This document shows positions 1 to 62,014 of a DNA stretch of 62,014 bases, in pieces. This DNA is from Paludibacteraceae bacterium (GTDB taxonomy: Bacteria; Bacteroidota; Bacteroidia; Bacteroidales; Paludibacteraceae), in the NCBI GenBank assembly GCA_017464025.1, contig JAFUEI010000026.1, positions 1-62,014 on the forward strand. Direction: 5' to 3'. Each line of letters starts with the position of its first letter. Positions within the stretch are counted from its first letter, which is position 1. A program made the translations under genes and the position numbers. The notes beneath the pieces were generated by a model, which was not told the DNA's origin, searched no databases, and was given only the letters and a program-made list of their open reading frames with translations.

Positions 1-867
1 ATTGCGCCGCTCCCTACCTACATCAACCCCCGCACGGGCAAGATTCACGCCACCTACCACCAAACTGTCACCGCCACCGGACGCCTCTCCTGCTCCAACC
101 CCAACCTGCAGAATCTGCCTATCCGCTCCGAGCGGGGCAAACTCATACGCCGTGCCGTCATACCCGACCCTGGGTGTGTGTTCCTCTCGGCTGACTATTC
201 GCAGATTGAACTCCGCCTGATGGCCCACTTCTCGCAGGACGAGCATCTGATAGCGGCATTCCGTGAGGGGCAGGACATCCACGCCGCCACAGCGGCCAAA
301 ATCTTCGGATGCCCGATTGAGGAGGTCTCCAAAGACATGCGACGCCGCGCCAAGACGGCTAACTTCGGCATCATATACGGCATCTCCCCCTTCGGGCTGA
401 GCCAGCAGTTAGGGGCCTCCCGCCAGGAAGCGAAAGAGCTGATTGACGGCTACTTCGCCTCTTTCCCGCGTATTGCACAGTTTATTGCACAGCAGAAAGA
501 GCTGGCACGCTCGCAAGGCTATGTAGAGACGCTCTTCGGCCGCAGGCGCTACCTGCCTGATATCAACTCACGCAACGCCACGGTGCGCAACTTTGCCGAG
601 CGCAATGCCGTGAATGCGCCCATACAAGGCACAGCGGCCGACATCATCAAGATGGCGATGGTCGCCATCCACCGCGTCCTGAAGCAGGAAGGGCTCAACG
701 CGCAGATGACGATGCAGGTGCACGACGAACTGAACTTCAACGTACCCGAGGCCGAGTTGGAGCGCGTACAGCGAATTGTGGTGGAGCAAATGCAGTCTGT
801 TGCGAGCCTTAGTGTACCCTTGGTGGCCGATGCAGGGAGCGGCAGCAACTGGCTGTTGGCGCATTGA
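1..867 (+). CDS. polA: DNA polymerase I, C-terminal polymerase domain (5' end outside window)
   Basis: Family A DNA polymerase for gap filling and repair synthesis. Only the last 288 codons are present; the frame is open from base 1, so the gene begins upstream of the window. Visible are the TGRLSCSNPNLQNLPIR segment, motif A (DYSQIELR, about 193-216), the O-helix motif B (RRRAKTANFGIIYG, about 340-381) and motif C (QVHDEL, about 715-732), which carry the metal-binding aspartates and nucleotide-binding lysine. The fingers/palm portion is therefore intact. The 5'-nuclease and proofreading domains cannot be judged. A new promoter starts right behind the stop codon, so this gene ends its transcription unit here. 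Confidence 0.97.
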   Translation: MAPLPTYINPRTGKIHATYHQTVTATGRLSCSNPNLQNLPIRSERGKLIRRAVIPDPGCVFLSADYSQIELRLMAHFSQDEHLIAAFREGQDIHAATAAKIFGCPIEEVSKDMRRRAKTANFGIIYGISPFGLSQQLGASRQEAKELIDGYFASFPRIAQFIAQQKELARSQGYVETLFGRRRYLPDINSRNATVRNFAERNAVNAPIQGTAADIIKMAMVAIHRVLKQEGLNAQMTMQVHDELNFNVPEAELERVQRIVVEQMQSVASLSVPLVADAGSGSNWLLAH

Positions 868-882
868 GCCCGACGCCTGCCG

Positions 883-914
883 TTTGCGGATTTGCCAAAA
901 AAGGAGTAACTTTG
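883..914 (+). promoter_or_regulatory. Bacteroidetes-type promoter of the TonB receptor operon
   Basis: -33 TTTG (883-886), 20-base spacer, -7 TAACTTTG (907-914). The predicted transcription start near 920 rules out the upstream in-frame GTG at 919 and supports ATG 931 as the receptor start. The gap between polA and the receptor is too short for a cobalamin riboswitch. Confidence 0.75.
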
Positions 915-930
915 CAGGGTGTTAGAAGCA

Positions 931-3042
931 ATGCCTGCACGCCTGCCGTTCATATTATGGGTCCTGCTGTTTTCCGGCTGTCTTGCCTTGTGTGCACAGA
1001 CAGCCGTTCCTGTATCCGCCTCTGCAGTCAATGAAGAAGTCGTGCAAGACAGCCTGCTGCGGCAATTTAATCTCGACGAGGTGGTGGTCAGTGCCCGCCG
1101 CAAGGACGAGCCTGTGATTCCCGTCCAGAAGCTGGAAGGGGCACGGCTGGAGGGATTGAGCACGCAGTCCGTGGCCGATGCGGTGCGCTACTTCTCCGGC
1201 GTACAATTGAAAGACTACGGCGGCGTAGGAGGTCTGAAGACCGTGGATGTACGTTCCATGGGCAGCAACCACCTCGGTGTGTTCTACGACGGTATCGAGA
1301 TAGGCAATGCCCAAAACGGCACGGTGGACCTCGGCAAGTTCTCAATGGACAACATAGAGGAGCTGGCACTCTACAACGGCCAGAAATCAGAAATCTTCCA
1401 GCCTGCCAAGGACTATGGTTCGGCCGGCACGCTGTACATCAAGACCCGCCGTCCGCGGTTCAAGCAAGGGAAAAGCTACAACCTGCAAGCTGCGATGAAA
1501 GCCGGCACCTTCGGTCTGGCCAATCCGTCGGTGCTCTACGAGCAGCGCATCACGGAGAACATCCACTTCTCGGCCAATGCCGAATACACCTATGCGCACG
1601 GGCGCTATCACTTCCGCTACCGCCGCGTGCTTCCTTCGGGTCAAGTGGCCTGGGACACGACAGCTGTCCGTCAGAACGGCGACGTAAACGCCTGGCGGGC
1701 CGAAGCAGGATTCTTCGGATATCTGCCTGACGGCAAATGGCATGTGAAGGGTTACTGCTACGGCAGTGCAAAAGGCATCCCGGGCGCCATCGTCAACAAC
1801 GTGTGGAAGAATGCGCAGCGCCAGTGGGACCGCAACGCGTTCGTGCAGGGCAACCTGACGAAGACACTGATGCGCGGCTGGGACTTCCAACTGAATGCCA
1901 AGTACTCCAACGACTGGATGCGCTACCTCAACCCCGACACCACACTTATGTATATAGACAATGCCTTCACGCAGCAGGAGGTCTATCTGAGTATTGCCAA
2001 CCGACTGAACATCATCGGACGGCAGGCGGCCTTCAGCCGGACACGCGACATCCCGCTCAACTGGGACATGTCGCTCTCAGCCGACTGGCAGTGGAACTAT
2101 CTGGAAGGCAATCTGGCCAACTTCGTGTTCCCCGAGCGTAACACGGTGCTGGCCGCCGTAGCCACCCAGTTCTACTGGAAATACCTGAAAGCGCAGGCAT
2201 CGGTGTTGGGCACCTTCGTCTTCGACAAGATACATGTCCCCACCCTCTCCATGCCCAAGGCTTCCGAGCAGAAACCGCAGTTCACGCCTGCCGTCTTCCT
2301 TTCTTACCAACCCCTGCTCAAAGAAGAGTTCTACCTCAGGGCTTTCTACAAGCATATATTCCGCATGCCCACCTTCAACGACCTCTACTACACCGATATG
2401 GGCAACATCTCACTCCTGCCGGAATACACTACCCAATACGACGGCGGCATACAGTATGACAAACAATGGCGGCAGGGCGTGGTGCGGCAAATAAGCGCTA
2501 AGGCCGACGGCTACTTCAATCAGGTGCGGAACAAGATTGTCGCCATTCCGAAAGGCAACGGTCAGTACCGCTGGCAGATGATGAACTTAGGCTATGTGGA
2601 GATACGCGGCTGCGATGTCAACCTGAGCACCACCCTGTATTGCGGCAAAGAGGTATATCTCACAATGGCCGTTGCCTACACCTACCAGCGGGCGCAAGAC
2701 CTCACCGACCCCGATGAACCGCTTACCTACGGCGGCCAGATAGCCTATATCCCATGGCACAGCGGCTCCGCCACAGCCAACCTGCAGTGGCGCGGGCTGG
2801 GGGTAAACTACGCTTTCATCTACGTAGGCGAGCGTTATCACAACAGTGCCAACATCCCTGCCAACCACGAACAGCCTTGGTACACCCACGACATGACCGT
2901 ATCCTACGAACTGCCTCTGCAGCACTGCCGCCTGCATTTCGCCGTAGAGATAAACAACCTGCTCAACCAGCAGTATGACGTGATACTCAACTACCCCATG
3001 CCCGGCATCAACGGCAAGGGGATTGTAAAGATAATCATATAA
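931..3042 (+). CDS. TonB-dependent outer-membrane receptor, BtuB-like
   Basis: Outer-membrane active transporter, 703 residues. A signal peptide (MPARLPFILWVLLFSGCLALCAQ) is followed by a plug domain with FNLDEVVVSARR near the N-terminus, the GVQLKDYGG and YDGIEIG plug segments, then a long beta-barrel ending in an aromatic/hydrophobic strand (KGIVKIII). It lacks the carboxypeptidase-like N-terminal domain of SusC-type glycan receptors, so it belongs with the BtuB-type small-ligand receptors. The next gene encodes a DUF5074 beta-propeller lipoprotein, the arrangement described for BtuB-BtuG vitamin B12 uptake in gut Bacteroides. The ligand is therefore probably a corrinoid, by context only. 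Start chosen at ATG 931 because the promoter lies immediately upstream. Confidence 0.85.
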   Translation: MPARLPFILWVLLFSGCLALCAQTAVPVSASAVNEEVVQDSLLRQFNLDEVVVSARRKDEPVIPVQKLEGARLEGLSTQSVADAVRYFSGVQLKDYGGVGGLKTVDVRSMGSNHLGVFYDGIEIGNAQNGTVDLGKFSMDNIEELALYNGQKSEIFQPAKDYGSAGTLYIKTRRPRFKQGKSYNLQAAMKAGTFGLANPSVLYEQRITENIHFSANAEYTYAHGRYHFRYRRVLPSGQVAWDTTAVRQNGDVNAWRAEAGFFGYLPDGKWHVKGYCYGSAKGIPGAIVNNVWKNAQRQWDRNAFVQGNLTKTLMRGWDFQLNAKYSNDWMRYLNPDTTLMYIDNAFTQQEVYLSIANRLNIIGRQAAFSRTRDIPLNWDMSLSADWQWNYLEGNLANFVFPERNTVLAAVATQFYWKYLKAQASVLGTFVFDKIHVPTLSMPKASEQKPQFTPAVFLSYQPLLKEEFYLRAFYKHIFRMPTFNDLYYTDMGNISLLPEYTTQYDGGIQYDKQWRQGVVRQISAKADGYFNQVRNKIVAIPKGNGQYRWQMMNLGYVEIRGCDVNLSTTLYCGKEVYLTMAVAYTYQRAQDLTDPDEPLTYGGQIAYIPWHSGSATANLQWRGLGVNYAFIYVGERYHNSANIPANHEQPWYTHDMTVSYELPLQHCRLHFAVEINNLLNQQYDVILNYPMPGINGKGIVKIII

Positions 3043-3054
3043 AGATAATCATAT
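3027..3054 (+). repeat. Perfect 14-bp tandem duplication across a stop codon
   Basis: AAAGATAATCATAT occurs twice in direct succession (3027-3040, 3041-3054). The first copy encodes the last residues of the receptor and the second follows it through the stop codon. Confidence 0.9.
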
Positions 3055-3083
3055 ACGAACAAAGAGGGACAACCTATTGACGT

Positions 3084-4232
3084 ATGAGAACGAGCACTTG
3101 GATATGTGTTTTGTGCAGTCTGCTGCTATGCGGCTGCAGAGGCGAGGTGGTGGTATATCCGCCGGAGGAGGAGCAGCACGGCGAGACACAACTGACCGAT
3201 GCCCTCGGCTTCTACCTGCTCAACGAAGGCAACATGGGCAGCAACAAAGCCACCCTTGATTATTACGACTTCACCTCGGCCACCTATCGCCGGAACATCT
3301 ACGCCGAAGCCAATCCGAATGTAGCCAAAGAGTTGGGCGATGTAGGCAACGACCTGAAGATATACGGCGGACGGCTGTATGCCGTCATCAACTGCTCCAA
3401 CAAAGTGGAGGTAATGGATGCACGCACCTGCCGCCGCATCGGACAGATAGATGTACCCAACTGCCGCTATCTGCGTTTCCACGGCGGCGAGGGCTACCTG
3501 ACTTCCTATGCCGGACCGGTGGTCATCAAGCCCGACTACGAACAGTTAGGCTACGTGGCCCGCTTCGACACGGCCACGCTGGCCATCACCGGCGAGTGTC
3601 TGGTAGGCTTCCAGCCCGACGAACTGGAGATAGCGGGCGGCAAACTGTATGTGGCCAACTCGGGAGGCTATATGGTGCCCAACTATGAGAACACAGTGAG
3701 CGTGATTGACCTGACAACGTTTACGGAGACGAAGCGTATTCCTGTGGCCGTCAATCTGCACCACCTCAGAGCCGACCGCCACGGACAGCTGTGGGTGAGT
3801 TCGCGGGGAGACTACTACAACACACCTTCGCGCCTTTACTGCATTGACACGCAGACCGACCAAGTAACCGACTCGGTGGACATGGCCGTCAGCAACTTCT
3901 GGTTAGACGGCGACTCGCTGTACTGCTACTCCACAGAATGGTCGTATATCGACATGGAGACAAAGCCCTCGCACAACTACTGCATCATTGACGTGAAGAG
4001 CCACCGGCCGGTGACGGACAACTTCATCACCGATGGTACCGACCAAAAGATAAAAACGCCCTATGGAATCTCAGTACACCCGCTGACGAAGGACATCTAC
4101 GTGACTGATGCCAAGAACTACGTCACGCCCGGCACACTATGGTGCTTCTCCCCGGAAGGGGAGGCACGGTGGTCGGTCCGCACCGGCGATATTCCCGCCC
4201 ACTTCGCCTTTTTATACAAGAGCGGACAATAA
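3084..4232 (+). CDS. DUF5074 / YncE-like beta-propeller surface lipoprotein (BtuG-like)
   Basis: Predicted exported lipoprotein of 382 residues. The N-terminus is a short hydrophobic stretch ending in LLLCGC, a lipobox with Cys at about residue 18. The mature start contains GFYLLNEGNMGSN, typical of the DUF5074 family, followed by repeated blade-like segments (KIYGGRLYAVIN, LEIAGGKLYVANSGG, GISVHPLTKDIYVTDA) expected of a beta-propeller. The best-studied relatives are BtuG proteins, which sit on the cell surface above BtuB and bind cobamides very tightly. It lies 41 bases behind the TonB receptor and is surely co-transcribed. Ligand specificity cannot be read from the sequence. Confidence 0.8.
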   Translation: MRTSTWICVLCSLLLCGCRGEVVVYPPEEEQHGETQLTDALGFYLLNEGNMGSNKATLDYYDFTSATYRRNIYAEANPNVAKELGDVGNDLKIYGGRLYAVINCSNKVEVMDARTCRRIGQIDVPNCRYLRFHGGEGYLTSYAGPVVIKPDYEQLGYVARFDTATLAITGECLVGFQPDELEIAGGKLYVANSGGYMVPNYENTVSVIDLTTFTETKRIPVAVNLHHLRADRHGQLWVSSRGDYYNTPSRLYCIDTQTDQVTDSVDMAVSNFWLDGDSLYCYSTEWSYIDMETKPSHNYCIIDVKSHRPVTDNFITDGTDQKIKTPYGISVHPLTKDIYVTDAKNYVTPGTLWCFSPEGEARWSVRTGDIPAHFAFLYKSGQ

Positions 4233-4260
4233 CTGCAGCAGCGACTGAACAAGAAAGAAT

Positions 4261-5595
4261 ATGACCCTTATGAACAATACACCTGACGAAACCATGACCC
4301 GCGCCCTGCTGGTGGGCCTTATCACCCCCGAGCAGCCCGAAGAGCGCACTAACGAGTATCTGGACGAACTGGCCTTTCTGGCCGACACCGACAACATCCG
4401 CCCCGTCAAGCGCTTCGTGCAGCGCATTGACAAGCCTGACACCAACACCTACGTAGGCAGCGGCAAGTTGCAGGAGATAAAGGAATATATCACACAATGC
4501 AAAGAAGCGGACGGCGACTGCGGTGTTGACCTCGTCATCTTCGACGACGAGTTGTCGCCCCGCCAACTCAGAAACATCGAGAAGGAACTGGGTGTGCGCA
4601 TCATGGACCGCACCATTCTCATTCTGGAAATCTTCCTGCAGCGCGCCCAGACCAGTTATGCCAAGACACAGGTGGAGATGGCGCATCTGCAGTATATGCT
4701 GCCGCGTCTGACCCGTATGTGGACCCACCTTGACCGCCAGCGCGGCGGCGGCACCACCAGCCGCGGCATGGGCGAGACGCAGATAGAGGCCGACAAGCGC
4801 ATCATCAACCAGCGTATCGCCCTGCTGCGCGAGGAGCTGAAAAAGATAGACCGCCAAATGATGACACAGCGACAGAACCGCGGTAAGATGGTGCGCGTGG
4901 CATTAGTAGGCTACACCAACGTAGGCAAGAGCACGCTCATGAACCTGCTCAGCAAATCGGACGTGTTTGCCGAGAACAAACTCTTCGCCACCCTTGACAC
5001 CACCGTCAGGAAAGTGACCATCGACAATCTGCCGTTTCTGCTGAGCGACACCGTAGGTTTCATCCGGAAGCTGCCTCACAACCTGATAGAGTCGTTCAAA
5101 TCTACATTAGACGAAGTACGCGAGGCCGACCTGCTGATTCATGTGGTGGACATCTCCCACCCGAACTTCGAGGAACAATACGAGGTAGTGGAGAAAACCA
5201 TTGCCGAACTCACCGCCCCCGACCGCAACGCCAGAAAAGACAAACAGCCCGACGGCAGGCCTTGGAAGAAAGACAAGGGCAACCACGAGCGCGGAAACCT
5301 TTCGATTCCCGAAATCGTGGTGTTCAACAAGACCGATGCCTTCCGCTACACACCCAAAGAGGAAGACGACCTTACACCCATCCGACGCGAGAATATCCCG
5401 TTGGACGAACTGCAACGCACCTGGATGGCCCGCCTCGGCAGCAGCGACGGCCGGCCCAACTGCATCTTCATCTCGGCTCGCAACAAAGACAACATCGAGC
5501 AACTCAAAGAAGTCATGTATGAGAAGATAAAGCAGATACACATACAGCGCTATCCGTACAACGACTTCCTATTCCAGAAATACGGAGACGAGTAA
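4261..5595 (+). CDS. hflX: GTPase HflX, ribosome-associated
   Basis: HflX-family GTPase of 444 residues that binds the large ribosomal subunit and splits stalled or stressed ribosomes. The N-terminal HflX domain includes the YVGSGKLQE and DDELSPRQLRN segments. A helical linker follows with GMGETQIEADKR, then the G domain with the P-loop GYTNVGKST (217-225), a DTVGF switch II segment and the NKTD specificity motif. An insertion rich in Lys/Asp/Gly precedes NKTD. ATG 4261 was kept; ATG 4270 is an equally possible start. It follows the propeller gene by 28 bases, so it may be read from the same promoter. Confidence 0.95.
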   Translation: MTLMNNTPDETMTRALLVGLITPEQPEERTNEYLDELAFLADTDNIRPVKRFVQRIDKPDTNTYVGSGKLQEIKEYITQCKEADGDCGVDLVIFDDELSPRQLRNIEKELGVRIMDRTILILEIFLQRAQTSYAKTQVEMAHLQYMLPRLTRMWTHLDRQRGGGTTSRGMGETQIEADKRIINQRIALLREELKKIDRQMMTQRQNRGKMVRVALVGYTNVGKSTLMNLLSKSDVFAENKLFATLDTTVRKVTIDNLPFLLSDTVGFIRKLPHNLIESFKSTLDEVREADLLIHVVDISHPNFEEQYEVVEKTIAELTAPDRNARKDKQPDGRPWKKDKGNHERGNLSIPEIVVFNKTDAFRYTPKEEDDLTPIRRENIPLDELQRTWMARLGSSDGRPNCIFISARNKDNIEQLKEVMYEKIKQIHIQRYPYNDFLFQKYGDE

Positions 5596-5623
5596 ACAAA
5601 ACCCGACACAACAACCAACGACT

Positions 5624-6514
5624 ATGCTAATTTCAGTTATCGGCGGAGCCAATATCGACCTCTCCGCACAACTCAGCGGTCCGTTTCTGGGGGGCGACTC
5701 CAACCCAGGACATGTGGACATCGGCTATGGCGGCGTAGCCCGCAATATCGCCCAGAACCTTAGCCTGCTCGGGGCCAAGGTGCAACTGCTCAGTACCTTC
5801 GGGAGCGACCTCTTCGGCGGGCTGATACACGACCAGTGCAAACGGGCCGGTATAGACATACGGCTGTGCGAGCAGGTGCAGGGCGAGCGCAGCGGCATCT
5901 ACCTGTGCATCAACAACCACAGCGGCGAGATGATAGCCGCCGTGGCCGACACTGATGTAGCGAAACACATCACACCCGCATGGATAGAGAAACGCACCGG
6001 CGAGATGAATCAGGCCGACTGCATCGTGGCCGATACCAACATACCGGAGGAAAGCATCCGCTATCTGATGATGAACGCCACCGCACCGCTGTTTATTGAC
6101 GGCGTGAGCACCACGAAAGCACATCGCGTGACGAACGCCCTGCTGAAATCCAAACTGCCCCACCTGCACACCCTGAAGCTCAACCGCAAGGAAGCGCTGG
6201 CCGTAACAGGGACAGAGACCTACACCGATGCGGCGCAACGGCTGATGGACATGGGCGTGGAGCACTTGTACATCACGCTTGGCAGCGAGGGCGTGTATTG
6301 CCGTCATGCCGGCGAAGAATGGCTCTTCCCCGCCCTACCGGTGGATGTGGTCAACACTACCGGAGCCGGCGATGCGTTTCTGGCGGGGGTTGTGTTCGCC
6401 CACCTGAAGGGCATCCCCTTCCCGCAGACGGCACAATACGGCCTGATGGCCGCCCGAGCCGCCCTGATGTCGGAAAAAGCAGTCAATCCGGAGATTGCTA
6501 ACATATTGCTCTAA
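5624..6514 (+). CDS. psuK: Pseudouridine kinase (PfkB family)
   Basis: Ribokinase-family sugar kinase of 296 residues. It has the N-terminal GGANIDLSAQ segment and the C-terminal PfkB signature NTTGAGDAF (from Asn244), in which Asp250 is the expected catalytic base. The neighbouring gene is pseudouridine-5'-phosphate glycosidase, so the substrate is almost certainly pseudouridine, phosphorylated at the 5' position before C-C bond cleavage to uracil and ribose 5-phosphate. It is 28 bases behind hflX and 20 bases before psuG. No transporter gene accompanies the pair. Confidence 0.88.
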   Translation: MLISVIGGANIDLSAQLSGPFLGGDSNPGHVDIGYGGVARNIAQNLSLLGAKVQLLSTFGSDLFGGLIHDQCKRAGIDIRLCEQVQGERSGIYLCINNHSGEMIAAVADTDVAKHITPAWIEKRTGEMNQADCIVADTNIPEESIRYLMMNATAPLFIDGVSTTKAHRVTNALLKSKLPHLHTLKLNRKEALAVTGTETYTDAAQRLMDMGVEHLYITLGSEGVYCRHAGEEWLFPALPVDVVNTTGAGDAFLAGVVFAHLKGIPFPQTAQYGLMAARAALMSEKAVNPEIANILL

Positions 6515-6534
6515 ACAACTTTCCATCTAATAAT

Positions 6535-7449
6535 ATGAATCGGTATCTTAGTATATCACCAGAAGTGCAAGAGGCACTTCGCGAAGGGCGCCCTGTAGTG
6601 GCCCTCGAGTCAACCATCATCAGTCACGGGATGCCCTATCCGCAGAACGTACAAACTGCGCTACGCGTGGAGCAGACAATCCGCGACAACGGCGCCGTAC
6701 CGGCCACAATAGCCATCATAGGCGGCAGGTTGAAGGCCGGCTGCACGTCTGAGGAGATAGAATACTTAGGCAGGAAAGGACAAGCCGTGACCAAAGCCTC
6801 GCGCCGCGACCTGCCGGTGCTGACAGCCCGCAAGGCAGACGGTGCCACCACCGTGACGACGACCATGATGATAGCCGCGATGGCGGGCATACAGGTCTTC
6901 GCTACGGGCGGAATAGGCGGGGTGCACCGCGGCGCCGCCACCACGATGGATATCTCTGCCGACTTAGAAGAGCTGGCCCAGACACAGGTGATAGTAATCT
7001 GTGCAGGAGCGAAATCGATACTCGACCTCGGTCTGACGTTAGAATATTTAGAGACCAAAGGCGTACCCGTAATCGGCTATCAGACCGACGAGCTGCCAGC
7101 CTTCTACACCCGCCACAGCGGTTTCGGGGTGGACTACCGCATAGACAGTCCCGAAGAGCTGGCTGCCGCGTTCCACGTGAAGAGAGAACTCGGACTGAAA
7201 GGCGGCATGCTGGTGACCAACCCTATCCCTGAGGAATACTCAATGCCTGCGGATATCATCAACGCCGCCATCGAGGAGGCCCTCCGGCAGGCGGAAGAGC
7301 AAGGCATTCACGGCAAGCAGACCACCCCCTTCCTGTTGGCCAAAGTAAAAGAGCTGACAGGAGGCGACAGCCTGAGCGCCAACATAGAGTTAGTGCTGAA
7401 CAACGCACGCCTTGCCGCCCGCACCGCCGCCGCCCTCTGCCGCCTATAG
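6535..7449 (+). CDS. psuG: Pseudouridine-5'-phosphate glycosidase
   Basis: PsuG/IndA family enzyme of 304 residues, the usual length. It cleaves the C-glycosidic bond of pseudouridine 5'-phosphate. Diagnostic segments are ALESTIISHGMPYPQN near residue 24, GRLKAG, the glycine-rich FATGGIGGVHRGA and CAGAKSILDLGLTLEYLET. Together with the kinase in front it forms the two-step pseudouridine degradation route. The stop codon lies inside a small GC-rich inverted repeat (CCGCC/GGCGG) without a clear T-run, and a new promoter follows for the next gene. Confidence 0.95.
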   Translation: MNRYLSISPEVQEALREGRPVVALESTIISHGMPYPQNVQTALRVEQTIRDNGAVPATIAIIGGRLKAGCTSEEIEYLGRKGQAVTKASRRDLPVLTARKADGATTVTTTMMIAAMAGIQVFATGGIGGVHRGAATTMDISADLEELAQTQVIVICAGAKSILDLGLTLEYLETKGVPVIGYQTDELPAFYTRHSGFGVDYRIDSPEELAAAFHVKRELGLKGGMLVTNPIPEEYSMPADIINAAIEEALRQAEEQGIHGKQTTPFLLAKVKELTGGDSLSANIELVLNNARLAARTAAALCRL

Positions 7450-7493
7450 GGCGGACACTCTGACGGGAAAAGAACAACACAGCCTGACTTTTT

Positions 7494-7607
7494 GACCGAA
7501 AATGTTGCTTGCAGCAAGCAGAAAACCTATACTTTTGCAGAAACTTCCGACCCAAACAACAAGCGCCATGGAACCTAAGACTTTCAGTGACCGAAAATGT
7601 TATTTGC
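7494..7607 (+). promoter_or_regulatory. Promoter of the TPR/AraC regulator with two copies of a candidate operator
   Basis: -7 TACTTTTG at 7530-7537, with a TTG-type -33 element at 7505-7507 or 7509-7511. A 19-base motif, GACCGAAAATGTTGCTTGC (7494-7512), overlaps the -33 region. A second copy, GACCGAAAATGTTATTTGC (7589-7607), lies inside the first codons of the gene. A third related copy lies at 9604-9622, before the downstream surface-protein promoter. Operator function is inferred. Confidence 0.5.
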
Positions 7608-9310
7608 CGATACGCCATCTGCTTGCAGCAGTTGCACTCGTTGTGTTGTCCGCTCCGGCGGGTTATAGTGCCGCCACCGTCACGCCTGTGGATTCGGTTT
7701 TAGCCGTATTCAACAATCGTCCGAACGCCAAGAGCGGCAATGCCTTTTTCCGGCTGCTTGACGCAGAAGGCTTCACCGATGAGCCCATCAGTCTGCCCGA
7801 TGGCGCGTCGCACGACACGCTGTGCTCTACGGTATGGTACTGGGCGGCCGAATGGTACTACGACGTACAGGTATATACCGAGGCAGAGCAGTATGCACTC
7901 CGCTCGCTGCCGCTGTGCAAAGCCGCAGGCGACAAAACGATGGAAGCAGACTGCGCTTCGCTGTTAGGGCTGATATACGTGCGTTTAGGCGAGTTTGACA
8001 AAGCCGCCATCTACGCCAAGCAGTGCAACGAACTGGACATAGAGAGCGGCAACAGCGACAACATAGCCTCGTCGTACAACACGCTGGCCGGCATCTATAT
8101 GTCGATGCGGCAGCCTGACGAAGCGGAGAAATACGTCCTTGAGGCGGAGCGCTACTGCAAGGAGGCCGGCAATCAGGCCCGTTTAGCCGTGATATACGGT
8201 ATGGCCTCGGAGGTATATCAGCACAAGAAGATGCCCGAGAAGACGCTGGATTACGCCACGCGGGCATGGAAGATAGAGAAGCAGTTAGGCCGCCCCGACA
8301 AGGCCGCCGTCCGGCAGACCCAGCGTGCCGCTGCCCTGATTATGCTGGCACGGTACGACGAAGCCGAACAGTGTCTGCAGGAGGCAATCCCCGTGATAGA
8401 AGCAAGCGGCAACCTGCACTCGCTCGGCATCGCATACAACCACATGGGGGACCTGCTGTACGTACAAGGGCGCAACCGCGAGGGGGCCGACTACTACTAC
8501 AAGGCCCTTGACATCTTCACGGCCCAGCACGACCTCTACAACGAGAGCCATACGCGGAAAGGTCTGCGCGAGACGCTTCGCGGCATCAACCCTGAGGAGG
8601 CTCTGCTTCACGGCGACCGCTACGAGCACCTGCGCGACTCGATATACGACCAGCACACGAACCAGCACCTCTCGCAGTATGCCGCGCAATACGGCAACGA
8701 CATCCTGCAGCAGCTGAACCGCCGCCAGCGCATACGCTATATCTGGCTGACGGTGCTGATTGTGCTACTCTTCATGATATTCGCGCTCACAACATGGCTG
8801 CTGTACCGCCGACAGCAGAAACGGCAGGTGGAGCACTTCAACAACCTGCTGACGGAGGTGGAGAAGCTGCGCCAGCAGTCGCGCGCCCGCAAGAAATTAG
8901 AAAGCCTTCAGACACGCGAGCCGGAGGAGAAGCCGTCAGACGAGGAAAGTCCGTCAGAGGAAAGCGGGGCGGATGCCGACGACAAGCTGTTTCTGGTCCG
9001 CGTGGTGGAATTAGTGAAAAAAGGCATGCCACGCGGGGATTTCAGCGTGGAACTACTGGCAGACGCCCTGCACATCAGCGTGAGCACCTTCCGCCGGCGT
9101 ATGCTCAACGCCACCGGCGATTCGCCCAAGAACTTCATCCTCGCCATCCAGATGGAGAAAGCCACGGAGCTGCTGATGCAGCAACCCGCCCTCTCCATCG
9201 GCGACATAGCTTTCAGCTGCGGCTTTGCGGAAGCCGGCAGCTTCACGCGCACTTTCCACCGTTTCTACGGCCTTACCCCGACCCAGTACCGCGAGCAACA
9301 GAAAGCATAA
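7568..9310 (+). CDS. Membrane-spanning TPR sensor with AraC-type DNA-binding domain
   Basis: Predicted one-component transmembrane regulator, 580 residues. Order of parts: N-terminal hydrophobic segment (HLLAAVALVVLSAPAGYSAA, about 17-36); tetratricopeptide-type helical repeats (about 60-350, for example YAKQCNELDIESGNSDNIAS); one strong membrane helix (WLTVLIVLLFMIFALTTWLL, about 390-410); a charged, Glu/Ser-rich linker; and an AraC/XylS HTH domain (FSVELLADALHISVSTFRRR near 488 and a second helix pair ending GLTPTQYREQ). The TPR part should face the periplasm and the HTH the cytoplasm. ATG 7568 was chosen because the promoter lies upstream at 7530 and excludes the earlier in-frame ATG. It probably controls the surface-protein genes that follow. 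Confidence 0.82.
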   Translation: MEPKTFSDRKCYLPIRHLLAAVALVVLSAPAGYSAATVTPVDSVLAVFNNRPNAKSGNAFFRLLDAEGFTDEPISLPDGASHDTLCSTVWYWAAEWYYDVQVYTEAEQYALRSLPLCKAAGDKTMEADCASLLGLIYVRLGEFDKAAIYAKQCNELDIESGNSDNIASSYNTLAGIYMSMRQPDEAEKYVLEAERYCKEAGNQARLAVIYGMASEVYQHKKMPEKTLDYATRAWKIEKQLGRPDKAAVRQTQRAAALIMLARYDEAEQCLQEAIPVIEASGNLHSLGIAYNHMGDLLYVQGRNREGADYYYKALDIFTAQHDLYNESHTRKGLRETLRGINPEEALLHGDRYEHLRDSIYDQHTNQHLSQYAAQYGNDILQQLNRRQRIRYIWLTVLIVLLFMIFALTTWLLYRRQQKRQVEHFNNLLTEVEKLRQQSRARKKLESLQTREPEEKPSDEESPSEESGADADDKLFLVRVVELVKKGMPRGDFSVELLADALHISVSTFRRRMLNATGDSPKNFILAIQMEKATELLMQQPALSIGDIAFSCGFAEAGSFTRTFHRFYGLTPTQYREQQKA

Positions 9311-9482
9311 CCGGCGCTGAGGATGCGAAAACGCGTCCTCAACGCCCGATTGTCCGAAGCCAGAAAATTGGTAAACTCCGGACAAATTCTTCACACGGGC
9401 TTCCCATTACGAACACCCTATCTTCTCCCCACACCCGTTTCATGCAACAGACAGAAAATGAAGAAGATGGATTTTTACCAAT

Positions 9483-9516
9483 AAAAAAGCGCCTCGGTTT
9501 GCCCGCAAGAGAGGCG
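9483..9516 (-). terminator. Terminator-like hairpin read on the minus strand
   Basis: Read on the minus strand: CGCCTC, an inner TTGC/GCAA hairpin, GAGGCG, then a run of six T. No minus-strand gene ends here, so it could stop an antisense or small RNA made from the region at 9.5-9.9 kb. Confidence 0.4.
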
Positions 9517-9603
9517 GTCATGAAGAAGAGAAAGTGCTGAAGAAAAGGAGGTTGCCGACTTTTCTTCACCGAAGGGGCGGAGCGCATGCACGAGCGGAAA
9601 CGT

Positions 9604-9679
9604 GAACGAAAATGTTGGGTGCATAGAAGAAAATTGAACGAAAAAGTTTAATAGGAAGTATATATACGCCGTATCTTTG
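9604..9679 (+). promoter_or_regulatory. Promoter of the surface-protein genes with upstream candidate operator
   Basis: -7 TATCTTTG (9672-9679) with a degenerate -33 TTTA (9647-9650), spacer 21. The motif GAACGAAAATGTTGGGTGC (9604-9622) lies about 25 bases upstream of the -33 element and matches the two copies at the regulator gene. That position suits an activator site. Confidence 0.5.
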
Positions 9680-9758
9680 CATTCGGAAAAGAAGAGGCCG
9701 AACGGAAAAAAAGTAAAAATTAAAAATTAAAAGAACGGATGAGAGGGCGATGAGGGGA

Positions 9759-9826
9759 AGGACCAACTGAGCTATTCTATAGGACTAACAGAAGATATCC
9801 AATCATATAGGACCAACTGAAGCTAT
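9759..9826 (+). repeat. Direct repeats in the leader of the LRR gene
   Basis: AGGACCAACTGA-GCTAT at 9759-9775 recurs as AGGACCAACTGAAGCTAT at 9809-9826, exactly 50 bases apart. A weaker copy, AGGACTAACA, lies between them at 9781. All are in the predicted untranslated leader. Confidence 0.7.
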
Positions 9827-9899
9827 CGATTATATAACCAAGACCCGTGAAGGTGTAAGAGCGGGAGCAGAGGGATTCTGCTAATACAAAATAAAAATT

Positions 9900-11420
9900 A
9901 TGAAGAGAGTATTACTTTGTGTTGTCATGGCGGCAATGATGATGCCGGCCATGGCGGAATTGGCGAGCAGCGGCAAGCACGGCACCTGCGACTGGACATT
10001 TGACAGTGCGACCGGCTTGTTGACCATCAGCAGTTCGTCAGACGCCCCCTGGAACCTACAGGGGACAGAGCGTCAGGGAGAACTGAAAATAGGCAATATG
10101 CTGCAGTCACCTTTCGCTGCAAAAGATGAAATACGGGAGGTAATGATCGAGGAGAGCGTATTTGAGATTGGGACAGGCGCCTTCATGGGCTGTAGGAATC
10201 TGAAGAAAATCACTTTCCCTTCCACCATCGGTGTGATTGGCTTTTCTTCCGACAGTGAGTCCGAGGACATTTTGTATCAACTGCCGTGGTTTGCCTGCAC
10301 GGGATTGGAGACCCTTGTCTTCAAAACCAAATATTCACCGGACCTATGGAACGGCTTATCGGAGAGAGAAACGATGGTAGAGAGATGGGGACTGGAAGAC
10401 CCGTCGAAGGTGAATCTGCAGCTTTACGACGAGAGCATAAAGAACTTTGTGGAATCCGGCTGGGGTGTGTTCCATATCACGTCGCTGCCTGCTGTGGCAG
10501 AAGGCAAATTCGGAGCAAATGATGCCTTCAGTTGGAAAGTCTCGGGCAATGGCAAGCTGACGGTTTCGGGGAACGGAGCGATGCCCGACTTTGAGACGAT
10601 AGATAAACAGCCTTGGAACAGCTATATCAGCAAGATTACGGAGATAGTAGTAGCAGAAGGTATCACTCATGTGGGATCTGCGGCCTTTGCTTTCTGCGGC
10701 GAAGCAGAATCCGCTTATCTGCCAGCGACATTGAAATCCATCGGCGAGAATGCCTTCAATATAACCCCCAAACTGACAGAGATAACCTGTGCCTCCATAT
10801 CGGTACCGACCTTAGGCAAGTATGCCCTACCGACGCTGAACGACGGGCATCGCTATATCTTCGTATGGTCTTATATGGAGAGCAGTTTCGAAGCCGACAG
10901 CGAATGGAACAAGCACACCATCGTTGCCTTCGGTGCACAGCAGACAGAGGTGTTCTACACGGATGTTGAGGTGGAGTCCTTGGGTGAGAACATACTGTAT
11001 ATCACTTGGCCGGAAGTGGCGGGTGCCGTTGAGTACGTGATAACGCTCACTTCGGAAGACGGCACGGTGGAATACGAAATCACCTTCGGCAAAGACGGGA
11101 AGGTGACATCCTATGTAAAGAAGAAAGCTCCGAGCCGCTTGCCGCAATATACAGTTGAGGAAACGATTGACGGCTTCGGGCTGACCCTCAACGGATTGGA
11201 GAGTGGCAAGAAGTACAACGTGACGGTTGTGGCGAAAGACGAGACCAAGGCGATAGCGACTTACAAGAAGACCGTATCGACGGTCAGCAATGTGACGACC
11301 GGCATAGATGAAATCGGGCAGTCGCGAGTTGGAAACGCACAGAAAGTGCTCATAGACGGCAAGGTGTTGATTCTGCGCGACGGCAAGGCTTATAACGTCT
11401 TGGGCGCGGAGATGCGATAA
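9900..11420 (+). CDS. Exported BspA-type leucine-rich-repeat protein with C-terminal tag
   Basis: Predicted exported protein of 506 residues. Signal peptide MKRVLLCVVMAAMMMPAMA; then two BspA/LRR_5-like modules, each opening with a beta-rich segment (CDWTFDSATGLLTIS; FSWKVSGNGKLTVSGNGAMPD) and continuing as repeats such as VFEIGTGAFMGCRNLKKITF and VGSAAFAFCG; a fibronectin-III-like domain (about 355-455); and a C-terminal tag (KVLILRDGKAYNVLGAEMR). The same kind of tag ends the next two proteins. BspA-type LRR proteins often act in adhesion or host contact; that role is only inferred here. No lipobox cysteine is present. Confidence 0.8.
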   Translation: MKRVLLCVVMAAMMMPAMAELASSGKHGTCDWTFDSATGLLTISSSSDAPWNLQGTERQGELKIGNMLQSPFAAKDEIREVMIEESVFEIGTGAFMGCRNLKKITFPSTIGVIGFSSDSESEDILYQLPWFACTGLETLVFKTKYSPDLWNGLSERETMVERWGLEDPSKVNLQLYDESIKNFVESGWGVFHITSLPAVAEGKFGANDAFSWKVSGNGKLTVSGNGAMPDFETIDKQPWNSYISKITEIVVAEGITHVGSAAFAFCGEAESAYLPATLKSIGENAFNITPKLTEITCASISVPTLGKYALPTLNDGHRYIFVWSYMESSFEADSEWNKHTIVAFGAQQTEVFYTDVEVESLGENILYITWPEVAGAVEYVITLTSEDGTVEYEITFGKDGKVTSYVKKKAPSRLPQYTVEETIDGFGLTLNGLESGKKYNVTVVAKDETKAIATYKKTVSTVSNVTTGIDEIGQSRVGNAQKVLIDGKVLILRDGKAYNVLGAEMR

Positions 11421-11508
11421 GGTCTTTTTCCGGAGGAGCCGAACCGGATATTCCTGAGGGCACGGATAATCCGGATGTTCCGGAAATCCGGAAGAAAACC
11501 AGCACAGG

Positions 11509-11534
11509 CCCTGCGGGATTGGTTTCCCGCAGGG
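11509..11534 (+). terminator. Hairpin after the LRR gene
   Basis: Perfect 9-bp stem CCCTGCGGG (11509-11517) / CCCGCAGGG (11526-11534) with an 8-base loop and no T-run, so it may attenuate rather than stop transcription. The sequence GCAGGGTTACAAC at its 3' edge (11529-11541) is repeated at 11562-11574, beside a second small hairpin CTCTC/GAGAG. Confidence 0.5.
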
Positions 11535-11608
11535 TTACAACAAAAATAGACTCTCTTGAGAGCAGGGTTACAACGAAATGACTGTTAACCATATAAAATA
11601 AGTACATT

Positions 11609-14600
11609 ATGAAAAAACATCTTCTTTTAATGATGGCCATGCTGTGTTATGCGGCAGTAAGTATGACGGCCTCGGACAGTATTCCAGTGCCACGTTACAT
11701 CACCAACTTCAAGCTGGACTTGGACAAAGGGACAATCAGTTTTACTGATACATATCGGCCTGATTTATACGCAACTCAAAGTAGGGATTATACTGTTTAT
11801 CTAATAGCAAGGAGTTGTGACTTCACGCCGGAGAATCGTTTCTCGACCTACAAAACATTCAATGGAGAGATGGTTTACTGCTACGATAATTTAAAAAACA
11901 ATTATGAATCGCGCATTGTAGGTAGCAGGAGTTGGAATCCTCGTGATCTTGGAATAGATAGTGATGTTATTACGGTTGATGTGAGCAGTCTTATCCGGCA
12001 GAGTTATGAGCATCTTTATCCTTTGGCAGGTGTCACTTTCATAGTGGAGCCGCATTATATGAAGCCTACAGGAAAAGGTATATCTACACCATATAGTTAC
12101 TATACGAATGATTATTATGATAATACACAGTCTTACCTGATAAATTATTATGAGTATGACCTGCCTTATACCCGACTTTTCGATGTCAATGTGCCGGAGT
12201 CGGTCAATTACGGCGAAGTGTTGCAAATCAATGCCAAACTATGCCGCAGTATGGGAGATTTAACCGAGTACTATATTCAACTCAGACACGACAATACACA
12301 ATGGGTATATGTAAAACGATTGGGCTTGCCTGCGGAAAACGGCAAAGTAAATGTGCCTATAAGCTACTCTAAGGTATATGATGTTATAGGCTACAAACAT
12401 GCATATTATCGTTTGAGTTCTTTCGTAAAGGGAGAGTATGAATGTAATGGAAAGAAAGAGTTTCATTGGGAGTATGTTACTGATGTAAAGAAAGTTGATA
12501 TTTATTTCCCGTGTGTGGTAGAAGGCGGCGAGCCGGAAATGTATATGGCGGATGAGAAGGTTGTGTTGCCTGCTGCCCCCGACTGCCAGGAGTATGTGGT
12601 TGAGAGCGCGCTTCCTGTGGTGCTGAAAAAGACTAACGGACAAACAAGTTTTGCGATGCCTGCTGCGCCTGTCAATGTATCGCTCAAACAGTCGGAGTAT
12701 AAGGTGAAGTTCCTCAATGCTGATTATACACTGCTTTCGGAGCAGACAGTTGTCTGCGGTGAGGATGCAATGGCTCCTGCTGACCCGACCATCGCGGGCA
12801 TGACTTTTAATGGCTGGAACAAAGATTTCACTAATGTGCATAAAGATATGACCGTGATGGCATTGTATGACATGGGTGATGACTATTTCTTCTACGACAT
12901 ACTGACGGAGCACAAGAGCGAATACAGTTATGAAGGCTTTGCGGGGAGCGAGAAGCGTGCGATGATGGGTGACTCGCTCAGCTTCGACCTCGAGCTACGC
13001 ACACCGGCCGATGCCACCGTCAGATACCAGCGGGGACTGAAAGACAGCGAGGGGAACTGGAAATGGAACGACCCGATAAAGATAGGTACCTACAATGCGA
13101 CGGAAGCCGACGGCGAGTCGAGGCACTATCCGCTGCAGGTGGCCGTGGCCTACGAATACGGCAACAAGATGTCGCTGCGCTACGGGGAGGCCTTCCGGTA
13201 CAACGTATATAGTGCAGGAACCACGATATTGTCGGAGCCCTACGAGTTTGACGTGTATTACGAGATGGGGATAAAGAGCCTGATAGACGACCCGAATGAC
13301 CCGTCGCTTGCCGCCGACCTGTACACCTCGAACAAGCAGGGAGAACAGTCGTGGGGGAGCAACTTCAGTATTCCGGCACGATATAACGACACGGTGACAG
13401 TGGAACTGAAGAACGGAAGCGCCGGCTGCCTGAATTTCGCCCGCACCAACAAACCAAGTTACTCACTCACCACCGGCATCAGCGGGAACGGGAAAGCCTA
13501 CTTTATCTGCCCGGGTGAAGAGGAGACCGTGAAAGTGACGACCGGCAAGTATGTGCTGCTGTTTGACGGTGCCTACCCAATAAAGCAATATGACTTCACG
13601 GCACAGGGGTTAGGCAAATACAATGCTTATTATGCGGAAGTTGTGGACTGCGGAGGCAAGATAAAGAACATGCCCACTACGCCGGAAATGAACAACAGCA
13701 TTTTCCTGGGCTGGAAGAACGAGAGCTATGACAAGTATGACGATGACGCTTATTTGAACGTGCCTTCTATAGGCGGGACAGTGCTCACTTTCACAGCACA
13801 GTGGGAGGACATTCCGACACCGGTATATTACACCGTGCGTTTCCTTGACAAAGAGGGGAATGAGATAGCGGGTTCGAAGCAGACCGTATTGGAAGGCAGC
13901 AACGCGACAGCTCCTGCCGCCCCCGAGGTGGAAGGCTTTGTGTTTGTCGGTTGGGACAAGCCGTACACCAATATTACAGCCGACGTAAACATCCAAGCAC
14001 AATACGTAGCAGAGACCTCCATTCACACGGTGACATATCAGAATATAGACGGCACCACGTTGTTCACGGAGCAAGTGCTTGACGGTCAGGCGGCCAAAGG
14101 CTACATCATGTATCACAAGGGGGGCACCTTCGTCGGCTGGATGAACACGGAAACGCTGCAGATGGAAGACCTGCAGAACATCACCTCCGACCTCACCGTC
14201 AGACCCGTATTCCAGCTATACACCTATTCGGTAAGATTCTTCGACTGGAACATGATGCAGATAGGCATCACCCAGGAAGTGGAATACGGCAAGTCCGCGA
14301 CAGCGCCGGAGAATGTGCCAGCTATAGAAGGATATACGTTTACCGGCTGGGACAAGGACTTCTCCCACGTGACGGAGGACATGGATATTGTGGCGCAATA
14401 CAAGCCGAGCGCACCGACACCGAAAACGTACAGGGTTACGCTGGTGTCATCAGACAAAGGGGAGATCATGCTTGCCGAGGAGAATATCGACCTTGATGCG
14501 GTACCGGAAAACACCATCCTGCACCTGACGGCCATGCCATACGACGAGTACATATTCGTCAGATGGTCGGACGACGAGACCGAGAATCCGCGGGAGGTTA

Positions 14601-14770
14601 CCGTAGTAAGCGATATGGAGTTCAGTGCAGTATATGAACTGAAGAGTGACGGAACCGAAGAGATTGCTGCGGGGACAAGCCGGCCGCTGAAAGTAATCGT
14701 CAACGGCGAGATGCGAATACTGCTGCCTGACGGAAGGCAACTGAACATCCTCGGAACGGAGACAAAATAA
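11609..14770 (+). CDS. Large exported InlB/Flg_new-repeat protein, paralogue A
   Basis: Exported protein of 1053 residues with signal peptide MKKHLLLMMAMLCYAAVSMTA. An unrecognised N-terminal region (about 25-360) precedes one InlB-type repeat (about 363-425, ending TFNGWNKDFTNVHKDMTVMA). A large middle domain with MGDDYFFYDI and RAMMGDSLSF follows. Then come three more repeats (about 741-800, 805-870, 873-935; each with the G[FY].F.GW...F..V..D pattern), a divergent repeat ending RWSDDETENP, and the C-terminal tag (RILLPDGRQLNILGTETK). Related repeats occur in Listeria internalin B and many surface proteins. The first 0.9 kb of the gene is visibly AT-richer than the rest. Host or surface binding is inferred. 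Confidence 0.8.
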   Translation: MKKHLLLMMAMLCYAAVSMTASDSIPVPRYITNFKLDLDKGTISFTDTYRPDLYATQSRDYTVYLIARSCDFTPENRFSTYKTFNGEMVYCYDNLKNNYESRIVGSRSWNPRDLGIDSDVITVDVSSLIRQSYEHLYPLAGVTFIVEPHYMKPTGKGISTPYSYYTNDYYDNTQSYLINYYEYDLPYTRLFDVNVPESVNYGEVLQINAKLCRSMGDLTEYYIQLRHDNTQWVYVKRLGLPAENGKVNVPISYSKVYDVIGYKHAYYRLSSFVKGEYECNGKKEFHWEYVTDVKKVDIYFPCVVEGGEPEMYMADEKVVLPAAPDCQEYVVESALPVVLKKTNGQTSFAMPAAPVNVSLKQSEYKVKFLNADYTLLSEQTVVCGEDAMAPADPTIAGMTFNGWNKDFTNVHKDMTVMALYDMGDDYFFYDILTEHKSEYSYEGFAGSEKRAMMGDSLSFDLELRTPADATVRYQRGLKDSEGNWKWNDPIKIGTYNATEADGESRHYPLQVAVAYEYGNKMSLRYGEAFRYNVYSAGTTILSEPYEFDVYYEMGIKSLIDDPNDPSLAADLYTSNKQGEQSWGSNFSIPARYNDTVTVELKNGSAGCLNFARTNKPSYSLTTGISGNGKAYFICPGEEETVKVTTGKYVLLFDGAYPIKQYDFTAQGLGKYNAYYAEVVDCGGKIKNMPTTPEMNNSIFLGWKNESYDKYDDDAYLNVPSIGGTVLTFTAQWEDIPTPVYYTVRFLDKEGNEIAGSKQTVLEGSNATAPAAPEVEGFVFVGWDKPYTNITADVNIQAQYVAETSIHTVTYQNIDGTTLFTEQVLDGQAAKGYIMYHKGGTFVGWMNTETLQMEDLQNITSDLTVRPVFQLYTYSVRFFDWNMMQIGITQEVEYGKSATAPENVPAIEGYTFTGWDKDFSHVTEDMDIVAQYKPSAPTPKTYRVTLVSSDKGEIMLAEENIDLDAVPENTILHLTAMPYDEYIFVRWSDDETENPREVTVVSDMEFSAVYELKSDGTEEIAAGTSRPLKVIVNGEMRILLPDGRQLNILGTETK

Positions 14771-14782
14771 CGGAAGGCAACT
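14730..14782 (+). repeat. 13-bp direct repeat at the end of paralogue A
   Basis: ACGGAAGGCAACT occurs in the last codons (14730-14742) and again just behind the stop codon (14770-14782), 40 bases apart. Confidence 0.8.
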
Positions 14783-14815
14783 AACGAGAGTTCGAAATAA
14801 CTAAAACCAAGAGAT

Positions 14816-17800
14816 ATGAAGAAGTATTGGCTTTTGTTGGCGGCAGCGATAGCGGCTGTGACAAGTATGGCGGCGGAAAAGATTACCGAGGTGGACAAAG
14901 TGCCTTGGGAGAAGTTGACCAATGTCATTACATTCGATGAAGAAACAAGCACGTTGAGTTTTTATGACAAATACCGTCAAGATGAGACCATAAAGCGCAT
15001 CTACACGATAGGATTCTACCACCGCGACAAAACAGACAGCAACGGGAACGACAGAAGAAACAGCATCCTCAAAGTAGAGCCATCAGGCGGCGGTGATGCC
15101 GTGTATATTTACGGCGTGAAACAGGGGGCGAATTACTGTATTGAAACCAGAGTGAGAGAGCAGGGTGTGCCCTTAGAGAAAGTCGTCAAAACCGGTTATG
15201 CCGACGGCAGAACGCTCCGTACTATCAATATAAAGGATGAGATAGCAGCCTGTATAAAAAAAGGATATTTACAACTGCGCATTGTAATCATGGGACAGGA
15301 AGAGACGAGTGACGGAGAGATACTATCGTATGAGGATACAGGGAAACGGAAGCAATACTTCGGCTCGCATCTGAACAACTATATTGATGTAGATTTGAAC
15401 TATAACAGGTTCAACACCTTGGCCCTATTCTGCGAAAACATTGCGTATCATGGTTCTGATTTTGAGATTGAAGCCATGATACAAGGCTTCGGTCCTACCA
15501 ATTATTACCTTCAGCGCAGCGAAGACAAATTCATGTGGTGGACCATAGAATCGGGCAAAATATCCCAAAACCATTCAAGAGAAGGCCAATCGATTCTCTT
15601 CAAGCTTCCGTTCAAAGAGAACGGGTATCCCTCGGTTTATTACTACCGTCTGATAGCCCAGGATGTGAATACCGGTATTCGGGACACAACATCAACAGAG
15701 AGCGTCAAATATGTATATAACTGTTATCATTACAACGGTCTGAAATATTTGAGAGAAGCAGGAGAGACCTACACGCTGCCGAAACCAAGCGACTGCAGAA
15801 AGTACAAAGTGATCAGCGACTTCCCCGTACAACGAAAGGTAGTTGGCGACTATATAGAGTTTACGCAGCCGGCATGCGATGTTGAGATACGAGAAGATAC
15901 GCTGTATCATTATGTACGTTTTCTTGACAAGGACCATAAGGTGCTGAAAACAGAGATCGTGGAATGCGGTTCGGACGCGACTCCTCCGGATGCTCCTGAG
16001 GTGACGGGTTATACCTTCCGCGAATGGAGCGGCGACGTGACCAATGTGCACAGCGACCTGTCGGTGAAAGCCCTTTATGACATGGGTGACGACTATTGGT
16101 TCTACGACTACATGTCGCGGCACAAGAACGAGCGCTATTATGTGTCGGGCTTTACGGGGGACAAGCACCGTGCGATGATGGGTGATACGTTAGAGTTCAC
16201 GGCCGAGGTTCGCACTCCTGCCGAATCGACACTGACCTACGAGACGGCCACCCGCAACGGGGAGGGGGAATGGCAATGGTCGGGCGAGATCATGGCCGGC
16301 ACCTTTACAGCCGCCGATGCGAAGCGGGGCGAGTCGATAGCGTACAAAAAAGCTGTTGCCGTGGCCTACGACTATAGTAACGAGATAGCCTTCCGCAACG
16401 GTTTCGCCTTCCGGTTCTGCCTGAACAGTGCAGGCACGAAGATATACTCCGACCTGTATGAGTTTGAGGTGTATTACCCGATAACGGTGAAGAGCAAGAT
16501 TGAGCAAAGCGACGGCACGATGGAGGCTGTGTTTGCTACAAACAGCGACGGCGATGTGGCAATGGGTGCAGAGTGTGTGATACCAGCGCGGTACAAGGAC
16601 CAGATCCGGATAACGCGTCTGAACAACAATGCGGGGGGCTGCCTGCGTTTCAGCCGCGTAAACAAGCCGTCGGCGACGTTGGATGACGGATTGGACGAGA
16701 AAGGAGCCGCCTGGTTTGCCTGTCCGGGAGAGAAAGAGACTGTGACGGTGGAGGCAAGCAAGAAGGTGGTGTGGTTCAGCGGCACGAAAGAGACGCAGGC
16801 CTACGACTTCAGCGCCGAGGGGCTGGGCAAATATCAGCACGCCTACTACGCGGAGGTGGTGAACTGCGGCGGCAGCATCTCGAAGATGCCCGAAGACCCC
16901 GAATGGGAGGATCGCGTCTTCCTCGGCTGGAAAAACGACACGTGGGGCGAGTATGCAGACAATGCCTACCTCAGCGTGCCCGCTATAGAAGACAACCAGC
17001 TGGAGTTCACCGCCCAATGGGAAGATCTGCCGGACCCCGTATATTACACCGTCAACTTCTATGAGCAAGACGGCCAGACGCTGATAGAGAGCAAGCAGGT
17101 TATGGAAGGGGAGAATGCGGTGCCGCCTATAGGCAGCAAGATACCGACCATAGCGGGGTATCATTTTGCCGGATGGGACAAGTCGTATGACATGGTGACC
17201 GAAGACCTGGACATCAAGGCTCTGTATGGCGAGGACGGCAAGGAATGGACCGTTACTTACAAGAATTGGGACGATGAGGTGTTAGGGACGGAGATCGTGG
17301 AAGACGGTTGTGCCGCGATAGCGAACATAAAACCGACCCGCGAGCATTATGTGTTTGCCGGGTGGGATGAGGACCTGAGCCATATCAGTTCTGACATCAC
17401 GACCAAAGCACAGTTTACGGAAGAGCTGTTCACCGTAAGCTTCATGGTGGACGGCGTGGTGACCTACAGTGTGCAAGCGTTGTACGGTTTTGACGCCACC
17501 ACCATCACCTACAAGCCCAACGGCACGCCCACTACGCCTCAAAAAGAGCCGACAGCGACAACCGTCTATACGTTCAAGGGCTGGGTACCGGAAGTGACCT
17601 CCGTGACGGAGGATGTGACCGTGGAAGCGGTGTTTGAAGAGAGCGTCCGCACCTACGAGGTAGTATTCCAGAACTGGGACTACACGGAGATAGACAAGCA
17701 GCAGGTGGAGTACGGCAAGGCAGCCACAGCCCCCGCGACCCCGACACGCAGCGGCTACAGCTTCACCGGCTGGGACCGCACATTCGACGAGATCAAGACC

Positions 17801-18214
17801 GACCTTGTGGTGACAGCCCAGTTTGAGAAGAAGAAGGCATCGAAACCGTCCACGACAACCTATAGCGTGAAACTGAAGGCCGTGAACGGGAAGATTACCG
17901 TGGAAGAGGACTATTATGACTTAGAGTACGTGCCGGAGGGGACCGAGCTTCACCTGAAGGCTGTCGCCGACAAGGGCTATGCGTTCAAGCAGTGGTCGGA
18001 CGGCGTGAGCACCGCCTCGCGCACTGTGGTCATCACGAAAGACATCACCTATACCGCCGAATTCGAGCAGATAAAGGATGGGATTGAGGACGTAGAAAGT
18101 CAACAGCCGAAAGCAGAACGTCCTATCAAAATCCTTGACCCTGCCACCGGCGAAATCCGCATCGTTCTGCCCGACGGCAAGATATACAATCTGCTTGGAG
18201 CAGAGGTGAAGTAG
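14816..18214 (+). CDS. Large exported InlB/Flg_new-repeat protein, paralogue B
   Basis: Exported protein of 1132 residues, a full-length paralogue of the preceding gene. Signal peptide MKKYWLLLAAAIAAVTSMAA. An N-terminal region is followed by a first repeat (about 365-430) and the shared middle domain (MGDDYWFYDYMSRHKNERYY, RAMMGDTLEF, GLGKYQHAYYAEVVNCGG). Then come four InlB-type repeats starting near 743, 811, 872 and 947, a divergent repeat near 1015 (QWSDGVSTASRTVVI) and the tag (IRIVLPDGKIYNLLGAEVK). It has one more repeat than paralogue A, which accounts for most of the length difference. It lies 45 bases behind paralogue A and ends at a strong terminator, so the surface genes likely form one unit. 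Confidence 0.8.
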   Translation: MKKYWLLLAAAIAAVTSMAAEKITEVDKVPWEKLTNVITFDEETSTLSFYDKYRQDETIKRIYTIGFYHRDKTDSNGNDRRNSILKVEPSGGGDAVYIYGVKQGANYCIETRVREQGVPLEKVVKTGYADGRTLRTINIKDEIAACIKKGYLQLRIVIMGQEETSDGEILSYEDTGKRKQYFGSHLNNYIDVDLNYNRFNTLALFCENIAYHGSDFEIEAMIQGFGPTNYYLQRSEDKFMWWTIESGKISQNHSREGQSILFKLPFKENGYPSVYYYRLIAQDVNTGIRDTTSTESVKYVYNCYHYNGLKYLREAGETYTLPKPSDCRKYKVISDFPVQRKVVGDYIEFTQPACDVEIREDTLYHYVRFLDKDHKVLKTEIVECGSDATPPDAPEVTGYTFREWSGDVTNVHSDLSVKALYDMGDDYWFYDYMSRHKNERYYVSGFTGDKHRAMMGDTLEFTAEVRTPAESTLTYETATRNGEGEWQWSGEIMAGTFTAADAKRGESIAYKKAVAVAYDYSNEIAFRNGFAFRFCLNSAGTKIYSDLYEFEVYYPITVKSKIEQSDGTMEAVFATNSDGDVAMGAECVIPARYKDQIRITRLNNNAGGCLRFSRVNKPSATLDDGLDEKGAAWFACPGEKETVTVEASKKVVWFSGTKETQAYDFSAEGLGKYQHAYYAEVVNCGGSISKMPEDPEWEDRVFLGWKNDTWGEYADNAYLSVPAIEDNQLEFTAQWEDLPDPVYYTVNFYEQDGQTLIESKQVMEGENAVPPIGSKIPTIAGYHFAGWDKSYDMVTEDLDIKALYGEDGKEWTVTYKNWDDEVLGTEIVEDGCAAIANIKPTREHYVFAGWDEDLSHISSDITTKAQFTEELFTVSFMVDGVVTYSVQALYGFDATTITYKPNGTPTTPQKEPTATTVYTFKGWVPEVTSVTEDVTVEAVFEESVRTYEVVFQNWDYTEIDKQQVEYGKAATAPATPTRSGYSFTGWDRTFDEIKTDLVVTAQFEKKKASKPSTTTYSVKLKAVNGKITVEEDYYDLEYVPEGTELHLKAVADKGYAFKQWSDGVSTASRTVVITKDITYTAEFEQIKDGIEDVESQQPKAERPIKILDPATGEIRIVLPDGKIYNLLGAEVK

Positions 18215-18379
18215 GAAGGGGCAGGCATGGATGTCCATGAGACGAGACGAGCAATCAGAATCAGCCTACTTGTTCAGACACGGATTCGGTCTGACGACCG
18301 ATGTCGGGATTCTATCCCGACGCAACAGAAGAAAGCATCAGTGACGGTTGCCAGACGCCAGAGAGAAGGCAAACAGGAA

Positions 18380-18427
18380 AGCGCTTGCGGCAGGAGAGAT
18401 GCCGCAAGCGCTTTTGCTCTTTTTTAC
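18380..18427 (+). terminator. Strong rho-independent terminator of the surface-protein locus
   Basis: Perfect 13-bp stem AGCGCTTGCGGCA (18380-18392) / TGCCGCAAGCGCT (18400-18412), 7-base loop, followed by a T-rich tail. Confidence 0.9.
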
Positions 18428-18453
18428 GAACTTGAAACCGGCAGAAGAGAAAG

Positions 18454-18485
18454 TTTGCACAATTCAGAAATTATGCCTACTTTTG
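18454..18485 (+). promoter_or_regulatory. Promoter of phosphoglucomutase
   Basis: -33 TTTG (18454-18457), 20-base spacer, -7 TACTTTTG (18478-18485). The transcript leader would be about 50 bases. Confidence 0.75.
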
Positions 18486-18542
18486 TGGGCAGAAAAACCA
18501 TTCTCTTCACAACGTAAATAATAACCCTAAAAACCATATATC

Positions 18543-20375
18543 ATGAACGAAGAACTGCAAAAAGTGATGGCTACTGCCGAGCAGTGGACCCGCGAACCGT
18601 ATGACGCTGAGACACGCGCCCAAGTGAAGCAAATGATGGAGGCCGAGGACAAGACCGAACTTGTGGACGCCTTCTACCGTACGCTGGAATTCGGGACCGG
18701 CGGCCTGCGCGGCATCATGGGCCCCGGAACGAACCGCATGAACAAATACATCGTAGCCCAAGCCACGCAAGGCTATGCCAACTATCTGCTGAAGGTGCAG
18801 CAAGAAGGTGGCTTCGAGCATGTGCAGAACGGGCGCGTCGCCGTAGTGGTAGGACACGACTGCCGCAACAACGGGCGTCTGTTCGCAGAGACTGTAGCCA
18901 ACATCTTCTCGGCGAACGGCATCAAGGTATATCTGTTCGAGAGCCTCCGCCACACCCCGGAGGTAAGCTTTGCCATCCGCCATCTGAAATGTCAGGGCGG
19001 CGTGAACGTGACCGCCAGCCACAACCCCAAGGAATATAACGGCTACAAAGCATATTGGGAAGACGGCAGCCAGGTGCTCCAACCGCACGACCAAGGCATC
19101 ATCGACGAAGTGAACAAGGTGACGATGGCCGACGTACGCTGGGAAGCCGACAAAGACCTGATAGAGATTATCGGCGGCGAGATGGACTACGACTACATGA
19201 TGGCCGTGAAAGAAGTGATGATTGACCAAGAGTCAATCCTCCGTCAAAAAGACCTCAACATCGTCTATACGCCTATGCATGGCGCAGGACGCCAGATAGT
19301 GCCGATGTGTCTGCGTTCATGGGGATTCCAGAACATACATGTGGTGCCTGAACAGATGGTTATCGACGGCAACTTCCCGACCGTGGTCAGCCCCAATCCG
19401 GAGAACGCGGAGGCGATGACGATGGGCATGAACCTCGGCACCAAACTGGGGGCCGACCTGGTGATAGCTTCCGACCCCGATGCAGACCGTATTGCCATCG
19501 TCTGCCGCAACGACAAGGGCGAGTGGGTTATCATCAACGGTAACCAGACCAACATCATGTACCACTACTACATCATCAACAACATGAAGCGTTTAGGCAA
19601 GATGCGCGATGACATGTACATCGTCAAGACCATCGTGACGAGCGAGCTCATCCGCAAGATTGCCGATGCACAGGGCGTGACGCTGACCGACGAATACACG
19701 GGCTTCAAATGGATAGCGAACCGCATCCGCATGTGGTCTGACAGCCCATGCGAGTATGTAAACTCTATGGGGACCCCGTGTTTCGGCAAGCGCAAATACA
19801 TCGGCGGCGGCGAAGAGAGCTTCGGCTTCCTGCCCTATGATGCAGTGCGCGACAACTGCTCGCCTTCGGCCATCTGCCTCATCTGCGAGATTGCAGCCTA
19901 CGCCAAAGACAACGGCATGACGCTGTATGACTACCTGCTGAAGATATATGAGGACTACGGCTTCCAGCGCGAGACCACCATCAACGTGGTACGTCCGGGC
20001 AAGACCGGCGCCGAAGAGATACAGGCCATGATGAAGAACTACCGCGAGAACCCGCCTATGGAGATTGCCGGTGAGAAGGTATGCCTCATCAAGGACTACA
20101 AAACGCTCAAGCAGTGCTGCCTGAAGGACGGCAAGTGGACGGAGAGCGCTATCGAGATGCCGCTCAACGCCACCAGCAACGTGCTGCAGTACTTCACCGA
20201 AGGCGGCCTGAAGGTGAGCGTACGCCCCTCGGGGACGGAGCCCAAGATCAAATTCTACTTCGAGATACCCGTTCCCACCGAAACAGGCAAGCCCTTCACC
20301 GGCAAAGACTACGAGCGCTGCACCGCCGCTGCCGAAGCACGCGTGCCGGCCATCAAAGCCTCTTTCGGAATCTGA
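18543..20375 (+). CDS. Phosphoglucomutase / phosphomannomutase family enzyme
   Basis: Alpha-D-phosphohexomutase of 610 residues, typical of the long PgcA-type enzymes that interconvert glucose 1-phosphate and glucose 6-phosphate. The active-site phosphoserine is in TASHNPKEYNGYK (Ser159). The metal loop is DPDADRIAI, the sugar-binding loop is GGGEESFGF, and the phosphate-binding loop near the C-terminus is RPSGTEPKIKFYF. All key motifs are intact. It stands alone between its own promoter and a strong terminator. Glucose 1-phosphate made here would feed nucleotide-sugar synthesis such as the CDP-glucose cluster at 43-47 kb. Confidence 0.93.
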   Translation: MNEELQKVMATAEQWTREPYDAETRAQVKQMMEAEDKTELVDAFYRTLEFGTGGLRGIMGPGTNRMNKYIVAQATQGYANYLLKVQQEGGFEHVQNGRVAVVVGHDCRNNGRLFAETVANIFSANGIKVYLFESLRHTPEVSFAIRHLKCQGGVNVTASHNPKEYNGYKAYWEDGSQVLQPHDQGIIDEVNKVTMADVRWEADKDLIEIIGGEMDYDYMMAVKEVMIDQESILRQKDLNIVYTPMHGAGRQIVPMCLRSWGFQNIHVVPEQMVIDGNFPTVVSPNPENAEAMTMGMNLGTKLGADLVIASDPDADRIAIVCRNDKGEWVIINGNQTNIMYHYYIINNMKRLGKMRDDMYIVKTIVTSELIRKIADAQGVTLTDEYTGFKWIANRIRMWSDSPCEYVNSMGTPCFGKRKYIGGGEESFGFLPYDAVRDNCSPSAICLICEIAAYAKDNGMTLYDYLLKIYEDYGFQRETTINVVRPGKTGAEEIQAMMKNYRENPPMEIAGEKVCLIKDYKTLKQCCLKDGKWTESAIEMPLNATSNVLQYFTEGGLKVSVRPSGTEPKIKFYFEIPVPTETGKPFTGKDYERCTAAAEARVPAIKASFGI

Positions 20376-20394
20376 CAGACGGTCTCTTTGGATT

Positions 20395-20438
20395 CTTGCA
20401 AACCCTTGGACATTTCTTGTCCGAGGGTTTTTTGCAAG
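20395..20438 (+). terminator. Terminator of phosphoglucomutase
   Basis: Stem AACCCTTGGACA (20401-20412) / TGTCCGAGGGTT (20418-20429) with one G-T pair, then TTTT. It can be extended by outer CTTGCAA/TTGCAAG arms. Confidence 0.9.
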
Positions 20439-20468
20439 ATATTACTCTTCATGGGAATATACCTCAGC

Positions 20469-20502
20469 AAAAAAACGGCTACCACTGCGGGCAGCCGAAA
20501 AA
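20469..20502 (-). terminator. Minus-strand terminator facing the DUF2442 gene
   Basis: Read on the minus strand, CGGCTGCC and GGTAGCCG pair (one G-T) around a 6-base loop and are followed by seven T. It lies about 120 bases beyond the DUF2442 stop and separates that unit from pgm. Confidence 0.75.
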
Positions 20503-20618
20503 AAAGGAACGATAGGACTCTTGTTCCGGAAATTTCGTAGTTTTTTCTTACAAAGAGTAAAGCAAACGCTTCTGTATTCAAGATGTTCCGCTGTTTATCG
20601 TCAGGCGGTAACGGTATG

Positions 20619-20867
20619 TTATACTATAGTACCATACTCATAGATAGCATCACTTGGCAAATCAATCCGGTCTGACCAATAAATGCAAGTCCGTGACGAA
20701 TCCAATTGTGCATTTTCAAATAGTCCATACTCCGTTTTCAAGTCGCGGAAAGCAGGCAGTGTAGCAATATCATCAGCCACGTCATATCGAACCTGCCGCC
20801 CATCCTCGAAACGGACAAGCAACTGATAATTATCAAGCGGCTGGAATGTTTGAATACGAGGTATCAT
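20619..20867 (-). CDS. DUF2442 domain protein
   Basis: Small soluble protein of 82 residues of the DUF2442 family, recognised by LDNYQLLVRFEDGRQVRYDV and the TEYGLF...IYWSDRIDLPSD C-terminal pattern. Its function is unknown. It follows the DUF4160 gene by 26 bases on the same strand; these two families are commonly found side by side. The start at 20867 avoids a 46-base overlap with that gene; a longer frame opens at 20939. The two genes sit in an AT-richer patch, which hints at acquisition by transfer. A toxin-antitoxin-like role has been suspected for such pairs but nothing here proves it. Confidence 0.75.
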   Translation of the reverse strand: MIPRIQTFQPLDNYQLLVRFEDGRQVRYDVADDIATLPAFRDLKTEYGLFENAQLDSSRTCIYWSDRIDLPSDAIYEYGTIV

Positions 20868-20893
20868 AGTTGTTGACAATACTATATGGATTT

Positions 20894-21151
20894 TTAGTCT
20901 GCAAGTGGTGGCAACTTGACAATCTTTTGTGTTTGCCACATCCGGTTCAGTTCCTCTTTGTGTTCATCAAGCCATTCGCTTATCATTTGTTGGGCACGGC
21001 GGGGCATATCACCCTCAAACATCTTGAAAGTCTGAATGTCAAACAATCCCACATAATCGTTATAAATAGCGTGTATATGAGCAGGTTCATGCTCTTTCGG
21101 CTTAAAGAACATCTTGATGACAATTCCGTAAAAACGGGTAATTTCAGGCAT
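20894..21151 (-). CDS. DUF4160 domain protein
   Basis: Soluble protein of 85 residues. The pattern MPEITRFYGIVIKMFF...EPAHIHAIYNDY with paired histidines (PAHIHA) is the hallmark of DUF4160. Its biochemical role is not established. It is the first gene of a two-gene minus-strand unit with DUF2442 and has its own promoter. Base composition is lower in G+C than in pgm and murI on either side. Confidence 0.8.
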   Translation of the reverse strand: MPEITRFYGIVIKMFFKPKEHEPAHIHAIYNDYVGLFDIQTFKMFEGDMPRRAQQMISEWLDEHKEELNRMWQTQKIVKLPPLAD

Positions 21152-21181
21152 AATGTCAAGTATTGATTATGAATGACGGCG

Positions 21182-21212
21182 CAAAGATACGACTTTTTAG
21201 CGAATAATCAAA
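21182..21212 (-). promoter_or_regulatory. Promoter of the DUF4160-DUF2442 pair
   Basis: On the minus strand: -33 TTTG (plus 21209-21212), 19-base spacer, -7 TATCTTTG (plus 21182-21189). Confidence 0.7.
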
Positions 21213-21264
21213 TAAAAAGCAAATTAAATACCGCACGGCCGCATTACCTAAAGCGCGTTCAGCC

Positions 21265-22116
21265 TCAGCGGAGGCTGCCTGCTGCGCCGCTTCCGAGTTC
21301 GATATGCCGTGCAGTGACGGGCGTTCCGGTGAAGATGGCGGCGGAAGCGGCGAAGCGCTCTTCGGACTCGGTGGTGAGATAGCGGCAGGTGGCCCCCTGC
21401 GTACAGGTGCGCTCCAGTCCGGCATGACGCATGAGATAGTCCTCCAGCGAACGAGCCACGATATCGCCTTGGGAGAGAAGGCGCACACCGGCCGGCGTCA
21501 CACGACGGATTTTCTCCTCCAAGAGCGGATAGTGGGTGCAGGCCAGCAGGAGCGTGTCGATAGCCGCATCCTTCTGCAGAATCTCATGCACGTATTTCTG
21601 AACAAACCAATCAGCCCCCGCATTGCCGTGCTCGTTGTTCTCGATAAGCGGCACCCACATGGGGCAGGCCTGCTGTGTCACACAGATATCCGGATAGAGC
21701 TTGCCTATCTCTATCGGATAGGAGCCGCTACTCACCGTGCCGGGCGTTGCCAGCACCCCGACATGCCCCGTATGCGTATAGCCGCCGATGGCTTCCACCG
21801 TCGGCCGGATAACGCCCAGCACGCGCTTCAGCGACGAGCCTTCCCGCTGCCACAAGAGCGGCAGGTCACGCTGCTGGATGGAGCGCAAAGCCTTGGCGGA
21901 AGCCGTGTTGCAAGCCAGAATGACCAGATGGCAACCCTGCGCAAACAGATACTGCACCGCCTGAAGCGTGTATTCATAAACCACCTCAAAAGAACGGGTG
22001 CCGTAAGGCGTGCGGGCATTGTCACCCAGATAGAGATAGTCGTACTGCGGCAAGTGCCGCCGTATGGACCTGAGAATAGTCAGGCCGCCGAATCCGCTGT
22101 CGAAGATACCGATCAT
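21265..22116 (-). CDS. murI: Glutamate racemase
   Basis: Cofactor-independent racemase of 283 residues that makes D-glutamate for peptidoglycan. The N-terminal GIFDSGFGG (Asp6-Ser7) and the two catalytic cysteines in LACNTAS (Cys69) and LACTHYP (Cys193) are all present, so the enzyme should be active. The C-terminal tail beyond about residue 270 is poorly conserved. It is transcribed divergently from carA. Its short leader contains a block of GAATTG-type repeats between promoter and start codon. Confidence 0.95.
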   Translation of the reverse strand: MIGIFDSGFGGLTILRSIRRHLPQYDYLYLGDNARTPYGTRSFEVVYEYTLQAVQYLFAQGCHLVILACNTASAKALRSIQQRDLPLLWQREGSSLKRVLGVIRPTVEAIGGYTHTGHVGVLATPGTVSSGSYPIEIGKLYPDICVTQQACPMWVPLIENNEHGNAGADWFVQKYVHEILQKDAAIDTLLLACTHYPLLEEKIRRVTPAGVRLLSQGDIVARSLEDYLMRHAGLERTCTQGATCRYLTTESEERFAASAAIFTGTPVTARHIELGSGAAGSLR

Positions 22117-22153
22117 GGTGGGGAGTTGGGGAGTTGTTGAATTGGGGAATTGG
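22117..22153. repeat. GAATTG-rich short repeat, copy 1
   Basis: Degenerate tandem units of the type GGGGAGTTG / GTTGAATTG / GGGGAATTG in the murI leader. The same unit type recurs at four other intergenic sites. Confidence 0.7.
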
Positions 22154-22159
22154 ATGCTG

Positions 22160-22191
22160 CAAAGGTAGTGCTTTTTGCGGGATTACACAAA
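22160..22191 (-). promoter_or_regulatory. Promoter of murI
   Basis: On the minus strand: -33 TTTG (plus 22188-22191), 20-base spacer, -7 TACCTTTG (plus 22160-22167). Confidence 0.75.
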
Positions 22192-22253
22192 CTGCATAAT
22201 TATGCAATAATACAACAAAATCATCATTCCCCATTATTTCTATCCCTCTTCAT

Positions 22254-22284
22254 TTTGTCAGTACTCGAAATAGTTGTACCTTTG
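22254..22284 (+). promoter_or_regulatory. Promoter of the carAB-arg block
   Basis: -33 TTTG (22254-22257), 19-base spacer, -7 TACCTTTG (22277-22284). This is the only clear promoter of this type seen before the nine-gene block. The leader is about 35 bases, leaving no room for a pyrimidine attenuator. Confidence 0.75.
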
Positions 22285-22323
22285 CAGGCCGAAACGGGTT
22301 ATTATACAGAATAGCGAATAAAT

Positions 22324-23412
22324 ATGCAAAACAAGAAAGCGGTATTACGATTGGAAAACGGCAGCGAATACAAGGGACAGCTGTTTGGCTGGGACGCTGC
22401 GGCGGAAGGGGAAGCTGTGTTCAGCACGGGCATGGTGGGCTATCCTGAGAATCTGACGGACCCCTCGTATGCCGGCCAGATATTGTGTGTGACGTTCCCC
22501 TTAGTGGGCAACTACGGCGTTCCGGCCACCGACACAGACGAGCAGGGCATCTCCCTCAACTTCGAGTCGGAACGGATATGGGCGCGCGGTCTGGTAATCA
22601 GCGAATACTCCGAAGCGTACAGCCACTGGGACGCCGTGATGAGTCTGGACAGCTGGCTGCAGCAACAGCACATCCCTGCCATCTATGGCATCGACACCCG
22701 CGCCCTTACGCAGGAGTTGCGTGAGGAAGGCGCCATGGGAGCTATGATAGTGCCCGAAGGTGTGGAGAAAAACTTCCCGATAAACAACCCCAACGAAGAA
22801 AACCTGATAGCACAAGTGAGTTGCAAACAGGTGATACGCTACAAGCCGAAAGGGGGAAGCGCCCAACCCAAGGTGGTGTGCTTAGTGGACTGCGGCGTGA
22901 AGCACAACATCCTGCGCTGCTTTGTAGAACGGGGCGTGGAGGTGGTGCGTGTGCCGTGGGACTACGACTTCAACACGCTGCAATGGGACGGTCTGTTCGT
23001 CTCCAACGGTCCGGGCAATCCTGCTCATGCACAAGCAACCGTGGAGCACCTGAGAAAAGCCATGCAGGGAGAGAAGCCTATCTTCGGCATCTGCATGGGG
23101 AACCAGCTGTTAGCACGTGCGGCCGGTGCGCAGACCTACAAACTGAAGTTCGGACACCGCAGCCATAACCAGCCCGTAAGGATGGCCGGCAGCAAACAGT
23201 GCTTCATCACCAGCCAGAACCACGGGTATGCCGTGGACAACAACACCTTAGGCAGCGACTGGGAGCCGTGGTTTGAGAACATGAACGACGGCACCAACGA
23301 AGGCATCCGCCACAAGACCAAACCGTTCTGCTCGGTGCAGTTCCACCCCGAGGCAAGCAGCGGACCGACCGACACCGGCTTTCTCTTTGATAAATTTATT
23401 GAGAGTTGTTGA
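22324..23412 (+). CDS. carA: Carbamoyl-phosphate synthase, small (glutaminase) subunit
   Basis: Glutamine amidotransferase subunit of 362 residues that delivers ammonia to CarB. The N-terminal CarA domain contains FSTGMVGYPENLTDPSY. The class I amidotransferase domain has the nucleophile Cys257 in GICMGNQ and the His/Glu pair in QFHPEASSGP. CarB follows directly and arginine genes follow carB, so the carbamoyl phosphate is produced next to the transcarbamylase that uses it. Its last codons run into a GAATTG repeat block. Confidence 0.96.
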   Translation: MQNKKAVLRLENGSEYKGQLFGWDAAAEGEAVFSTGMVGYPENLTDPSYAGQILCVTFPLVGNYGVPATDTDEQGISLNFESERIWARGLVISEYSEAYSHWDAVMSLDSWLQQQHIPAIYGIDTRALTQELREEGAMGAMIVPEGVEKNFPINNPNEENLIAQVSCKQVIRYKPKGGSAQPKVVCLVDCGVKHNILRCFVERGVEVVRVPWDYDFNTLQWDGLFVSNGPGNPAHAQATVEHLRKAMQGEKPIFGICMGNQLLARAAGAQTYKLKFGHRSHNQPVRMAGSKQCFITSQNHGYAVDNNTLGSDWEPWFENMNDGTNEGIRHKTKPFCSVQFHPEASSGPTDTGFLFDKFIESC

Positions 23413-23457
23413 GTTGATGAATTGGGGAATTGATGAATTGTTGATTTGGGGAATTGA
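23405..23457. repeat. GAATTG-rich short repeat, copy 2
   Basis: Units such as GTTGATGAATTGGGGAATTG fill the end of carA and the carA-carB spacer. Confidence 0.75.
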
Positions 23458-23466
23458 GATTACCGA

Positions 23467-26400
23467 ATGGAAACGACAAAACATATACGCAAGGTGCTGC
23501 TGTTAGGCAGCGGTGCACTGAAGATTGGTCAGGCTGGCGAGTTTGACTACTCGGGTTCGCAGGCCCTGAAAGCCCTTCGCGAAGAAGGGATAGAGACGGT
23601 GCTGCTGAATCCGAATATCGCCACCGTACAGACAAGCGAGGGCGTGGCGGACAAGGTGTATTTCCTGCCCGTGACCCCCTCCATGACGGAGCGCGTCATC
23701 CGCAAAGAGCGTCCCGACGGCATCCTGCTCAGCTTCGGCGGACAAACGGCACTGAACTGCGGCGTAGAGTTGTACAATGCAGGCGTGCTGGAAAAATACG
23801 GAGTAGAGGTGTTAGGTACGCCGGTAGAGACCATCATGGATACCGAAGACCGCGAACGCTTCGTGGAGCGGTTAGACGAGATAGGCGTAAAGACCATACG
23901 CTCCTACCCTGCCGAAAACATCGCCGAGGCGGAAAAGGCGGCCGAAGAGCTGGGCTATCCGCTGATTGTGCGTGCCGCCTACGCCTTAGGCGGACTCGGC
24001 AGCGGCTTCACCGACAACAGCGAACAGCTCCATGAGGTGTGCGAAAAAGCGTTCGCCTTCTCCAAGCAGGTGCTCGTAGAGAAATCGCTCCGCGGATGGA
24101 AAGAGATAGAATATGAGGTGGTGCGCGACCACGACAACAACTGCATCACCGTCTGCAACATGGAGAACTTCGACCCGTTAGGCATCCATACCGGCGAAAG
24201 CATCGTTGTCGCCCCCTCGCAGACGCTCTCCAACAAAGACTTCCATTTCCTGCGGGAACTGGCTATACGCATCGTGCGGCACCTCGGTATTGTGGGCGAA
24301 TGCAACGTACAGTTTGCCTACGACCCGGACTCTACCGACTACCGCGTCATTGAAGTAAACGCCCGCCTCAGCCGCAGTTCGGCATTAGCCAGCAAGGCGA
24401 CAGGCTATCCGTTGGCTTTCGTGGCCACCAAGTTAGGGTTGGGCTACGGATTAGCGGAACTGAAGAACTCCGTCACGAAGACCACCCCCGCCTTCTTTGA
24501 GCCCGCATTGGACTACGTGGTATGCAAACTGCCGCGGTGGGACCTGAGCAAGTTCCGCCATGTGAGCCGGAAGATCGGTTCGAGCATGAAGTCGGTCGGC
24601 GAGGTGATGAGCATCGGGCGCTCTTTTGAAGAATGTCTGCAGAAAGGACTGCGCATGATAGGCCAGGGGGCCAACGGCTTCACGGAGAACAAACCGACAG
24701 GCACCGAGGACCTTGAGGCGGCCCTGCGCGAACCGACCGACCTGCGCGTGTTCGTGTTAGCGGAAGCTCTGCAGGCGGGGATGAGCATAGAGCGGATATA
24801 CCAACTGACAAAGATAGACCGCTGGTTTTTGCAGAAGTTAGAGAGCATCATCCGGACCGACAAGGAGTTGCGGCATCATGCAGGTGCCGGCCCGCTACCT
24901 GCCGCCCTGCTGCAGAAGGCCAAACGGCAAGGCTTCTCCGACAAGCAGATAGCCATAGCCACGGCGCAACCGGAAAGCGCCGTGCGCACGCTGCGCAAGC
25001 AGTTGGGCATCGTGCCGATGGTGAAACAGATAGACACGTTGGCCGCCGAGTTTCCCGCCCGGACAAACTATCTGTATATGACCTACAACGGCACCGTATC
25101 CGACCGGCCGGCACCGACCGACGCAGCAGACAGTGCGCCCTCCATCGTGGTGCTCGGTTCGGGAGCATACCGGATAGGCAGTTCGGTGGAGTTTGACTGG
25201 TGCTCGGTGACCTGCATGCAGGAGATACGGCGGCAGGGCTATACCGGCATCATGATCAACTACAACCCCGAAACGGTAAGCACCGACTACGACATGTGCG
25301 ACCGGCTCTACTTCGAAGAGCTGACGCTTGAACGCGTGCTTGACATCTGCGAGACGGAGCAGCCGAAGGGTGTGGTGGTAAGTGTAGGCGGGCAGATCCC
25401 CAACAATCTCGCCCTGCCGCTGATGCAGGCCGGCATCCCTGTTTTAGGGACATCGCCGCAGGACATCGACCGTGCGGAGGACCGGCACAAATTCTCCCAG
25501 ATTGTGGACGCGCTGGGCATCGGCCAGCCGGCATGGAGCGAGCTGACGACACTACAGGACGTGGACGCGTTCATCGAGCGCGTAGGCTACCCTGTGCTGG
25601 TAAGGCCGTCCTACGTGCTGTCGGGCGCAGCGATGAACGTATGCTACGACCGCCGCAATCTGGAGCATTTTCTATCGTTGGCAGCCGAGGTGTCGGAAGA
25701 ACATCCTGTGGTGATAAGCAAGTTCATGACCCGCTGCAAGGAGATAGAATATGATGCCGTAGCCGACGGCGGCAAGGTGATAGCCTACGCCATCTCCGAG
25801 CATATCGAATATGCCGGCGTTCACTCGGGGGACGCCACGATAGCCTTCCCGTCGCAGAAGATATATACCGCCACGGAGCGCAAGATACGCCGCGATGCGG
25901 AGAAGATAGCGCAAGAACTGCATATCACAGGACCCTTCAACATCCAGTTTTTAGCCAAAGAGAACGAGGTGAAGGTGATAGAATGCAACCTGCGCGCCTC
26001 GCGAAGTTTCCCCTTCGTGAGTAAAATCATGCAGATCAATCTGGGGGACTTAGCCACAAAAGCGATGCTGGGGCTCCGTCCCGCAGCGGCGGACTGCGAC
26101 ATGAAAGCACTGCCCTACGTGGGGGTGAAGGCCTCGCAGTTCTCGTTCGCCCGTCTTGAAGACGCCGACCCGATGCTGGGTGTGGACATGTCGTCCACCG
26201 GCGAAGCGGGATGTATCGGCAGCACGATGAGCGAAGCCCTGCTGAAGGCCCTGTTAGCCGTAGGATACACCATACCCAAGAAACGGATTCTCATCTCCTC
26301 GGGCGATGCCCTGCAGAAAGCCGACCTGCTGCAGGCGTGCCGGCTGATAGACGAAAACGGCTACGAACTGTATGCCACCAAAGGGACCTGCAAATACCTC

Positions 26401-26703
26401 AACGACAACGGAATCCGTGCGAAACGCGTGCTATGGCCCAGCGAGACGGAGACGGGCGGCACAGCGTCCGCCGGAGAGGAGAGCACTCCCCGTGCCTTAG
26501 AGATGATACAGCAGCGGGAGGTGGAGATGGTCATCAACATACCCAAGGACTTCTCGGAAGGCGAACTGACCAACGGCTACAAGATACGCCGTGCAGCCGT
26601 GGACTTCAACATCCCGCTTTTCACCAATGCGCGATTAGCCACCGCCTTCATTCGCGCCATCTGTCGCATGAAGGAGGATGACCTCGAGGTACGGACCTAT
26701 TAA
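23467..26703 (+). CDS. carB: Carbamoyl-phosphate synthase, large subunit
   Basis: Full-length CarB, 1078 residues, with two homologous ATP-grasp halves. The first begins KVLLLGSGALKIGQAGEFDY and the second contains IVVLGSGAYRIGSSVEFDW. Each half carries its own carboxy-phosphate or carbamoyl-phosphate active site with NARLSRSSALASKATGYPLA in the first and the matching NLRASRSFPFVSKI in the second. The C-terminal allosteric MGS-like domain is present (RILISSGDALQKADLL onward). Carbamoyl phosphate serves both pyrimidine and arginine synthesis; its place at the head of an arg gene run suggests arginine demand matters here. Confidence 0.97.
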   Translation: METTKHIRKVLLLGSGALKIGQAGEFDYSGSQALKALREEGIETVLLNPNIATVQTSEGVADKVYFLPVTPSMTERVIRKERPDGILLSFGGQTALNCGVELYNAGVLEKYGVEVLGTPVETIMDTEDRERFVERLDEIGVKTIRSYPAENIAEAEKAAEELGYPLIVRAAYALGGLGSGFTDNSEQLHEVCEKAFAFSKQVLVEKSLRGWKEIEYEVVRDHDNNCITVCNMENFDPLGIHTGESIVVAPSQTLSNKDFHFLRELAIRIVRHLGIVGECNVQFAYDPDSTDYRVIEVNARLSRSSALASKATGYPLAFVATKLGLGYGLAELKNSVTKTTPAFFEPALDYVVCKLPRWDLSKFRHVSRKIGSSMKSVGEVMSIGRSFEECLQKGLRMIGQGANGFTENKPTGTEDLEAALREPTDLRVFVLAEALQAGMSIERIYQLTKIDRWFLQKLESIIRTDKELRHHAGAGPLPAALLQKAKRQGFSDKQIAIATAQPESAVRTLRKQLGIVPMVKQIDTLAAEFPARTNYLYMTYNGTVSDRPAPTDAADSAPSIVVLGSGAYRIGSSVEFDWCSVTCMQEIRRQGYTGIMINYNPETVSTDYDMCDRLYFEELTLERVLDICETEQPKGVVVSVGGQIPNNLALPLMQAGIPVLGTSPQDIDRAEDRHKFSQIVDALGIGQPAWSELTTLQDVDAFIERVGYPVLVRPSYVLSGAAMNVCYDRRNLEHFLSLAAEVSEEHPVVISKFMTRCKEIEYDAVADGGKVIAYAISEHIEYAGVHSGDATIAFPSQKIYTATERKIRRDAEKIAQELHITGPFNIQFLAKENEVKVIECNLRASRSFPFVSKIMQINLGDLATKAMLGLRPAAADCDMKALPYVGVKASQFSFARLEDADPMLGVDMSSTGEAGCIGSTMSEALLKALLAVGYTIPKKRILISSGDALQKADLLQACRLIDENGYELYATKGTCKYLNDNGIRAKRVLWPSETETGGTASAGEESTPRALEMIQQREVEMVINIPKDFSEGELTNGYKIRRAAVDFNIPLFTNARLATAFIRAICRMKEDDLEVRTY

Positions 26704-26762
26704 GCCGCCCCGCGGGAAAGAACGGAACGAATTATGTATATATGCCATAACAAGATAAAGCT

Positions 26763-28505
26763 ATGAATGACTTTACCATCATGGTGGCTGACGAGAGCCA
26801 CATCGGTTATGTGGAGGAAATTCTCTCCACGATAGAAGAGGCTGCGAAAGTGCGCGGCACGGGTATCGCCAAGCGCAAGCCGGAATACGTAGCCAGCAAG
26901 ATGCGCGAAGGGAAAGCCGTGATTGCCCTGTGCGGCGACAAGTTTGCCGGTTTCAGCTACATCGAGAGCTGGGACCATGAGCATTTCGTGGCCAACTCGG
27001 GTCTGATTGTCAAGCCCGAATACCGCGGTCAGGGATTAGCGCGGCGCATCAAACGGCGCATCTTCCAGTTGTCAAGGGAGAAGTTTCCTGACGCAAACAT
27101 ATTCAGTATCACCACCGGTGCCGCCGTGATGAAGCTTAACACGGAACTGGGCTACGAGCCGGTGACCTTCGAAGCACTGACCACCGACCCGAAGTTCTGG
27201 AAAGGCTGCGAGGGATGCGTGAACTACGATATATTACAACGAAACAACCAGACAAGATGTCTGTGTACAGGTATGCTTTACAGACCCAAACCCAAGAAAG
27301 TGGTGGTAGCCTTCAGCGGCGGCCTCGACACCAGCTTCACCGTCATGTATTTAGCCAAAGAGAAAGGCTATGAGGTGTATGCCGCCTGTGCCGACACGGG
27401 AGGATTCTCGCCCGAGCAGCTGAAACAGAACGAAGAAAACGCCTACAAGCTCGGGGCGAAGCAGTACGTGACGTTAGACGTGACAAAGGAATACTACGAA
27501 AAGTCCATCCGCTACATGGTGTACGGCAACGTGCTCCGGAACGGGACCTACCCCATCAGCGTATCATCGGAGCGCATCTTCCAGGCCATGGCCATTGCAC
27601 GCTACGCAAAAGAGATAGGGGCGGATGCCATTGCCCACGGCTCGACGGGAGCCGGCAACGACCAAGTGCGCTTCGACATGACCTTCCTCGTAGCCGCCCC
27701 CGGCACCGAAATCATCACTCTCACCCGCGACATGGCCCTCACGCGTCAGCAGGAGGTGGACTACCTGAACCAGCACGGTTTTGCCGCCGACTTCAAGAAA
27801 CTGAAATACTCCTACAATGTCGGTCTGTGGGGGACCAGCATCTGCGGCGGCGAGATATTAGACTCGCGGCAGGGACTGCCTGAAAGCGCCTACCTGAAGC
27901 AGGTGGAGAAAACAGGCACCGAAACGCTGGCACTCGGATTCGAACACGGCGAGCTGAAGACCGTGAACGGCGAGCGCTACGACAACGGCGTGGAGGCCAT
28001 ACGGCAGGTGGAGGCCCTTACAGCCCCCTACGGCATCGGACGCGACATGCACGTGGGCGACACGATAATCGGCATCAAGGGACGCGTGGGCTTTGAGGCA
28101 GCAGCCGCCATGACCATCATCGGGGCACACCGGTTCCTGGAGAAGTTCACCCTGAGCAAATGGCAGCAGTACTGGAAAGACCAGACGGCCAACTGGTACG
28201 GCATGTTCCTGCACGAGAGCCAGTATATGGAGCCCGTGATGCGCGACATCGAGGCGATGCTGGAGTCGAGCCAGCGCAACGTGAACGGTACGGTGACGCT
28301 GGAACTGCGGCCCTACGGCTTCATGCCTATAGGCGTGGATTCGAAAGACGACTTGGTAAAGACCAAATTAGGCGAATACGGCGAGATGCAGAAAGGCTGG
28401 ACGAGCGAAGATGCCAAAGGCTTCATCAAGGTGAGCTCCACGCCGCTACGGGTATATTACGCCAACCACGAAGAGGAAGGCAAAGCATTGGAGAAAGAGT
28501 TATGA
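26763..28505 (+). CDS. argG: GNAT acyltransferase - argininosuccinate synthase fusion
   Basis: 580 residues. Residues 1-165 form a GNAT domain (ESHIGYVEEILSTIEEAAKV, acyl-CoA loop VKPEYRGQGLARRIKR, GAAVMKLNTELGYEPV). From about residue 178 the sequence is a complete ArgG, opening with the ATP-binding loop AFSGGLDTSF (Ala183 onward) and including GSTGAGNDQVRF. The argG part joins citrulline and aspartate; the GNAT part may acylate glutamate as the first step of the route, as no other such gene is in the block. In related Bacteroides the two are, to my knowledge, separate adjacent genes. An in-frame ATG at 27273 (Met171) lies eight residues before the ArgG core and could also yield a free 410-residue ArgG. 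The frame is uninterrupted across the junction. Confidence 0.92.
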   Translation: MNDFTIMVADESHIGYVEEILSTIEEAAKVRGTGIAKRKPEYVASKMREGKAVIALCGDKFAGFSYIESWDHEHFVANSGLIVKPEYRGQGLARRIKRRIFQLSREKFPDANIFSITTGAAVMKLNTELGYEPVTFEALTTDPKFWKGCEGCVNYDILQRNNQTRCLCTGMLYRPKPKKVVVAFSGGLDTSFTVMYLAKEKGYEVYAACADTGGFSPEQLKQNEENAYKLGAKQYVTLDVTKEYYEKSIRYMVYGNVLRNGTYPISVSSERIFQAMAIARYAKEIGADAIAHGSTGAGNDQVRFDMTFLVAAPGTEIITLTRDMALTRQQEVDYLNQHGFAADFKKLKYSYNVGLWGTSICGGEILDSRQGLPESAYLKQVEKTGTETLALGFEHGELKTVNGERYDNGVEAIRQVEALTAPYGIGRDMHVGDTIIGIKGRVGFEAAAAMTIIGAHRFLEKFTLSKWQQYWKDQTANWYGMFLHESQYMEPVMRDIEAMLESSQRNVNGTVTLELRPYGFMPIGVDSKDDLVKTKLGEYGEMQKGWTSEDAKGFIKVSSTPLRVYYANHEEEGKALEKEL

Positions 28506-29464
28506 TACGCATCGGCATCACAGGAGCGGCCGGCTATACGGCAGGCGAACTGCTGCGGCTGCTGGTCAACCATCCGGAAGCCCAAGTGGCGGCCGCATGG
28601 TCGGAGAGTCATGCGGGCGAACCCGTATGGCAGGTGCATGAAGGGCTGTTCGGCGAGACGGACCTCTGCTTCTGCCCGAGCCTCGAGCTTAACGACCTTG
28701 ACGTGCTTTTCCTCTGCTCGGGACACGGCAAGAGTACGGAGTTCTGGGCCAGCCGCGAACGGCCGGCAGGGCTGCGCGTCATCGACTTAGCGCAAGACTA
28801 TCGCGACGAGCACGACGGCTATGTATATGGTCTGCCCGAATACAACCGCGAGCGCCTCTGCAAGGCACAACTGGTGGCCAACCCGGGCTGCTTTGCCACT
28901 GCCATACAATTAGCCTTGCTGCCGTTAGCAGCAGCCGGTCTGCTACAGAGCGATGTGGAGGCGACCGGCATCACGGGGTCAACAGGAGCCGGCCAGAAAC
29001 CCACCGCCACCACCCACTTCTCCTGGCGGGCAGACAACCTGAGCAGCTACAAGGTGTTCGAGCACCAGCATCTGCAGGAGATCAACCGCACGCTGCATCT
29101 GCTGCAACCCGGCTTCGGCGGAAGCGTGAACTTCGTGCCCATGCGGGGAGACTTCACACGGGGCATCTTTGCCACCGCCTACACCGACTGCCCGCTGACG
29201 GAGAGCGAGGCGCAGCGCCTGTATGCCGACTACTACCGTGAGGCCGTGTTTACACACGTCTTCCCCGGCGAGGCCGACCTAAAGCAGGCGGTGAACACCA
29301 ACAAGTGCCTGCTCAGCGTTCGCAAGCGGGGAAACAAGATAGTGGTCACCTCCGTACTGGACAACCTGCTGAAAGGGGCCTCGGGACAGGCCGTGCAGAA
29401 CATGAACCTCATGTGCGGCCTACCCGAAGAAACGGGCCTGAGGCTGAAAGCAAGCGGGTTCTGA
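28502..29464 (+). CDS. argC: N-acyl-gamma-glutamyl-phosphate reductase
   Basis: NADPH-dependent reductase of 320 residues, third step of the acylated arginine route. The Rossmann start GITGAAGYTAGELLRLL, the catalytic Cys130 in NPGCFATAIQL and the GSTGAGQKPT loop are visible. ATG 28502 overlaps the argG stop in an ATGA, which fixes the start and suggests translational coupling. In this organism the substrate is probably the N-succinyl form (see the transcarbamylase). Confidence 0.95.
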   Translation: MIRIGITGAAGYTAGELLRLLVNHPEAQVAAAWSESHAGEPVWQVHEGLFGETDLCFCPSLELNDLDVLFLCSGHGKSTEFWASRERPAGLRVIDLAQDYRDEHDGYVYGLPEYNRERLCKAQLVANPGCFATAIQLALLPLAAAGLLQSDVEATGITGSTGAGQKPTATTHFSWRADNLSSYKVFEHQHLQEINRTLHLLQPGFGGSVNFVPMRGDFTRGIFATAYTDCPLTESEAQRLYADYYREAVFTHVFPGEADLKQAVNTNKCLLSVRKRGNKIVVTSVLDNLLKGASGQAVQNMNLMCGLPEETGLRLKASGF

Positions 29465-29504
29465 AAAGAAGCGGAGCAAGAAAGAGATATAAACGACTGA
29501 CGTT

Positions 29505-30641
29505 ATGGAACTGTTTGACGTATATTCACTATTTGACGTAACGCCCGTGCGGGGCCAAGGCTGCCGCATCTGGGACGACAAGGGTCAGGAATACCTTGAC
29601 CTGTACGGCGGTCATGCCGTCATCTCAGTAGGGCACAGCCATCCCCACTACGTAGAAGCACTGACGGCGCAGTTGGCGAAGATAGGCTTCTACAGCAACA
29701 GCGTGCGCAACCCGCTGCAGACCGAACTGGCCCACCGCTTGGGAACCGTTTCCGGCTACGAGGACTATTGCCTGTTCTTAGACAACTCAGGAGCGGAGAG
29801 CAACGAGAACGCCCTCAAGTTAGCCTCCTTCCATACGGGCAGAGACCGCGTGGTGGCCTTCCGGAAGAGTTTCCACGGGCGCACCTCGGGTGCCGTGGCC
29901 GTGACCGACAACCCCGCCATCGTGTCGCCCTTCAACGCCTGCCACAAGGTGACGTTCTGTGCGCTGAACGATGCGGAAGCGGTGGAGCAGGAGTTGAAGC
30001 GAGGCGATGTGGCGGCCGTCATCGTAGAAGGCATACAGGGCTGCGGCGGCATCAACATGCCCGACCCGGACTTCATGCAGGAGCTGGAGCGGCTGTGCCG
30101 GCACTACGGAACGATGCTGGTGCTGGATGAGGTGCAGAGCGGCTACGGACGGGCCGGACGGTTCTTCGCCCACCAGTGGTACGGTATCCACCCCGATATC
30201 ATCACCATGGGGAAAGGCATTGCCAACGGCTTCCCCTGCGGCGGCATCCTGACAGCTCCGCAGTTCGAGCCCGTGAAAGGCCGATTGGGCACCACCTTCG
30301 GCGGCAACTATTTAGCAATGGCGGCGGCATTGGCCGTATTGGACATCATCGAAAGCGAGCAACTGACAGACAATGCGCTACGGGCGGGTGAATGGCTGCG
30401 GGGCGCCCTGAAGCAGGTGCAGGATGAATATCCCGACCGCATAACCGATGTGCGCGGTCGCGGACTGATGCTGGGCATCCAGTTCCGCGAGAACGTGGCA
30501 CCGCTGCGCAAGACGTTGCTCTTCGACAAGCACATCTTCACCGGCGTGGCCGGACAGGATATGATACGCCTGCTTCCGCCGCTGTGTCTCACGCAGCAGG
30601 AGGCACAACGGTTTATCAATGCACTAAAAGACATACTTTGA
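29505..30641 (+). CDS. argD: N-acylornithine aminotransferase
   Basis: Class III PLP aminotransferase of 378 residues, fourth step. The PLP-binding lysine is Lys237 in ITMGKGIANGFPCGG; the DEVQSGYGRAG segment and the GTTFGGNYLA phosphate loop are intact. It is 40 bases behind argC and 16 before the transcarbamylase, with the intervening spacer made by a duplication of the gene's own end. It could also act on succinyldiaminopimelate, as ArgD does in other bacteria. Confidence 0.93.
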   Translation: MELFDVYSLFDVTPVRGQGCRIWDDKGQEYLDLYGGHAVISVGHSHPHYVEALTAQLAKIGFYSNSVRNPLQTELAHRLGTVSGYEDYCLFLDNSGAESNENALKLASFHTGRDRVVAFRKSFHGRTSGAVAVTDNPAIVSPFNACHKVTFCALNDAEAVEQELKRGDVAAVIVEGIQGCGGINMPDPDFMQELERLCRHYGTMLVLDEVQSGYGRAGRFFAHQWYGIHPDIITMGKGIANGFPCGGILTAPQFEPVKGRLGTTFGGNYLAMAAALAVLDIIESEQLTDNALRAGEWLRGALKQVQDEYPDRITDVRGRGLMLGIQFRENVAPLRKTLLFDKHIFTGVAGQDMIRLLPPLCLTQQEAQRFINALKDIL

Positions 30642-30656
30642 TATAACATACTTTGA
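30631..30656 (+). repeat. 11-bp direct repeat across the argD stop codon
   Basis: ACATACTTTGA at 30631-30641 (including the stop codon) recurs at 30646-30656, a 15-base period. Confidence 0.85.
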
Positions 30657-30657
30657 A

Positions 30658-31620
30658 ATGAAATCATTCTTTCATGTACAAGACATCGGCGACCTGCAGG
30701 CTGCCTTAGCCGAAGCCCGGCAGGTGAAAGCCACTCCCTTCGCATGGAAACAGCTCGGCGAGAACAAGACCATCATGCTGGTATTCTTCAACAGCTCGCT
30801 GCGCACCCGCCTGAGCAGCCAGAAGGCGGCCCTCAACTTGGGCATGAGTCCGATTGTGCTCAACATCGGGCAGGACAGCTGGAAGTTAGAGACAGAACTG
30901 GGTGTGGTGATGGACGGCGACAAGTCGGAGCACCTGAGGGAAGCCATCCCCGTGATGGCCAGCTATTGCGACCTGATAGGCGTGCGCTCGTTTGCCGGAC
31001 TTACCGACCGCGACTTCGACTACAACGAGACCATACTCCGCCAGTTCGTGGAGTATGCGGGCAAGCCCGTCATCTCGCTCGAATCGGCCACCGTGCATCC
31101 GTGCCAGGCCTTTGCCGACCTCATCACGATAGAGGAACACAAGACGCAAAAACGCCCGAAAGTGGTGCTGACATGGGCTCCCCATCCGCGCGCCCTGCCA
31201 CAGGCGGTGCCCAACTCGTTCGCCGAATGGATGAATGCGGCCGATGCGGACTTCGTCATCACCCATCCCGAGGGCTACGAACTGGACCCGCTGTTTGCCG
31301 GCAAGGCCCGCGTGGAGTACGACCAGATGAAAGCTCTTGAGGGGGCGGACTTCGTATATGCCAAAAACTGGAGCTGCCCGGGCATCAGCCGACCCCAAGA
31401 CTACGGAAAGATACTGAGCAAAGACATGAACTGGACCATCGATGACCGCCACATGGCCGTGACCAACAACGCCCGCTTCATGCACTGCCTGCCTGTAAGG
31501 CGCAACATGATTGTAAGCGACAGCGTAATCGACTCGCCGCGCTCTCTTGTCATTCCCGAGGCCGCCAACCGCGTGGTATCGGCCCAGGTGGTGATAAAAC
31601 GGATGCTGGAGACACTATGA
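30658..31620 (+). CDS. argF': N-succinylornithine carbamoyltransferase (ArgF' type)
   Basis: Transcarbamylase of 320 residues of the acyl-ornithine group, not ordinary OTCase. The carbamoyl-phosphate site NSSLRTR (45-51), the TWAPHPRALPQAVPNSFAEW segment and the HCLPVRRN loop are intact. Residue 90, in DGDKSEHL, is Ser. Published work on the Xanthomonas acetylornithine enzyme and the Bacteroides fragilis succinylornithine enzyme showed that Glu at the equivalent position gives acetyl specificity, while Pro, Ser, Ala or Val gives succinyl specificity. Ser therefore predicts N-succinylornithine as substrate. The gene overlaps argB by an ATGA. Confidence 0.9.
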   Translation: MKSFFHVQDIGDLQAALAEARQVKATPFAWKQLGENKTIMLVFFNSSLRTRLSSQKAALNLGMSPIVLNIGQDSWKLETELGVVMDGDKSEHLREAIPVMASYCDLIGVRSFAGLTDRDFDYNETILRQFVEYAGKPVISLESATVHPCQAFADLITIEEHKTQKRPKVVLTWAPHPRALPQAVPNSFAEWMNAADADFVITHPEGYELDPLFAGKARVEYDQMKALEGADFVYAKNWSCPGISRPQDYGKILSKDMNWTIDDRHMAVTNNARFMHCLPVRRNMIVSDSVIDSPRSLVIPEAANRVVSAQVVIKRMLETL

Positions 31621-32384
31621 ACATCAACGTGATAAAAGCAGGCGGAGCCGTGGTGGAAGACGAGGTGCTCCTTGCCGCTCTGTTGGACCGGTTTGTGCAG
31701 ACAAGCGGTGCCAAGGTGTTAGTGCACGGCGGCGGCCGCACAGCCACGGCCTTAGCGGCGCAGTTAGGCATCGAGACGCGCATGGCCGAAGGCCGCCGCA
31801 TCACCGACAGCGATATGCTGCGTGTGGTGACGATGGTATATGGCGGATTAGTAAGCAAGACGATAGCGGCAGCACTGCAGGCACGCGGCATCAATGCCGT
31901 CGGGCTGACAGGAGCCGACATGGATATCATACGCGCCGCCAAGCGCCCCGTGCGGAACGGCATCGACTACGGCTACGCCGGCGATGTGACCCGCGTGAAC
32001 GCCGACAGACTGCTGCAACTGCTAAGGGAAGGTATCACACCCGTAGTTGCACCGCTTACCCACGACGGGCAGGGCCATCTGCTCAACACCAATGCCGACA
32101 CCATAGCCTCCGAGACCGCCAAAGCGCTGGCACAGGCCGGATGCGAGGTGACGCTCACCTACTGCTTCGAGAAAGCCGGCGTGCTGGCCGATGCCGACGA
32201 CGAGCGCTCGGTGGTGCCCCTGCTCACGCCCGCGCTGTACGAACGCCTGCGGGCCGACGGCAGCGTCAGCGGCGGCATGCTGCCGAAATTAGACAATGCC
32301 TTCGCCGCCCTCAGGGCCGGCGTGAAACGCGTCGTCATCACCAATGCCACAGCCGATGCCACCGGCACCGTATTGCAACTATGA
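31617..32384 (+). CDS. argB: N-acylglutamate kinase
   Basis: Amino-acid kinase family enzyme of 255 residues, second step of the route. KAGGAVVED at the N-terminus and VHGGGRTATALAAQLGIETR form the phosphate and substrate loops; NTNADTIASETAKALAQAG and GGMLPKLDNAFAAL are characteristic C-lobe motifs. It is the short type without an obvious N-terminal helix for arginine-inhibited hexamers, so feedback control may lie elsewhere. The start is fixed by the ATGA overlap with argF'. Confidence 0.94.
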   Translation: MNINVIKAGGAVVEDEVLLAALLDRFVQTSGAKVLVHGGGRTATALAAQLGIETRMAEGRRITDSDMLRVVTMVYGGLVSKTIAAALQARGINAVGLTGADMDIIRAAKRPVRNGIDYGYAGDVTRVNADRLLQLLREGITPVVAPLTHDGQGHLLNTNADTIASETAKALAQAGCEVTLTYCFEKAGVLADADDERSVVPLLTPALYERLRADGSVSGGMLPKLDNAFAALRAGVKRVVITNATADATGTVLQL

Positions 32385-33445
32385 CCGAACTGCTCAGACA
32401 ACTGATAGCCACGCCTTCTTTCCCGCGGGAAGAGAAGGCCGCCTGCGACCTATTAGAACAATGGATGCAGGCACACGGGCTGCAGCCGTTGCGCAAAGGC
32501 AACAACCTGATGCTGCAAGCCGACTGCAACGGCGGCGAGCCGACCGACGGCGACCGGCGGAAACCCCTGCTGCTGCTCAATGCGCATATCGACACCGTCA
32601 GGCCGGCGGCCTCCTATACACGCGACCCGTTCAGCCCCGACATCGAAGGCGACAGGCTATACGGCTTAGGCAGCAACGACGACGGCGGGTCGCTCATCGC
32701 CCTGCTGAAGGTGTACTGTCACCTTGCCGCCACCCGCCAGCCCTACCGTCTCTGCTTCACGGCCACGGCCGAAGAAGAGGTGTCCGGCCGCGGCGGTGTG
32801 GAGATGCTGCTCCCCGACCTCGGAGCGGTCAGCCTCGGCATCATCGGCGAACCCACACGTATGCAGATGGCCGTGGCCGAGAAGGGTCTGATGGTGCTTG
32901 ACTGCACCGCCCACGGCAAATCGGGCCATGCCGCACGCAACGAAGGCGTGAATGCGCTGTACGAAGCTCTGCCCGACATCGAGCGGCTACGCACATGGCG
33001 TTTCCCGAAAGTGTCGCCGTACTTGGGAGAGGTGAAGACGAGCGTCACCATGATACAGGCAGGCACACAGCACAACGTCGTACCCGACAGTTGCACCTTT
33101 GTGGCCGACGTGCGCAGCAACGGCATGTACACCAACGCAGAACTGTTAGACCTCATCCGAGGGGAGCTCCGTTGCGATGTTACGGCCAGGAGCACCCGCC
33201 TCAACGCTTCTCATATAGAAGAAAACCACCCCGCGGTGATGCGGGCCCGCGAACTGGGAATCCCCCTCTTCGGCTCCCCCACTACCAGCAACCAGTCGGT
33301 GCTGCCCTTCCCGACCGTGAAGATCGGCCCCGGCGACTCGGCCCGCTCGCATACGGCCGACGAATACATCTGCCTGAGCGAGATAGCCGCAGGCATAGAT
33401 ACCTACATCAGACTATTGGACGGACTCAACATACAAACACTATGA
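32381..33445 (+). CDS. argE: N-acylcitrulline deacylase (M20 family, ArgE-like)
   Basis: Metallopeptidase-family deacylase of 354 residues. Metal-site motifs are NAHIDTV (His69, Asp71), GSNDDGG (Asp100/101) and the catalytic ATAEEE (Glu131-132); the dimerisation domain carries GKSGHAARNEG. With an acylornithine transcarbamylase in the operon, the deacylase should act on N-succinylcitrulline rather than on acetylornithine. Start ATG 32381 overlaps the argB stop as ATGA; upstream in-frame extension is overlapped by argB and was rejected. Confidence 0.92.
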   Translation: MTELLRQLIATPSFPREEKAACDLLEQWMQAHGLQPLRKGNNLMLQADCNGGEPTDGDRRKPLLLLNAHIDTVRPAASYTRDPFSPDIEGDRLYGLGSNDDGGSLIALLKVYCHLAATRQPYRLCFTATAEEEVSGRGGVEMLLPDLGAVSLGIIGEPTRMQMAVAEKGLMVLDCTAHGKSGHAARNEGVNALYEALPDIERLRTWRFPKVSPYLGEVKTSVTMIQAGTQHNVVPDSCTFVADVRSNGMYTNAELLDLIRGELRCDVTARSTRLNASHIEENHPAVMRARELGIPLFGSPTTSNQSVLPFPTVKIGPGDSARSHTADEYICLSEIAAGIDTYIRLLDGLNIQTL

Positions 33446-34779
33446 AACTCTGGGACAAAGGGTACTCGCTTGACGAGAAGATAGAACGATTCACCGTGGG
33501 CAACGACCGCCGGCTCGACCTGTTGCTCGCCCCCTACGACATCCTGGGCACCATTGCCCACACCACCATGCTGCAGGCTGCAGGTCTGCTCACACAGGAA
33601 GAATTGGACAAGCTGCTTCCCGCCTTGCGTGCACTCTATAAGGGAGCCGAGGAGGGCCGTTTCGTCATCGAAGACGACATAGAAGACGTGCACTCTGAGG
33701 TGGAGCTCCTGCTCACACGCCAACTCGGCGACACGGGCAAGAAGGTGCATACCGGACGCTCGCGCAACGACCAGATACTGCTTGACCTGAAACTCTTCAC
33801 GCGCGCCGCCATCGAGCATACCGTAGGCCTGATGGAGCGTCTGTTCCGCACCTTGCAGCAGAAGTCGGAACAATACAAAGACCTGCTCATGCCCGGCTAT
33901 ACGCATCTGCAGGTAGCCATGCCGTCCTCTTTCGGTCTTTGGTTAGGAGCCTATGCAGAGAGCCTTACCGATGACATGCGCTGGATGCGCACGGCCTTTG
34001 ACACGGCCAACCTCAATCCCTTGGGCTCTGCCGCCGGCTACGGCTCTTCTGCACCGCTCGACCGCACCATGACCACGCGTCTGCTTGGCTTTGCCGACCT
34101 TAACTACAACTCCGTCTATGCCCAACTCACGCGTGGCCGCATGGAGCGTGCCGTGGCGTTCGCCTACGCCTCGACAGCAGAGACCATGGGACGGTTAGCC
34201 GCCGACTGCTGCCTCTTCAACTCGCAGAACTTCGCCTTCCTGCGGCTGCCCGACAACCTCACCACAGGCAGCAGCATCATGCCCCACAAGAAAAACCCCG
34301 ACGTGTTCGAGCTTATCCGCGCCCACTGCAACCGCCTGAACGGGATTCCGGAAAGCATACGCCTCATCACCACCAACCTGCCGAGCGGCTATTTCCGCGA
34401 CATGCAACTGCTCAAGGAGGTCTATCTACCGCTCTTCGAGGAAGCCGACAGCTGTCTTGACCTGTTAAACTATGCCGTTGCCAACATGGAAGTCAGAGAA
34501 GGATTGATGCAGCAACCGCTCTATCAGACCGCCTTCTCGGTGGAGGAAGTCAACCGCCGCGCCGCCGAAGGCACTCCTTTCCGCGATGCCTACAAAGCCG
34601 TGGCACAGGAGATAGCGGACGGCACCTTCCGCTGGTCGGGGACGCTCCGCCATACGCACGAGGGGAGCATCGGTAACCTGTGCAACCGGCAGATTGCCGA
34701 CCGCATGGACGAACTCACAGCGGGATTCCCGTTTGCCGCCATCCATAAAGCCCTGGCCACCTTAGCCGGAACATGCTGA
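33442..34779 (+). CDS. argH: Argininosuccinate lyase
   Basis: Fumarase/aspartase superfamily lyase of 445 residues; last step, giving arginine and fumarate. DDIEDVHSEVE, TGRSRNDQILLDLKLF and the signature loop TGSSIMPHKKNPDVFE with the catalytic serine are intact. The start ATG 33442 overlaps the argE stop in an ATGA. It closes the block; a hairpin follows 63 bases downstream. Confidence 0.95.
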   Translation: MKLWDKGYSLDEKIERFTVGNDRRLDLLLAPYDILGTIAHTTMLQAAGLLTQEELDKLLPALRALYKGAEEGRFVIEDDIEDVHSEVELLLTRQLGDTGKKVHTGRSRNDQILLDLKLFTRAAIEHTVGLMERLFRTLQQKSEQYKDLLMPGYTHLQVAMPSSFGLWLGAYAESLTDDMRWMRTAFDTANLNPLGSAAGYGSSAPLDRTMTTRLLGFADLNYNSVYAQLTRGRMERAVAFAYASTAETMGRLAADCCLFNSQNFAFLRLPDNLTTGSSIMPHKKNPDVFELIRAHCNRLNGIPESIRLITTNLPSGYFRDMQLLKEVYLPLFEEADSCLDLLNYAVANMEVREGLMQQPLYQTAFSVEEVNRRAAEGTPFRDAYKAVAQEIADGTFRWSGTLRHTHEGSIGNLCNRQIADRMDELTAGFPFAAIHKALATLAGTC

Positions 34780-34842
34780 CCCTGTAGTGCCTTGTCCATT
34801 CACAAACGGAAGGCATAATACGAGGGTGCGTCAGATACTACG

Positions 34843-34895
34843 AGAGCCATTTAGTCGAATGGCTCTGTATGCCTGTGTGATACGAAGTTTTTTTC
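34843..34895 (+). terminator. Likely terminator of the arg block
   Basis: Perfect 9-bp stem AGAGCCATT (34843-34851) / AATGGCTCT (34858-34866) with a 6-base loop. A T-run comes only about 20 bases later, so efficiency is uncertain. Confidence 0.5.
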
Positions 34896-35033
34896 ATCTT
34901 TACCAACAAAAGCGTCCGCGAAGCAGTAATTTTGCAGCGCAACAGAGAAGGAAAGACGGGGAGCTCAGATATAGATGCCCAAACACGAGGAAGCAGGGTA
35001 TTCTGAGATTACATGAAGTTTGTGCAAGATAAG

Positions 35034-35065
35034 TTTGCGCAATTGGAAATAAGTTCGTACATTTG
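35034..35065 (+). promoter_or_regulatory. Promoter before the small lipoprotein and dnaN
   Basis: -33 TTTG (35034-35037), 20-base spacer, -7 TACATTTG (35058-35065). It places transcription downstream of the in-frame ATG at 35063 and supports ATG 35135. Confidence 0.75.
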
Positions 35066-35134
35066 CACACTTTTAGGAGTGTGCCTTTCCGGCAAGCCTG
35101 TACAACCCAATCATCCCCGCAGAATCCGATAGTG

Positions 35135-35350
35135 ATGAAGACCATTTTTCTGCAACACATCAACCTGCTCTTAGCCTCGCTCATTGCCCTGCTCTGTTTC
35201 GGCAATACGGCCTGCAAACGTGCTCCGCAGGAGGACATCGAGGAGAAGTACGGCATTCCCGCCGTGGAAGAAGAGCCGGCAGAAGAAGGCGAGATTGAGC
35301 CCATGCCGGCACGTAAATACGGTTCCCCACCCGTGCGCCGTTTTAGATAA
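35135..35350 (+). CDS. Small predicted lipoprotein
   Basis: 71 residues, not recognised. The N-terminus is a signal sequence (HINLLLASLIALLCFGNTAC) ending in an NTAC lipobox-like cysteine. The mature part is only about 45 residues, strongly acidic (EEEPAEEGEIEP) and closes with a basic tail (SPPVRRFR). ATG 35135 is preferred because the promoter lies between it and the upstream ATG. It precedes dnaN by 49 bases and may share its transcript. Confidence 0.6.
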   Translation: MKTIFLQHINLLLASLIALLCFGNTACKRAPQEDIEEKYGIPAVEEEPAEEGEIEPMPARKYGSPPVRRFR

Positions 35351-35399
35351 AGTAACGCTCCTGACAATAACCGACATCAACTAAAAAACCACTACGAAT

Positions 35400-36521
35400 A
35401 TGAAATTCCAAGTATCGAGCACCAAACTGCTCCAACAGATGCAGGCTCTCAGCCGCGTTATCGCTCCGAAGAACAGCCTGCAGATTCTCGAATCCGTTCT
35501 GTTCGACCTCAACGGCAACCAGCTTACACTCACGGCCTCCGACGGTGAGACCACCATCCGCACCGTGACGGAGGTGAACGGCGAAGGCACCGGCAAGGTG
35601 GTGTTTGCAGCCAAGATGCTGTTAGACACCCTTAAAGAGTTCCCCGAGCAGCCCCTTACCTTCGACATCAACGACCAGAACTTCGGGCTCAATATCCAGA
35701 GTTCCAACGGCAACTACAGCTTTGTAGGCGGCAACGGCAACGAATATCCGGAGATGATGCTGCAGGCCGAGGACGCCCAGCAGTTCAGCATCGCTACCGA
35801 CACGCTGCTCGGCGCCCTGAACAAGACCGTCTTCTGCACGGCTGACGATGAGCTCCGCCCCGTGATGAACGGCGTGTTCTTCGACCTCACTCCCGAGAAA
35901 ATCACGCTCGTGGCCACCGATGCGCACCGGCTGGTACGCTACATCAACGTAACGGCCCACACCGAGCAGCCGGCCAGCTTCATCCTTCCCAAGAAACCCG
36001 CCAACCTGCTCCGCAGCGTGCTGGCCAAAGAGGAAGGCGATGTGACTGTCACCTTTACCGACAAGAACGTCCGCTTCGAGTTCGGACAGACCGTCATTGT
36101 ATGCCGCCAGATTGAGGGACGCTTCCCCAACTACAATGCCGTCATCCCGCAGAACAACCAGAACAAGATAACCGTTGACCGCCAGACCATCCTCAACGCC
36201 GCCAAGCGCGTGAGCGTGTTCGCCAACCCCGGCACCGGCCTGATCAAACTCTCCCTCTCAGAGAACAGCATCAACATCTCCGCACAGGACATCGACTTCT
36301 CCACTTCGGCCGAAGAGACCATCGAGTGCAGTTACGAAGGCGCCCCGATGAACATCGGCTTCAAGGCTCCCTTCCTTGTGGAGATTCTGGCTGCCGTGCA
36401 GTCCAACGATGTCGTTATCGAGCTGGCTGACCCCAGCAAGGCGGGCCTCATCCTGCCCTTCGAAAACGAAGAGAACGAAGACATCGTGATGCTGCTCATG
36501 CCAATGCTCCTAAACGACTGA
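35400..36521 (+). CDS. dnaN: DNA polymerase III beta subunit (sliding clamp)
   Basis: Clamp subunit of 373 residues with the three DNA-clamp domains. It opens MKFQVSSTKLLQQMQALSRV and has the GKVVFAAKMLLDTLKEFPEQ, DELRPVMNGVFFDLTPEKI and VATDAHRLVRY segments typical of DnaN; the C-terminal LLLPM-like end appears as IVMLLMPMLLND. It tethers polymerase to DNA. Next comes a DnaQ-like exonuclease. It is far from any dnaA or origin-like sequence in this window. Confidence 0.97.
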   Translation: MKFQVSSTKLLQQMQALSRVIAPKNSLQILESVLFDLNGNQLTLTASDGETTIRTVTEVNGEGTGKVVFAAKMLLDTLKEFPEQPLTFDINDQNFGLNIQSSNGNYSFVGGNGNEYPEMMLQAEDAQQFSIATDTLLGALNKTVFCTADDELRPVMNGVFFDLTPEKITLVATDAHRLVRYINVTAHTEQPASFILPKKPANLLRSVLAKEEGDVTVTFTDKNVRFEFGQTVIVCRQIEGRFPNYNAVIPQNNQNKITVDRQTILNAAKRVSVFANPGTGLIKLSLSENSINISAQDIDFSTSAEETIECSYEGAPMNIGFKAPFLVEILAAVQSNDVVIELADPSKAGLILPFENEENEDIVMLLMPMLLND

Positions 36522-36536
36522 TTCTGACCACGTATC

Positions 36537-37307
36537 ATGCGGCTGAAACTGACGAGGCCTCTGGTCTTTTTCGATCTTGAAACAACCGGTCTGAACATAG
36601 GTTCGGACCGGATTGTTGAATTGTCATGCCACAAACTCTATCCCGACGGTTCGTCTGAGAGCCGCACATGGCGTATCAATCCGGAGATGCACATCCCCGA
36701 AGCCACTACCGCCGTACACGGCATCAGCGACGAGGACGTGCGCGACTGCCCAGTGTTTGCCCAGATTGCCGCCGACGTGGTACGCCTTATTGAAGGCTGC
36801 GACCTGGCGGGCTACAACTCGAACAACTTCGACATTCCCCTGTTAGCCGAAGAACTGCTCCGCGCCAATCAGGATTTCGACCTCAAGAAGCACCGCTTCA
36901 TCGATGCCTTCGTCATCTTCCAGAAGAAGGAACCGCGCAACCTCACGGCCGCCTACCGCTTCTACTGCGGACAGGACCTACAGAACGCCCACACGGCCTC
37001 GGCCGACACGGAAGCCACCTGCGAAGTGCTCCTTGCCCAGCTGGAACGTTACCAGGACCTGCCTGACAGCGTGGACAAGCTGGCCGAATACACCACCTTC
37101 CACCACAATGCCGACTTAGCGGGGCGCATCGGCTACGACAGCAGCGGACAGGAGGTTTTCAACTTCGGCAAATACAAAGGTCAGCGCCTGCGCGACGTGC
37201 TGCAGAGAGACACCGGCTACTACGGCTGGCTGATGCAGAGCGACTTCCCCCAATACACAAAGAACGTTATCACCCGCGTCTTCATTGACTTAAAGAGAAA
37301 AAGATGA
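36537..37307 (+). CDS. DnaQ-like 3'-5' exonuclease with C-terminal DUF3820 domain
   Basis: 256 residues. The exonuclease domain has Exo I FFDLETTGL (Asp13, Glu15), an Exo II region (GYNSNNFDIPLLAEEL) and Exo III HTASADTEAT with the catalytic Asp. After about residue 200 comes a short domain, FNFGKYKGQRLRDVLQRDTG, of the DUF3820 type that is often appended to such exonucleases. Placed directly behind dnaN, it may act in replication proofreading or repair. It overlaps the next gene by an ATGA. Confidence 0.88.
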   Translation: MRLKLTRPLVFFDLETTGLNIGSDRIVELSCHKLYPDGSSESRTWRINPEMHIPEATTAVHGISDEDVRDCPVFAQIAADVVRLIEGCDLAGYNSNNFDIPLLAEELLRANQDFDLKKHRFIDAFVIFQKKEPRNLTAAYRFYCGQDLQNAHTASADTEATCEVLLAQLERYQDLPDSVDKLAEYTTFHHNADLAGRIGYDSSGQEVFNFGKYKGQRLRDVLQRDTGYYGWLMQSDFPQYTKNVITRVFIDLKRKR

Positions 37308-39310
37308 ACACCTATCGCAAGCTTACGGAGACTGAGATACAGCAACTCCGCCAGCAGGGCTGTACAGCAGCCGACTGGCAGCTGATTGAAGTGAAAAACG
37401 GATTTGAGGCGGCCCATATTCAGGATGTGCATTTCTCGGGGCCTATCCGTCTGGGTATTTTCCGCAAGGAATACACACTTCCCGGGGGACTGCCGGTTCA
37501 TTCGGGCATCCAGCATGCCACGTTGCACAACGTGGAAGTAGGCGACGACGTGCGCATCTACAATGTGCACAACTACATAGCCAACTACCGCATCGGCGAC
37601 GGCACCTGCATAGAGAATGTGAATGCCATTTTGGTGGACGGCCGTTCGCGCTTCGGGAACGGAATCTGTGTGCCTGTGATGAACGAAGGCGGCGGCCGCG
37701 AGATTCCCATCTACGACCACTTATCGGCCCATTTAGCCTATATCATGACGCTGTACCGCCATCGGAGCGACGTGTTAGAGAAGCTGCACGCCATGATTGA
37801 CGACTATGCCGCCCGGCAGGAGTCGGACATGGGGAGCATCGGCAGCGATGTGCGGATACTCAATTGCGGCAGCATCAAGAACGTACGTATCGGTGATGCC
37901 GCCCGCATACAAGGAGTAAGCGTTCTGAAAAACGGTTCGGTAAACAGCAATGCAACCGCTCCCGTCAAGTTGGGCTCCGGCGTAAAGTGCAACGACTTCA
38001 TCATCTGCTCCGGCGTGGAGATAAGCGACAGCACACTCATTTCCTGCTGCTTTGTAGGGCAGGGCTGCGTCTTCGGCAAACACTACTCTGCCCTTGACTC
38101 GCTCTTCTTCTCCAACTGCCAAGGCATGCACGGAGAAGCAACGGCCATCTTTGCCGGTCCCTATACCGTATCCCATCACAAATCGACCCTCCTGATAGCC
38201 GGCATGTTCTCTTTCCTCAATGCGGGTTCGGGAAGCAACCAGTCGAACCACATGTACAAACTCGGTCCGATCCATCAGGGCGTGGCGGAAAGAGGAGCGA
38301 AGACCACTTCGGACTCCTATATTCTCTGGCCTGCCAAGATAGGTGCATTCACTCTTGTCATGGGGCGTCATACAAAACATTCCGACACGAGCGCACTGCC
38401 CTTCTCCTATCTGATAGAGAATGCCACGGAGAGCTACTTGGTGCCGGCCGTGAACCTGCGGAGCGTGGGCACCATACGTGATGCCCGGAAATGGCCCAAA
38501 CGCGACAACCGGAAAGACCCCGAGAAGACAGACCAGATAAACTTCAACCTGCTGTCTCCCTACACGATACAGGAGATGTGGAGAGGCAGAGAGGTATTGC
38601 AGGAGATTCAGCAAATCAGCGGTCTGACCACCGAGGAGTATTGCTACAACAACTGCCGCATCCGCAACTCCTCGCTGCGCAACGGCTTGCGGCTGTATGA
38701 GACGGGCATTGCCAAGTTTCTGGGCAACTCGCTCATATCCCGCATAGAGCAGAAGGCGATGGACGCTGCGGAGCCGGTGACATCGATGCAGGGCCTACGC
38801 CGCGCGCTTATGCCTGATTCACCAGTGGGAGAAGGCGAGTGGGTGGATTGCGGCAGCCTGATCACCCCCAAAACGGAAGTCACCCGCCTGTTGGACGACA
38901 TACTGCAGGGAAAAACGGCATCGCTGGAAGACATACAGAAACGCTTCCGCGAGATGCACTGCAACTATTACTCGTATGAATGGACGTGGGCACTGAAGCA
39001 TTTAGAACAAGTATGGGGAGTGCCCTGCAGCGAAGTAAGCAAAGAGCAGATTGTACGCACCATCAAGAGATGGCGAGAGGCCGTGATAGGACTTGACCGC
39101 CTGATCTACGAAGATGCCAAGAAAGAGTTCAACCTCAATGCACAGACCGGCTTCGGCATTGACGGCGACCAGGAAGAGCGCTTACGCGACTTTGAGAATG
39201 TGCGCGGCACCTTCGAAAGCAATAGCACGGTACAGGAGATACTGGCACACATCGAACGCAAATCTGCATTAGGAGACAAGATACTCGATTTTATCGAACG
39301 CATTGGCTAA
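37304..39310 (+). CDS. DUF4954 protein with left-handed beta-helix character
   Basis: 668 residues, DUF4954 family of Bacteroidetes. Residues of about 40-300 contain hexapeptide-like turns (ATLHNVEVGDDVRIYNVHNY, IGDGTCIENVNAI, KLGSGVKCNDFIICSGVEIS) as in acyltransferases of the LpxA type. The C-terminal half is helical and unfamiliar (TEEYCYNNCRIRNSSLRNG). The true reaction is not established; acyl- or nucleotidyl-sugar transfer would be a guess. It overlaps both neighbours (ATGA upstream, 8 bases downstream), so expression is coupled to the dnaN unit. Confidence 0.8.
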   Translation: MNTYRKLTETEIQQLRQQGCTAADWQLIEVKNGFEAAHIQDVHFSGPIRLGIFRKEYTLPGGLPVHSGIQHATLHNVEVGDDVRIYNVHNYIANYRIGDGTCIENVNAILVDGRSRFGNGICVPVMNEGGGREIPIYDHLSAHLAYIMTLYRHRSDVLEKLHAMIDDYAARQESDMGSIGSDVRILNCGSIKNVRIGDAARIQGVSVLKNGSVNSNATAPVKLGSGVKCNDFIICSGVEISDSTLISCCFVGQGCVFGKHYSALDSLFFSNCQGMHGEATAIFAGPYTVSHHKSTLLIAGMFSFLNAGSGSNQSNHMYKLGPIHQGVAERGAKTTSDSYILWPAKIGAFTLVMGRHTKHSDTSALPFSYLIENATESYLVPAVNLRSVGTIRDARKWPKRDNRKDPEKTDQINFNLLSPYTIQEMWRGREVLQEIQQISGLTTEEYCYNNCRIRNSSLRNGLRLYETGIAKFLGNSLISRIEQKAMDAAEPVTSMQGLRRALMPDSPVGEGEWVDCGSLITPKTEVTRLLDDILQGKTASLEDIQKRFREMHCNYYSYEWTWALKHLEQVWGVPCSEVSKEQIVRTIKRWREAVIGLDRLIYEDAKKEFNLNAQTGFGIDGDQEERLRDFENVRGTFESNSTVQEILAHIERKSALGDKILDFIERIG

Positions 39311-40214
39311 CCAACTGACTATATTAGGTTGCGGCTCCGCCAAGCCGACACGCACCACCTCGCCCAGCGCACAGGTGGTGGAACTATGCGACAAGCAGTT
39401 CCTCATCGACTGCGGCGAAGGCACCCAACTGAACATGGCACACATGGGTCTGCGCACACCGAGGCTCGACCACATCTTTATCTCCCATCTGCACGGCGAC
39501 CACTGCTTCGGGCTCATCGGCATGCTCTCCACATGGGGGATGCTCGGCCGTACGCGCAGCATCACCATCCACGCCCAACCCGACATGGAACGGCTCATGC
39601 GGCCCTGGCTCGACTATTTCTGCCAAGGAATGACGTATGAGGTACGCTTTGAAAGCATACACCCCCATCGACACGAAGTTATCTATGAAGACCGCACACT
39701 GACGGTAACATCACTGCCTCTGCGTCATCGTGTCCCTTGCTGCGGTTTCCTCTTTGAAGAGAAAGAGCGGCTACCGCATATCCGCAAAGAACTGATTGAG
39801 GCTTACGCCATCCCTTTAGCCGCCATACCCGCCATTAAGGAAGGGGCAGGTTTCACCACCGATGACGGCCGCTATATCCCGCATGAAGAGCTGACCTACC
39901 CTGCCCGCCCACCCTACCGCTATGCTTACTGTTCAGACACCGCCTACTCGGAAAGGCTGATTCCATGGATAACGGACATAGACTGTCTCTACCACGAGGC
40001 CACGTTTACCGACGAGTTTGCTTCACGCTGCAAAGACACCCTTCACTCCACAGCCCGTCAGGCTGCCACCATAGCAGACCGGGCACACGTAGGGAAACTC
40101 ATCATCGGGCACTTCTCATCGCGCATTGCCGACCCCGAGATTCTGCTCGCCGAAGCCCGCGAGGTATTCCCCAACACCCTCCTCGCCCAAGACTGCACCA
40201 CCTTTATTCTCTGA
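39303..40214 (+). CDS. rnz: Ribonuclease Z
   Basis: Zinc metallo-beta-lactamase-fold endonuclease of 303 residues that trims tRNA 3' ends. The N-terminal LTILGCGSAKPTRTTSPSAQ and the metal motif HLHGDH (His62-His67) are diagnostic, with further ligands in YCSDTAYSE and IIGHFSSR. The start is a TTG at 39303, eight bases inside the end of the previous gene; no ATG or GTG is available without cutting the first beta-strand. Confidence 0.93.
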   Translation: MANQLTILGCGSAKPTRTTSPSAQVVELCDKQFLIDCGEGTQLNMAHMGLRTPRLDHIFISHLHGDHCFGLIGMLSTWGMLGRTRSITIHAQPDMERLMRPWLDYFCQGMTYEVRFESIHPHRHEVIYEDRTLTVTSLPLRHRVPCCGFLFEEKERLPHIRKELIEAYAIPLAAIPAIKEGAGFTTDDGRYIPHEELTYPARPPYRYAYCSDTAYSERLIPWITDIDCLYHEATFTDEFASRCKDTLHSTARQAATIADRAHVGKLIIGHFSSRIADPEILLAEAREVFPNTLLAQDCTTFIL

Positions 40215-40219
40215 CCGAT

Positions 40220-41581
40220 ATGAAAACCCAGACTATCTATGTATGCAGCAACTGCGGAGCACATGCCCCCAAGATGATAGGCCGCTGTCCGCAGTGCGGC
40301 GAATGGGGCACCTACACTGAAGAAACCATCGAGGCACAGAAGCCAGCCGGCCCAATGCGCCGACGCACGGAGAACGCCCTGCCGCAGCGGCTCAACGAGG
40401 TGGTGGCAGCCGAAGAGATGCGCATCGACATGCAGAACGGAGAGCTTAACCGCGTGTTAGGCGGCGGGCTCGTACCCGGCTCGCTGGTGCTTATCGGCGG
40501 CGAGCCCGGCATAGGCAAATCCACGCTGGCCTTGCAGGTGCTTATGCAGATGGGAGAGAGAAAAACGCTGTACGCCTCCGGCGAAGAGAGCGTGCGCCAA
40601 CTGAAGCTGCGAGCCGAGCGGCTACGGGGCAAGCCGGAGAACCTCTACATCGTCAGTGAGACTTCATTAGAGAAGATACTGGAGCACGTGCGCACCCTGC
40701 AACCCGACATCGTGGTCATCGACTCGATACAAACCATCGGCACCGATGCCGTGGACAGCACGATAGGCAGCCTGACACAGGTGCGCGAATGTGCAGCCCG
40801 CATCCTGCAGACAGCCAAAGAGAGCAATATTCCCTTCCTTATTGTGGGGCATATCAACAAAGAAGGCAGTCTGGCCGGTCCGAAAGTGCTGGAGCACATT
40901 GTAGATACCGTGTTGCAGTTTGAGGGCGACCAGCACTATATGTACCGCATCCTACGCGCCCAGAAGAACCGCTTCGGCAGCACCTCAGAACTTGGCATCT
41001 TCGAGATGCGGCAAGACGGTCTGCGCGAGGTGGAAAACCCGAGCGAGCTGCTGCTCAGCCAGAACCACGACGGTCTGTCGGGCATCGCCATAGCAGCCGC
41101 CATAGAGGGCGTGCGGCCCTTCCTGATAGAGGTGCAGGCACTGGTCAGCACAGCCGCCTACGGCACACCGCAACGCAGCAGTACGGGCTTCGACACACGC
41201 CGCCTGAACATGCTGCTGGCCGTACTGGAGAAGCGCGTGGGCTTCCGCCTGCCCCAGAAAGACGTGTTTCTGAACATCGCAGGCGGCATACGCGTCAACG
41301 ACCCCGCCACCGACCTTTCCGTGCTGGCAGCCGTGCTCTCCTCCAACATGGACATTCCCATCGAAGAAGGTATCTGCCTGACGGGCGAGGTGGGATTAGC
41401 CGGCGAGATACGGCCCGTCAACCGTATCGAGCAGCGTATTGCCGAAGCGCAGAAACTCGGCTTCAAGAAAATCATCATCCCGGCCGGACAGAAATATGCC
41501 ATGAGCAACCTCAAGATTGAAGTGATTCCTGTCCGCAAGGTATCGGAAGCCTTCCGCGAACTGATTATAAAGAAGAACTAA
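40220..41581 (+). CDS. radA: DNA repair protein RadA
   Basis: RadA/Sms branch-migration helicase of 453 residues. The N-terminal C4 zinc finger uses Cys9, Cys12, Cys23 and Cys26; the RecA-like core has Walker A GGEPGIGKST and the RadA-specific KNRFG in RAQKNRFGSTSELG; the C-terminal Lon-protease-like domain contains TGEVGLAGEIRPV. ATG 40220 is five bases behind the rnz stop and immediately before the zinc finger, so it was taken as the start. Confidence 0.96.
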   Translation: MKTQTIYVCSNCGAHAPKMIGRCPQCGEWGTYTEETIEAQKPAGPMRRRTENALPQRLNEVVAAEEMRIDMQNGELNRVLGGGLVPGSLVLIGGEPGIGKSTLALQVLMQMGERKTLYASGEESVRQLKLRAERLRGKPENLYIVSETSLEKILEHVRTLQPDIVVIDSIQTIGTDAVDSTIGSLTQVRECAARILQTAKESNIPFLIVGHINKEGSLAGPKVLEHIVDTVLQFEGDQHYMYRILRAQKNRFGSTSELGIFEMRQDGLREVENPSELLLSQNHDGLSGIAIAAAIEGVRPFLIEVQALVSTAAYGTPQRSSTGFDTRRLNMLLAVLEKRVGFRLPQKDVFLNIAGGIRVNDPATDLSVLAAVLSSNMDIPIEEGICLTGEVGLAGEIRPVNRIEQRIAEAQKLGFKKIIIPAGQKYAMSNLKIEVIPVRKVSEAFRELIIKKN

Positions 41582-41618
41582 CACATCACAACGTGTCGAA
41601 CACGCAGTCTATCAGAAT

Positions 41619-42650
41619 ATGGAAATATCAGAATTAGGCGAATTCGGTCTTATACGCCGCCTGACCGAGAAACTGAAGATTCAGAACAAATCCACCGAGA
41701 AAGGTATCGGCGACGATGCCGCCGTGCTCAACTTTCACAACAAGCGCACGCTTGTCACGACCGACCTGCTGTTGGAGGGCATCCACTTTAATCTGGAATA
41801 CGTGCCCCTGAAGCATTTAGGCTACAAGTCAGCCGTCGTGAACATCTCCGACATCTGCGCCATGAACGCCACACCGACGCAGATTGTAGTCTCGCTCGGC
41901 ATCTCCAAACGCTTCACCGTGGAGAACATCGAGGAGTTGTACAGCGGCATCCGCTTGGCGTGCGAGCGCTACGGGGTGGACCTCGTAGGCGGCGACACCT
42001 GCTCTTCTATGACGGGACTAACCATCAGCATCACCTGTATAGGCGAGGCACGGAAGGACGACATCGTATATCGCAACGGAGCCAAAGAGAACGACCTCAT
42101 CTGCGTCACCGGCAATCTGGGTAGTGCCTACCTGGGCCTGCAGTTGCTTGAGCGCGAACGCATCGTCTTACAATCAAATCCGGAAGCCAAACCCGAATTT
42201 GAAGGGAAAGAGTATCTGCTCCAGCGCCAACTCAAACCGGAAGCACGGCTTGACATCATCCGCAAGCTGCGCGAGGCAGGCATCCGGCCGACGGCCATGA
42301 TGGACATCTCCGACGGCCTGAGTTCGGAACTGATGCATATCTGCTCGCAGTCGGGCACAGGCTGTGCCGTCTATGAAGACAAACTGCCGATAGAGGAGTC
42401 GGCTGTTGACCTTGCCGCGGAAATGAATCTCAACATCGTCACCTGCGCCCTCAATGGCGGCGAGGACTATGAGTTGCTGTTCACCATCTCCCTCAGCGAC
42501 TACGAGAAGATAGTGCCGCTCACCTTCGACCCAGACGAGGTATCCATCATCGGACATATCACGAAACCCGGTTTCGGCCTTAACCTCATCGGCCGCAACG
42601 GCGAAGAGATACCTCTGCGCGCCCAAGGCTGGCAAGCGTTCAGCAAATAA
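41619..42650 (+). CDS. thiL: Thiamine-monophosphate kinase
   Basis: PurM-like kinase of 343 residues that phosphorylates thiamine monophosphate to thiamine diphosphate. Present are the GIGDDAAVL metal motif, TTDLLLEGIHFNLEYVP, the VGGDTCSS loop and DISDGLSSELMH. No other thiamine gene lies nearby; it is the last gene of the plus-strand run and faces a minus-strand cluster with no clear terminator between them. Confidence 0.95.
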   Translation: MEISELGEFGLIRRLTEKLKIQNKSTEKGIGDDAAVLNFHNKRTLVTTDLLLEGIHFNLEYVPLKHLGYKSAVVNISDICAMNATPTQIVVSLGISKRFTVENIEELYSGIRLACERYGVDLVGGDTCSSMTGLTISITCIGEARKDDIVYRNGAKENDLICVTGNLGSAYLGLQLLERERIVLQSNPEAKPEFEGKEYLLQRQLKPEARLDIIRKLREAGIRPTAMMDISDGLSSELMHICSQSGTGCAVYEDKLPIEESAVDLAAEMNLNIVTCALNGGEDYELLFTISLSDYEKIVPLTFDPDEVSIIGHITKPGFGLNLIGRNGEEIPLRAQGWQAFSK

Positions 42651-42747
42651 GCCCCAAATAGAATACACGGAAAAGGGTTGGCGGCAAACAACAGATGGCA
42701 GAGTGGCAGCTAAGGACGCATAATTCACACATTATACGACTATATAA

Positions 42748-43659
42748 TCATTGCTGGGCCAATTGGCGGCGGAGACCAGTCTCCAATGTGATCCGTGGTG
42801 TCCAGAAGGATGCCAAAAGCGGATTGTGGGGAGCGACGGCGTGCATCACGTCCAGCGGGCGATAGGGACGGCCTCCCCAACGGATATGCAGCGGCTTGCC
42901 CGTAAGGCGGGAGAGCATGTCTGCCAAATCGCGCACACGGGTGCCAACACCCGTACCGAGATGATACTCGCCCTCCGGCAGTGCCTGCGGGTCTTTGGCC
43001 ACATTGACGAAGAACTGCACCACATCGTCCACGTGCACGAAATCGAGCACCTGCTCACCCGCCGTCATATCGACAGGCTCCGGCGCATTCATGCTGTCGA
43101 GCATATAATCCATCAATTTCTTCTGCGTATCGCGGCCGCCATAGACGCTGTAGGGCACGGCCGTCAGGACACGCATACCCGTGAGGTCGGCATAGAAACG
43201 CACGAAGTGGCGAAAGGCCGACTTGGTAGCGGTATAGAGATACGCATCGCGCAGGCCTGCCTCCGGGCCGAGACGGTATTCGGCAAAACTGCCCACATTG
43301 ACAAAGGTGACAGGCGAAGAAGAACCGCAATCGGACGAGGCGGCCAAAGAGGCCAGCTGGTCCAGCAACCAGACGCCGTAATGGATATTGGCTTCCAGCA
43401 TCGGAGCAATGACAGCGCTGTCGGAGCGGGAAGTGGAGAGTGTTGCCAGATGGAGCACCACTTCGGGGCGGAAAGCCTGCACGGCAGCGGCATCGCGTGC
43501 TCCGGCGTGCGTGCACTGCGGCCAAGGCATGAGTTGTTGCGCCTTGGCGGGGTCGCGATTCAGCGTGAGTATGCGGCAGTCAGGCAACCGGAGGGTCAAC
43601 TGCTCCGCCACGCGGCGGCCGATATAGCCGGTGGCTCCTGTGAGCAAGATACGAGGCAT
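42748..43659 (-). CDS. NAD(P)-dependent sugar epimerase/reductase of the CDP-sugar cluster
   Basis: Extended short-chain dehydrogenase of 303 residues. Nucleotide loop GATGYIG (Gly8-Gly14), a central YTATKSAFRHFVR with the YxxxK pair, and a PYSVYGG substrate segment. It is last in a run with glucose-1-phosphate cytidylyltransferase, CDP-glucose 4,6-dehydratase and a cupin, so it most likely reduces or epimerises CDP-4-keto-6-deoxyhexose. Which final sugar (for example a 6-deoxyhexose or a 3,6-dideoxyhexose relative) cannot be told; no E1 dehydrase (DdhC) is in the cluster, which argues against a 3,6-dideoxy sugar. Confidence 0.8.
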   Translation of the reverse strand: MPRILLTGATGYIGRRVAEQLTLRLPDCRILTLNRDPAKAQQLMPWPQCTHAGARDAAAVQAFRPEVVLHLATLSTSRSDSAVIAPMLEANIHYGVWLLDQLASLAASSDCGSSSPVTFVNVGSFAEYRLGPEAGLRDAYLYTATKSAFRHFVRFYADLTGMRVLTAVPYSVYGGRDTQKKLMDYMLDSMNAPEPVDMTAGEQVLDFVHVDDVVQFFVNVAKDPQALPEGEYHLGTGVGTRVRDLADMLSRLTGKPLHIRWGGRPYRPLDVMHAVAPHNPLLASFWTPRITLETGLRRQLAQQ

Positions 43660-43698
43660 AGAGGGGGGGTATAGGAATGTCAGGATGGTCAGGATTCT

Positions 43699-44130
43699 CT
43701 AAATCGTTATGCTGTCTATTTCGCGTCTGTCGGCTTCGTCCGGGTCGTGAGGCTCTGGTATGATATCCATCAGCAGGGAGGTCTGCGGCGCCATGCCTTC
43801 GAAAGCGACCCAAAGGCCGGGCTGCACGGTGAGACGCCGGTAGTCGTCGTCGGGAGAGAGCGTCAGCTGCATGGTCTGGCCGGCGGTAGGGCTTCCTGGC
43901 CGGTCGTCATGGATATAGAAGCGTATCCGCCCCACGACGACCACCAGATTGAGCACCATCCGGTTATGCCGCTTCCAGCCTTTGCGTTGTCCGCTGTACA
44001 CCTCGCTGAAATAGGCCTCGCCGAAGCCGGCATAGCCTGCATCGGTGCACTTGAGGGCATGGAGCACATCGCCTTTGCCGGTGCTAATGCGCTTAAGCGG
44101 AGTAATCGTGACGCCGTTCATATTCTTCAA
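43699..44130 (-). CDS. RmlC-like cupin (sugar nucleotide epimerase/isomerase family)
   Basis: 143 residues, single cupin fold of the dTDP-4-dehydrorhamnose 3,5-epimerase-related type. GEAYFSEVYSGQRKGWKRHN holds the conserved His of the active-site strand; YIHDDRPGSP and LWVAFEGMAP follow. In this cluster it should act on CDP-4-keto-6-deoxyglucose, as a 3- or 3,5-epimerase. The start overlaps the rfbG end by 38 bases; the Met at codon 4 is an alternative start. Specificity is inferred from context. Confidence 0.72.
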   Translation of the reverse strand: MKNMNGVTITPLKRISTGKGDVLHALKCTDAGYAGFGEAYFSEVYSGQRKGWKRHNRMVLNLVVVVGRIRFYIHDDRPGSPTAGQTMQLTLSPDDDYRRLTVQPGLWVAFEGMAPQTSLLMDIIPEPHDPDEADRREIDSITI

Positions 44131-45172
44131 TCTGCCGATTTGTCAGTTGCAGCATGTCGTCTTCGCCGCGGTGGAAGGCGGCATACCATTCGATGATGAA
44201 GCGTACCGTTTCTTCGTAGTTCAGCGTAGCGTGCCAAGAGAGATATGCCAGTGCCTTGTCGCAGTTGAGCTTGAGCAGTTTGGCCTCTTCAAAAGGCACT
44301 TCGCCCGTAATACGCACAGCCGTGTCGGGATTCATCCCCCACCCTGCTGCCAGGTCACGCACCAGCTGCAGCACCGTTTTGGTCTGCTCGGCCCGCGGGC
44401 CGAAGTTGAAAGCTTCGCCGCTCTTCACCTCACCGGCAGCGAGTGCCTGAGCGAGCCTCATATAGCCGGAGAGGGGTTCCAGCACATGTTGCCAGGGGCG
44501 TGTAGCCTTGGGAGAGCGTATCTCCACGGCTTCTCCACGAGCGAAAGCCTGCATCGTGTCCACGACAATACGGTCGCGACTCCAGTCGCCTCCGCCGATG
44601 ACATTGCCCGCCCGTGCGACAGCCATGCGCACATTTGGTTTGTTCTTGAGAAAAGAGTGCCAGTAGCTCTTAATCACCAACTCGGCCGCTCCCTTGCTAC
44701 CGCTATAGACATCCTTGCCGCCGAGGCGGTCGTTCTCGCGATAGCCCCATATCCACTCCACGTTGTCGTAGGCCTTGTCGGAGGTGATGATAACGGCAGT
44801 CAGTTCCCAGTCGGCCTCTTTGAGGGCATCCATGACGGCGGCCGTACCGATTACGTTGGTGGTCACCGTGTCAAAAGGCTCTTTGTAGGAGGTGCTGACG
44901 ATGGCTTGTGCCGCCAGATGGAAGACGAAATCGGGCCGCACCTGACGCATACAGTCAGCAAAAGCGCCGCGGTCGCGAATATCGGCCCAGTATTGATGCA
45001 CCTGATTCTCCAGGTTCAGCACCCGGTACATCGAAGGCTCGGTGAGAACTCCGTTGCTGTAACCATACACATCTGCACCGCAGTGCAGCAGCCAGGTGGT
45101 GAGCCATGAGCCTTTGAAGCCCGTGTTGCCCGTCACCAGCACTTTCTTTCCTTTATAGATATTGCCAAACAT
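44093..45172 (-). CDS. rfbG: CDP-glucose 4,6-dehydratase
   Basis: Extended SDR of 359 residues that makes CDP-4-keto-6-deoxyglucose. NAD loop VTGNTGFKGSW (Gly15-Gly21), ITSDKAY and the catalytic DVYSGSKGAAE (Tyr156, Lys160) match this family; NVIGGGDWSRDRIVVD and SPKATRPWQHVLEPLSGYM are its hallmarks. Start at MFGNIYKGKK was chosen because the Rossmann strand begins at residue 11. It lies 43 bases behind rfbF, whose product it uses. Confidence 0.95.
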   Translation of the reverse strand: MFGNIYKGKKVLVTGNTGFKGSWLTTWLLHCGADVYGYSNGVLTEPSMYRVLNLENQVHQYWADIRDRGAFADCMRQVRPDFVFHLAAQAIVSTSYKEPFDTVTTNVIGTAAVMDALKEADWELTAVIITSDKAYDNVEWIWGYRENDRLGGKDVYSGSKGAAELVIKSYWHSFLKNKPNVRMAVARAGNVIGGGDWSRDRIVVDTMQAFARGEAVEIRSPKATRPWQHVLEPLSGYMRLAQALAAGEVKSGEAFNFGPRAEQTKTVLQLVRDLAAGWGMNPDTAVRITGEVPFEEAKLLKLNCDKALAYLSWHATLNYEETVRFIIEWYAAFHRGEDDMLQLTNRQIEEYERRHDYSA

Positions 45173-45215
45173 GTCAGGGAGAAGGATTAAGAGAATGAAG
45201 GGAAAGCAGGGTTTG

Positions 45216-45986
45216 CTACCAGATTTTCCAGGGGGCGTTTCCGCTGTTCCAGAGGGCGTTGAGTTCCTGATTGTCGCGGAGCGTGTCCATAGGCTTCCAG
45301 AAGCCTGTATGGCGCCATGCGTGCAACTGGCCGGCCTGCAAGAGGCGCTGCATGGGTTCGCGCTCGAACATCTCGCGGTCACCCTGCAGAACATCGAACA
45401 CCCCGGGCTCGCACACGAAGAAGCCGGCATTGATCCACGAACCGCCCGACTGTGGCTTCTCACGGAAGCCCGTTATTGTATTGTCGGCAGCAATATCCAC
45501 GACTCCCAGCTTGCCGGAGGGCTGATAGGTCGTCATCGTCAGGAGCCGGCCGGAAGCCTTGTGTGCCTCAATGCTGGCTGCAATGTCAATGTCGCCTACA
45601 CCGTCGCCGTAGGTGAGCAGGAAGGGCTCGTCACCCACATACTCCTGTATGCGCTTCACACGGCCGCCGGTGAGCGTATCCAGACCGGTATCCACCATGG
45701 TCACGCGCCAGTCTTCGGTATGCGTCTTGAGAACCTCCATCGTATTGTCGGCCAGATTGACGCGTATATCGCAGTTATGACGGAAATAGTTGGCGAAATA
45801 TTCCTTGATTACGTACTGCTTGTAGCCGCAGCAGATGATGAAGTCCTTTATTCCGTAGCACCCGTATATCTTCATGATATGCCAAAGGATGGGCTTACCG
45901 CCTATCTCCACCATGGGCTTGGGTATCATCTGTGTGGCTTCGCTCAGGCGTGTACCGTAGCCGCCTGCCAGTATTACTGCTTTCAT
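45216..45986 (-). CDS. rfbF: Glucose-1-phosphate cytidylyltransferase
   Basis: Nucleotidyltransferase of 256 residues making CDP-glucose from CTP and glucose 1-phosphate. LAGGYGTRLSEATQMIPKPM is the nucleotide-binding signature; GGKPILWHIMKIY, the YGDGVGDIDI metal site and GFREKPQSGG are typical of RfbF. It commits glucose 1-phosphate to the CDP-sugar branch. It is 41 bases behind the glycosyltransferase gene. Confidence 0.95.
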   Translation of the reverse strand: MKAVILAGGYGTRLSEATQMIPKPMVEIGGKPILWHIMKIYGCYGIKDFIICCGYKQYVIKEYFANYFRHNCDIRVNLADNTMEVLKTHTEDWRVTMVDTGLDTLTGGRVKRIQEYVGDEPFLLTYGDGVGDIDIAASIEAHKASGRLLTMTTYQPSGKLGVVDIAADNTITGFREKPQSGGSWINAGFFVCEPGVFDVLQGDREMFEREPMQRLLQAGQLHAWRHTGFWKPMDTLRDNQELNALWNSGNAPWKIW

Positions 45987-46027
45987 GAATTGGGAAAGAT
46001 AGATAGAATCAGTAGAATAAAAGGGAT

Positions 46028-47017
46028 TTATTGCCTATATAGTTTTTCCGCTGCTTGCTTGGATGCTTTGCGGGTAATGCTCTCTTCAAGGAAGCCAAGT
46101 CCGTAGCCGCAGAGCTGGATATAGGCAGTCAGGGGCGAGAGGAGTGCGACTTGGAAGTTGCGGTTGCAGCGTAGCGAGTCGGCAAACAAAGCCAGTATGT
46201 AGAGGCCCACAGGCAGGAGCCACCACGGGGTATGGACGATGGCCAGCACGAAGAGAAGCAGATGACCGAGCACGAAACAAGTCGGGAAGAGGTGAGGCAG
46301 GCGAAGGCTTCCTGGATGCTCTTTGGCAAGCAGCACACGGGCTTTACCGAAGGTGTTGACCTGCCGGTAGAAAGAACGAAGGGTGACCCGCCGTTTGTGA
46401 TAGACAAAGGCTTCACGGAAGAGTCGCACAGAGAAGCCCGCCTCGCGGATGTGCATCGAGAGGTCGGTATCTTCGCCTATCATATCGCGGAAACCGCCGG
46501 TTAGTTTGAATACCTCGCGGGAGAAGCCCATATTGAAAGCTCTGGGAACAAACTTGTGCACATCTTTCATGCCGCCCCGTATGCCGCCGGTGGTAAGCAG
46601 GGAGGTCATGGCATAGTTGACCGCCCGCTGGGTGACGGTGAAGTCCGGCATTGCCGCGTCGGGTCCTCCGAAGCAGTCCACATAATCATCATGCAGGCAT
46701 TGGCGTATGGTGGCGATATATTCGGGCGGAAGAATGCAATCGCTATCGAAGAAGAGGAAGTAGTTGCCCGAAGCCATTTCCATGCCGAGGTTGCGGCGAC
46801 GGCTACGGCCGCCGTCGTCGGTGCAGAAGAAGATGTTCAGACGGCCGGCATATCGGTCGCAGACAGGCTTGCAGGTGCGCTCGCAGGTACCTTCCATGAC
46901 CATAACCTCGAAATCGGTGTCGGTCTGCGCAGCCAATGAGGCGAGCAGTTCCTCCATCTCGTCGGGGCGGTTATAGACAGGTACGATGATACTGAAATCA
47001 CATTCCATAGTCTTCAT
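46028..47017 (-). CDS. Family 2 glycosyltransferase with C-terminal membrane segments
   Basis: 329 residues. The GT-A domain has SIIVPVYNRPDEMEELLASL, the GGRSRRRNLGMEMASG segment, the metal-binding FFDSDC (Asp91-Asp93) and an acceptor region GEDTDLSMHI. The C-terminus holds one to two hydrophobic spans (FVLGHLLLFVLAIV; LLPVGLYILALFADSL), so it is membrane-bound on the cytoplasmic side. As first gene of the CDP-sugar run it may transfer the sugar made by it to a lipid-linked glycan. Met4 (47008) is an alternative start. Donor and acceptor are unknown. Confidence 0.82.
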   Translation of the reverse strand: MKTMECDFSIIVPVYNRPDEMEELLASLAAQTDTDFEVMVMEGTCERTCKPVCDRYAGRLNIFFCTDDGGRSRRRNLGMEMASGNYFLFFDSDCILPPEYIATIRQCLHDDYVDCFGGPDAAMPDFTVTQRAVNYAMTSLLTTGGIRGGMKDVHKFVPRAFNMGFSREVFKLTGGFRDMIGEDTDLSMHIREAGFSVRLFREAFVYHKRRVTLRSFYRQVNTFGKARVLLAKEHPGSLRLPHLFPTCFVLGHLLLFVLAIVHTPWWLLPVGLYILALFADSLRCNRNFQVALLSPLTAYIQLCGYGLGFLEESITRKASKQAAEKLYRQ

Positions 47018-47073
47018 ACGATTATTGTCTTTGCGGTATGTGCGGACGGGCCGTCCACGCTCCCAGACGGCTG

Positions 47074-47138
47074 CAAAGTTACAAAGAATAGTTCACATAT
47101 CAAAGATTTGCGTATTCGGAAAATTTGCCGTACATTTG
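47074..47138. promoter_or_regulatory. Divergent promoter pair between the CDP-sugar cluster and the envelope block
   Basis: Minus strand: -33 TTTG (plus 47101-47104), 19-base spacer, -7 TAACTTTG (plus 47074-47081). Plus strand: -33 TTTG (47107-47110), 20-base spacer, -7 TACATTTG (47131-47138). The two -33 elements are only two bases apart, so the promoters should compete. Confidence 0.7.
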
Positions 47139-47168
47139 TAGGCTTGAAACCAAGCCCTTACGGAAGCA

Positions 47169-47834
47169 TTGAAGAAAAGCACCATATACAAGGCCAACCT
47201 GCTGATAATTTGCCTTTTGTCGGTAGCCGCCGCACATAGTCAGGAAGCCGTTTACCGCTGTGAATACGGTCTTCAGGGCGGCATCGGGTACTATGTAGGC
47301 GAGTTGTCGCCGCATATTTTCATGCGTCCCCGCGAGGTGGCAGGCATGCAGTTCCGCTACAAATTCACACCACGTTGGGCGCTTCAGGCAAAGGCGCAGT
47401 ACCAACGGCTGAGTTTTCGTCCGCCACAAGCGGCACAAGACTATAGCAACCGCTTAGTAAACATAGACGTAACAGGTGAATTCAACTTCTTCCGTTTCGG
47501 CATCCGGCAGTATGACAAACGCGTCAAGCCGCTGACCCCCTACATCTTTTTAGGCATCGGTGCGGGTGTATATAACGACGTGAGCCGCGTGGGCGTATAT
47601 CTGCCTTTCGGCTTCGGTCTGAAATGGAAATTCGCGCCCCGGTGGGGTTTGAATCTGGCCTGGCAGCAGCAGCTCTATTTCACTGACGGACTGGAGGGAA
47701 GAGACGAATATGGTAATACCTGGAACCTGAACGGAAGCGATTTTCTGAACAACGACCTCGTGAGCACGCTCACGCTCGGCATAGTTTTTGAATTTGCAAG
47801 ACAGCGCTCTGCCTGCCGCACTTGCCAATACTGA
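47169..47834 (+). CDS. Outer-membrane beta-barrel protein (porin-fold family)
   Basis: 221 residues. Signal peptide ANLLIICLLSVAAAHSQ, then alternating beta-strand segments (YGLQGGIGYYVGEL, GMQFRYKFTPRWALQAKAQY, LTPYIFLGIGAGVYNDVS, GLKWKFAPRWGLNLAWQQQL) that fit an eight-stranded OmpA/PorT-like barrel. The exact family is not recognised. The start is a TTG at 47169, about 25 bases behind the predicted transcription start. It is six bases ahead of uppS and is the first gene of the uppS-bamA-ompH unit, which suggests a role in envelope biogenesis. Confidence 0.72.
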   Translation: MKKSTIYKANLLIICLLSVAAAHSQEAVYRCEYGLQGGIGYYVGELSPHIFMRPREVAGMQFRYKFTPRWALQAKAQYQRLSFRPPQAAQDYSNRLVNIDVTGEFNFFRFGIRQYDKRVKPLTPYIFLGIGAGVYNDVSRVGVYLPFGFGLKWKFAPRWGLNLAWQQQLYFTDGLEGRDEYGNTWNLNGSDFLNNDLVSTLTLGIVFEFARQRSACRTCQY

Positions 47835-47840
47835 CACCGC

Positions 47841-48584
47841 ATGAGTTTGAAAGGACAAATAGACACCACCCGCCTGCCGCAGCACATTGCCATCATCATG
47901 GACGGCAACGGCCGCTGGGCCCGCCGCCAAGGGTTGCGGCGCATCTTCGGCCACCGGCAGGGCGTGGAGGCCGTACACCGCATCACCGAGACGTGCACCG
48001 CTTTAGGAATACGCTATCTCACGCTCTATGCCTTCTCCACAGAAAACTGGAACCGTCCGAAGGAGGAGGTGGATGCACTGATGACGCTGCTGATAGACAC
48101 AGTAGAGAAAGAGACTCCCACCTTGATGAAGAACAACGTGCGCCTTGCAACGATAGGCGACACGGACCGTCTTCCTTCGGCTGCGCGGAGCAAGTTCACA
48201 AACTGCATCCGTCAGACCGAGGGCAACACGGGCTTGACGCTGATACTGGCACTCAGCTACTCATCGCGTTGGGAGCTGACGGAGGCGGTAAGAAAGGCCG
48301 TGCAGCAGGGTGTAGCACCGGAAGCGATAAACGAAGAATACATAAGCGGCCTGCTCACCACGGCGTCCTATCCTGACCCCGACCTGCTGATCCGCACGAG
48401 CGGCGAGCTACGCATCAGCAACTTCCTGCTGTGGCAATTGGCCTATGCGGAACTGTACTTCACCGACACGCTGTGGCCTGACTTCGGAGAGGAAGACCTC
48501 TATGCAGCCCTCATCGACTATCAGAAACGCGAACGCCGCTTCGGCAAGACGAGCGAACAACTGTCCAACACATCCAACATCTGA
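47841..48584 (+). CDS. uppS: Undecaprenyl diphosphate synthase (isoprenyl transferase)
   Basis: cis-Prenyltransferase of 247 residues that builds the lipid carrier for cell-wall glycans. [19 protein letters not shown] with the catalytic Asp21, [15 protein letters not shown] and the C-terminal [19 protein letters not shown] are intact. The bamA gene follows three bases after the stop codon; the uppS-bamA-ompH order is usual in Bacteroidetes. Confidence 0.96.
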
Positions 48585-48587
48585 CCT

Positions 48588-51233
48588 TTGAAACGACTCA
48601 GCACTCTCATACTGACCCTTCTCATGCTACTGCCTCTACGGGCGCAGACCGACACGCTCATGGTGCGGACTGATACGCTCATACAGCAGGCCGATACGGT
48701 TTCTGCCGCCAACCCTGTTCCCGAGATAGAATACACGATGCAGCGGCGCACCTACGAGATAGCCGACATCACCGTGACAGGAGCCGACAGCTACGAAGAC
48801 TTCGTGCTAATAGGCTTCTCAGGCCTTGCCGTAGGTGACAAGATAGAGGTTCCGGGCGATGCCGTGACGAAGGCCATTCGCCGCTTCTGGAAACAGGGTC
48901 TGTTCTCTGACGTGAAGATAGAGGCCACCCGCATAGAGGGAGGCAAAATATGGCTCAACATCGCCCTTAAGCAGCGTCCCCGGATATCGGAGATACAATA
49001 TAACGGACTGAAGAAGTCGGAACGGGAAGACGTAGAAGTGAAGGTAGGACTCTCGAAAGGCAGCCAGATGACACCCAATGCGGCCGACCGCGCCGAGACA
49101 TTAGTGAAGAAGTATCTCTCCGAGAAAGGCTTCCACAACGCCGTGGTGAAGGTGAGCCAGAAAGACGACGAGCAGCATCCTGGCTACGTGAAAGTGGCAG
49201 TGAACGTGAACAAGATGCAGAAGACGAAGGTGAACGCGATTTACATCACCGGCAACGAGGCCCTCTCTCACGCCAAGATAAACAAGGCGATGAAGAAGAC
49301 CAACGACAACAACATCATGAACCTGTTCCGCACGAAGAAGTTTGTGACAGAGGAATATGAGAAGGACAAGGTGGCCGTGATAGAGAAATACAACGAGTTG
49401 GGCTACCGCGACGCCTACATTGTGGCCGACTCGGTAGTACCGTCGAAAGAGGATCCTGCGAAGGTGGATGTATATATGACCATCTCGGAAGGTGAGAAAT
49501 ACTACTTCCGCAACATCAACTGGGTCGGCAACACGCTGTATCCTTACGAGTACCTGAATGCGGTATTAGGCATCAAACGGGGCGACACGTACAACCTGAA
49601 AGAGCTGAACGAGCGCCTGCAGTCGGACGACGATGCAGTAAGCAAACTATACACCGACCGCGGCTACCTGTTCTTCAACGTGGACCCCGTGGAAGTGAAC
49701 ATCGAAGGCGACTCCATCGACTTTGAGATGCGCATGTATGAAGGCAAGCCCGCCACGATAAACCAGATAAACATAGAAGGCAACACGCGCGTATATGACC
49801 ATGTGGTACGCCGCGAACTCTATACCAAGCCCGGGCAGCTGTACTCGCAGTCGGACATTATGCGCTCCCTGCGCGAACTGGCCCAGATGGGGCATTTCGA
49901 CCCCGAGAAGTTAGTGCCCGACATACAGCCTAATCCGGAAGAAGGAACGGTGGACATCACCTACAAGTTAGAGACCAAATCGTCCGACCAGTTGGAACTG
50001 TCGCTGGGTTGGGGCGCCACAGGTCTGGTAGGCTCGGTGGGAGTGAAGTTCACCAACTTTGCCATTCAGAACCTGTTCCGGCCGAAGACCTACCGCATCG
50101 TGCCCCAGGGCGAAGGACAGACCTTCAGCATCAACGCGCGCACCAACGGACGGTTCTACACCTCGGCCAGTATCTCGTTTTTGGAACCTTGGTTAGGCGG
50201 CAAGCGCCCCAACTCGCTCTCGGTGAGTGCGTTCTTCGCTTCACAGACGGGTTATTCGCAGCGTTTCTACGACATGTACAACAACTTGTACAATAACTAC
50301 TACTACAACAACTACTACAGCAACTACGGCGCCAACAGCAACTACTACGAGCAGATATCGGCCGCCGAGTCGGACCCTGACAAATACATGCGCACCTTCG
50401 GTGTAAGCATCGGCTACGGCAAACGTCTCAACTGGCCGGACGACTATTTCACCTTCTACGGCGAACTGAGCTACCAGCTCTACATGATGAAAGACTGGCC
50501 TTATCTGGTGCTGCAGGACGGCTACTTCCACAATCTGGCCCTCAACCTGACGCTCAGCCGAAGCAGCATAGACAACCCCATCTACACACGCCGCGGTTCG
50601 CAATTCTCAATTGGTCTGAAGATAACGCCTCCCTACTCTGCCATGAACGGCAAGGATTACTCCAAACTGTCAGAAAACGAGCGCTACCGCTTCATAGAAT
50701 ACCACAAATGGAAGTTCTCGGGGAAGGTGTTCACTCCCCTCACCCGAGACAGCAAGTTGGTGCTGATGACGCGGGCGGAGTTCGGCTATTTAGGCTATTT
50801 CAACCAGTATGCCAAGTCACCCTTCGAGACCTACTACATGGGTGGCGACGGTATGACCAGCTATACAAGCTACTCGACCGAATACGTGGCGATGCGCGGC
50901 TACAGCTCGGGTTCAATCACCCCTTACGATGCGACCACCGGCCGCTACAACGGCTACCTGTACAACAAATACACCATGGAGTTGCGCTATCCTATCTCCT
51001 TGGAGCAGAATGCCACCATCTGGGCACACGTATTCTTAGAGGCCGGCAACTGCTTCTCCGATATCAGACTGTATAATCCCTTTGACCTGAAGCGGTCGGC
51101 AGGCGTGGGTGTGCGCATCTTCCTGCCCATGTTCGGCCTGATGGGTATCGACTGGGGCTGGGGCTTCGACCAAGGTGTGGACGGCAAACAGGGAGGCAGC
51201 CAGTTCCACTTCGTGCTCGGACAGGAACTATAG
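48588..51233 (+). CDS. bamA: Outer-membrane protein assembly factor BamA
   Basis: Omp85-family insertase of 881 residues. Signal peptide MKRLSTLILTLLMLLPLRAQ, five POTRA domains (starting about residue 63 with EIADITVTGADSYEDFVLIG) and a C-terminal 16-strand barrel with the Omp85 loop segment (GVGVRIFLPMFGLMGIDWG). The start is a TTG at 48588. A Tyr/Asn-rich low-complexity stretch lies at about residues 561-590 (DMYNNLYNNYYYNNYYSNYG) and probably forms an extracellular loop. Two ompH genes follow, as usual in this phylum. Confidence 0.95.
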   Translation: MKRLSTLILTLLMLLPLRAQTDTLMVRTDTLIQQADTVSAANPVPEIEYTMQRRTYEIADITVTGADSYEDFVLIGFSGLAVGDKIEVPGDAVTKAIRRFWKQGLFSDVKIEATRIEGGKIWLNIALKQRPRISEIQYNGLKKSEREDVEVKVGLSKGSQMTPNAADRAETLVKKYLSEKGFHNAVVKVSQKDDEQHPGYVKVAVNVNKMQKTKVNAIYITGNEALSHAKINKAMKKTNDNNIMNLFRTKKFVTEEYEKDKVAVIEKYNELGYRDAYIVADSVVPSKEDPAKVDVYMTISEGEKYYFRNINWVGNTLYPYEYLNAVLGIKRGDTYNLKELNERLQSDDDAVSKLYTDRGYLFFNVDPVEVNIEGDSIDFEMRMYEGKPATINQINIEGNTRVYDHVVRRELYTKPGQLYSQSDIMRSLRELAQMGHFDPEKLVPDIQPNPEEGTVDITYKLETKSSDQLELSLGWGATGLVGSVGVKFTNFAIQNLFRPKTYRIVPQGEGQTFSINARTNGRFYTSASISFLEPWLGGKRPNSLSVSAFFASQTGYSQRFYDMYNNLYNNYYYNNYYSNYGANSNYYEQISAAESDPDKYMRTFGVSIGYGKRLNWPDDYFTFYGELSYQLYMMKDWPYLVLQDGYFHNLALNLTLSRSSIDNPIYTRRGSQFSIGLKITPPYSAMNGKDYSKLSENERYRFIEYHKWKFSGKVFTPLTRDSKLVLMTRAEFGYLGYFNQYAKSPFETYYMGGDGMTSYTSYSTEYVAMRGYSSGSITPYDATTGRYNGYLYNKYTMELRYPISLEQNATIWAHVFLEAGNCFSDIRLYNPFDLKRSAGVGVRIFLPMFGLMGIDWGWGFDQGVDGKQGGSQFHFVLGQEL

Positions 51234-51290
51234 AAATTGGAGAATTGTGGAGGTGGGGAATTGATGAATTGGTGAATTGGAGAATTGTTA
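51234..51290. repeat. GAATTG-rich short repeat, copy 3
   Basis: Units such as GGGGAATTGATGAATTG and GGAGAATTG fill the spacer between bamA and the first ompH. Confidence 0.75.
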
Positions 51291-51295
51291 ATGAT

Positions 51296-51811
51296 ATGAA
51301 ACGGAACATTTTAATATTGAGCATGATGCTCTTGGCAGTGCTTGGCGTTCAGGCACAGCAGAAGATTGCCTATATCGATATGGCATACATTTTGAAGAAT
51401 CTTCCGCAGTATGAGTCGGCTAACGACCAACTCACCATGATATCGAAGCGCTGGCAGAAAGAGGTGGATGCGCTCACGCAGGAAGCCCGCGTACTTGCCA
51501 CCAACTACCAGACCGAGCAGATATTCCTCTCCGACGAGCTGAAAGAGAAACGCGAACAGGAGATACTCGACAAGGAAAAAGAAGCTCTCGAACTGAAGCG
51601 TAAGTATTTCGGCGCTGACGGCGAACTCTTCAAGAAACGGGAGAGCCTGATAAAACCCATACAGGACGAGATATATGCCGCCATACAAGACATCGCGGGA
51701 GAAAAGCGCTACGACATCGTGAAAGACCGCTCCTCCGAGCCGAGCCTGATATACATGTCAAACAAACTGGACATCAGCGACCAGGTGCTGCAGAAGTTGG
51801 GAGCAAAATAA
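51296..51811 (+). CDS. OmpH/Skp-family periplasmic chaperone, first copy
   Basis: 171 residues. Signal peptide MKRNILILSMMLLAVLGVQA, then QKIAYIDMAYILKNLPQYE (the OmpH N-terminal strand) and a long helical, charged stretch (EKREQEILDKEKEALELKRK) that forms the coiled-coil tentacles of Skp. It carries unfolded outer-membrane proteins to BamA. ATG 51296 was chosen because it opens the signal peptide; an upstream ATG in the repeat block adds only low-complexity residues. Confidence 0.9.
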   Translation: MKRNILILSMMLLAVLGVQAQQKIAYIDMAYILKNLPQYESANDQLTMISKRWQKEVDALTQEARVLATNYQTEQIFLSDELKEKREQEILDKEKEALELKRKYFGADGELFKKRESLIKPIQDEIYAAIQDIAGEKRYDIVKDRSSEPSLIYMSNKLDISDQVLQKLGAK

Positions 51812-51875
51812 TACATCCCCTGCACTCCGCCCAAGCGGAGAACAACAAACGACAAACACACAAACAAACATAAAC

Positions 51876-52367
51876 ATGAAAAGACTATTTCTTATGCTTG
51901 CGCTCGTGATGCCCCTGGCACTCAGCGCCCAGAAGTTCGGCCACGTAAACACACAGGAGCTCTTCTCCCAGATGCCCGAACTGAACAAAGTGAAGCAGCA
52001 GATTGACACCCTGCAAGGCCAATATGAGACCCAGATTGCCAATATGCAGGAAGAATTCAACAAGAAAGTGACTGACTTCCAGAAGTCGGAAGCCACGCTG
52101 GCTGATGCCGTAAAGCAAATCCGCCAGCAGGAACTCGCGGAGATGGAGCAGCGCATCCAGCTCTTCTATCAGACCGCGCAGCAGGACATTCAGAAGAAGC
52201 AGCAGGAGTTGCTGGCACCGCTTCATGAGAAGATGACCAAGGCCATTCAGGAAGTAGGCACCGCTAACGGCTTCACCTACATCTTCGACTCGGCAGCTAT
52301 GGTATATATCTCACCCGATGCCACCGATGCTACTCCCTTGGTACGCCAGAAACTGGGCATTAAATAA
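51876..52367 (+). CDS. OmpH/Skp-family periplasmic chaperone, second copy
   Basis: 163 residues. Signal peptide MKRLFLMLALVMPLALSA, then QKFGHVNTQELFSQMPELNK and a Gln/Glu-rich coiled coil (QQELAEMEQRIQLFYQTAQQ). It is a clear paralogue of the preceding gene. Tandem ompH genes behind bamA are common in Bacteroidetes. The stop codon overlaps the start of a 40-residue gene. Confidence 0.92.
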   Translation: MKRLFLMLALVMPLALSAQKFGHVNTQELFSQMPELNKVKQQIDTLQGQYETQIANMQEEFNKKVTDFQKSEATLADAVKQIRQQELAEMEQRIQLFYQTAQQDIQKKQQELLAPLHEKMTKAIQEVGTANGFTYIFDSAAMVYISPDATDATPLVRQKLGIK

Positions 52368-52489
52368 TGGCCGACAACTGGTTGGAGAAACACTATGCCG
52401 ACTATGAGCAGCGCCGTCAGGCATGGCTCCGCAAGCAAGGCAAGTCGGCAGCCGCTTCACGGGAACGTCAGAACCCGTGGAGCGATTGA
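52367..52489 (+). CDS. Small charged protein, 40 residues
   Basis: ATG shares one base with the ompH stop (TAATG), a typical coupling arrangement. The product is MADNWLEKHYADYEQRRQAW followed by LRKQGKSAAASRERQNPWSD: an amphipathic, charged N-terminal helix and a flexible tail, without signal or membrane segment. Short MADNxLEK-type proteins appear in other Bacteroidales genomes as I recall; no function is known to me. The reading frame, codon use and coupling support a real gene. Confidence 0.6.
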   Translation: MADNWLEKHYADYEQRRQAWLRKQGKSAAASRERQNPWSD

Positions 52490-52552
52490 TGCAGGACGGC
52501 CCGTTGAGCAGGCCGCATTGACATCCAAGCATTAACGAAACGAATTAGCACT

Positions 52553-53926
52553 ATGACAGAAATACTTAAATCCACTCTCCGCGACAAGGCATGGGCCCGC
52601 TGGACAGTTCTCGTGCTTGTGGCCTCAATGATGTTCTTCGCCTATATGTTCGTGGATATACTCTCGCCGTTAGCTTCGTTGCTCAACGACACATTGGGTT
52701 GGGACCAAGGCGTATTCGGCACCTATGCGGCAGGCGAATACCTGCTCAACGTGTTCGGATTTCTCATCCTTGCAGGCATCATCCTTGACAAGACGGGTGT
52801 CCGCTTCACGGGCCTGCTGTCGGCCTCGCTGATGGTTATCGGCGCCGCCGTGAAATACGTCGGTATATCCGAATGGTTTGACGCCAACAATCAGGTGTGG
52901 CTCAACTCGTGGTGGACGGCGATGCCCGGATCGGCCAAAATGGCCATGTTCGGCTTCATGATATTCGGCTGCGGCTGCGAGATGGCGGGTACGACAGTGA
53001 GCAAGATTCTGGCCAAATGGTTCAAAGGCAAAGAGATGGCTCTTGCCATGGGATTGGAGATGGCCATTGCACGTATCGGTGTGTTTGCTGCAATGTGGCT
53101 CTCACCGCTTATCTCGGAGCATTTTGCCGTGAACGGCACCAACAGCGTAGTGGCTCCGTTACTCTTCGCCGCCCTGCTGCTCGTCATCGGACTGCTGAAC
53201 TTCTTCGTATTCACCATCATGGACACGCAGTTTGACAAGCAGCTCGTTGCCATAGGTGAAGCCACTGCCGTGAAAGACCCCGAGGACGAATTCCATGTAA
53301 GCGACCTCAAGCAGATTCTCACCTCGAAGATGTTCTGGATCATCGCCCTGCTGTGCGTGCTCTACTATTCCGCCATCTTCCCCTTCCAGCGTTTTGCAAC
53401 CAACTATCTGGAAGAGACGCTCAGCATCAGCAACGCCGAAGCCGCCGGCCTGTTCAAATGGTTCCCCATCTTGGCTATGGTGCTCACACCTTTCTTGGGT
53501 TTGTTTATCGACTACAAGGGCAAGGGAGCTTCAATGATGCTGATAGGTGCCGTCATCATGATTGTCTGCCACTCGGTGTTTGCCTTTGTGCTGCCGCAGT
53601 TCCCCAGCAAGACGCTCGCCTTGATTACGATTCTCGTGCTCGGCGTGAGCTTCTCGCTGGTGCCGGCCAGCATGTGGCCCAGTGTACCGAAGATAATCGA
53701 CGAGAAGGTGCTCGGCTCGGCCTACTGCCTCATCTTCTGGGTACAGAACATCGGTCTGTGCCTTGTGCCGTTGCTGATAGGCAAACTGCGTGTTGCCACC
53801 GACGGATATTTGGTACCGATGGTTGTGTTCACCTGCTTCGGAATACTTGCTTTCATCCTCTCGCTGCTGCTGAAGATGGAAGACAAACGCAAGAACTATG
53901 GATTGGAGCTTCCTAACAAGAAATAA
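52553..53926 (+). CDS. Major facilitator superfamily transporter
   Basis: 457 residues with about 12 membrane helices (for example WTVLVLVASMMFFAYMFVDI, MFWIIALLCVLYYSAIF, LALITILVLGVSFSLVPASM). Loop 2-3 carries LDKTGVRFTGLL, a variant of the MFS motif A, and WFKGKEMALAMGLEMAIARIG is a good MFS helix 5 signature. Substrate is not predictable. It overlaps murF by 29 bases, so its expression may be linked to cell-wall synthesis. Confidence 0.88.
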   Translation: MTEILKSTLRDKAWARWTVLVLVASMMFFAYMFVDILSPLASLLNDTLGWDQGVFGTYAAGEYLLNVFGFLILAGIILDKTGVRFTGLLSASLMVIGAAVKYVGISEWFDANNQVWLNSWWTAMPGSAKMAMFGFMIFGCGCEMAGTTVSKILAKWFKGKEMALAMGLEMAIARIGVFAAMWLSPLISEHFAVNGTNSVVAPLLFAALLLVIGLLNFFVFTIMDTQFDKQLVAIGEATAVKDPEDEFHVSDLKQILTSKMFWIIALLCVLYYSAIFPFQRFATNYLEETLSISNAEAAGLFKWFPILAMVLTPFLGLFIDYKGKGASMMLIGAVIMIVCHSVFAFVLPQFPSKTLALITILVLGVSFSLVPASMWPSVPKIIDEKVLGSAYCLIFWVQNIGLCLVPLLIGKLRVATDGYLVPMVVFTCFGILAFILSLLLKMEDKRKNYGLELPNKK

Positions 53927-55115
53927 AGAGCGCCTCAACGTTTCGACCGACACACGCAACCTGCCTGCAGGTTGCGTGTTCTTCGCGCTGAAAGGGGCTA
54001 ACTTCAACGGCAACCGCTTCGCCGCCCGGGCACTGGCCCAAGGGGCTGCCTGGGTGGTAGCCGACGAGCCTGTGGACGTGCCGGCAGATAAGGCAGATGC
54101 CGTCATCAGGGTGGACGACAGCCTGAAAGCCCTGCAGGAACTGGCCCGACAATGGCGCCGCCAATGGGGGAAGACCATTATCGGTATCACCGGCACCAAC
54201 GGCAAGACGACGACAAAAGAACTGACAGCGGCCGTGTTGCGTACGCACTACAACGTACTCTATACGGAAGGCAACCTGAACAATCACATCGGCGTGCCCC
54301 TCACCCTGCTCCGTCTGACAGCCGAACATGAGCTGGCCATCATTGAGATGGGCGCTTCCCATCTGGGCGACATACGTGAGCTGGTGGAGATAGCGGAACC
54401 CGACTGCGGCCTTATCACCAACGTAGGCAAGGCGCACCTGCAGGGCTTCGGCTCGTTTGAAGGCGTGCAGCGCACCAAGGCCGAATTGTACGACTGGCTG
54501 CGTGAGCATGAAGGATTCTGCTTCCGCAACATCGACAACCCGCTGTTAGAGAAGATGGCAGATGGTTTGCAGACCGTAAGCTATCACACCGGCAGCCTGC
54601 CCGAAGGCACGCATTTAGTAGGAGCCTACAATGCAGAGAACGTAAGCGCCGCCCTCTGCATAGGCCGCCACTTCGGTATCGGCGAAGACGAAGCACTGGC
54701 CGCCGTGCGCGCCTACGTACCGAGCAATCACCGCTCGCAACTGCTCCGTACAGCCAGAAACACCGTCGTAGTGGATGCCTACAACGCCAATCCGACCAGT
54801 ATGCAAGCCGCCGTGCTGAACTTCCTGAACGAATACCGCGACAGCAGGCCCGTGTTCATCCTCGGCGACATGCTGGAGCTTGGCACCTATTCCCACACGG
54901 AGCACCAGAACATTGTCAACCTCCTGCTGGAGCAGAAAGTTGCCGACGTACTGCTGACAGGCAGCGAGTTTGCCGCCACAACAGCCCCCTACTCCGTATT
55001 CCCTGACGCCGATGCCCTCCGGCAGTATCTGGAGCAACACCCTCTTGAGGGGCACACCGTGCTGCTGAAAGGGTCGCACGGCATTCATCTTGAAACACTT
55101 GTTGACGTCTTATGA
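53898..55115 (+). CDS. murF: UDP-N-acetylmuramoyl-tripeptide--D-alanyl-D-alanine ligase
   Basis: Mur ligase of 405 residues, adds D-Ala-D-Ala to the peptidoglycan precursor. N-terminal VSTDTRNLPAGCVFFALKG, P-loop GITGTNGKTTTKE (from Gly96), IEMGASHLGDIRELVEIAEP, the NHRSQLL central motif and DAYNANPTSMQAAV are all present. The start (ATG 53898) lies inside the MFS gene, but the N-terminal length to VSTDTR matches related MurF proteins. It ends in an ATGA overlap with the next gene. Confidence 0.95.
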   Translation: MDWSFLTRNKERLNVSTDTRNLPAGCVFFALKGANFNGNRFAARALAQGAAWVVADEPVDVPADKADAVIRVDDSLKALQELARQWRRQWGKTIIGITGTNGKTTTKELTAAVLRTHYNVLYTEGNLNNHIGVPLTLLRLTAEHELAIIEMGASHLGDIRELVEIAEPDCGLITNVGKAHLQGFGSFEGVQRTKAELYDWLREHEGFCFRNIDNPLLEKMADGLQTVSYHTGSLPEGTHLVGAYNAENVSAALCIGRHFGIGEDEALAAVRAYVPSNHRSQLLRTARNTVVVDAYNANPTSMQAAVLNFLNEYRDSRPVFILGDMLELGTYSHTEHQNIVNLLLEQKVADVLLTGSEFAATTAPYSVFPDADALRQYLEQHPLEGHTVLLKGSHGIHLETLVDVL

Positions 55116-55993
55116 AAAAAAGCACACTCTACATCCTCATCGCTCTGCTCGCTCTGACGCTGGCAGCCGCCGTATGGTTCTTCATCGACTCCCGCCGCAC
55201 GCAGGAAGAGATGCAGGAAATGGTGGAACAAATGACCTTCGAGAAAGAACAACTTGAAGAAGAATATGAAGACCTGGCCATCCAGTTTGACGGCTACGGA
55301 CAGAATATCCGCAACGACTCACTGGCCGAGAAGCTGGCTGTGGAGCAACAGCGTGTGCAGGACCTTTTGGAAGAACTGCGCATCACGAAGGCCACCAATG
55401 CCCGCCGTATCGCAGAGCTGAAGAAAGAACTGGCCACGGTACGCGCCGTCATGGTGCAGTATGTACATCAGATAGACTCGCTCGACCGCACCAATAAGCG
55501 CCTCACCCGCGAGAACGAAGAAGTCCGCCAGCAGTACCAGCAGGTGAGCGAGAAGGCAACCCAGCTGGAGCAGGAGCGCACCCGCCTGACGGAAGTGGTA
55601 AGCCGCGCCTCGATGATGGAAGTGACGGCCTTCAAGATGACACCGCTCAACAAACACGACCGCAAGACATCGTCGTACAACAAGATACAGAAGCTCCAAA
55701 TAGACTTCACCATCGGAAAGAACATCACGACAGAGCCCGGCATGAAGACGGTGTATCTGCGTCTTGTGCGCCCCGACGGCGAGGTGATGCAGAAGCGCGA
55801 GACCGACATGTTCCCCTTCGAGAACAGCCGCATCAGCTTCTCACTGAGCCAGGACATCGAATATGCGGGCGAGGAGATGAGCAGCACGCTGTATTGGCCG
55901 GTGGAGGAGATTCTGCAGCCCGGCACATGGAATGCCGACTTCTTTATCGATGGCAACCTTGTAGGCAGTTTCCCGTTCACGATTAAGAAGTAG
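55112..55993 (+). CDS. Membrane-anchored coiled-coil protein, unrecognised
   Basis: 293 residues. One N-terminal membrane helix (YILIALLALTLAAAVWFFI), a long coiled coil (about 29-165, e.g. TQLEQERTRLTEVVSR) and a C-terminal beta-rich domain (about 170-293, IQKLQIDFTIGKNITTEPGM and WNADFFIDGNLVGSFPFTI). The topology suggests a cytoplasmic-membrane anchor with the rest in the periplasm. Similar proteins occur in Bacteroides as conserved hypothetical proteins. Coupled to murF by an ATGA overlap, it may act at the cell wall, but this is only context. Confidence 0.72.
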   Translation: MKKSTLYILIALLALTLAAAVWFFIDSRRTQEEMQEMVEQMTFEKEQLEEEYEDLAIQFDGYGQNIRNDSLAEKLAVEQQRVQDLLEELRITKATNARRIAELKKELATVRAVMVQYVHQIDSLDRTNKRLTRENEEVRQQYQQVSEKATQLEQERTRLTEVVSRASMMEVTAFKMTPLNKHDRKTSSYNKIQKLQIDFTIGKNITTEPGMKTVYLRLVRPDGEVMQKRETDMFPFENSRISFSLSQDIEYAGEEMSSTLYWPVEEILQPGTWNADFFIDGNLVGSFPFTIKK

Positions 55994-55994
55994 G

Positions 55995-56045
55995 TGTGGA
56001 GTTGTAGAACTGAGGAACTGAGGAACTGAGGAATTGGAGAATTGT
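55995..56045. repeat. GAATTG-rich short repeat, copy 4
   Basis: GGAGTTG, three nearly identical GAGGAACTG units, GAGGAATTG and GGAGAATTG in a row, in the gap between convergent genes. Confidence 0.75.
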
Positions 56046-56122
56046 CGAAAATAGCGCATCGGAAAAGCGCACTTTGCAGATAGGAGACGCACCCATGGCA
56101 TGTCTCTAAGCGAGGGAAGTAT

Positions 56123-56165
56123 AAAAAGATGAGAGGAGACCGAATTGGTTTCCTCTCCTCTTTTT
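56123..56165. terminator. Bidirectional terminator between convergent genes
   Basis: GAGAGGAGACC (56131-56141) pairs with GGTTTCCTCTC (56147-56157), flanked by AAAAAG on the left and CTTTTTG on the right, so it serves both strands. Confidence 0.85.
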
Positions 56166-56182
56166 GTTTGTCGGCAGGTGTA

Positions 56183-58972
56183 TTATTGCCGGATAATCTT
56201 TACGGTCTGGCATGCCGCACCTCTGCGGAGACGGAGCAGATAGAGGCCTGCGGCAAAGGGGGCGAGGTCGGCCGAGGAGACGTTGGTCCACTGCTGCAAC
56301 GGCTGGCCGCTGAGGCTGAAGAGTTGTGCATCCACAGCATCGGAGAAGAAGACCTTCCCCGTCGTAACGAGCGGCCATACATTCCATTGCACTCCGCCGG
56401 CGGTAGGAAGCACCACCTCGACGGGTGTCGTGAAGTCGTAGGCTTCAGGCACTTGCGGCAGCGGATACTCTTTCGCGGTGAAGATGAAGAGAGCACCGGG
56501 CGCCAGCAGCACCTCCGAGGAGTTCATCCAGCGCTGACCGTACCAGTCGAACCAGCGGCCTTCGGGCAGGAATACGGTCTTTATCTCGTTGGCCGAGAAG
56601 TTGCCCACCACAAGAATAGCCTTCTCCCCTTCTCCCCAGAGGATGTGGCGCACCGCCTTGCCGCTACCGATATCGGTCTTCACAGGATTGCCGGCAAAGA
56701 CTTCGGGGACCAGACGGGTGCGGAGCTGAACCAGCTGCGCCACACGCTGATACTGCTGCATACGGAGTCCTGCCTGATACCAGCCGTGGCTGTCGGGCTG
56801 CTCTTTCGTGGAGGTACGGTTGCCCTCGCTGATGGCGGAGCTGCCTTTGGTGGAGTTGATGGAGTAGTCGTAACCCAGTTCTTGGAACTGCCATATCATG
56901 TGAGGACCGTTAAGAAGGAGGTTGAAAGCCATATTGACGGGCACGCGGTTCAAGCGGAAGGCCTCGTTCTCTTTGACGAAGCCGTTGCCCCACTCGCGGG
57001 CCTTGTAGAAGTTGCGCTCCTCGTCGTGGCTCTCGCAGTAGCTGACATAGCCGTCTTTGTTGGCCGCGACGAAGCCGTCACCGTCTTTGAGCCAACCCAT
57101 GGCGGTCTGCGAATAGGCGTTGTTGGTATTCTCCCAGCAGAGCATGCCTTCAGCCACCAGTTTGGGACGTTGCGAACCCATATTATTTCCCCAGTGCTCC
57201 AGAATGAAGTAGGGTTCGCCATGCACAGCCGTATCTGCAGCTGCCAGAACGCCTTCGTGATAATAGTGGAAGAGGTTGTTCATCAGCTTCTGCTGGTCGT
57301 AGGCTGCAGGCGTGCCGCATCCGCAGAGGCCGTGGCTGAGGTCCATGCGATAGCCGTCAACATGATACTCTTGCAGCCAGTAGTTGAGGGCGCGGGTGAA
57401 CATATTGCGGGCGGGAAGGAAATCGTGATTCCAGTGCTCATAAACATTGTCGTTGTGGGGTACCTGTGTGCAGAACCACGGGTTGTACTGCAGGTCGGTT
57501 CCGTATGGATAGATTTTGTTCATCGGATTCAGGCCCGTGGCATGGTTGAATACCATGTCGAGGATGACGGCGATGCCTCGCTGGTGGCAGGCATCGATGA
57601 ACTGTTTGATCTGCGTCTCGGAGCCGTAGGCCTTATCGGGAGCAAAATAGTGGTTGGGCGAGTAGCCCCAGTTGTAGTTGCCGTCGAACTCGCACACAGG
57701 CATCAGCTCGATGGCATTGACGCCGAGGTTGTGCAGATAGTCAAGCCGCCGCATCACCCCGCTGATATTGCGCAGCGGAGAGAAGTCGTACACCCAGAGT
57801 TCGTAGATGATGAGGTTGTTCTTGTCGGGACGGCGGAATTGCAGCGTGGCATCGGACCAGAAATACTGTGGTTTGGCCGTCTGCACCACCGTGGCATAGC
57901 CCCCGTCAGCACCGACCGGATAGGCCATCAGCGAGGGGTCGGTCTGCCGCGGCTCATACTGGTCGTCCTTATGAAGCAGCTTGGTGGAATAGAGGTCGGA
58001 GATACGCACCTGCTTGCCGTCGGCACGGATAACGAGGTACTGAAACGCATACTCGCGGCCCGGCACAAGGTTCTCCACCTCTAACCAGAAGTAGTCGCCG
58101 TCGCGCTTCATCTGCCAGACGGGGTCGGTCTTCCAGCCGTTCATGTCGCCCAGCACGAAGACGGCCTTGGCAGGCTCGGTCTTGGAAGCGGCAAAGGTGC
58201 AGAGGGTGAGACGGGTGTCGTCCGCCTCATCGTAATAAATACCCATGTCAATACCCTCCGGACGGGGAGCCTCGACGGTCTTGCCCATGACGGTGATGAG
58301 GCGGCGGTCGGTCTTGGTATCATCGGCCGTCTTGGCAGTAAATACGGCTTCATAGGTGCCTTGCTTGTCGAATACAGCCGCATATTCCGCTTCGGTGGAC
58401 TTCCTGCTGAGCACCGTCTTGCCGTCAATGGCAAGCGTGAGTTCCGCCTCCTCGGAGGCTGCCATACGGAAATTGACAGTTTCGCCCTCCTCCACCAGCA
58501 CGTCGCTGGCAGGCGACTGAATCTGAGCGCGCAGACCGGGCTCCACAAAATAGACAAAGATATCGCTGCCATCGGCCGCCTTGCCTTCCATGGAGCCGTC
58601 TTTGCCGTCATTGAAGACGAAGCAGAGGCCGGTCACCTGCTCGGAGGCCTGACAGCCGTACCACGTATTGATGTCGGGACTGAGTTTGAGTTCAAAGGTG
58701 CCGTCGCTCTTCTTCGTGAGCCGGCATTTGTCAGGATAGCTGCGCCAGCTGCCGGGCACGTGCTGCCAGGTCTTGCCGCCGACAATGACGCCGGTATGCG
58801 CCCAACACTCTTTGGCACCCTTCATGCCGCCGTTGCCTTCGGCAGGATTGAACACAACAGTAACTTCACCCGTATAGCCGATGGGCACGAAAGCAGGCAC
58901 AGTGGTTACTTGGGCGGAAAGGCTGCCGACAAGCAGCAGCGCCGTAAAAAGAGAGAAGAGATGTTTTTTCAT
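56183..58972 (-). CDS. Secreted GH13 alpha-amylase-type enzyme with T9SS-like C-terminal domain
   Basis: 929 residues. Signal peptide MKKHLFSLFTALLLVGSLSA; beta-rich N-terminal modules to about residue 370, including an isoamylase-like carbohydrate module (VFVLGDMNGWKTDPVWQMKR); GH13 barrel with region I DMVFNH, nucleophile Asp544 in DGYRMD, acid/base Glu592 in FILEHWG and Asp650 in SHDE. The last 65 residues (SDAVDAQLFSLSGQPLQQWT...FAAGLYLLRL...TVKIIRQ) resemble the type A sorting domain of the type IX secretion system. It should cut alpha-glucans outside the cell or on its surface. Exact specificity (amylase, pullulanase or branching type) is not readable. It stands alone with a long structured leader. 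Confidence 0.87.
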   Translation of the reverse strand: MKKHLFSLFTALLLVGSLSAQVTTVPAFVPIGYTGEVTVVFNPAEGNGGMKGAKECWAHTGVIVGGKTWQHVPGSWRSYPDKCRLTKKSDGTFELKLSPDINTWYGCQASEQVTGLCFVFNDGKDGSMEGKAADGSDIFVYFVEPGLRAQIQSPASDVLVEEGETVNFRMAASEEAELTLAIDGKTVLSRKSTEAEYAAVFDKQGTYEAVFTAKTADDTKTDRRLITVMGKTVEAPRPEGIDMGIYYDEADDTRLTLCTFAASKTEPAKAVFVLGDMNGWKTDPVWQMKRDGDYFWLEVENLVPGREYAFQYLVIRADGKQVRISDLYSTKLLHKDDQYEPRQTDPSLMAYPVGADGGYATVVQTAKPQYFWSDATLQFRRPDKNNLIIYELWVYDFSPLRNISGVMRRLDYLHNLGVNAIELMPVCEFDGNYNWGYSPNHYFAPDKAYGSETQIKQFIDACHQRGIAVILDMVFNHATGLNPMNKIYPYGTDLQYNPWFCTQVPHNDNVYEHWNHDFLPARNMFTRALNYWLQEYHVDGYRMDLSHGLCGCGTPAAYDQQKLMNNLFHYYHEGVLAAADTAVHGEPYFILEHWGNNMGSQRPKLVAEGMLCWENTNNAYSQTAMGWLKDGDGFVAANKDGYVSYCESHDEERNFYKAREWGNGFVKENEAFRLNRVPVNMAFNLLLNGPHMIWQFQELGYDYSINSTKGSSAISEGNRTSTKEQPDSHGWYQAGLRMQQYQRVAQLVQLRTRLVPEVFAGNPVKTDIGSGKAVRHILWGEGEKAILVVGNFSANEIKTVFLPEGRWFDWYGQRWMNSSEVLLAPGALFIFTAKEYPLPQVPEAYDFTTPVEVVLPTAGGVQWNVWPLVTTGKVFFSDAVDAQLFSLSGQPLQQWTNVSSADLAPFAAGLYLLRLRRGAACQTVKIIRQ

Positions 58973-59190
58973 GGTTTCAGGGTATTTCTGAAAATCAGGT
59001 TATTTTGATTCTGGGCTTTTTATCGGGCAGATTGACGGCTTAGGCAAGGAAGCAATGCGGGCATTGTGACCGAATGAAAGTCAGCAAGATGCCGATAAAA
59101 ACCGGAAGCAATTAAACGTTAAAAGCCATGTCTTGTTAAAGGGTTCTCTTCCAAACGTCTGATTTTTAGAAGTACCCTATACATTTAGTG
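58973..59190 (-). promoter_or_regulatory. Structured 5' leader of the GH13 gene
   Basis: About 215 untranslated bases. TTTTTATCGGGCA (plus 59017-59029) and TGCCGATAAAAA (plus 59090-59101) can pair with one bulged base. Between them lies a small hairpin CAATG/CATTG (59053-59066). No known riboswitch class was recognised. Confidence 0.45.
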
Positions 59191-59193
59191 GTG

Positions 59194-59303
59194 CAAAGGT
59201 ATAACCTTTTTTCGGAATCCGCAAGATGCTGCCGTACAATACCGCCGCAGGGAATAGCAGGCGCAGGGGGGGTTGTGTATTTGGTGCAAACTTTGTAACT
59301 TTG
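59194..59303. promoter_or_regulatory. Divergent promoters of the GH13 gene and glyS
   Basis: Minus: -7 TACCTTTG (plus 59194-59201), 20-base spacer, degenerate -33 CTTG (plus 59222-59225). Plus: -33 GTTG (59272-59275), 20-base spacer, -7 TAACTTTG (59296-59303). Confidence 0.65.
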
Positions 59304-59360
59304 CACGCTTGAAGATGCAAGAAACCTACTTGTCCGAACAATCATAACAACATAACCATA

Positions 59361-60920
59361 ATGGCAACACAAGAAGAAACTTTCAAAAAAATGGTCGCCC
59401 ACTGCAAGGAATACGGCTTCGTATTCCCAAGCAGCGAGATTTACGACGGCCTCGGAGCCGTATATGACTACGGTCAGAACGGCGTGGAACTGAAAAACAA
59501 TATCAAGCAGTACTGGTGGCAGGCAATGACACTGCTTCACGAGAACATCGTGGGCATCGATGCCGCCATCTTCATGCACCCCACGACATGGAAGGCCTCT
59601 GGCCACGTGGATGCGTTCAACGACCCGCTAATCGACAACCGCGACTCGAAAAAGCGCTACCGTGCGGACGTGCTGATAGAAGACCAGATAGCCAAATACG
59701 AGGAGAAGATACAGAAAGAAGTGGACAAGGCCGCCAAACGCTTCGGCGAGAGTTTCGATGCCGAATTGTTCAAGCAGACCAATCCGCGCGTGAAAGAGCA
59801 CATCGAAAAACGCGACGCTCTGCACGAGCGCTACAGCCGCGCCATGAATGCCAACGACCTGCAGGAACTGAAGCAGATTATCCTCGATGAGGAGATTGTA
59901 TGCCCCATCAGCGGTACGCGCAACTGGACCGACGTCAGGCAGTTCAACCTTATGTTCCAGACGGAGATGGGTTCCACGGCCGACGGTGCAATGAAGATAT
60001 ACCTCCGTCCTGAAACAGCCCAGGGCATCTTCGTGAATTTCCTGAACGTACAGAAGACGGGACGCATGAAGATACCCTTCGGCATCGCCCAGATTGGCAA
60101 GGCTTTCCGCAACGAGATTGTGGCGCGCCAGTTTGTGTTCCGCATGCGCGAGTTCGAGCAGATGGAGATGCAGTTCTTTGTGCGCCCGGGCGAAGAGCTG
60201 AAATGGTTTGAGCACTGGAAGCAGTTCCGCCTGAAATGGCATAAGGCACTCGGCCTCGGCGATGAGAAATATCGCTTTCACGACCATGAGAAGCTGGCCC
60301 ACTATGCCAATGCGGCCACCGACATCGAGTTCCAGATGCCGTTCGGCTTCAAAGAGGTGGAAGGCATACACAGCCGTACCAACTTCGACCTGAGCCAGCA
60401 TGCCAAGTACAGCGGCAAGAAGATTGAATACTTCGACCCCGAACTGAACCAGAGCTACACGCCGTATGTAATAGAGACCAGTATCGGTGTGGACCGTATG
60501 TTCTTGAGCATCATGTGCGCAGCCTACAAAGAGGAGCAGCTTGCCGGTGGCGATACACGCGTTGTGCTGAACCTGCCCCCCGTGCTGGCACCCGTGAAGG
60601 CTTGTGTGATGCCACTTGTAAAGAAAGACGGGCTTCCTGAAAAGGCACGCGAGGTGATGGACATGCTCAAATTCGACTTCAAGACCACCTACGACGAGAA
60701 AGACAGCATCGGCAAACGCTATCGCCGGCAAGATGCCGTCGGCACGCCCTTCTGCATCACCGTGGACCACGACACATTGGAAGACAACTGCGTGACCATC
60801 CGCATGCGCGACACGATGGAGCAGGAGCGCGTCAGCATCAGCGAGCTGAAGAACATCATCGCCAAGGCGGTAGATATGAAGCAACTGCTGCGCAAACTGA
60901 CGGCGGAAGAAAACCAATAA
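59361..60920 (+). CDS. glyS: Glycyl-tRNA synthetase (single-chain type)
   Basis: Class II aminoacyl-tRNA synthetase of 519 residues, the homodimeric type. N-terminal FVFPSSEIYDGLGAVYDYGQ, motif 2 region GIAQIGKAFRNEIVARQF, and motif 3 region ETSIGVDRMFLSIM are diagnostic; the anticodon-binding domain starts near DTRVVLNLPPVLAPVKACVM. Intact. It has its own promoter and a leader of about 50 bases; no T-box was seen. A lipoprotein gene follows after a repeat-filled 45-base spacer. Confidence 0.97.
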   Translation: MATQEETFKKMVAHCKEYGFVFPSSEIYDGLGAVYDYGQNGVELKNNIKQYWWQAMTLLHENIVGIDAAIFMHPTTWKASGHVDAFNDPLIDNRDSKKRYRADVLIEDQIAKYEEKIQKEVDKAAKRFGESFDAELFKQTNPRVKEHIEKRDALHERYSRAMNANDLQELKQIILDEEIVCPISGTRNWTDVRQFNLMFQTEMGSTADGAMKIYLRPETAQGIFVNFLNVQKTGRMKIPFGIAQIGKAFRNEIVARQFVFRMREFEQMEMQFFVRPGEELKWFEHWKQFRLKWHKALGLGDEKYRFHDHEKLAHYANAATDIEFQMPFGFKEVEGIHSRTNFDLSQHAKYSGKKIEYFDPELNQSYTPYVIETSIGVDRMFLSIMCAAYKEEQLAGGDTRVVLNLPPVLAPVKACVMPLVKKDGLPEKAREVMDMLKFDFKTTYDEKDSIGKRYRRQDAVGTPFCITVDHDTLEDNCVTIRMRDTMEQERVSISELKNIIAKAVDMKQLLRKLTAEENQ

Positions 60921-60925
60921 CCACC

Positions 60926-60960
60926 GCAATTCCACAATTCAACAATTCCATAATTCAATA
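60926..60960. repeat. GAATTG-rich short repeat, copy 5 (inverted)
   Basis: CAATTCCACAATTCAACAATTCCATAATTCAA: the same unit as the other copies but on the opposite strand, in the glyS-lipoprotein spacer. Confidence 0.7.
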
Positions 60961-60965
60961 CCATT

Positions 60966-61844
60966 ATGACCAAGCAAATACGTATCGGGGCAGCCGCCCT
61001 GCTGACCGGCATCCTGCTGACGGCTTGCGATGCCAACAATCCGGAAAATCCGAAAAACGAAGCCTTTGTGCCAACCATTGCACAAGAACTGTTAGGCAAG
61101 AAGCCTGCCGATGCGGGCAAACTGCTGACACAAAAAGAATTCGCCGTCGTTGAGGGCGAAACCGACGAGACGGGCGGGTCGTATGTCTATCCCGCATCTA
61201 TGCTGAAGGATGCGCAGTCTGAAACCAAAACCAATGCATCGGAAGAATACATTGCATTGACGTATGGAGTGCAGTCAGGCGATACGGTCTCGTTTGTCCA
61301 AGCCGAACAAGGCGTAAAGAGCGGTGCTGAATACAACATGTTTCTTAAGTGGGATGAGACAACAAACGGCCAGTTCAGCAATGCCAGCATCTGGACCGGC
61401 TATATCACCTCCGGACAGGAGCAGACCTTCTACATGGGCGGGGCTCTGATTGACGCGATGCGCCCGCAACTCCTCGCCATGCTGGAGACCATGTATAAAG
61501 CCGGACAGATGCCCGAAGAAGTCTATCAGGCCTCCAAAGAGATGTACACCAATACCCGCGAGGATTTCCTCAAAGACCTCAAGGATTTCCGAGTGGTTGA
61601 CCGGAATACGGCGGCAGAGGTTATTATTAAAGCCGACAACCTGCAGGCTGCCAATCTGCAACAACTCACGGCAGGAAAGCTGGAGGGCACAATGGTGAAT
61701 CTGACCATGATCCCCGGTACCCTCTTCTACGTCACGCTGACGGGTGACCTGTCACAATATGCCGGCGAGTTTCTCGGCGGTGCTGCCGGAGAAGACTATG
61801 GCAACGCTCCCGCTGCCGCGCGCCGGCTCTTCGGGCTGCAGTGA
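60966..61844 (+). CDS. Predicted lipoprotein, family not recognised
   Basis: 292 residues. Signal sequence IGAAALLTGILLTAC with a LTAC lipobox gives a lipid-anchored protein; the mature start is Asn/Pro-rich (DANNPENPKNEAF). The body alternates beta and helical segments, with LTYGVQSGDTVSFV and an internal helix rich in Met/Glu (ALIDAMRPQLLAMLETMYKA). No catalytic motif was found. A peptidyl-prolyl isomerase-like relation was considered, because such genes can follow glyS in relatives, but the key motifs were not seen. Confidence 0.65.
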   Translation: MTKQIRIGAAALLTGILLTACDANNPENPKNEAFVPTIAQELLGKKPADAGKLLTQKEFAVVEGETDETGGSYVYPASMLKDAQSETKTNASEEYIALTYGVQSGDTVSFVQAEQGVKSGAEYNMFLKWDETTNGQFSNASIWTGYITSGQEQTFYMGGALIDAMRPQLLAMLETMYKAGQMPEEVYQASKEMYTNTREDFLKDLKDFRVVDRNTAAEVIIKADNLQAANLQQLTAGKLEGTMVNLTMIPGTLFYVTLTGDLSQYAGEFLGGAAGEDYGNAPAAARRLFGLQ

Positions 61845-62014
61845 CAGGAAACGTCAGACGCAACCGCCTGAAACAGACACAAACAACCGGCACAAGTGCC
61901 GTAACGAATATCAGCGGATGCTCCGCGGAAAGCGGCATACGGCGCAAAGCGTTGCGCTGTAATACATTAACATAAGCATTACTATTATTTCGCGTTCGAA
62001 AAGAAAAAAGCCTA
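61845..62014. other. Right-hand end, no gene seen
   Basis: Contains a hairpin GCGCAA/TTGCGC (61942-61957) without a T-run, which could end the lipoprotein transcript, then AT-rich sequence to the window edge. Confidence 0.5.

Follow-up and report, generated by a model that had tools for sequence, protein, structure and literature searches.

The question raised by this locus was whether a gene for a membrane-spanning regulator and the three surface-protein genes that follow it make up a self-contained surface-display system, as a preliminary description had proposed. The locus lies in a window of 62,014 nucleotides (the whole stretch analysed) from a Paludibacteraceae bacterium, in which every feature given below with a range of positions is on the forward strand. 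To our knowledge, few regulators of Bacteroidales surface adhesins have been described.

The regulator and the proteins encoded downstream

The regulator gene (7568..9310) codes for 580 aa when read from the ATG at 7568, which is very probably the true start. A start at 7502 would place the promoter box TACTTTTG (7530) inside the longer frame. The protein contains a TPR domain (Pfam TPR_12, 79 bits) and, encoded at 9056-9298, an HTH_18 domain of 81.2 bits, well over the cut-off of 33.6, that places it among the AraC/XylS-type proteins. Two hydrophobic stretches were detected, one at residues 18-36, predicted as a signal peptide, and another at residues 394-412 (about 8747-8803), predicted as a membrane helix and followed by YRRQQKRQ. 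The proposed regulator, with TPR outside and HTH inside, thus agrees with the predicted topology, provided that "outside" is read as the periplasm. No histidine kinase or receiver domain was found among its 13 Pfam families at E 0.01, and the match to the FimS model was partial (38.7 bits, cut-off 600). The best-scoring solved DNA-binding parts were those of 12aw, an HTCS protein, and 6swi, a two-component response regulator.

Downstream of the regulator, three genes apparently form one operon. LRR (9900..11420) encodes a secreted protein of 506 aa with BspA-type leucine-rich repeats (LRR_5, 63.1 bits), and is followed by INL1 (11609..14770), for a secreted InlB/Listeria-Bacteroides-repeat protein of 1053 aa, and by its paralogue INL2 (14816..18214), of 1132 aa, with Flg_new scores of 90.8 and 86.9 bits and internalin B repeats among the PDB matches. 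This succession was as first described, and so was the strong terminator said to close the set (18377..18415, 16 pairs and a T-rich tail), which ranks first among the 12 matches that the terminator pattern has in this region, a number without excess over shuffled sequences (mean 11.0). An Rfam search of the locus gave no element up to E 1.

The three proteins end in a common tag, which in the C-terminal 48 aa of LRR (11274..11417) consists of a GID start and a KxLxxGxxxIxxxGKxYNxxGxxxK-type pattern; INL1 (14624..14767) has GTE in place of GI[DE], and INL2 (18068..18211) starts with GIE. The tag reported earlier is real, but it is a genome-wide signal and no marker specific to the locus, as a profile made from 20 tails, all from regulator loci of this kind, matched at 36 places of the genome (E 1e-3 or better, counted irrespective of C-terminal position). 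It is a probable, though unproven, type IX signal of the short kind. The PorU sortase was detected in 29 of the 31 genomes searched, including this one, in which SprA_N was also found. The short type IX signals of Prevotella intermedia (PMC11969387) are similar in that around 45 residues end secreted surface proteins, often with a GI-type cleavage motif at their start and with YNxxG and G..I elements, but the order of the elements is different, with YNxxG at the very end. Of the three window tails, two have the GI[DE] start and the third has GTE. A canonical type IX domain was rejected in the absence of any profile match, as neither Pfam nor NCBIfam listed a sorting-domain family at E 10 for any of the 20 tags, and with a probability of 3 (E 0.014, 10 columns) in hhalign comparison with 10 canonical type IX tails from the loci.

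Recurrence of the module in relatives

The locus of four genes does exist, but as one instance of a module that recurs, rather than as a unique system. The same four genes in the same order were found in one other rumen Paludibacteraceae MAG (L124, 57-70% identity), the only relative in which LRR and both INL genes adjoin the regulator. The idea of a self-contained locus is supported as regards a regulator, surface-protein genes and a common operator. Unrelated neighbours in close relatives, which would have spoken against the proposal, were not the case, since the 62-71% orthologues found adjoin large secreted proteins.

Among the 70 regulators of the window's genus, 61 were assessable for tagged neighbours (9 were left out), and in 48 of them at least one of the first two same-strand neighbours is tagged, compared with 7/170 for other genes; the remaining 13/61 have none. 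When only the immediate next gene was considered, and only where it was complete and on the same strand (60 regulators), it was tagged in 39 cases, against 7/170 (Fisher 9e-22). A crude rule predicted a signal peptide in 45/60 same-strand next genes (15/60 without), in 191/515 other genes and in 23/69 upstream genes. At L143, L190 and L191 the regulator is followed by cytoplasmic-looking genes, and at L128, a 62-64% orthologue, the next gene carries another tail. The genome itself holds a paralogous module, with a regulator on contig G000:C58 and a tagged neighbour, and a family member is also carried by Prevotella sp. ne3005, a genome without MAG label.

A predicted tandem operator before both promoters

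The motif noticed near the regulator start, and again before the target promoter, is a predicted tandem operator made of TTGAMCGAAAATGTTG-like repeats with a spacing of 32 bp. Its proximal repeat lies 38 bp upstream of a TAnnTTTG box, which we take to be the Bacteroidales-type -7 box. At the target promoter, the distal repeat GTGAACGAAAATGTTG (9602..9617) and the proximal repeat TTGAACGAAAAAGTTT (9634..9649) precede the -7 box TATCTTTG (9672..9679). At the regulator promoter, the box TTGACCGAAAATGTTG (7492..7507) begins 38 bp upstream of the -7 box (7530..7537), with a degenerate copy (9/16 identical) 32 bp upstream, at 7460, and an additional box lies just within the coding start (7587..7602). 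When up to 2 mismatches were allowed, the 2.1 Mb genome yielded 6 matches, 4 of them in the locus, and the reversed-pattern control yielded 0, in such a way that the recurrence is real and well above chance. The operator of the G000:C58 paralogue differs, and its tandem pattern has a single genome-wide match, between that regulator and its tagged neighbour.

In 151 genomes of the genus, 31 operator matches were detected vs 2 control matches; by coordinate comparison, 13/31 lie no more than 300 bp from a regulator gene and 18/31 are not beside a family regulator. A matrix reached a score of at least 13 in 8/52 held-out next-gene upstreams and in 2/413 controls (p 5.5e-7), and gave a weaker result with regulator upstreams (6/62 at the same score, rank test p 0.017). 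A motif-free test found anchored repeats in 59/178 regulator or target promoters vs 6/208 controls (p 1.7e-16), the other 119 having none at threshold, and an offset scan of such repeats peaked at 31-43 bp, although some of the loci later tested had already been viewed when the -38 offset and the classes of period were picked. The TAnnTTTG box is absent from 98/276 upstreams, and at L128 no operator box precedes either the regulator or the next gene. De novo word counts recovered mainly the -7 box itself, and of three clade motifs tried, TTGTCC... (clade 5) was a good fit and the other two were poor. Since most control promoters are without the operator, the view of it as a general promoter element was rejected.

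The spacing of the repeats also follows the regulators, with 4 changes of spacing class on their tree vs a shuffled mean of 19.9, a difference inflated because orthologous loci inherit regulator and promoter together and because identical loci stand in both sets. Repeats of 20-22 bp were found in 46/70 labelled family members, and those of close relatives of the window regulator are mostly 30-32 bp apart. Comparison within the family would also make it possible to study how AraC-type domains choose between spacings of two and of three helical turns.

Proposed mechanism and alternatives

In the best reading, the regulator is a membrane one-component activator of the adjacent surface-protein genes, which would work like SusR with an HTCS-like DNA-binding domain. 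The periplasmic TPR domain would sense a ligand, most likely a peptide or an envelope protein, and the cytoplasmic AraC-type domain would bind as a dimer to the two direct repeats, three helical turns apart, that end beside the -33 region. Once bound, it would activate the LRR-INL1-INL2 operon and, through the weaker operator copy, its own gene, whereas the extra box at 7587 could serve for negative autoregulation. The three products would be exported, probably by the type IX system, and then displayed on the surface. In this reading the module is reusable, paralogues and relatives coupling the same type of regulator to other surface proteins through operators of their own. As a whole, a membrane-spanning one-component factor that activates its own gene and the operon through the tandem operator, with exported products, is an explanation that we consider probable.

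According to the part of PMC3878776 consulted, SusR is a regulator located in the membrane whose sensor is periplasmic, and the SusR-like regulators of Bacteroides resemble the predicted protein in being inner-membrane, one-component factors with cytoplasmic DNA binding and in their direct-repeat operators and neighbouring surface-protein targets, both predicted for the window regulator. In contrast, the DNA-binding domain of SusR is described there as not significantly similar to any known one, its repeats as spaced by 67 or 77 bp and its role as one in glycan use, whereas the window regulator has an AraC HTH, a 32 bp repeat and a TPR sensor. HTCS proteins share with it the periplasmic sensor, the membrane helix and the C-terminal AraC HTH, and the direct repeats of their operators, 21 bp on average in the same source (PMC3878776), are matched by those of the short-spacing members of the TPR-AraC family, but not by the 32 bp of the window, whose regulator also differs by its TPR sensor and the lack of kinase and receiver domains. 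FimS of Porphyromonas gingivalis, in the sections covered of PMC11053733, is likewise a periplasmic TPR sensor that controls fimbriae, its signal being still an open question, but it is a histidine kinase that acts via FimR, while here sensor and DNA-binding domain are predicted in one protein. A literature search that covered mainly journals free of subscription brought up no description of a TPR-membrane-AraC regulator paired with surface proteins, and the census in PMC1183210, in its portion examined, omits AraC-type one-component regulators. The TPR-AraC family offers many natural regulator-operator-cargo sets, from gut and rumen bacteria, with predicted and directly testable operators.

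Could the regulator bind the boxes and nonetheless keep the operon repressed until a ligand frees it, or simply tether DNA to the membrane without a strong ligand switch? We consider this unlikely. The box within the coding start and the inverted copies directly before the start codons of the L125 and L126 orthologues occupy places typical of repression, but the tandem repeat of the two promoters, like that of many relatives, immediately precedes the -7 box at an almost constant distance, which is the position of a class II activator. That the operator belongs to another regulator, say an HTCS, or an AraC protein encoded elsewhere, with the TPR-AraC gene as a mere neighbour, seems very improbable: the 11 AraC-type HTH matches of the genome, the direct repeats of HTCS sites (PMC3878776, as far as consulted) and the 18 genus-wide boxes away from family regulators would suit it, against the concentration of the box at the regulator's own loci, in genome and genus, and the variation of its sequence and spacing according to which clade the adjacent regulator belongs to. 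Least credible of all, and rejected by the tagged-neighbour and signal-peptide counts, is a chance neighbourhood in a genus where large tagged proteins are common; even 36 tag places in an estimated 1,700 genes or so amount to about 2 percent, and 7/170 in the loci, far from the 39/60 observed.

Within the activator reading, the periplasmic TPR domain might read its own cargo, by binding unexported LRR and INL proteins at their C-terminal tag or elsewhere, a doubtful idea to which we give little weight. If true, surface display would be self-metered, and every regulator would form with its cargo a display cassette, insulated and able to be duplicated, that has an operator and a feedback of its own. 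The tag is unlikely to be the ligand of every regulator in the family because loci with other family labels have dockerin or lipoprotein-like next genes: dockerin domains are present in first or second next genes at L156, L157 and L163, and some others of these genes resemble, by eye, small lipoproteins.

The locus and its regulator

The locus lies in the window, which is contig 1 of the 71 that make up this 2.1 Mb genome. The regulator gene (7568-9310) is followed by LRR (9900-11420) and by INL1 (11609-14770) and INL2 (14816-18214), the sole matches of the latter two being InlB-type repeats, and then by a terminator at 18377-18415. A PfkB kinase (5624) and an Indigoidine_A/PsuG-like gene (6535) precede the set, and a phosphohexomutase (18543) follows it. 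This four-gene locus, already recorded in the preliminary description, was confirmed. The regulator probably starts at the ATG at 7568, because a promoter element of the TAnnTTTG type (-7 box) at 7530 falls inside the longer frame. As no TAnnTTTG box was found in the gaps ahead of INL1 (188 bp) and INL2 (45 bp), the three following genes look like a single operon, with a predicted promoter at 9672. Close to where LRR begins, CCCGYGAAGGTGTAAGAGYGGG (9844-9865) may form a hairpin and is also present in the leader of the related locus L124; an Rfam search of the window gave no match.

In Pfam searches the regulator matched TPR_12 and HTH_18, both far over the cut-off, and neither a kinase nor a receiver domain was detected. 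Two hydrophobic segments, residues 18-36 and 394-412 (YRRQQKRQ comes after the latter), predict that the TPRs are periplasmic and the HTH cytoplasmic. Of the 34 columns that are invariant in an alignment of 18 members, 28 lie in the sensor part, ahead of the membrane helix. Among the best 60 of 74 solved matches by sequence, those leading for the sensor were consensus TPR proteins, and those for the DNA-binding end were the HTCS protein 12aw (3.3e-29) and the response regulator 6swi. The protein most probably acts in the membrane as a one-component activator of the SusR kind, its DNA-binding domain resembling that of HTCS and its TPR sensor that of FimS. The features of SusR and HTCS are those given in PMC3878776, and those of FimS in PMC11053733; a peptide was proposed as ligand of FimS and may be the ligand here too.

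Predicted operator boxes and promoters

The 16-bp operator box, TTGAMCGAAAATGTTG, has six matches with up to 2 mismatches in the genome, at 7492, 7587, 9602, 9634 and two places elsewhere, and its reversed-pattern control has none there. Boxes 9602 and 9634 are spaced by 32 bp, and the distance from box to -7 box is 38 bp twice (9634 to 9672 and 7492 to 7530). Paired boxes with a 30-32 bp period occur ahead of several orthologues or their next genes (those directly after the regulator); L122 and L135 have a single clear copy, and L128 has none ahead of regulator or next gene. Across 151 genus genomes, 31 matches with up to 1 mismatch were found versus 2 for the control, 13 within 300 bp of a listed family member and 18 not. 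A matrix made from 12 sites of 8 loci, scored on other loci, reached 13 or more in 8/52 next-gene and 6/62 regulator upstreams, versus 2/413 control upstreams.

A motif-free test was also applied to those promoters, among 276 distinct regulator/target and 575 distinct control upstreams, that have a TAnnTTTG box, scoring a 12-base repeat with a period of 20-22 or 30-32, anchored 38 bp ahead of that box. At least 9/12 matches were found in 59/178 regulator/target promoters versus 6/208 controls, in a test that is not fully independent, as offset and periods were picked from some of the tested loci. The excess was highest at offsets 31-43, declining on both sides. On a FastTree of 138 regulators (46 labelled short, 24 long, 68 unlabelled) the repeat-spacing class changes 4 times, against a mean of 19.9 and a minimum of 16 in 100 shuffles, a result to which the common descent of orthologous loci, some of them entered twice, contributes.

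A paralogous regulator on another contig of this genome (G000:C58) has TTGTCC repeats, 20-21 bp apart, ahead of its own gene and of a neighbour carrying the C-terminal tag common to LRR, INL1 and INL2; the tandem pattern has a single match in the whole genome, at that neighbour's promoter. Since this operator differs and matches once genome-wide, two modules with separate operators would coexist in one cell. This paralogue (L073) adjoins the type IX gene SprA/Sov, and the proteins encoded after it comprise a tagged one and two whose sorting tails look canonical.

Recurrence of the module and its cargo

Profile searches placed the family in at least 48/151 genus genomes at 1e-30, fragments counted, and, at 1e-60, in at least 4/247 genomes sampled from the whole order, this one among them; both are lower bounds, since scoring covered the 9 or 5 top candidates of each genome. 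The distribution looks patchy, not universal. From 207 relatives in a genome_contigs scan the best 80 were retained; they come mostly from rumen/gut MAGs and are labelled Paludibacteraceae, Bacteroidales, Prevotella/Prevotellaceae, Muribaculaceae, Porphyromonadaceae or Bacteroidaceae. The four genes recur in the same order in L124, a Paludibacteraceae MAG from roe deer rumen, with identities of 70% (regulator), 59% (LRR), 67% (INL1) and 57% (INL2, incomplete at the locus end).

The genus neighbourhood set comprised 70 regulators, this genome's two counted and five loci left out (fetched for other reasons, or with partial relatives). For 60 of them the next gene is complete, on the same strand and no shorter than 120 aa; it is tagged in 39. 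For 61, one or more of the next three genes is complete and on the same strand (9/70 were not assessable), and 48 of these have the tag in the first two same-strand genes, versus 7/170 other complete genes of the same loci; the profile, built from 20 tails of such loci, favours the count, and the background was scored with the identical profile. The window together with the 80 named loci holds 82 regulators, or 71 once dereplicated at 90%; here the next gene is on the regulator's strand in 60/64 cases. By a crude rule, a signal peptide was found in 45/60 next genes versus 191/515 other and 23/69 upstream genes, and a simple tag pattern in 12/57 next genes versus 15/475 others (12/18 versus 15/130 in the Paludibacteraceae-like subset).

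Where the MAG carries another family label, products of the first or second next gene include LRR_5/dockerin (L157), LRR_4/dockerin/FGE-sulfatase (L156) and Big_2/dockerin (L163) proteins, and some are small and lipoprotein-looking; in L143, L190 and L191 the next genes look cytoplasmic. The preliminary reading of a self-contained surface-display locus was right in outline and too narrow in scope.

Dockerin_1 is C-terminal in the secreted proteins of L157 and L163 and internal in that of L156. A sensor-less relative of 189 aa, with membrane helix and HTH only (G078:C20, L265 7060-7629), is preceded by an exact copy of the operator box and followed by two tagged genes. Proteins of 116-132 aa resembling a lone AraC HTH lie beside or near the full regulator in L085/L137, L162, L192, L199 and L242. 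Genes that we take to encode AAA/DUF4143 ATPases recur in L070, L073, L075, L078, L083, L087 and L234, and sometimes sit between regulator and cargo.

Probable cargo export and the sensor

The genome encodes PorU and SprA. The tag has no Pfam or NCBIfam model, and no profile match to type IX sorting domains was found in Pfam, NCBIfam or a profile comparison with canonical tails. Short type IX signals that carry a GI cleavage motif are described for P. intermedia (PMC11969387). The three window tails are of similar length, and two of them have a similar cleavage motif; the order of elements is different. From the presence of PorU and SprA and the likeness of the tails, tempered by the mismatches in order and profile, type IX export of the window cargo appears likely.

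The TPR domain might also sense the regulator's own cargo, binding the tag or another part of unexported LRR/INL proteins. This is worth considering because PorA, a type IX-signal protein, is able to feed into regulation (PMC7712824); direct contact with the sensor was not detected in that study. As relatives carry other tails, tag sensing is disfavoured as a general rule. We regard cargo sensing by this regulator as quite improbable.

The tag profile matches 39 places in the genome, 36 of them at 1e-3 or better, and at these 36 the tag may be a short signal for type IX export of a kind not yet described.
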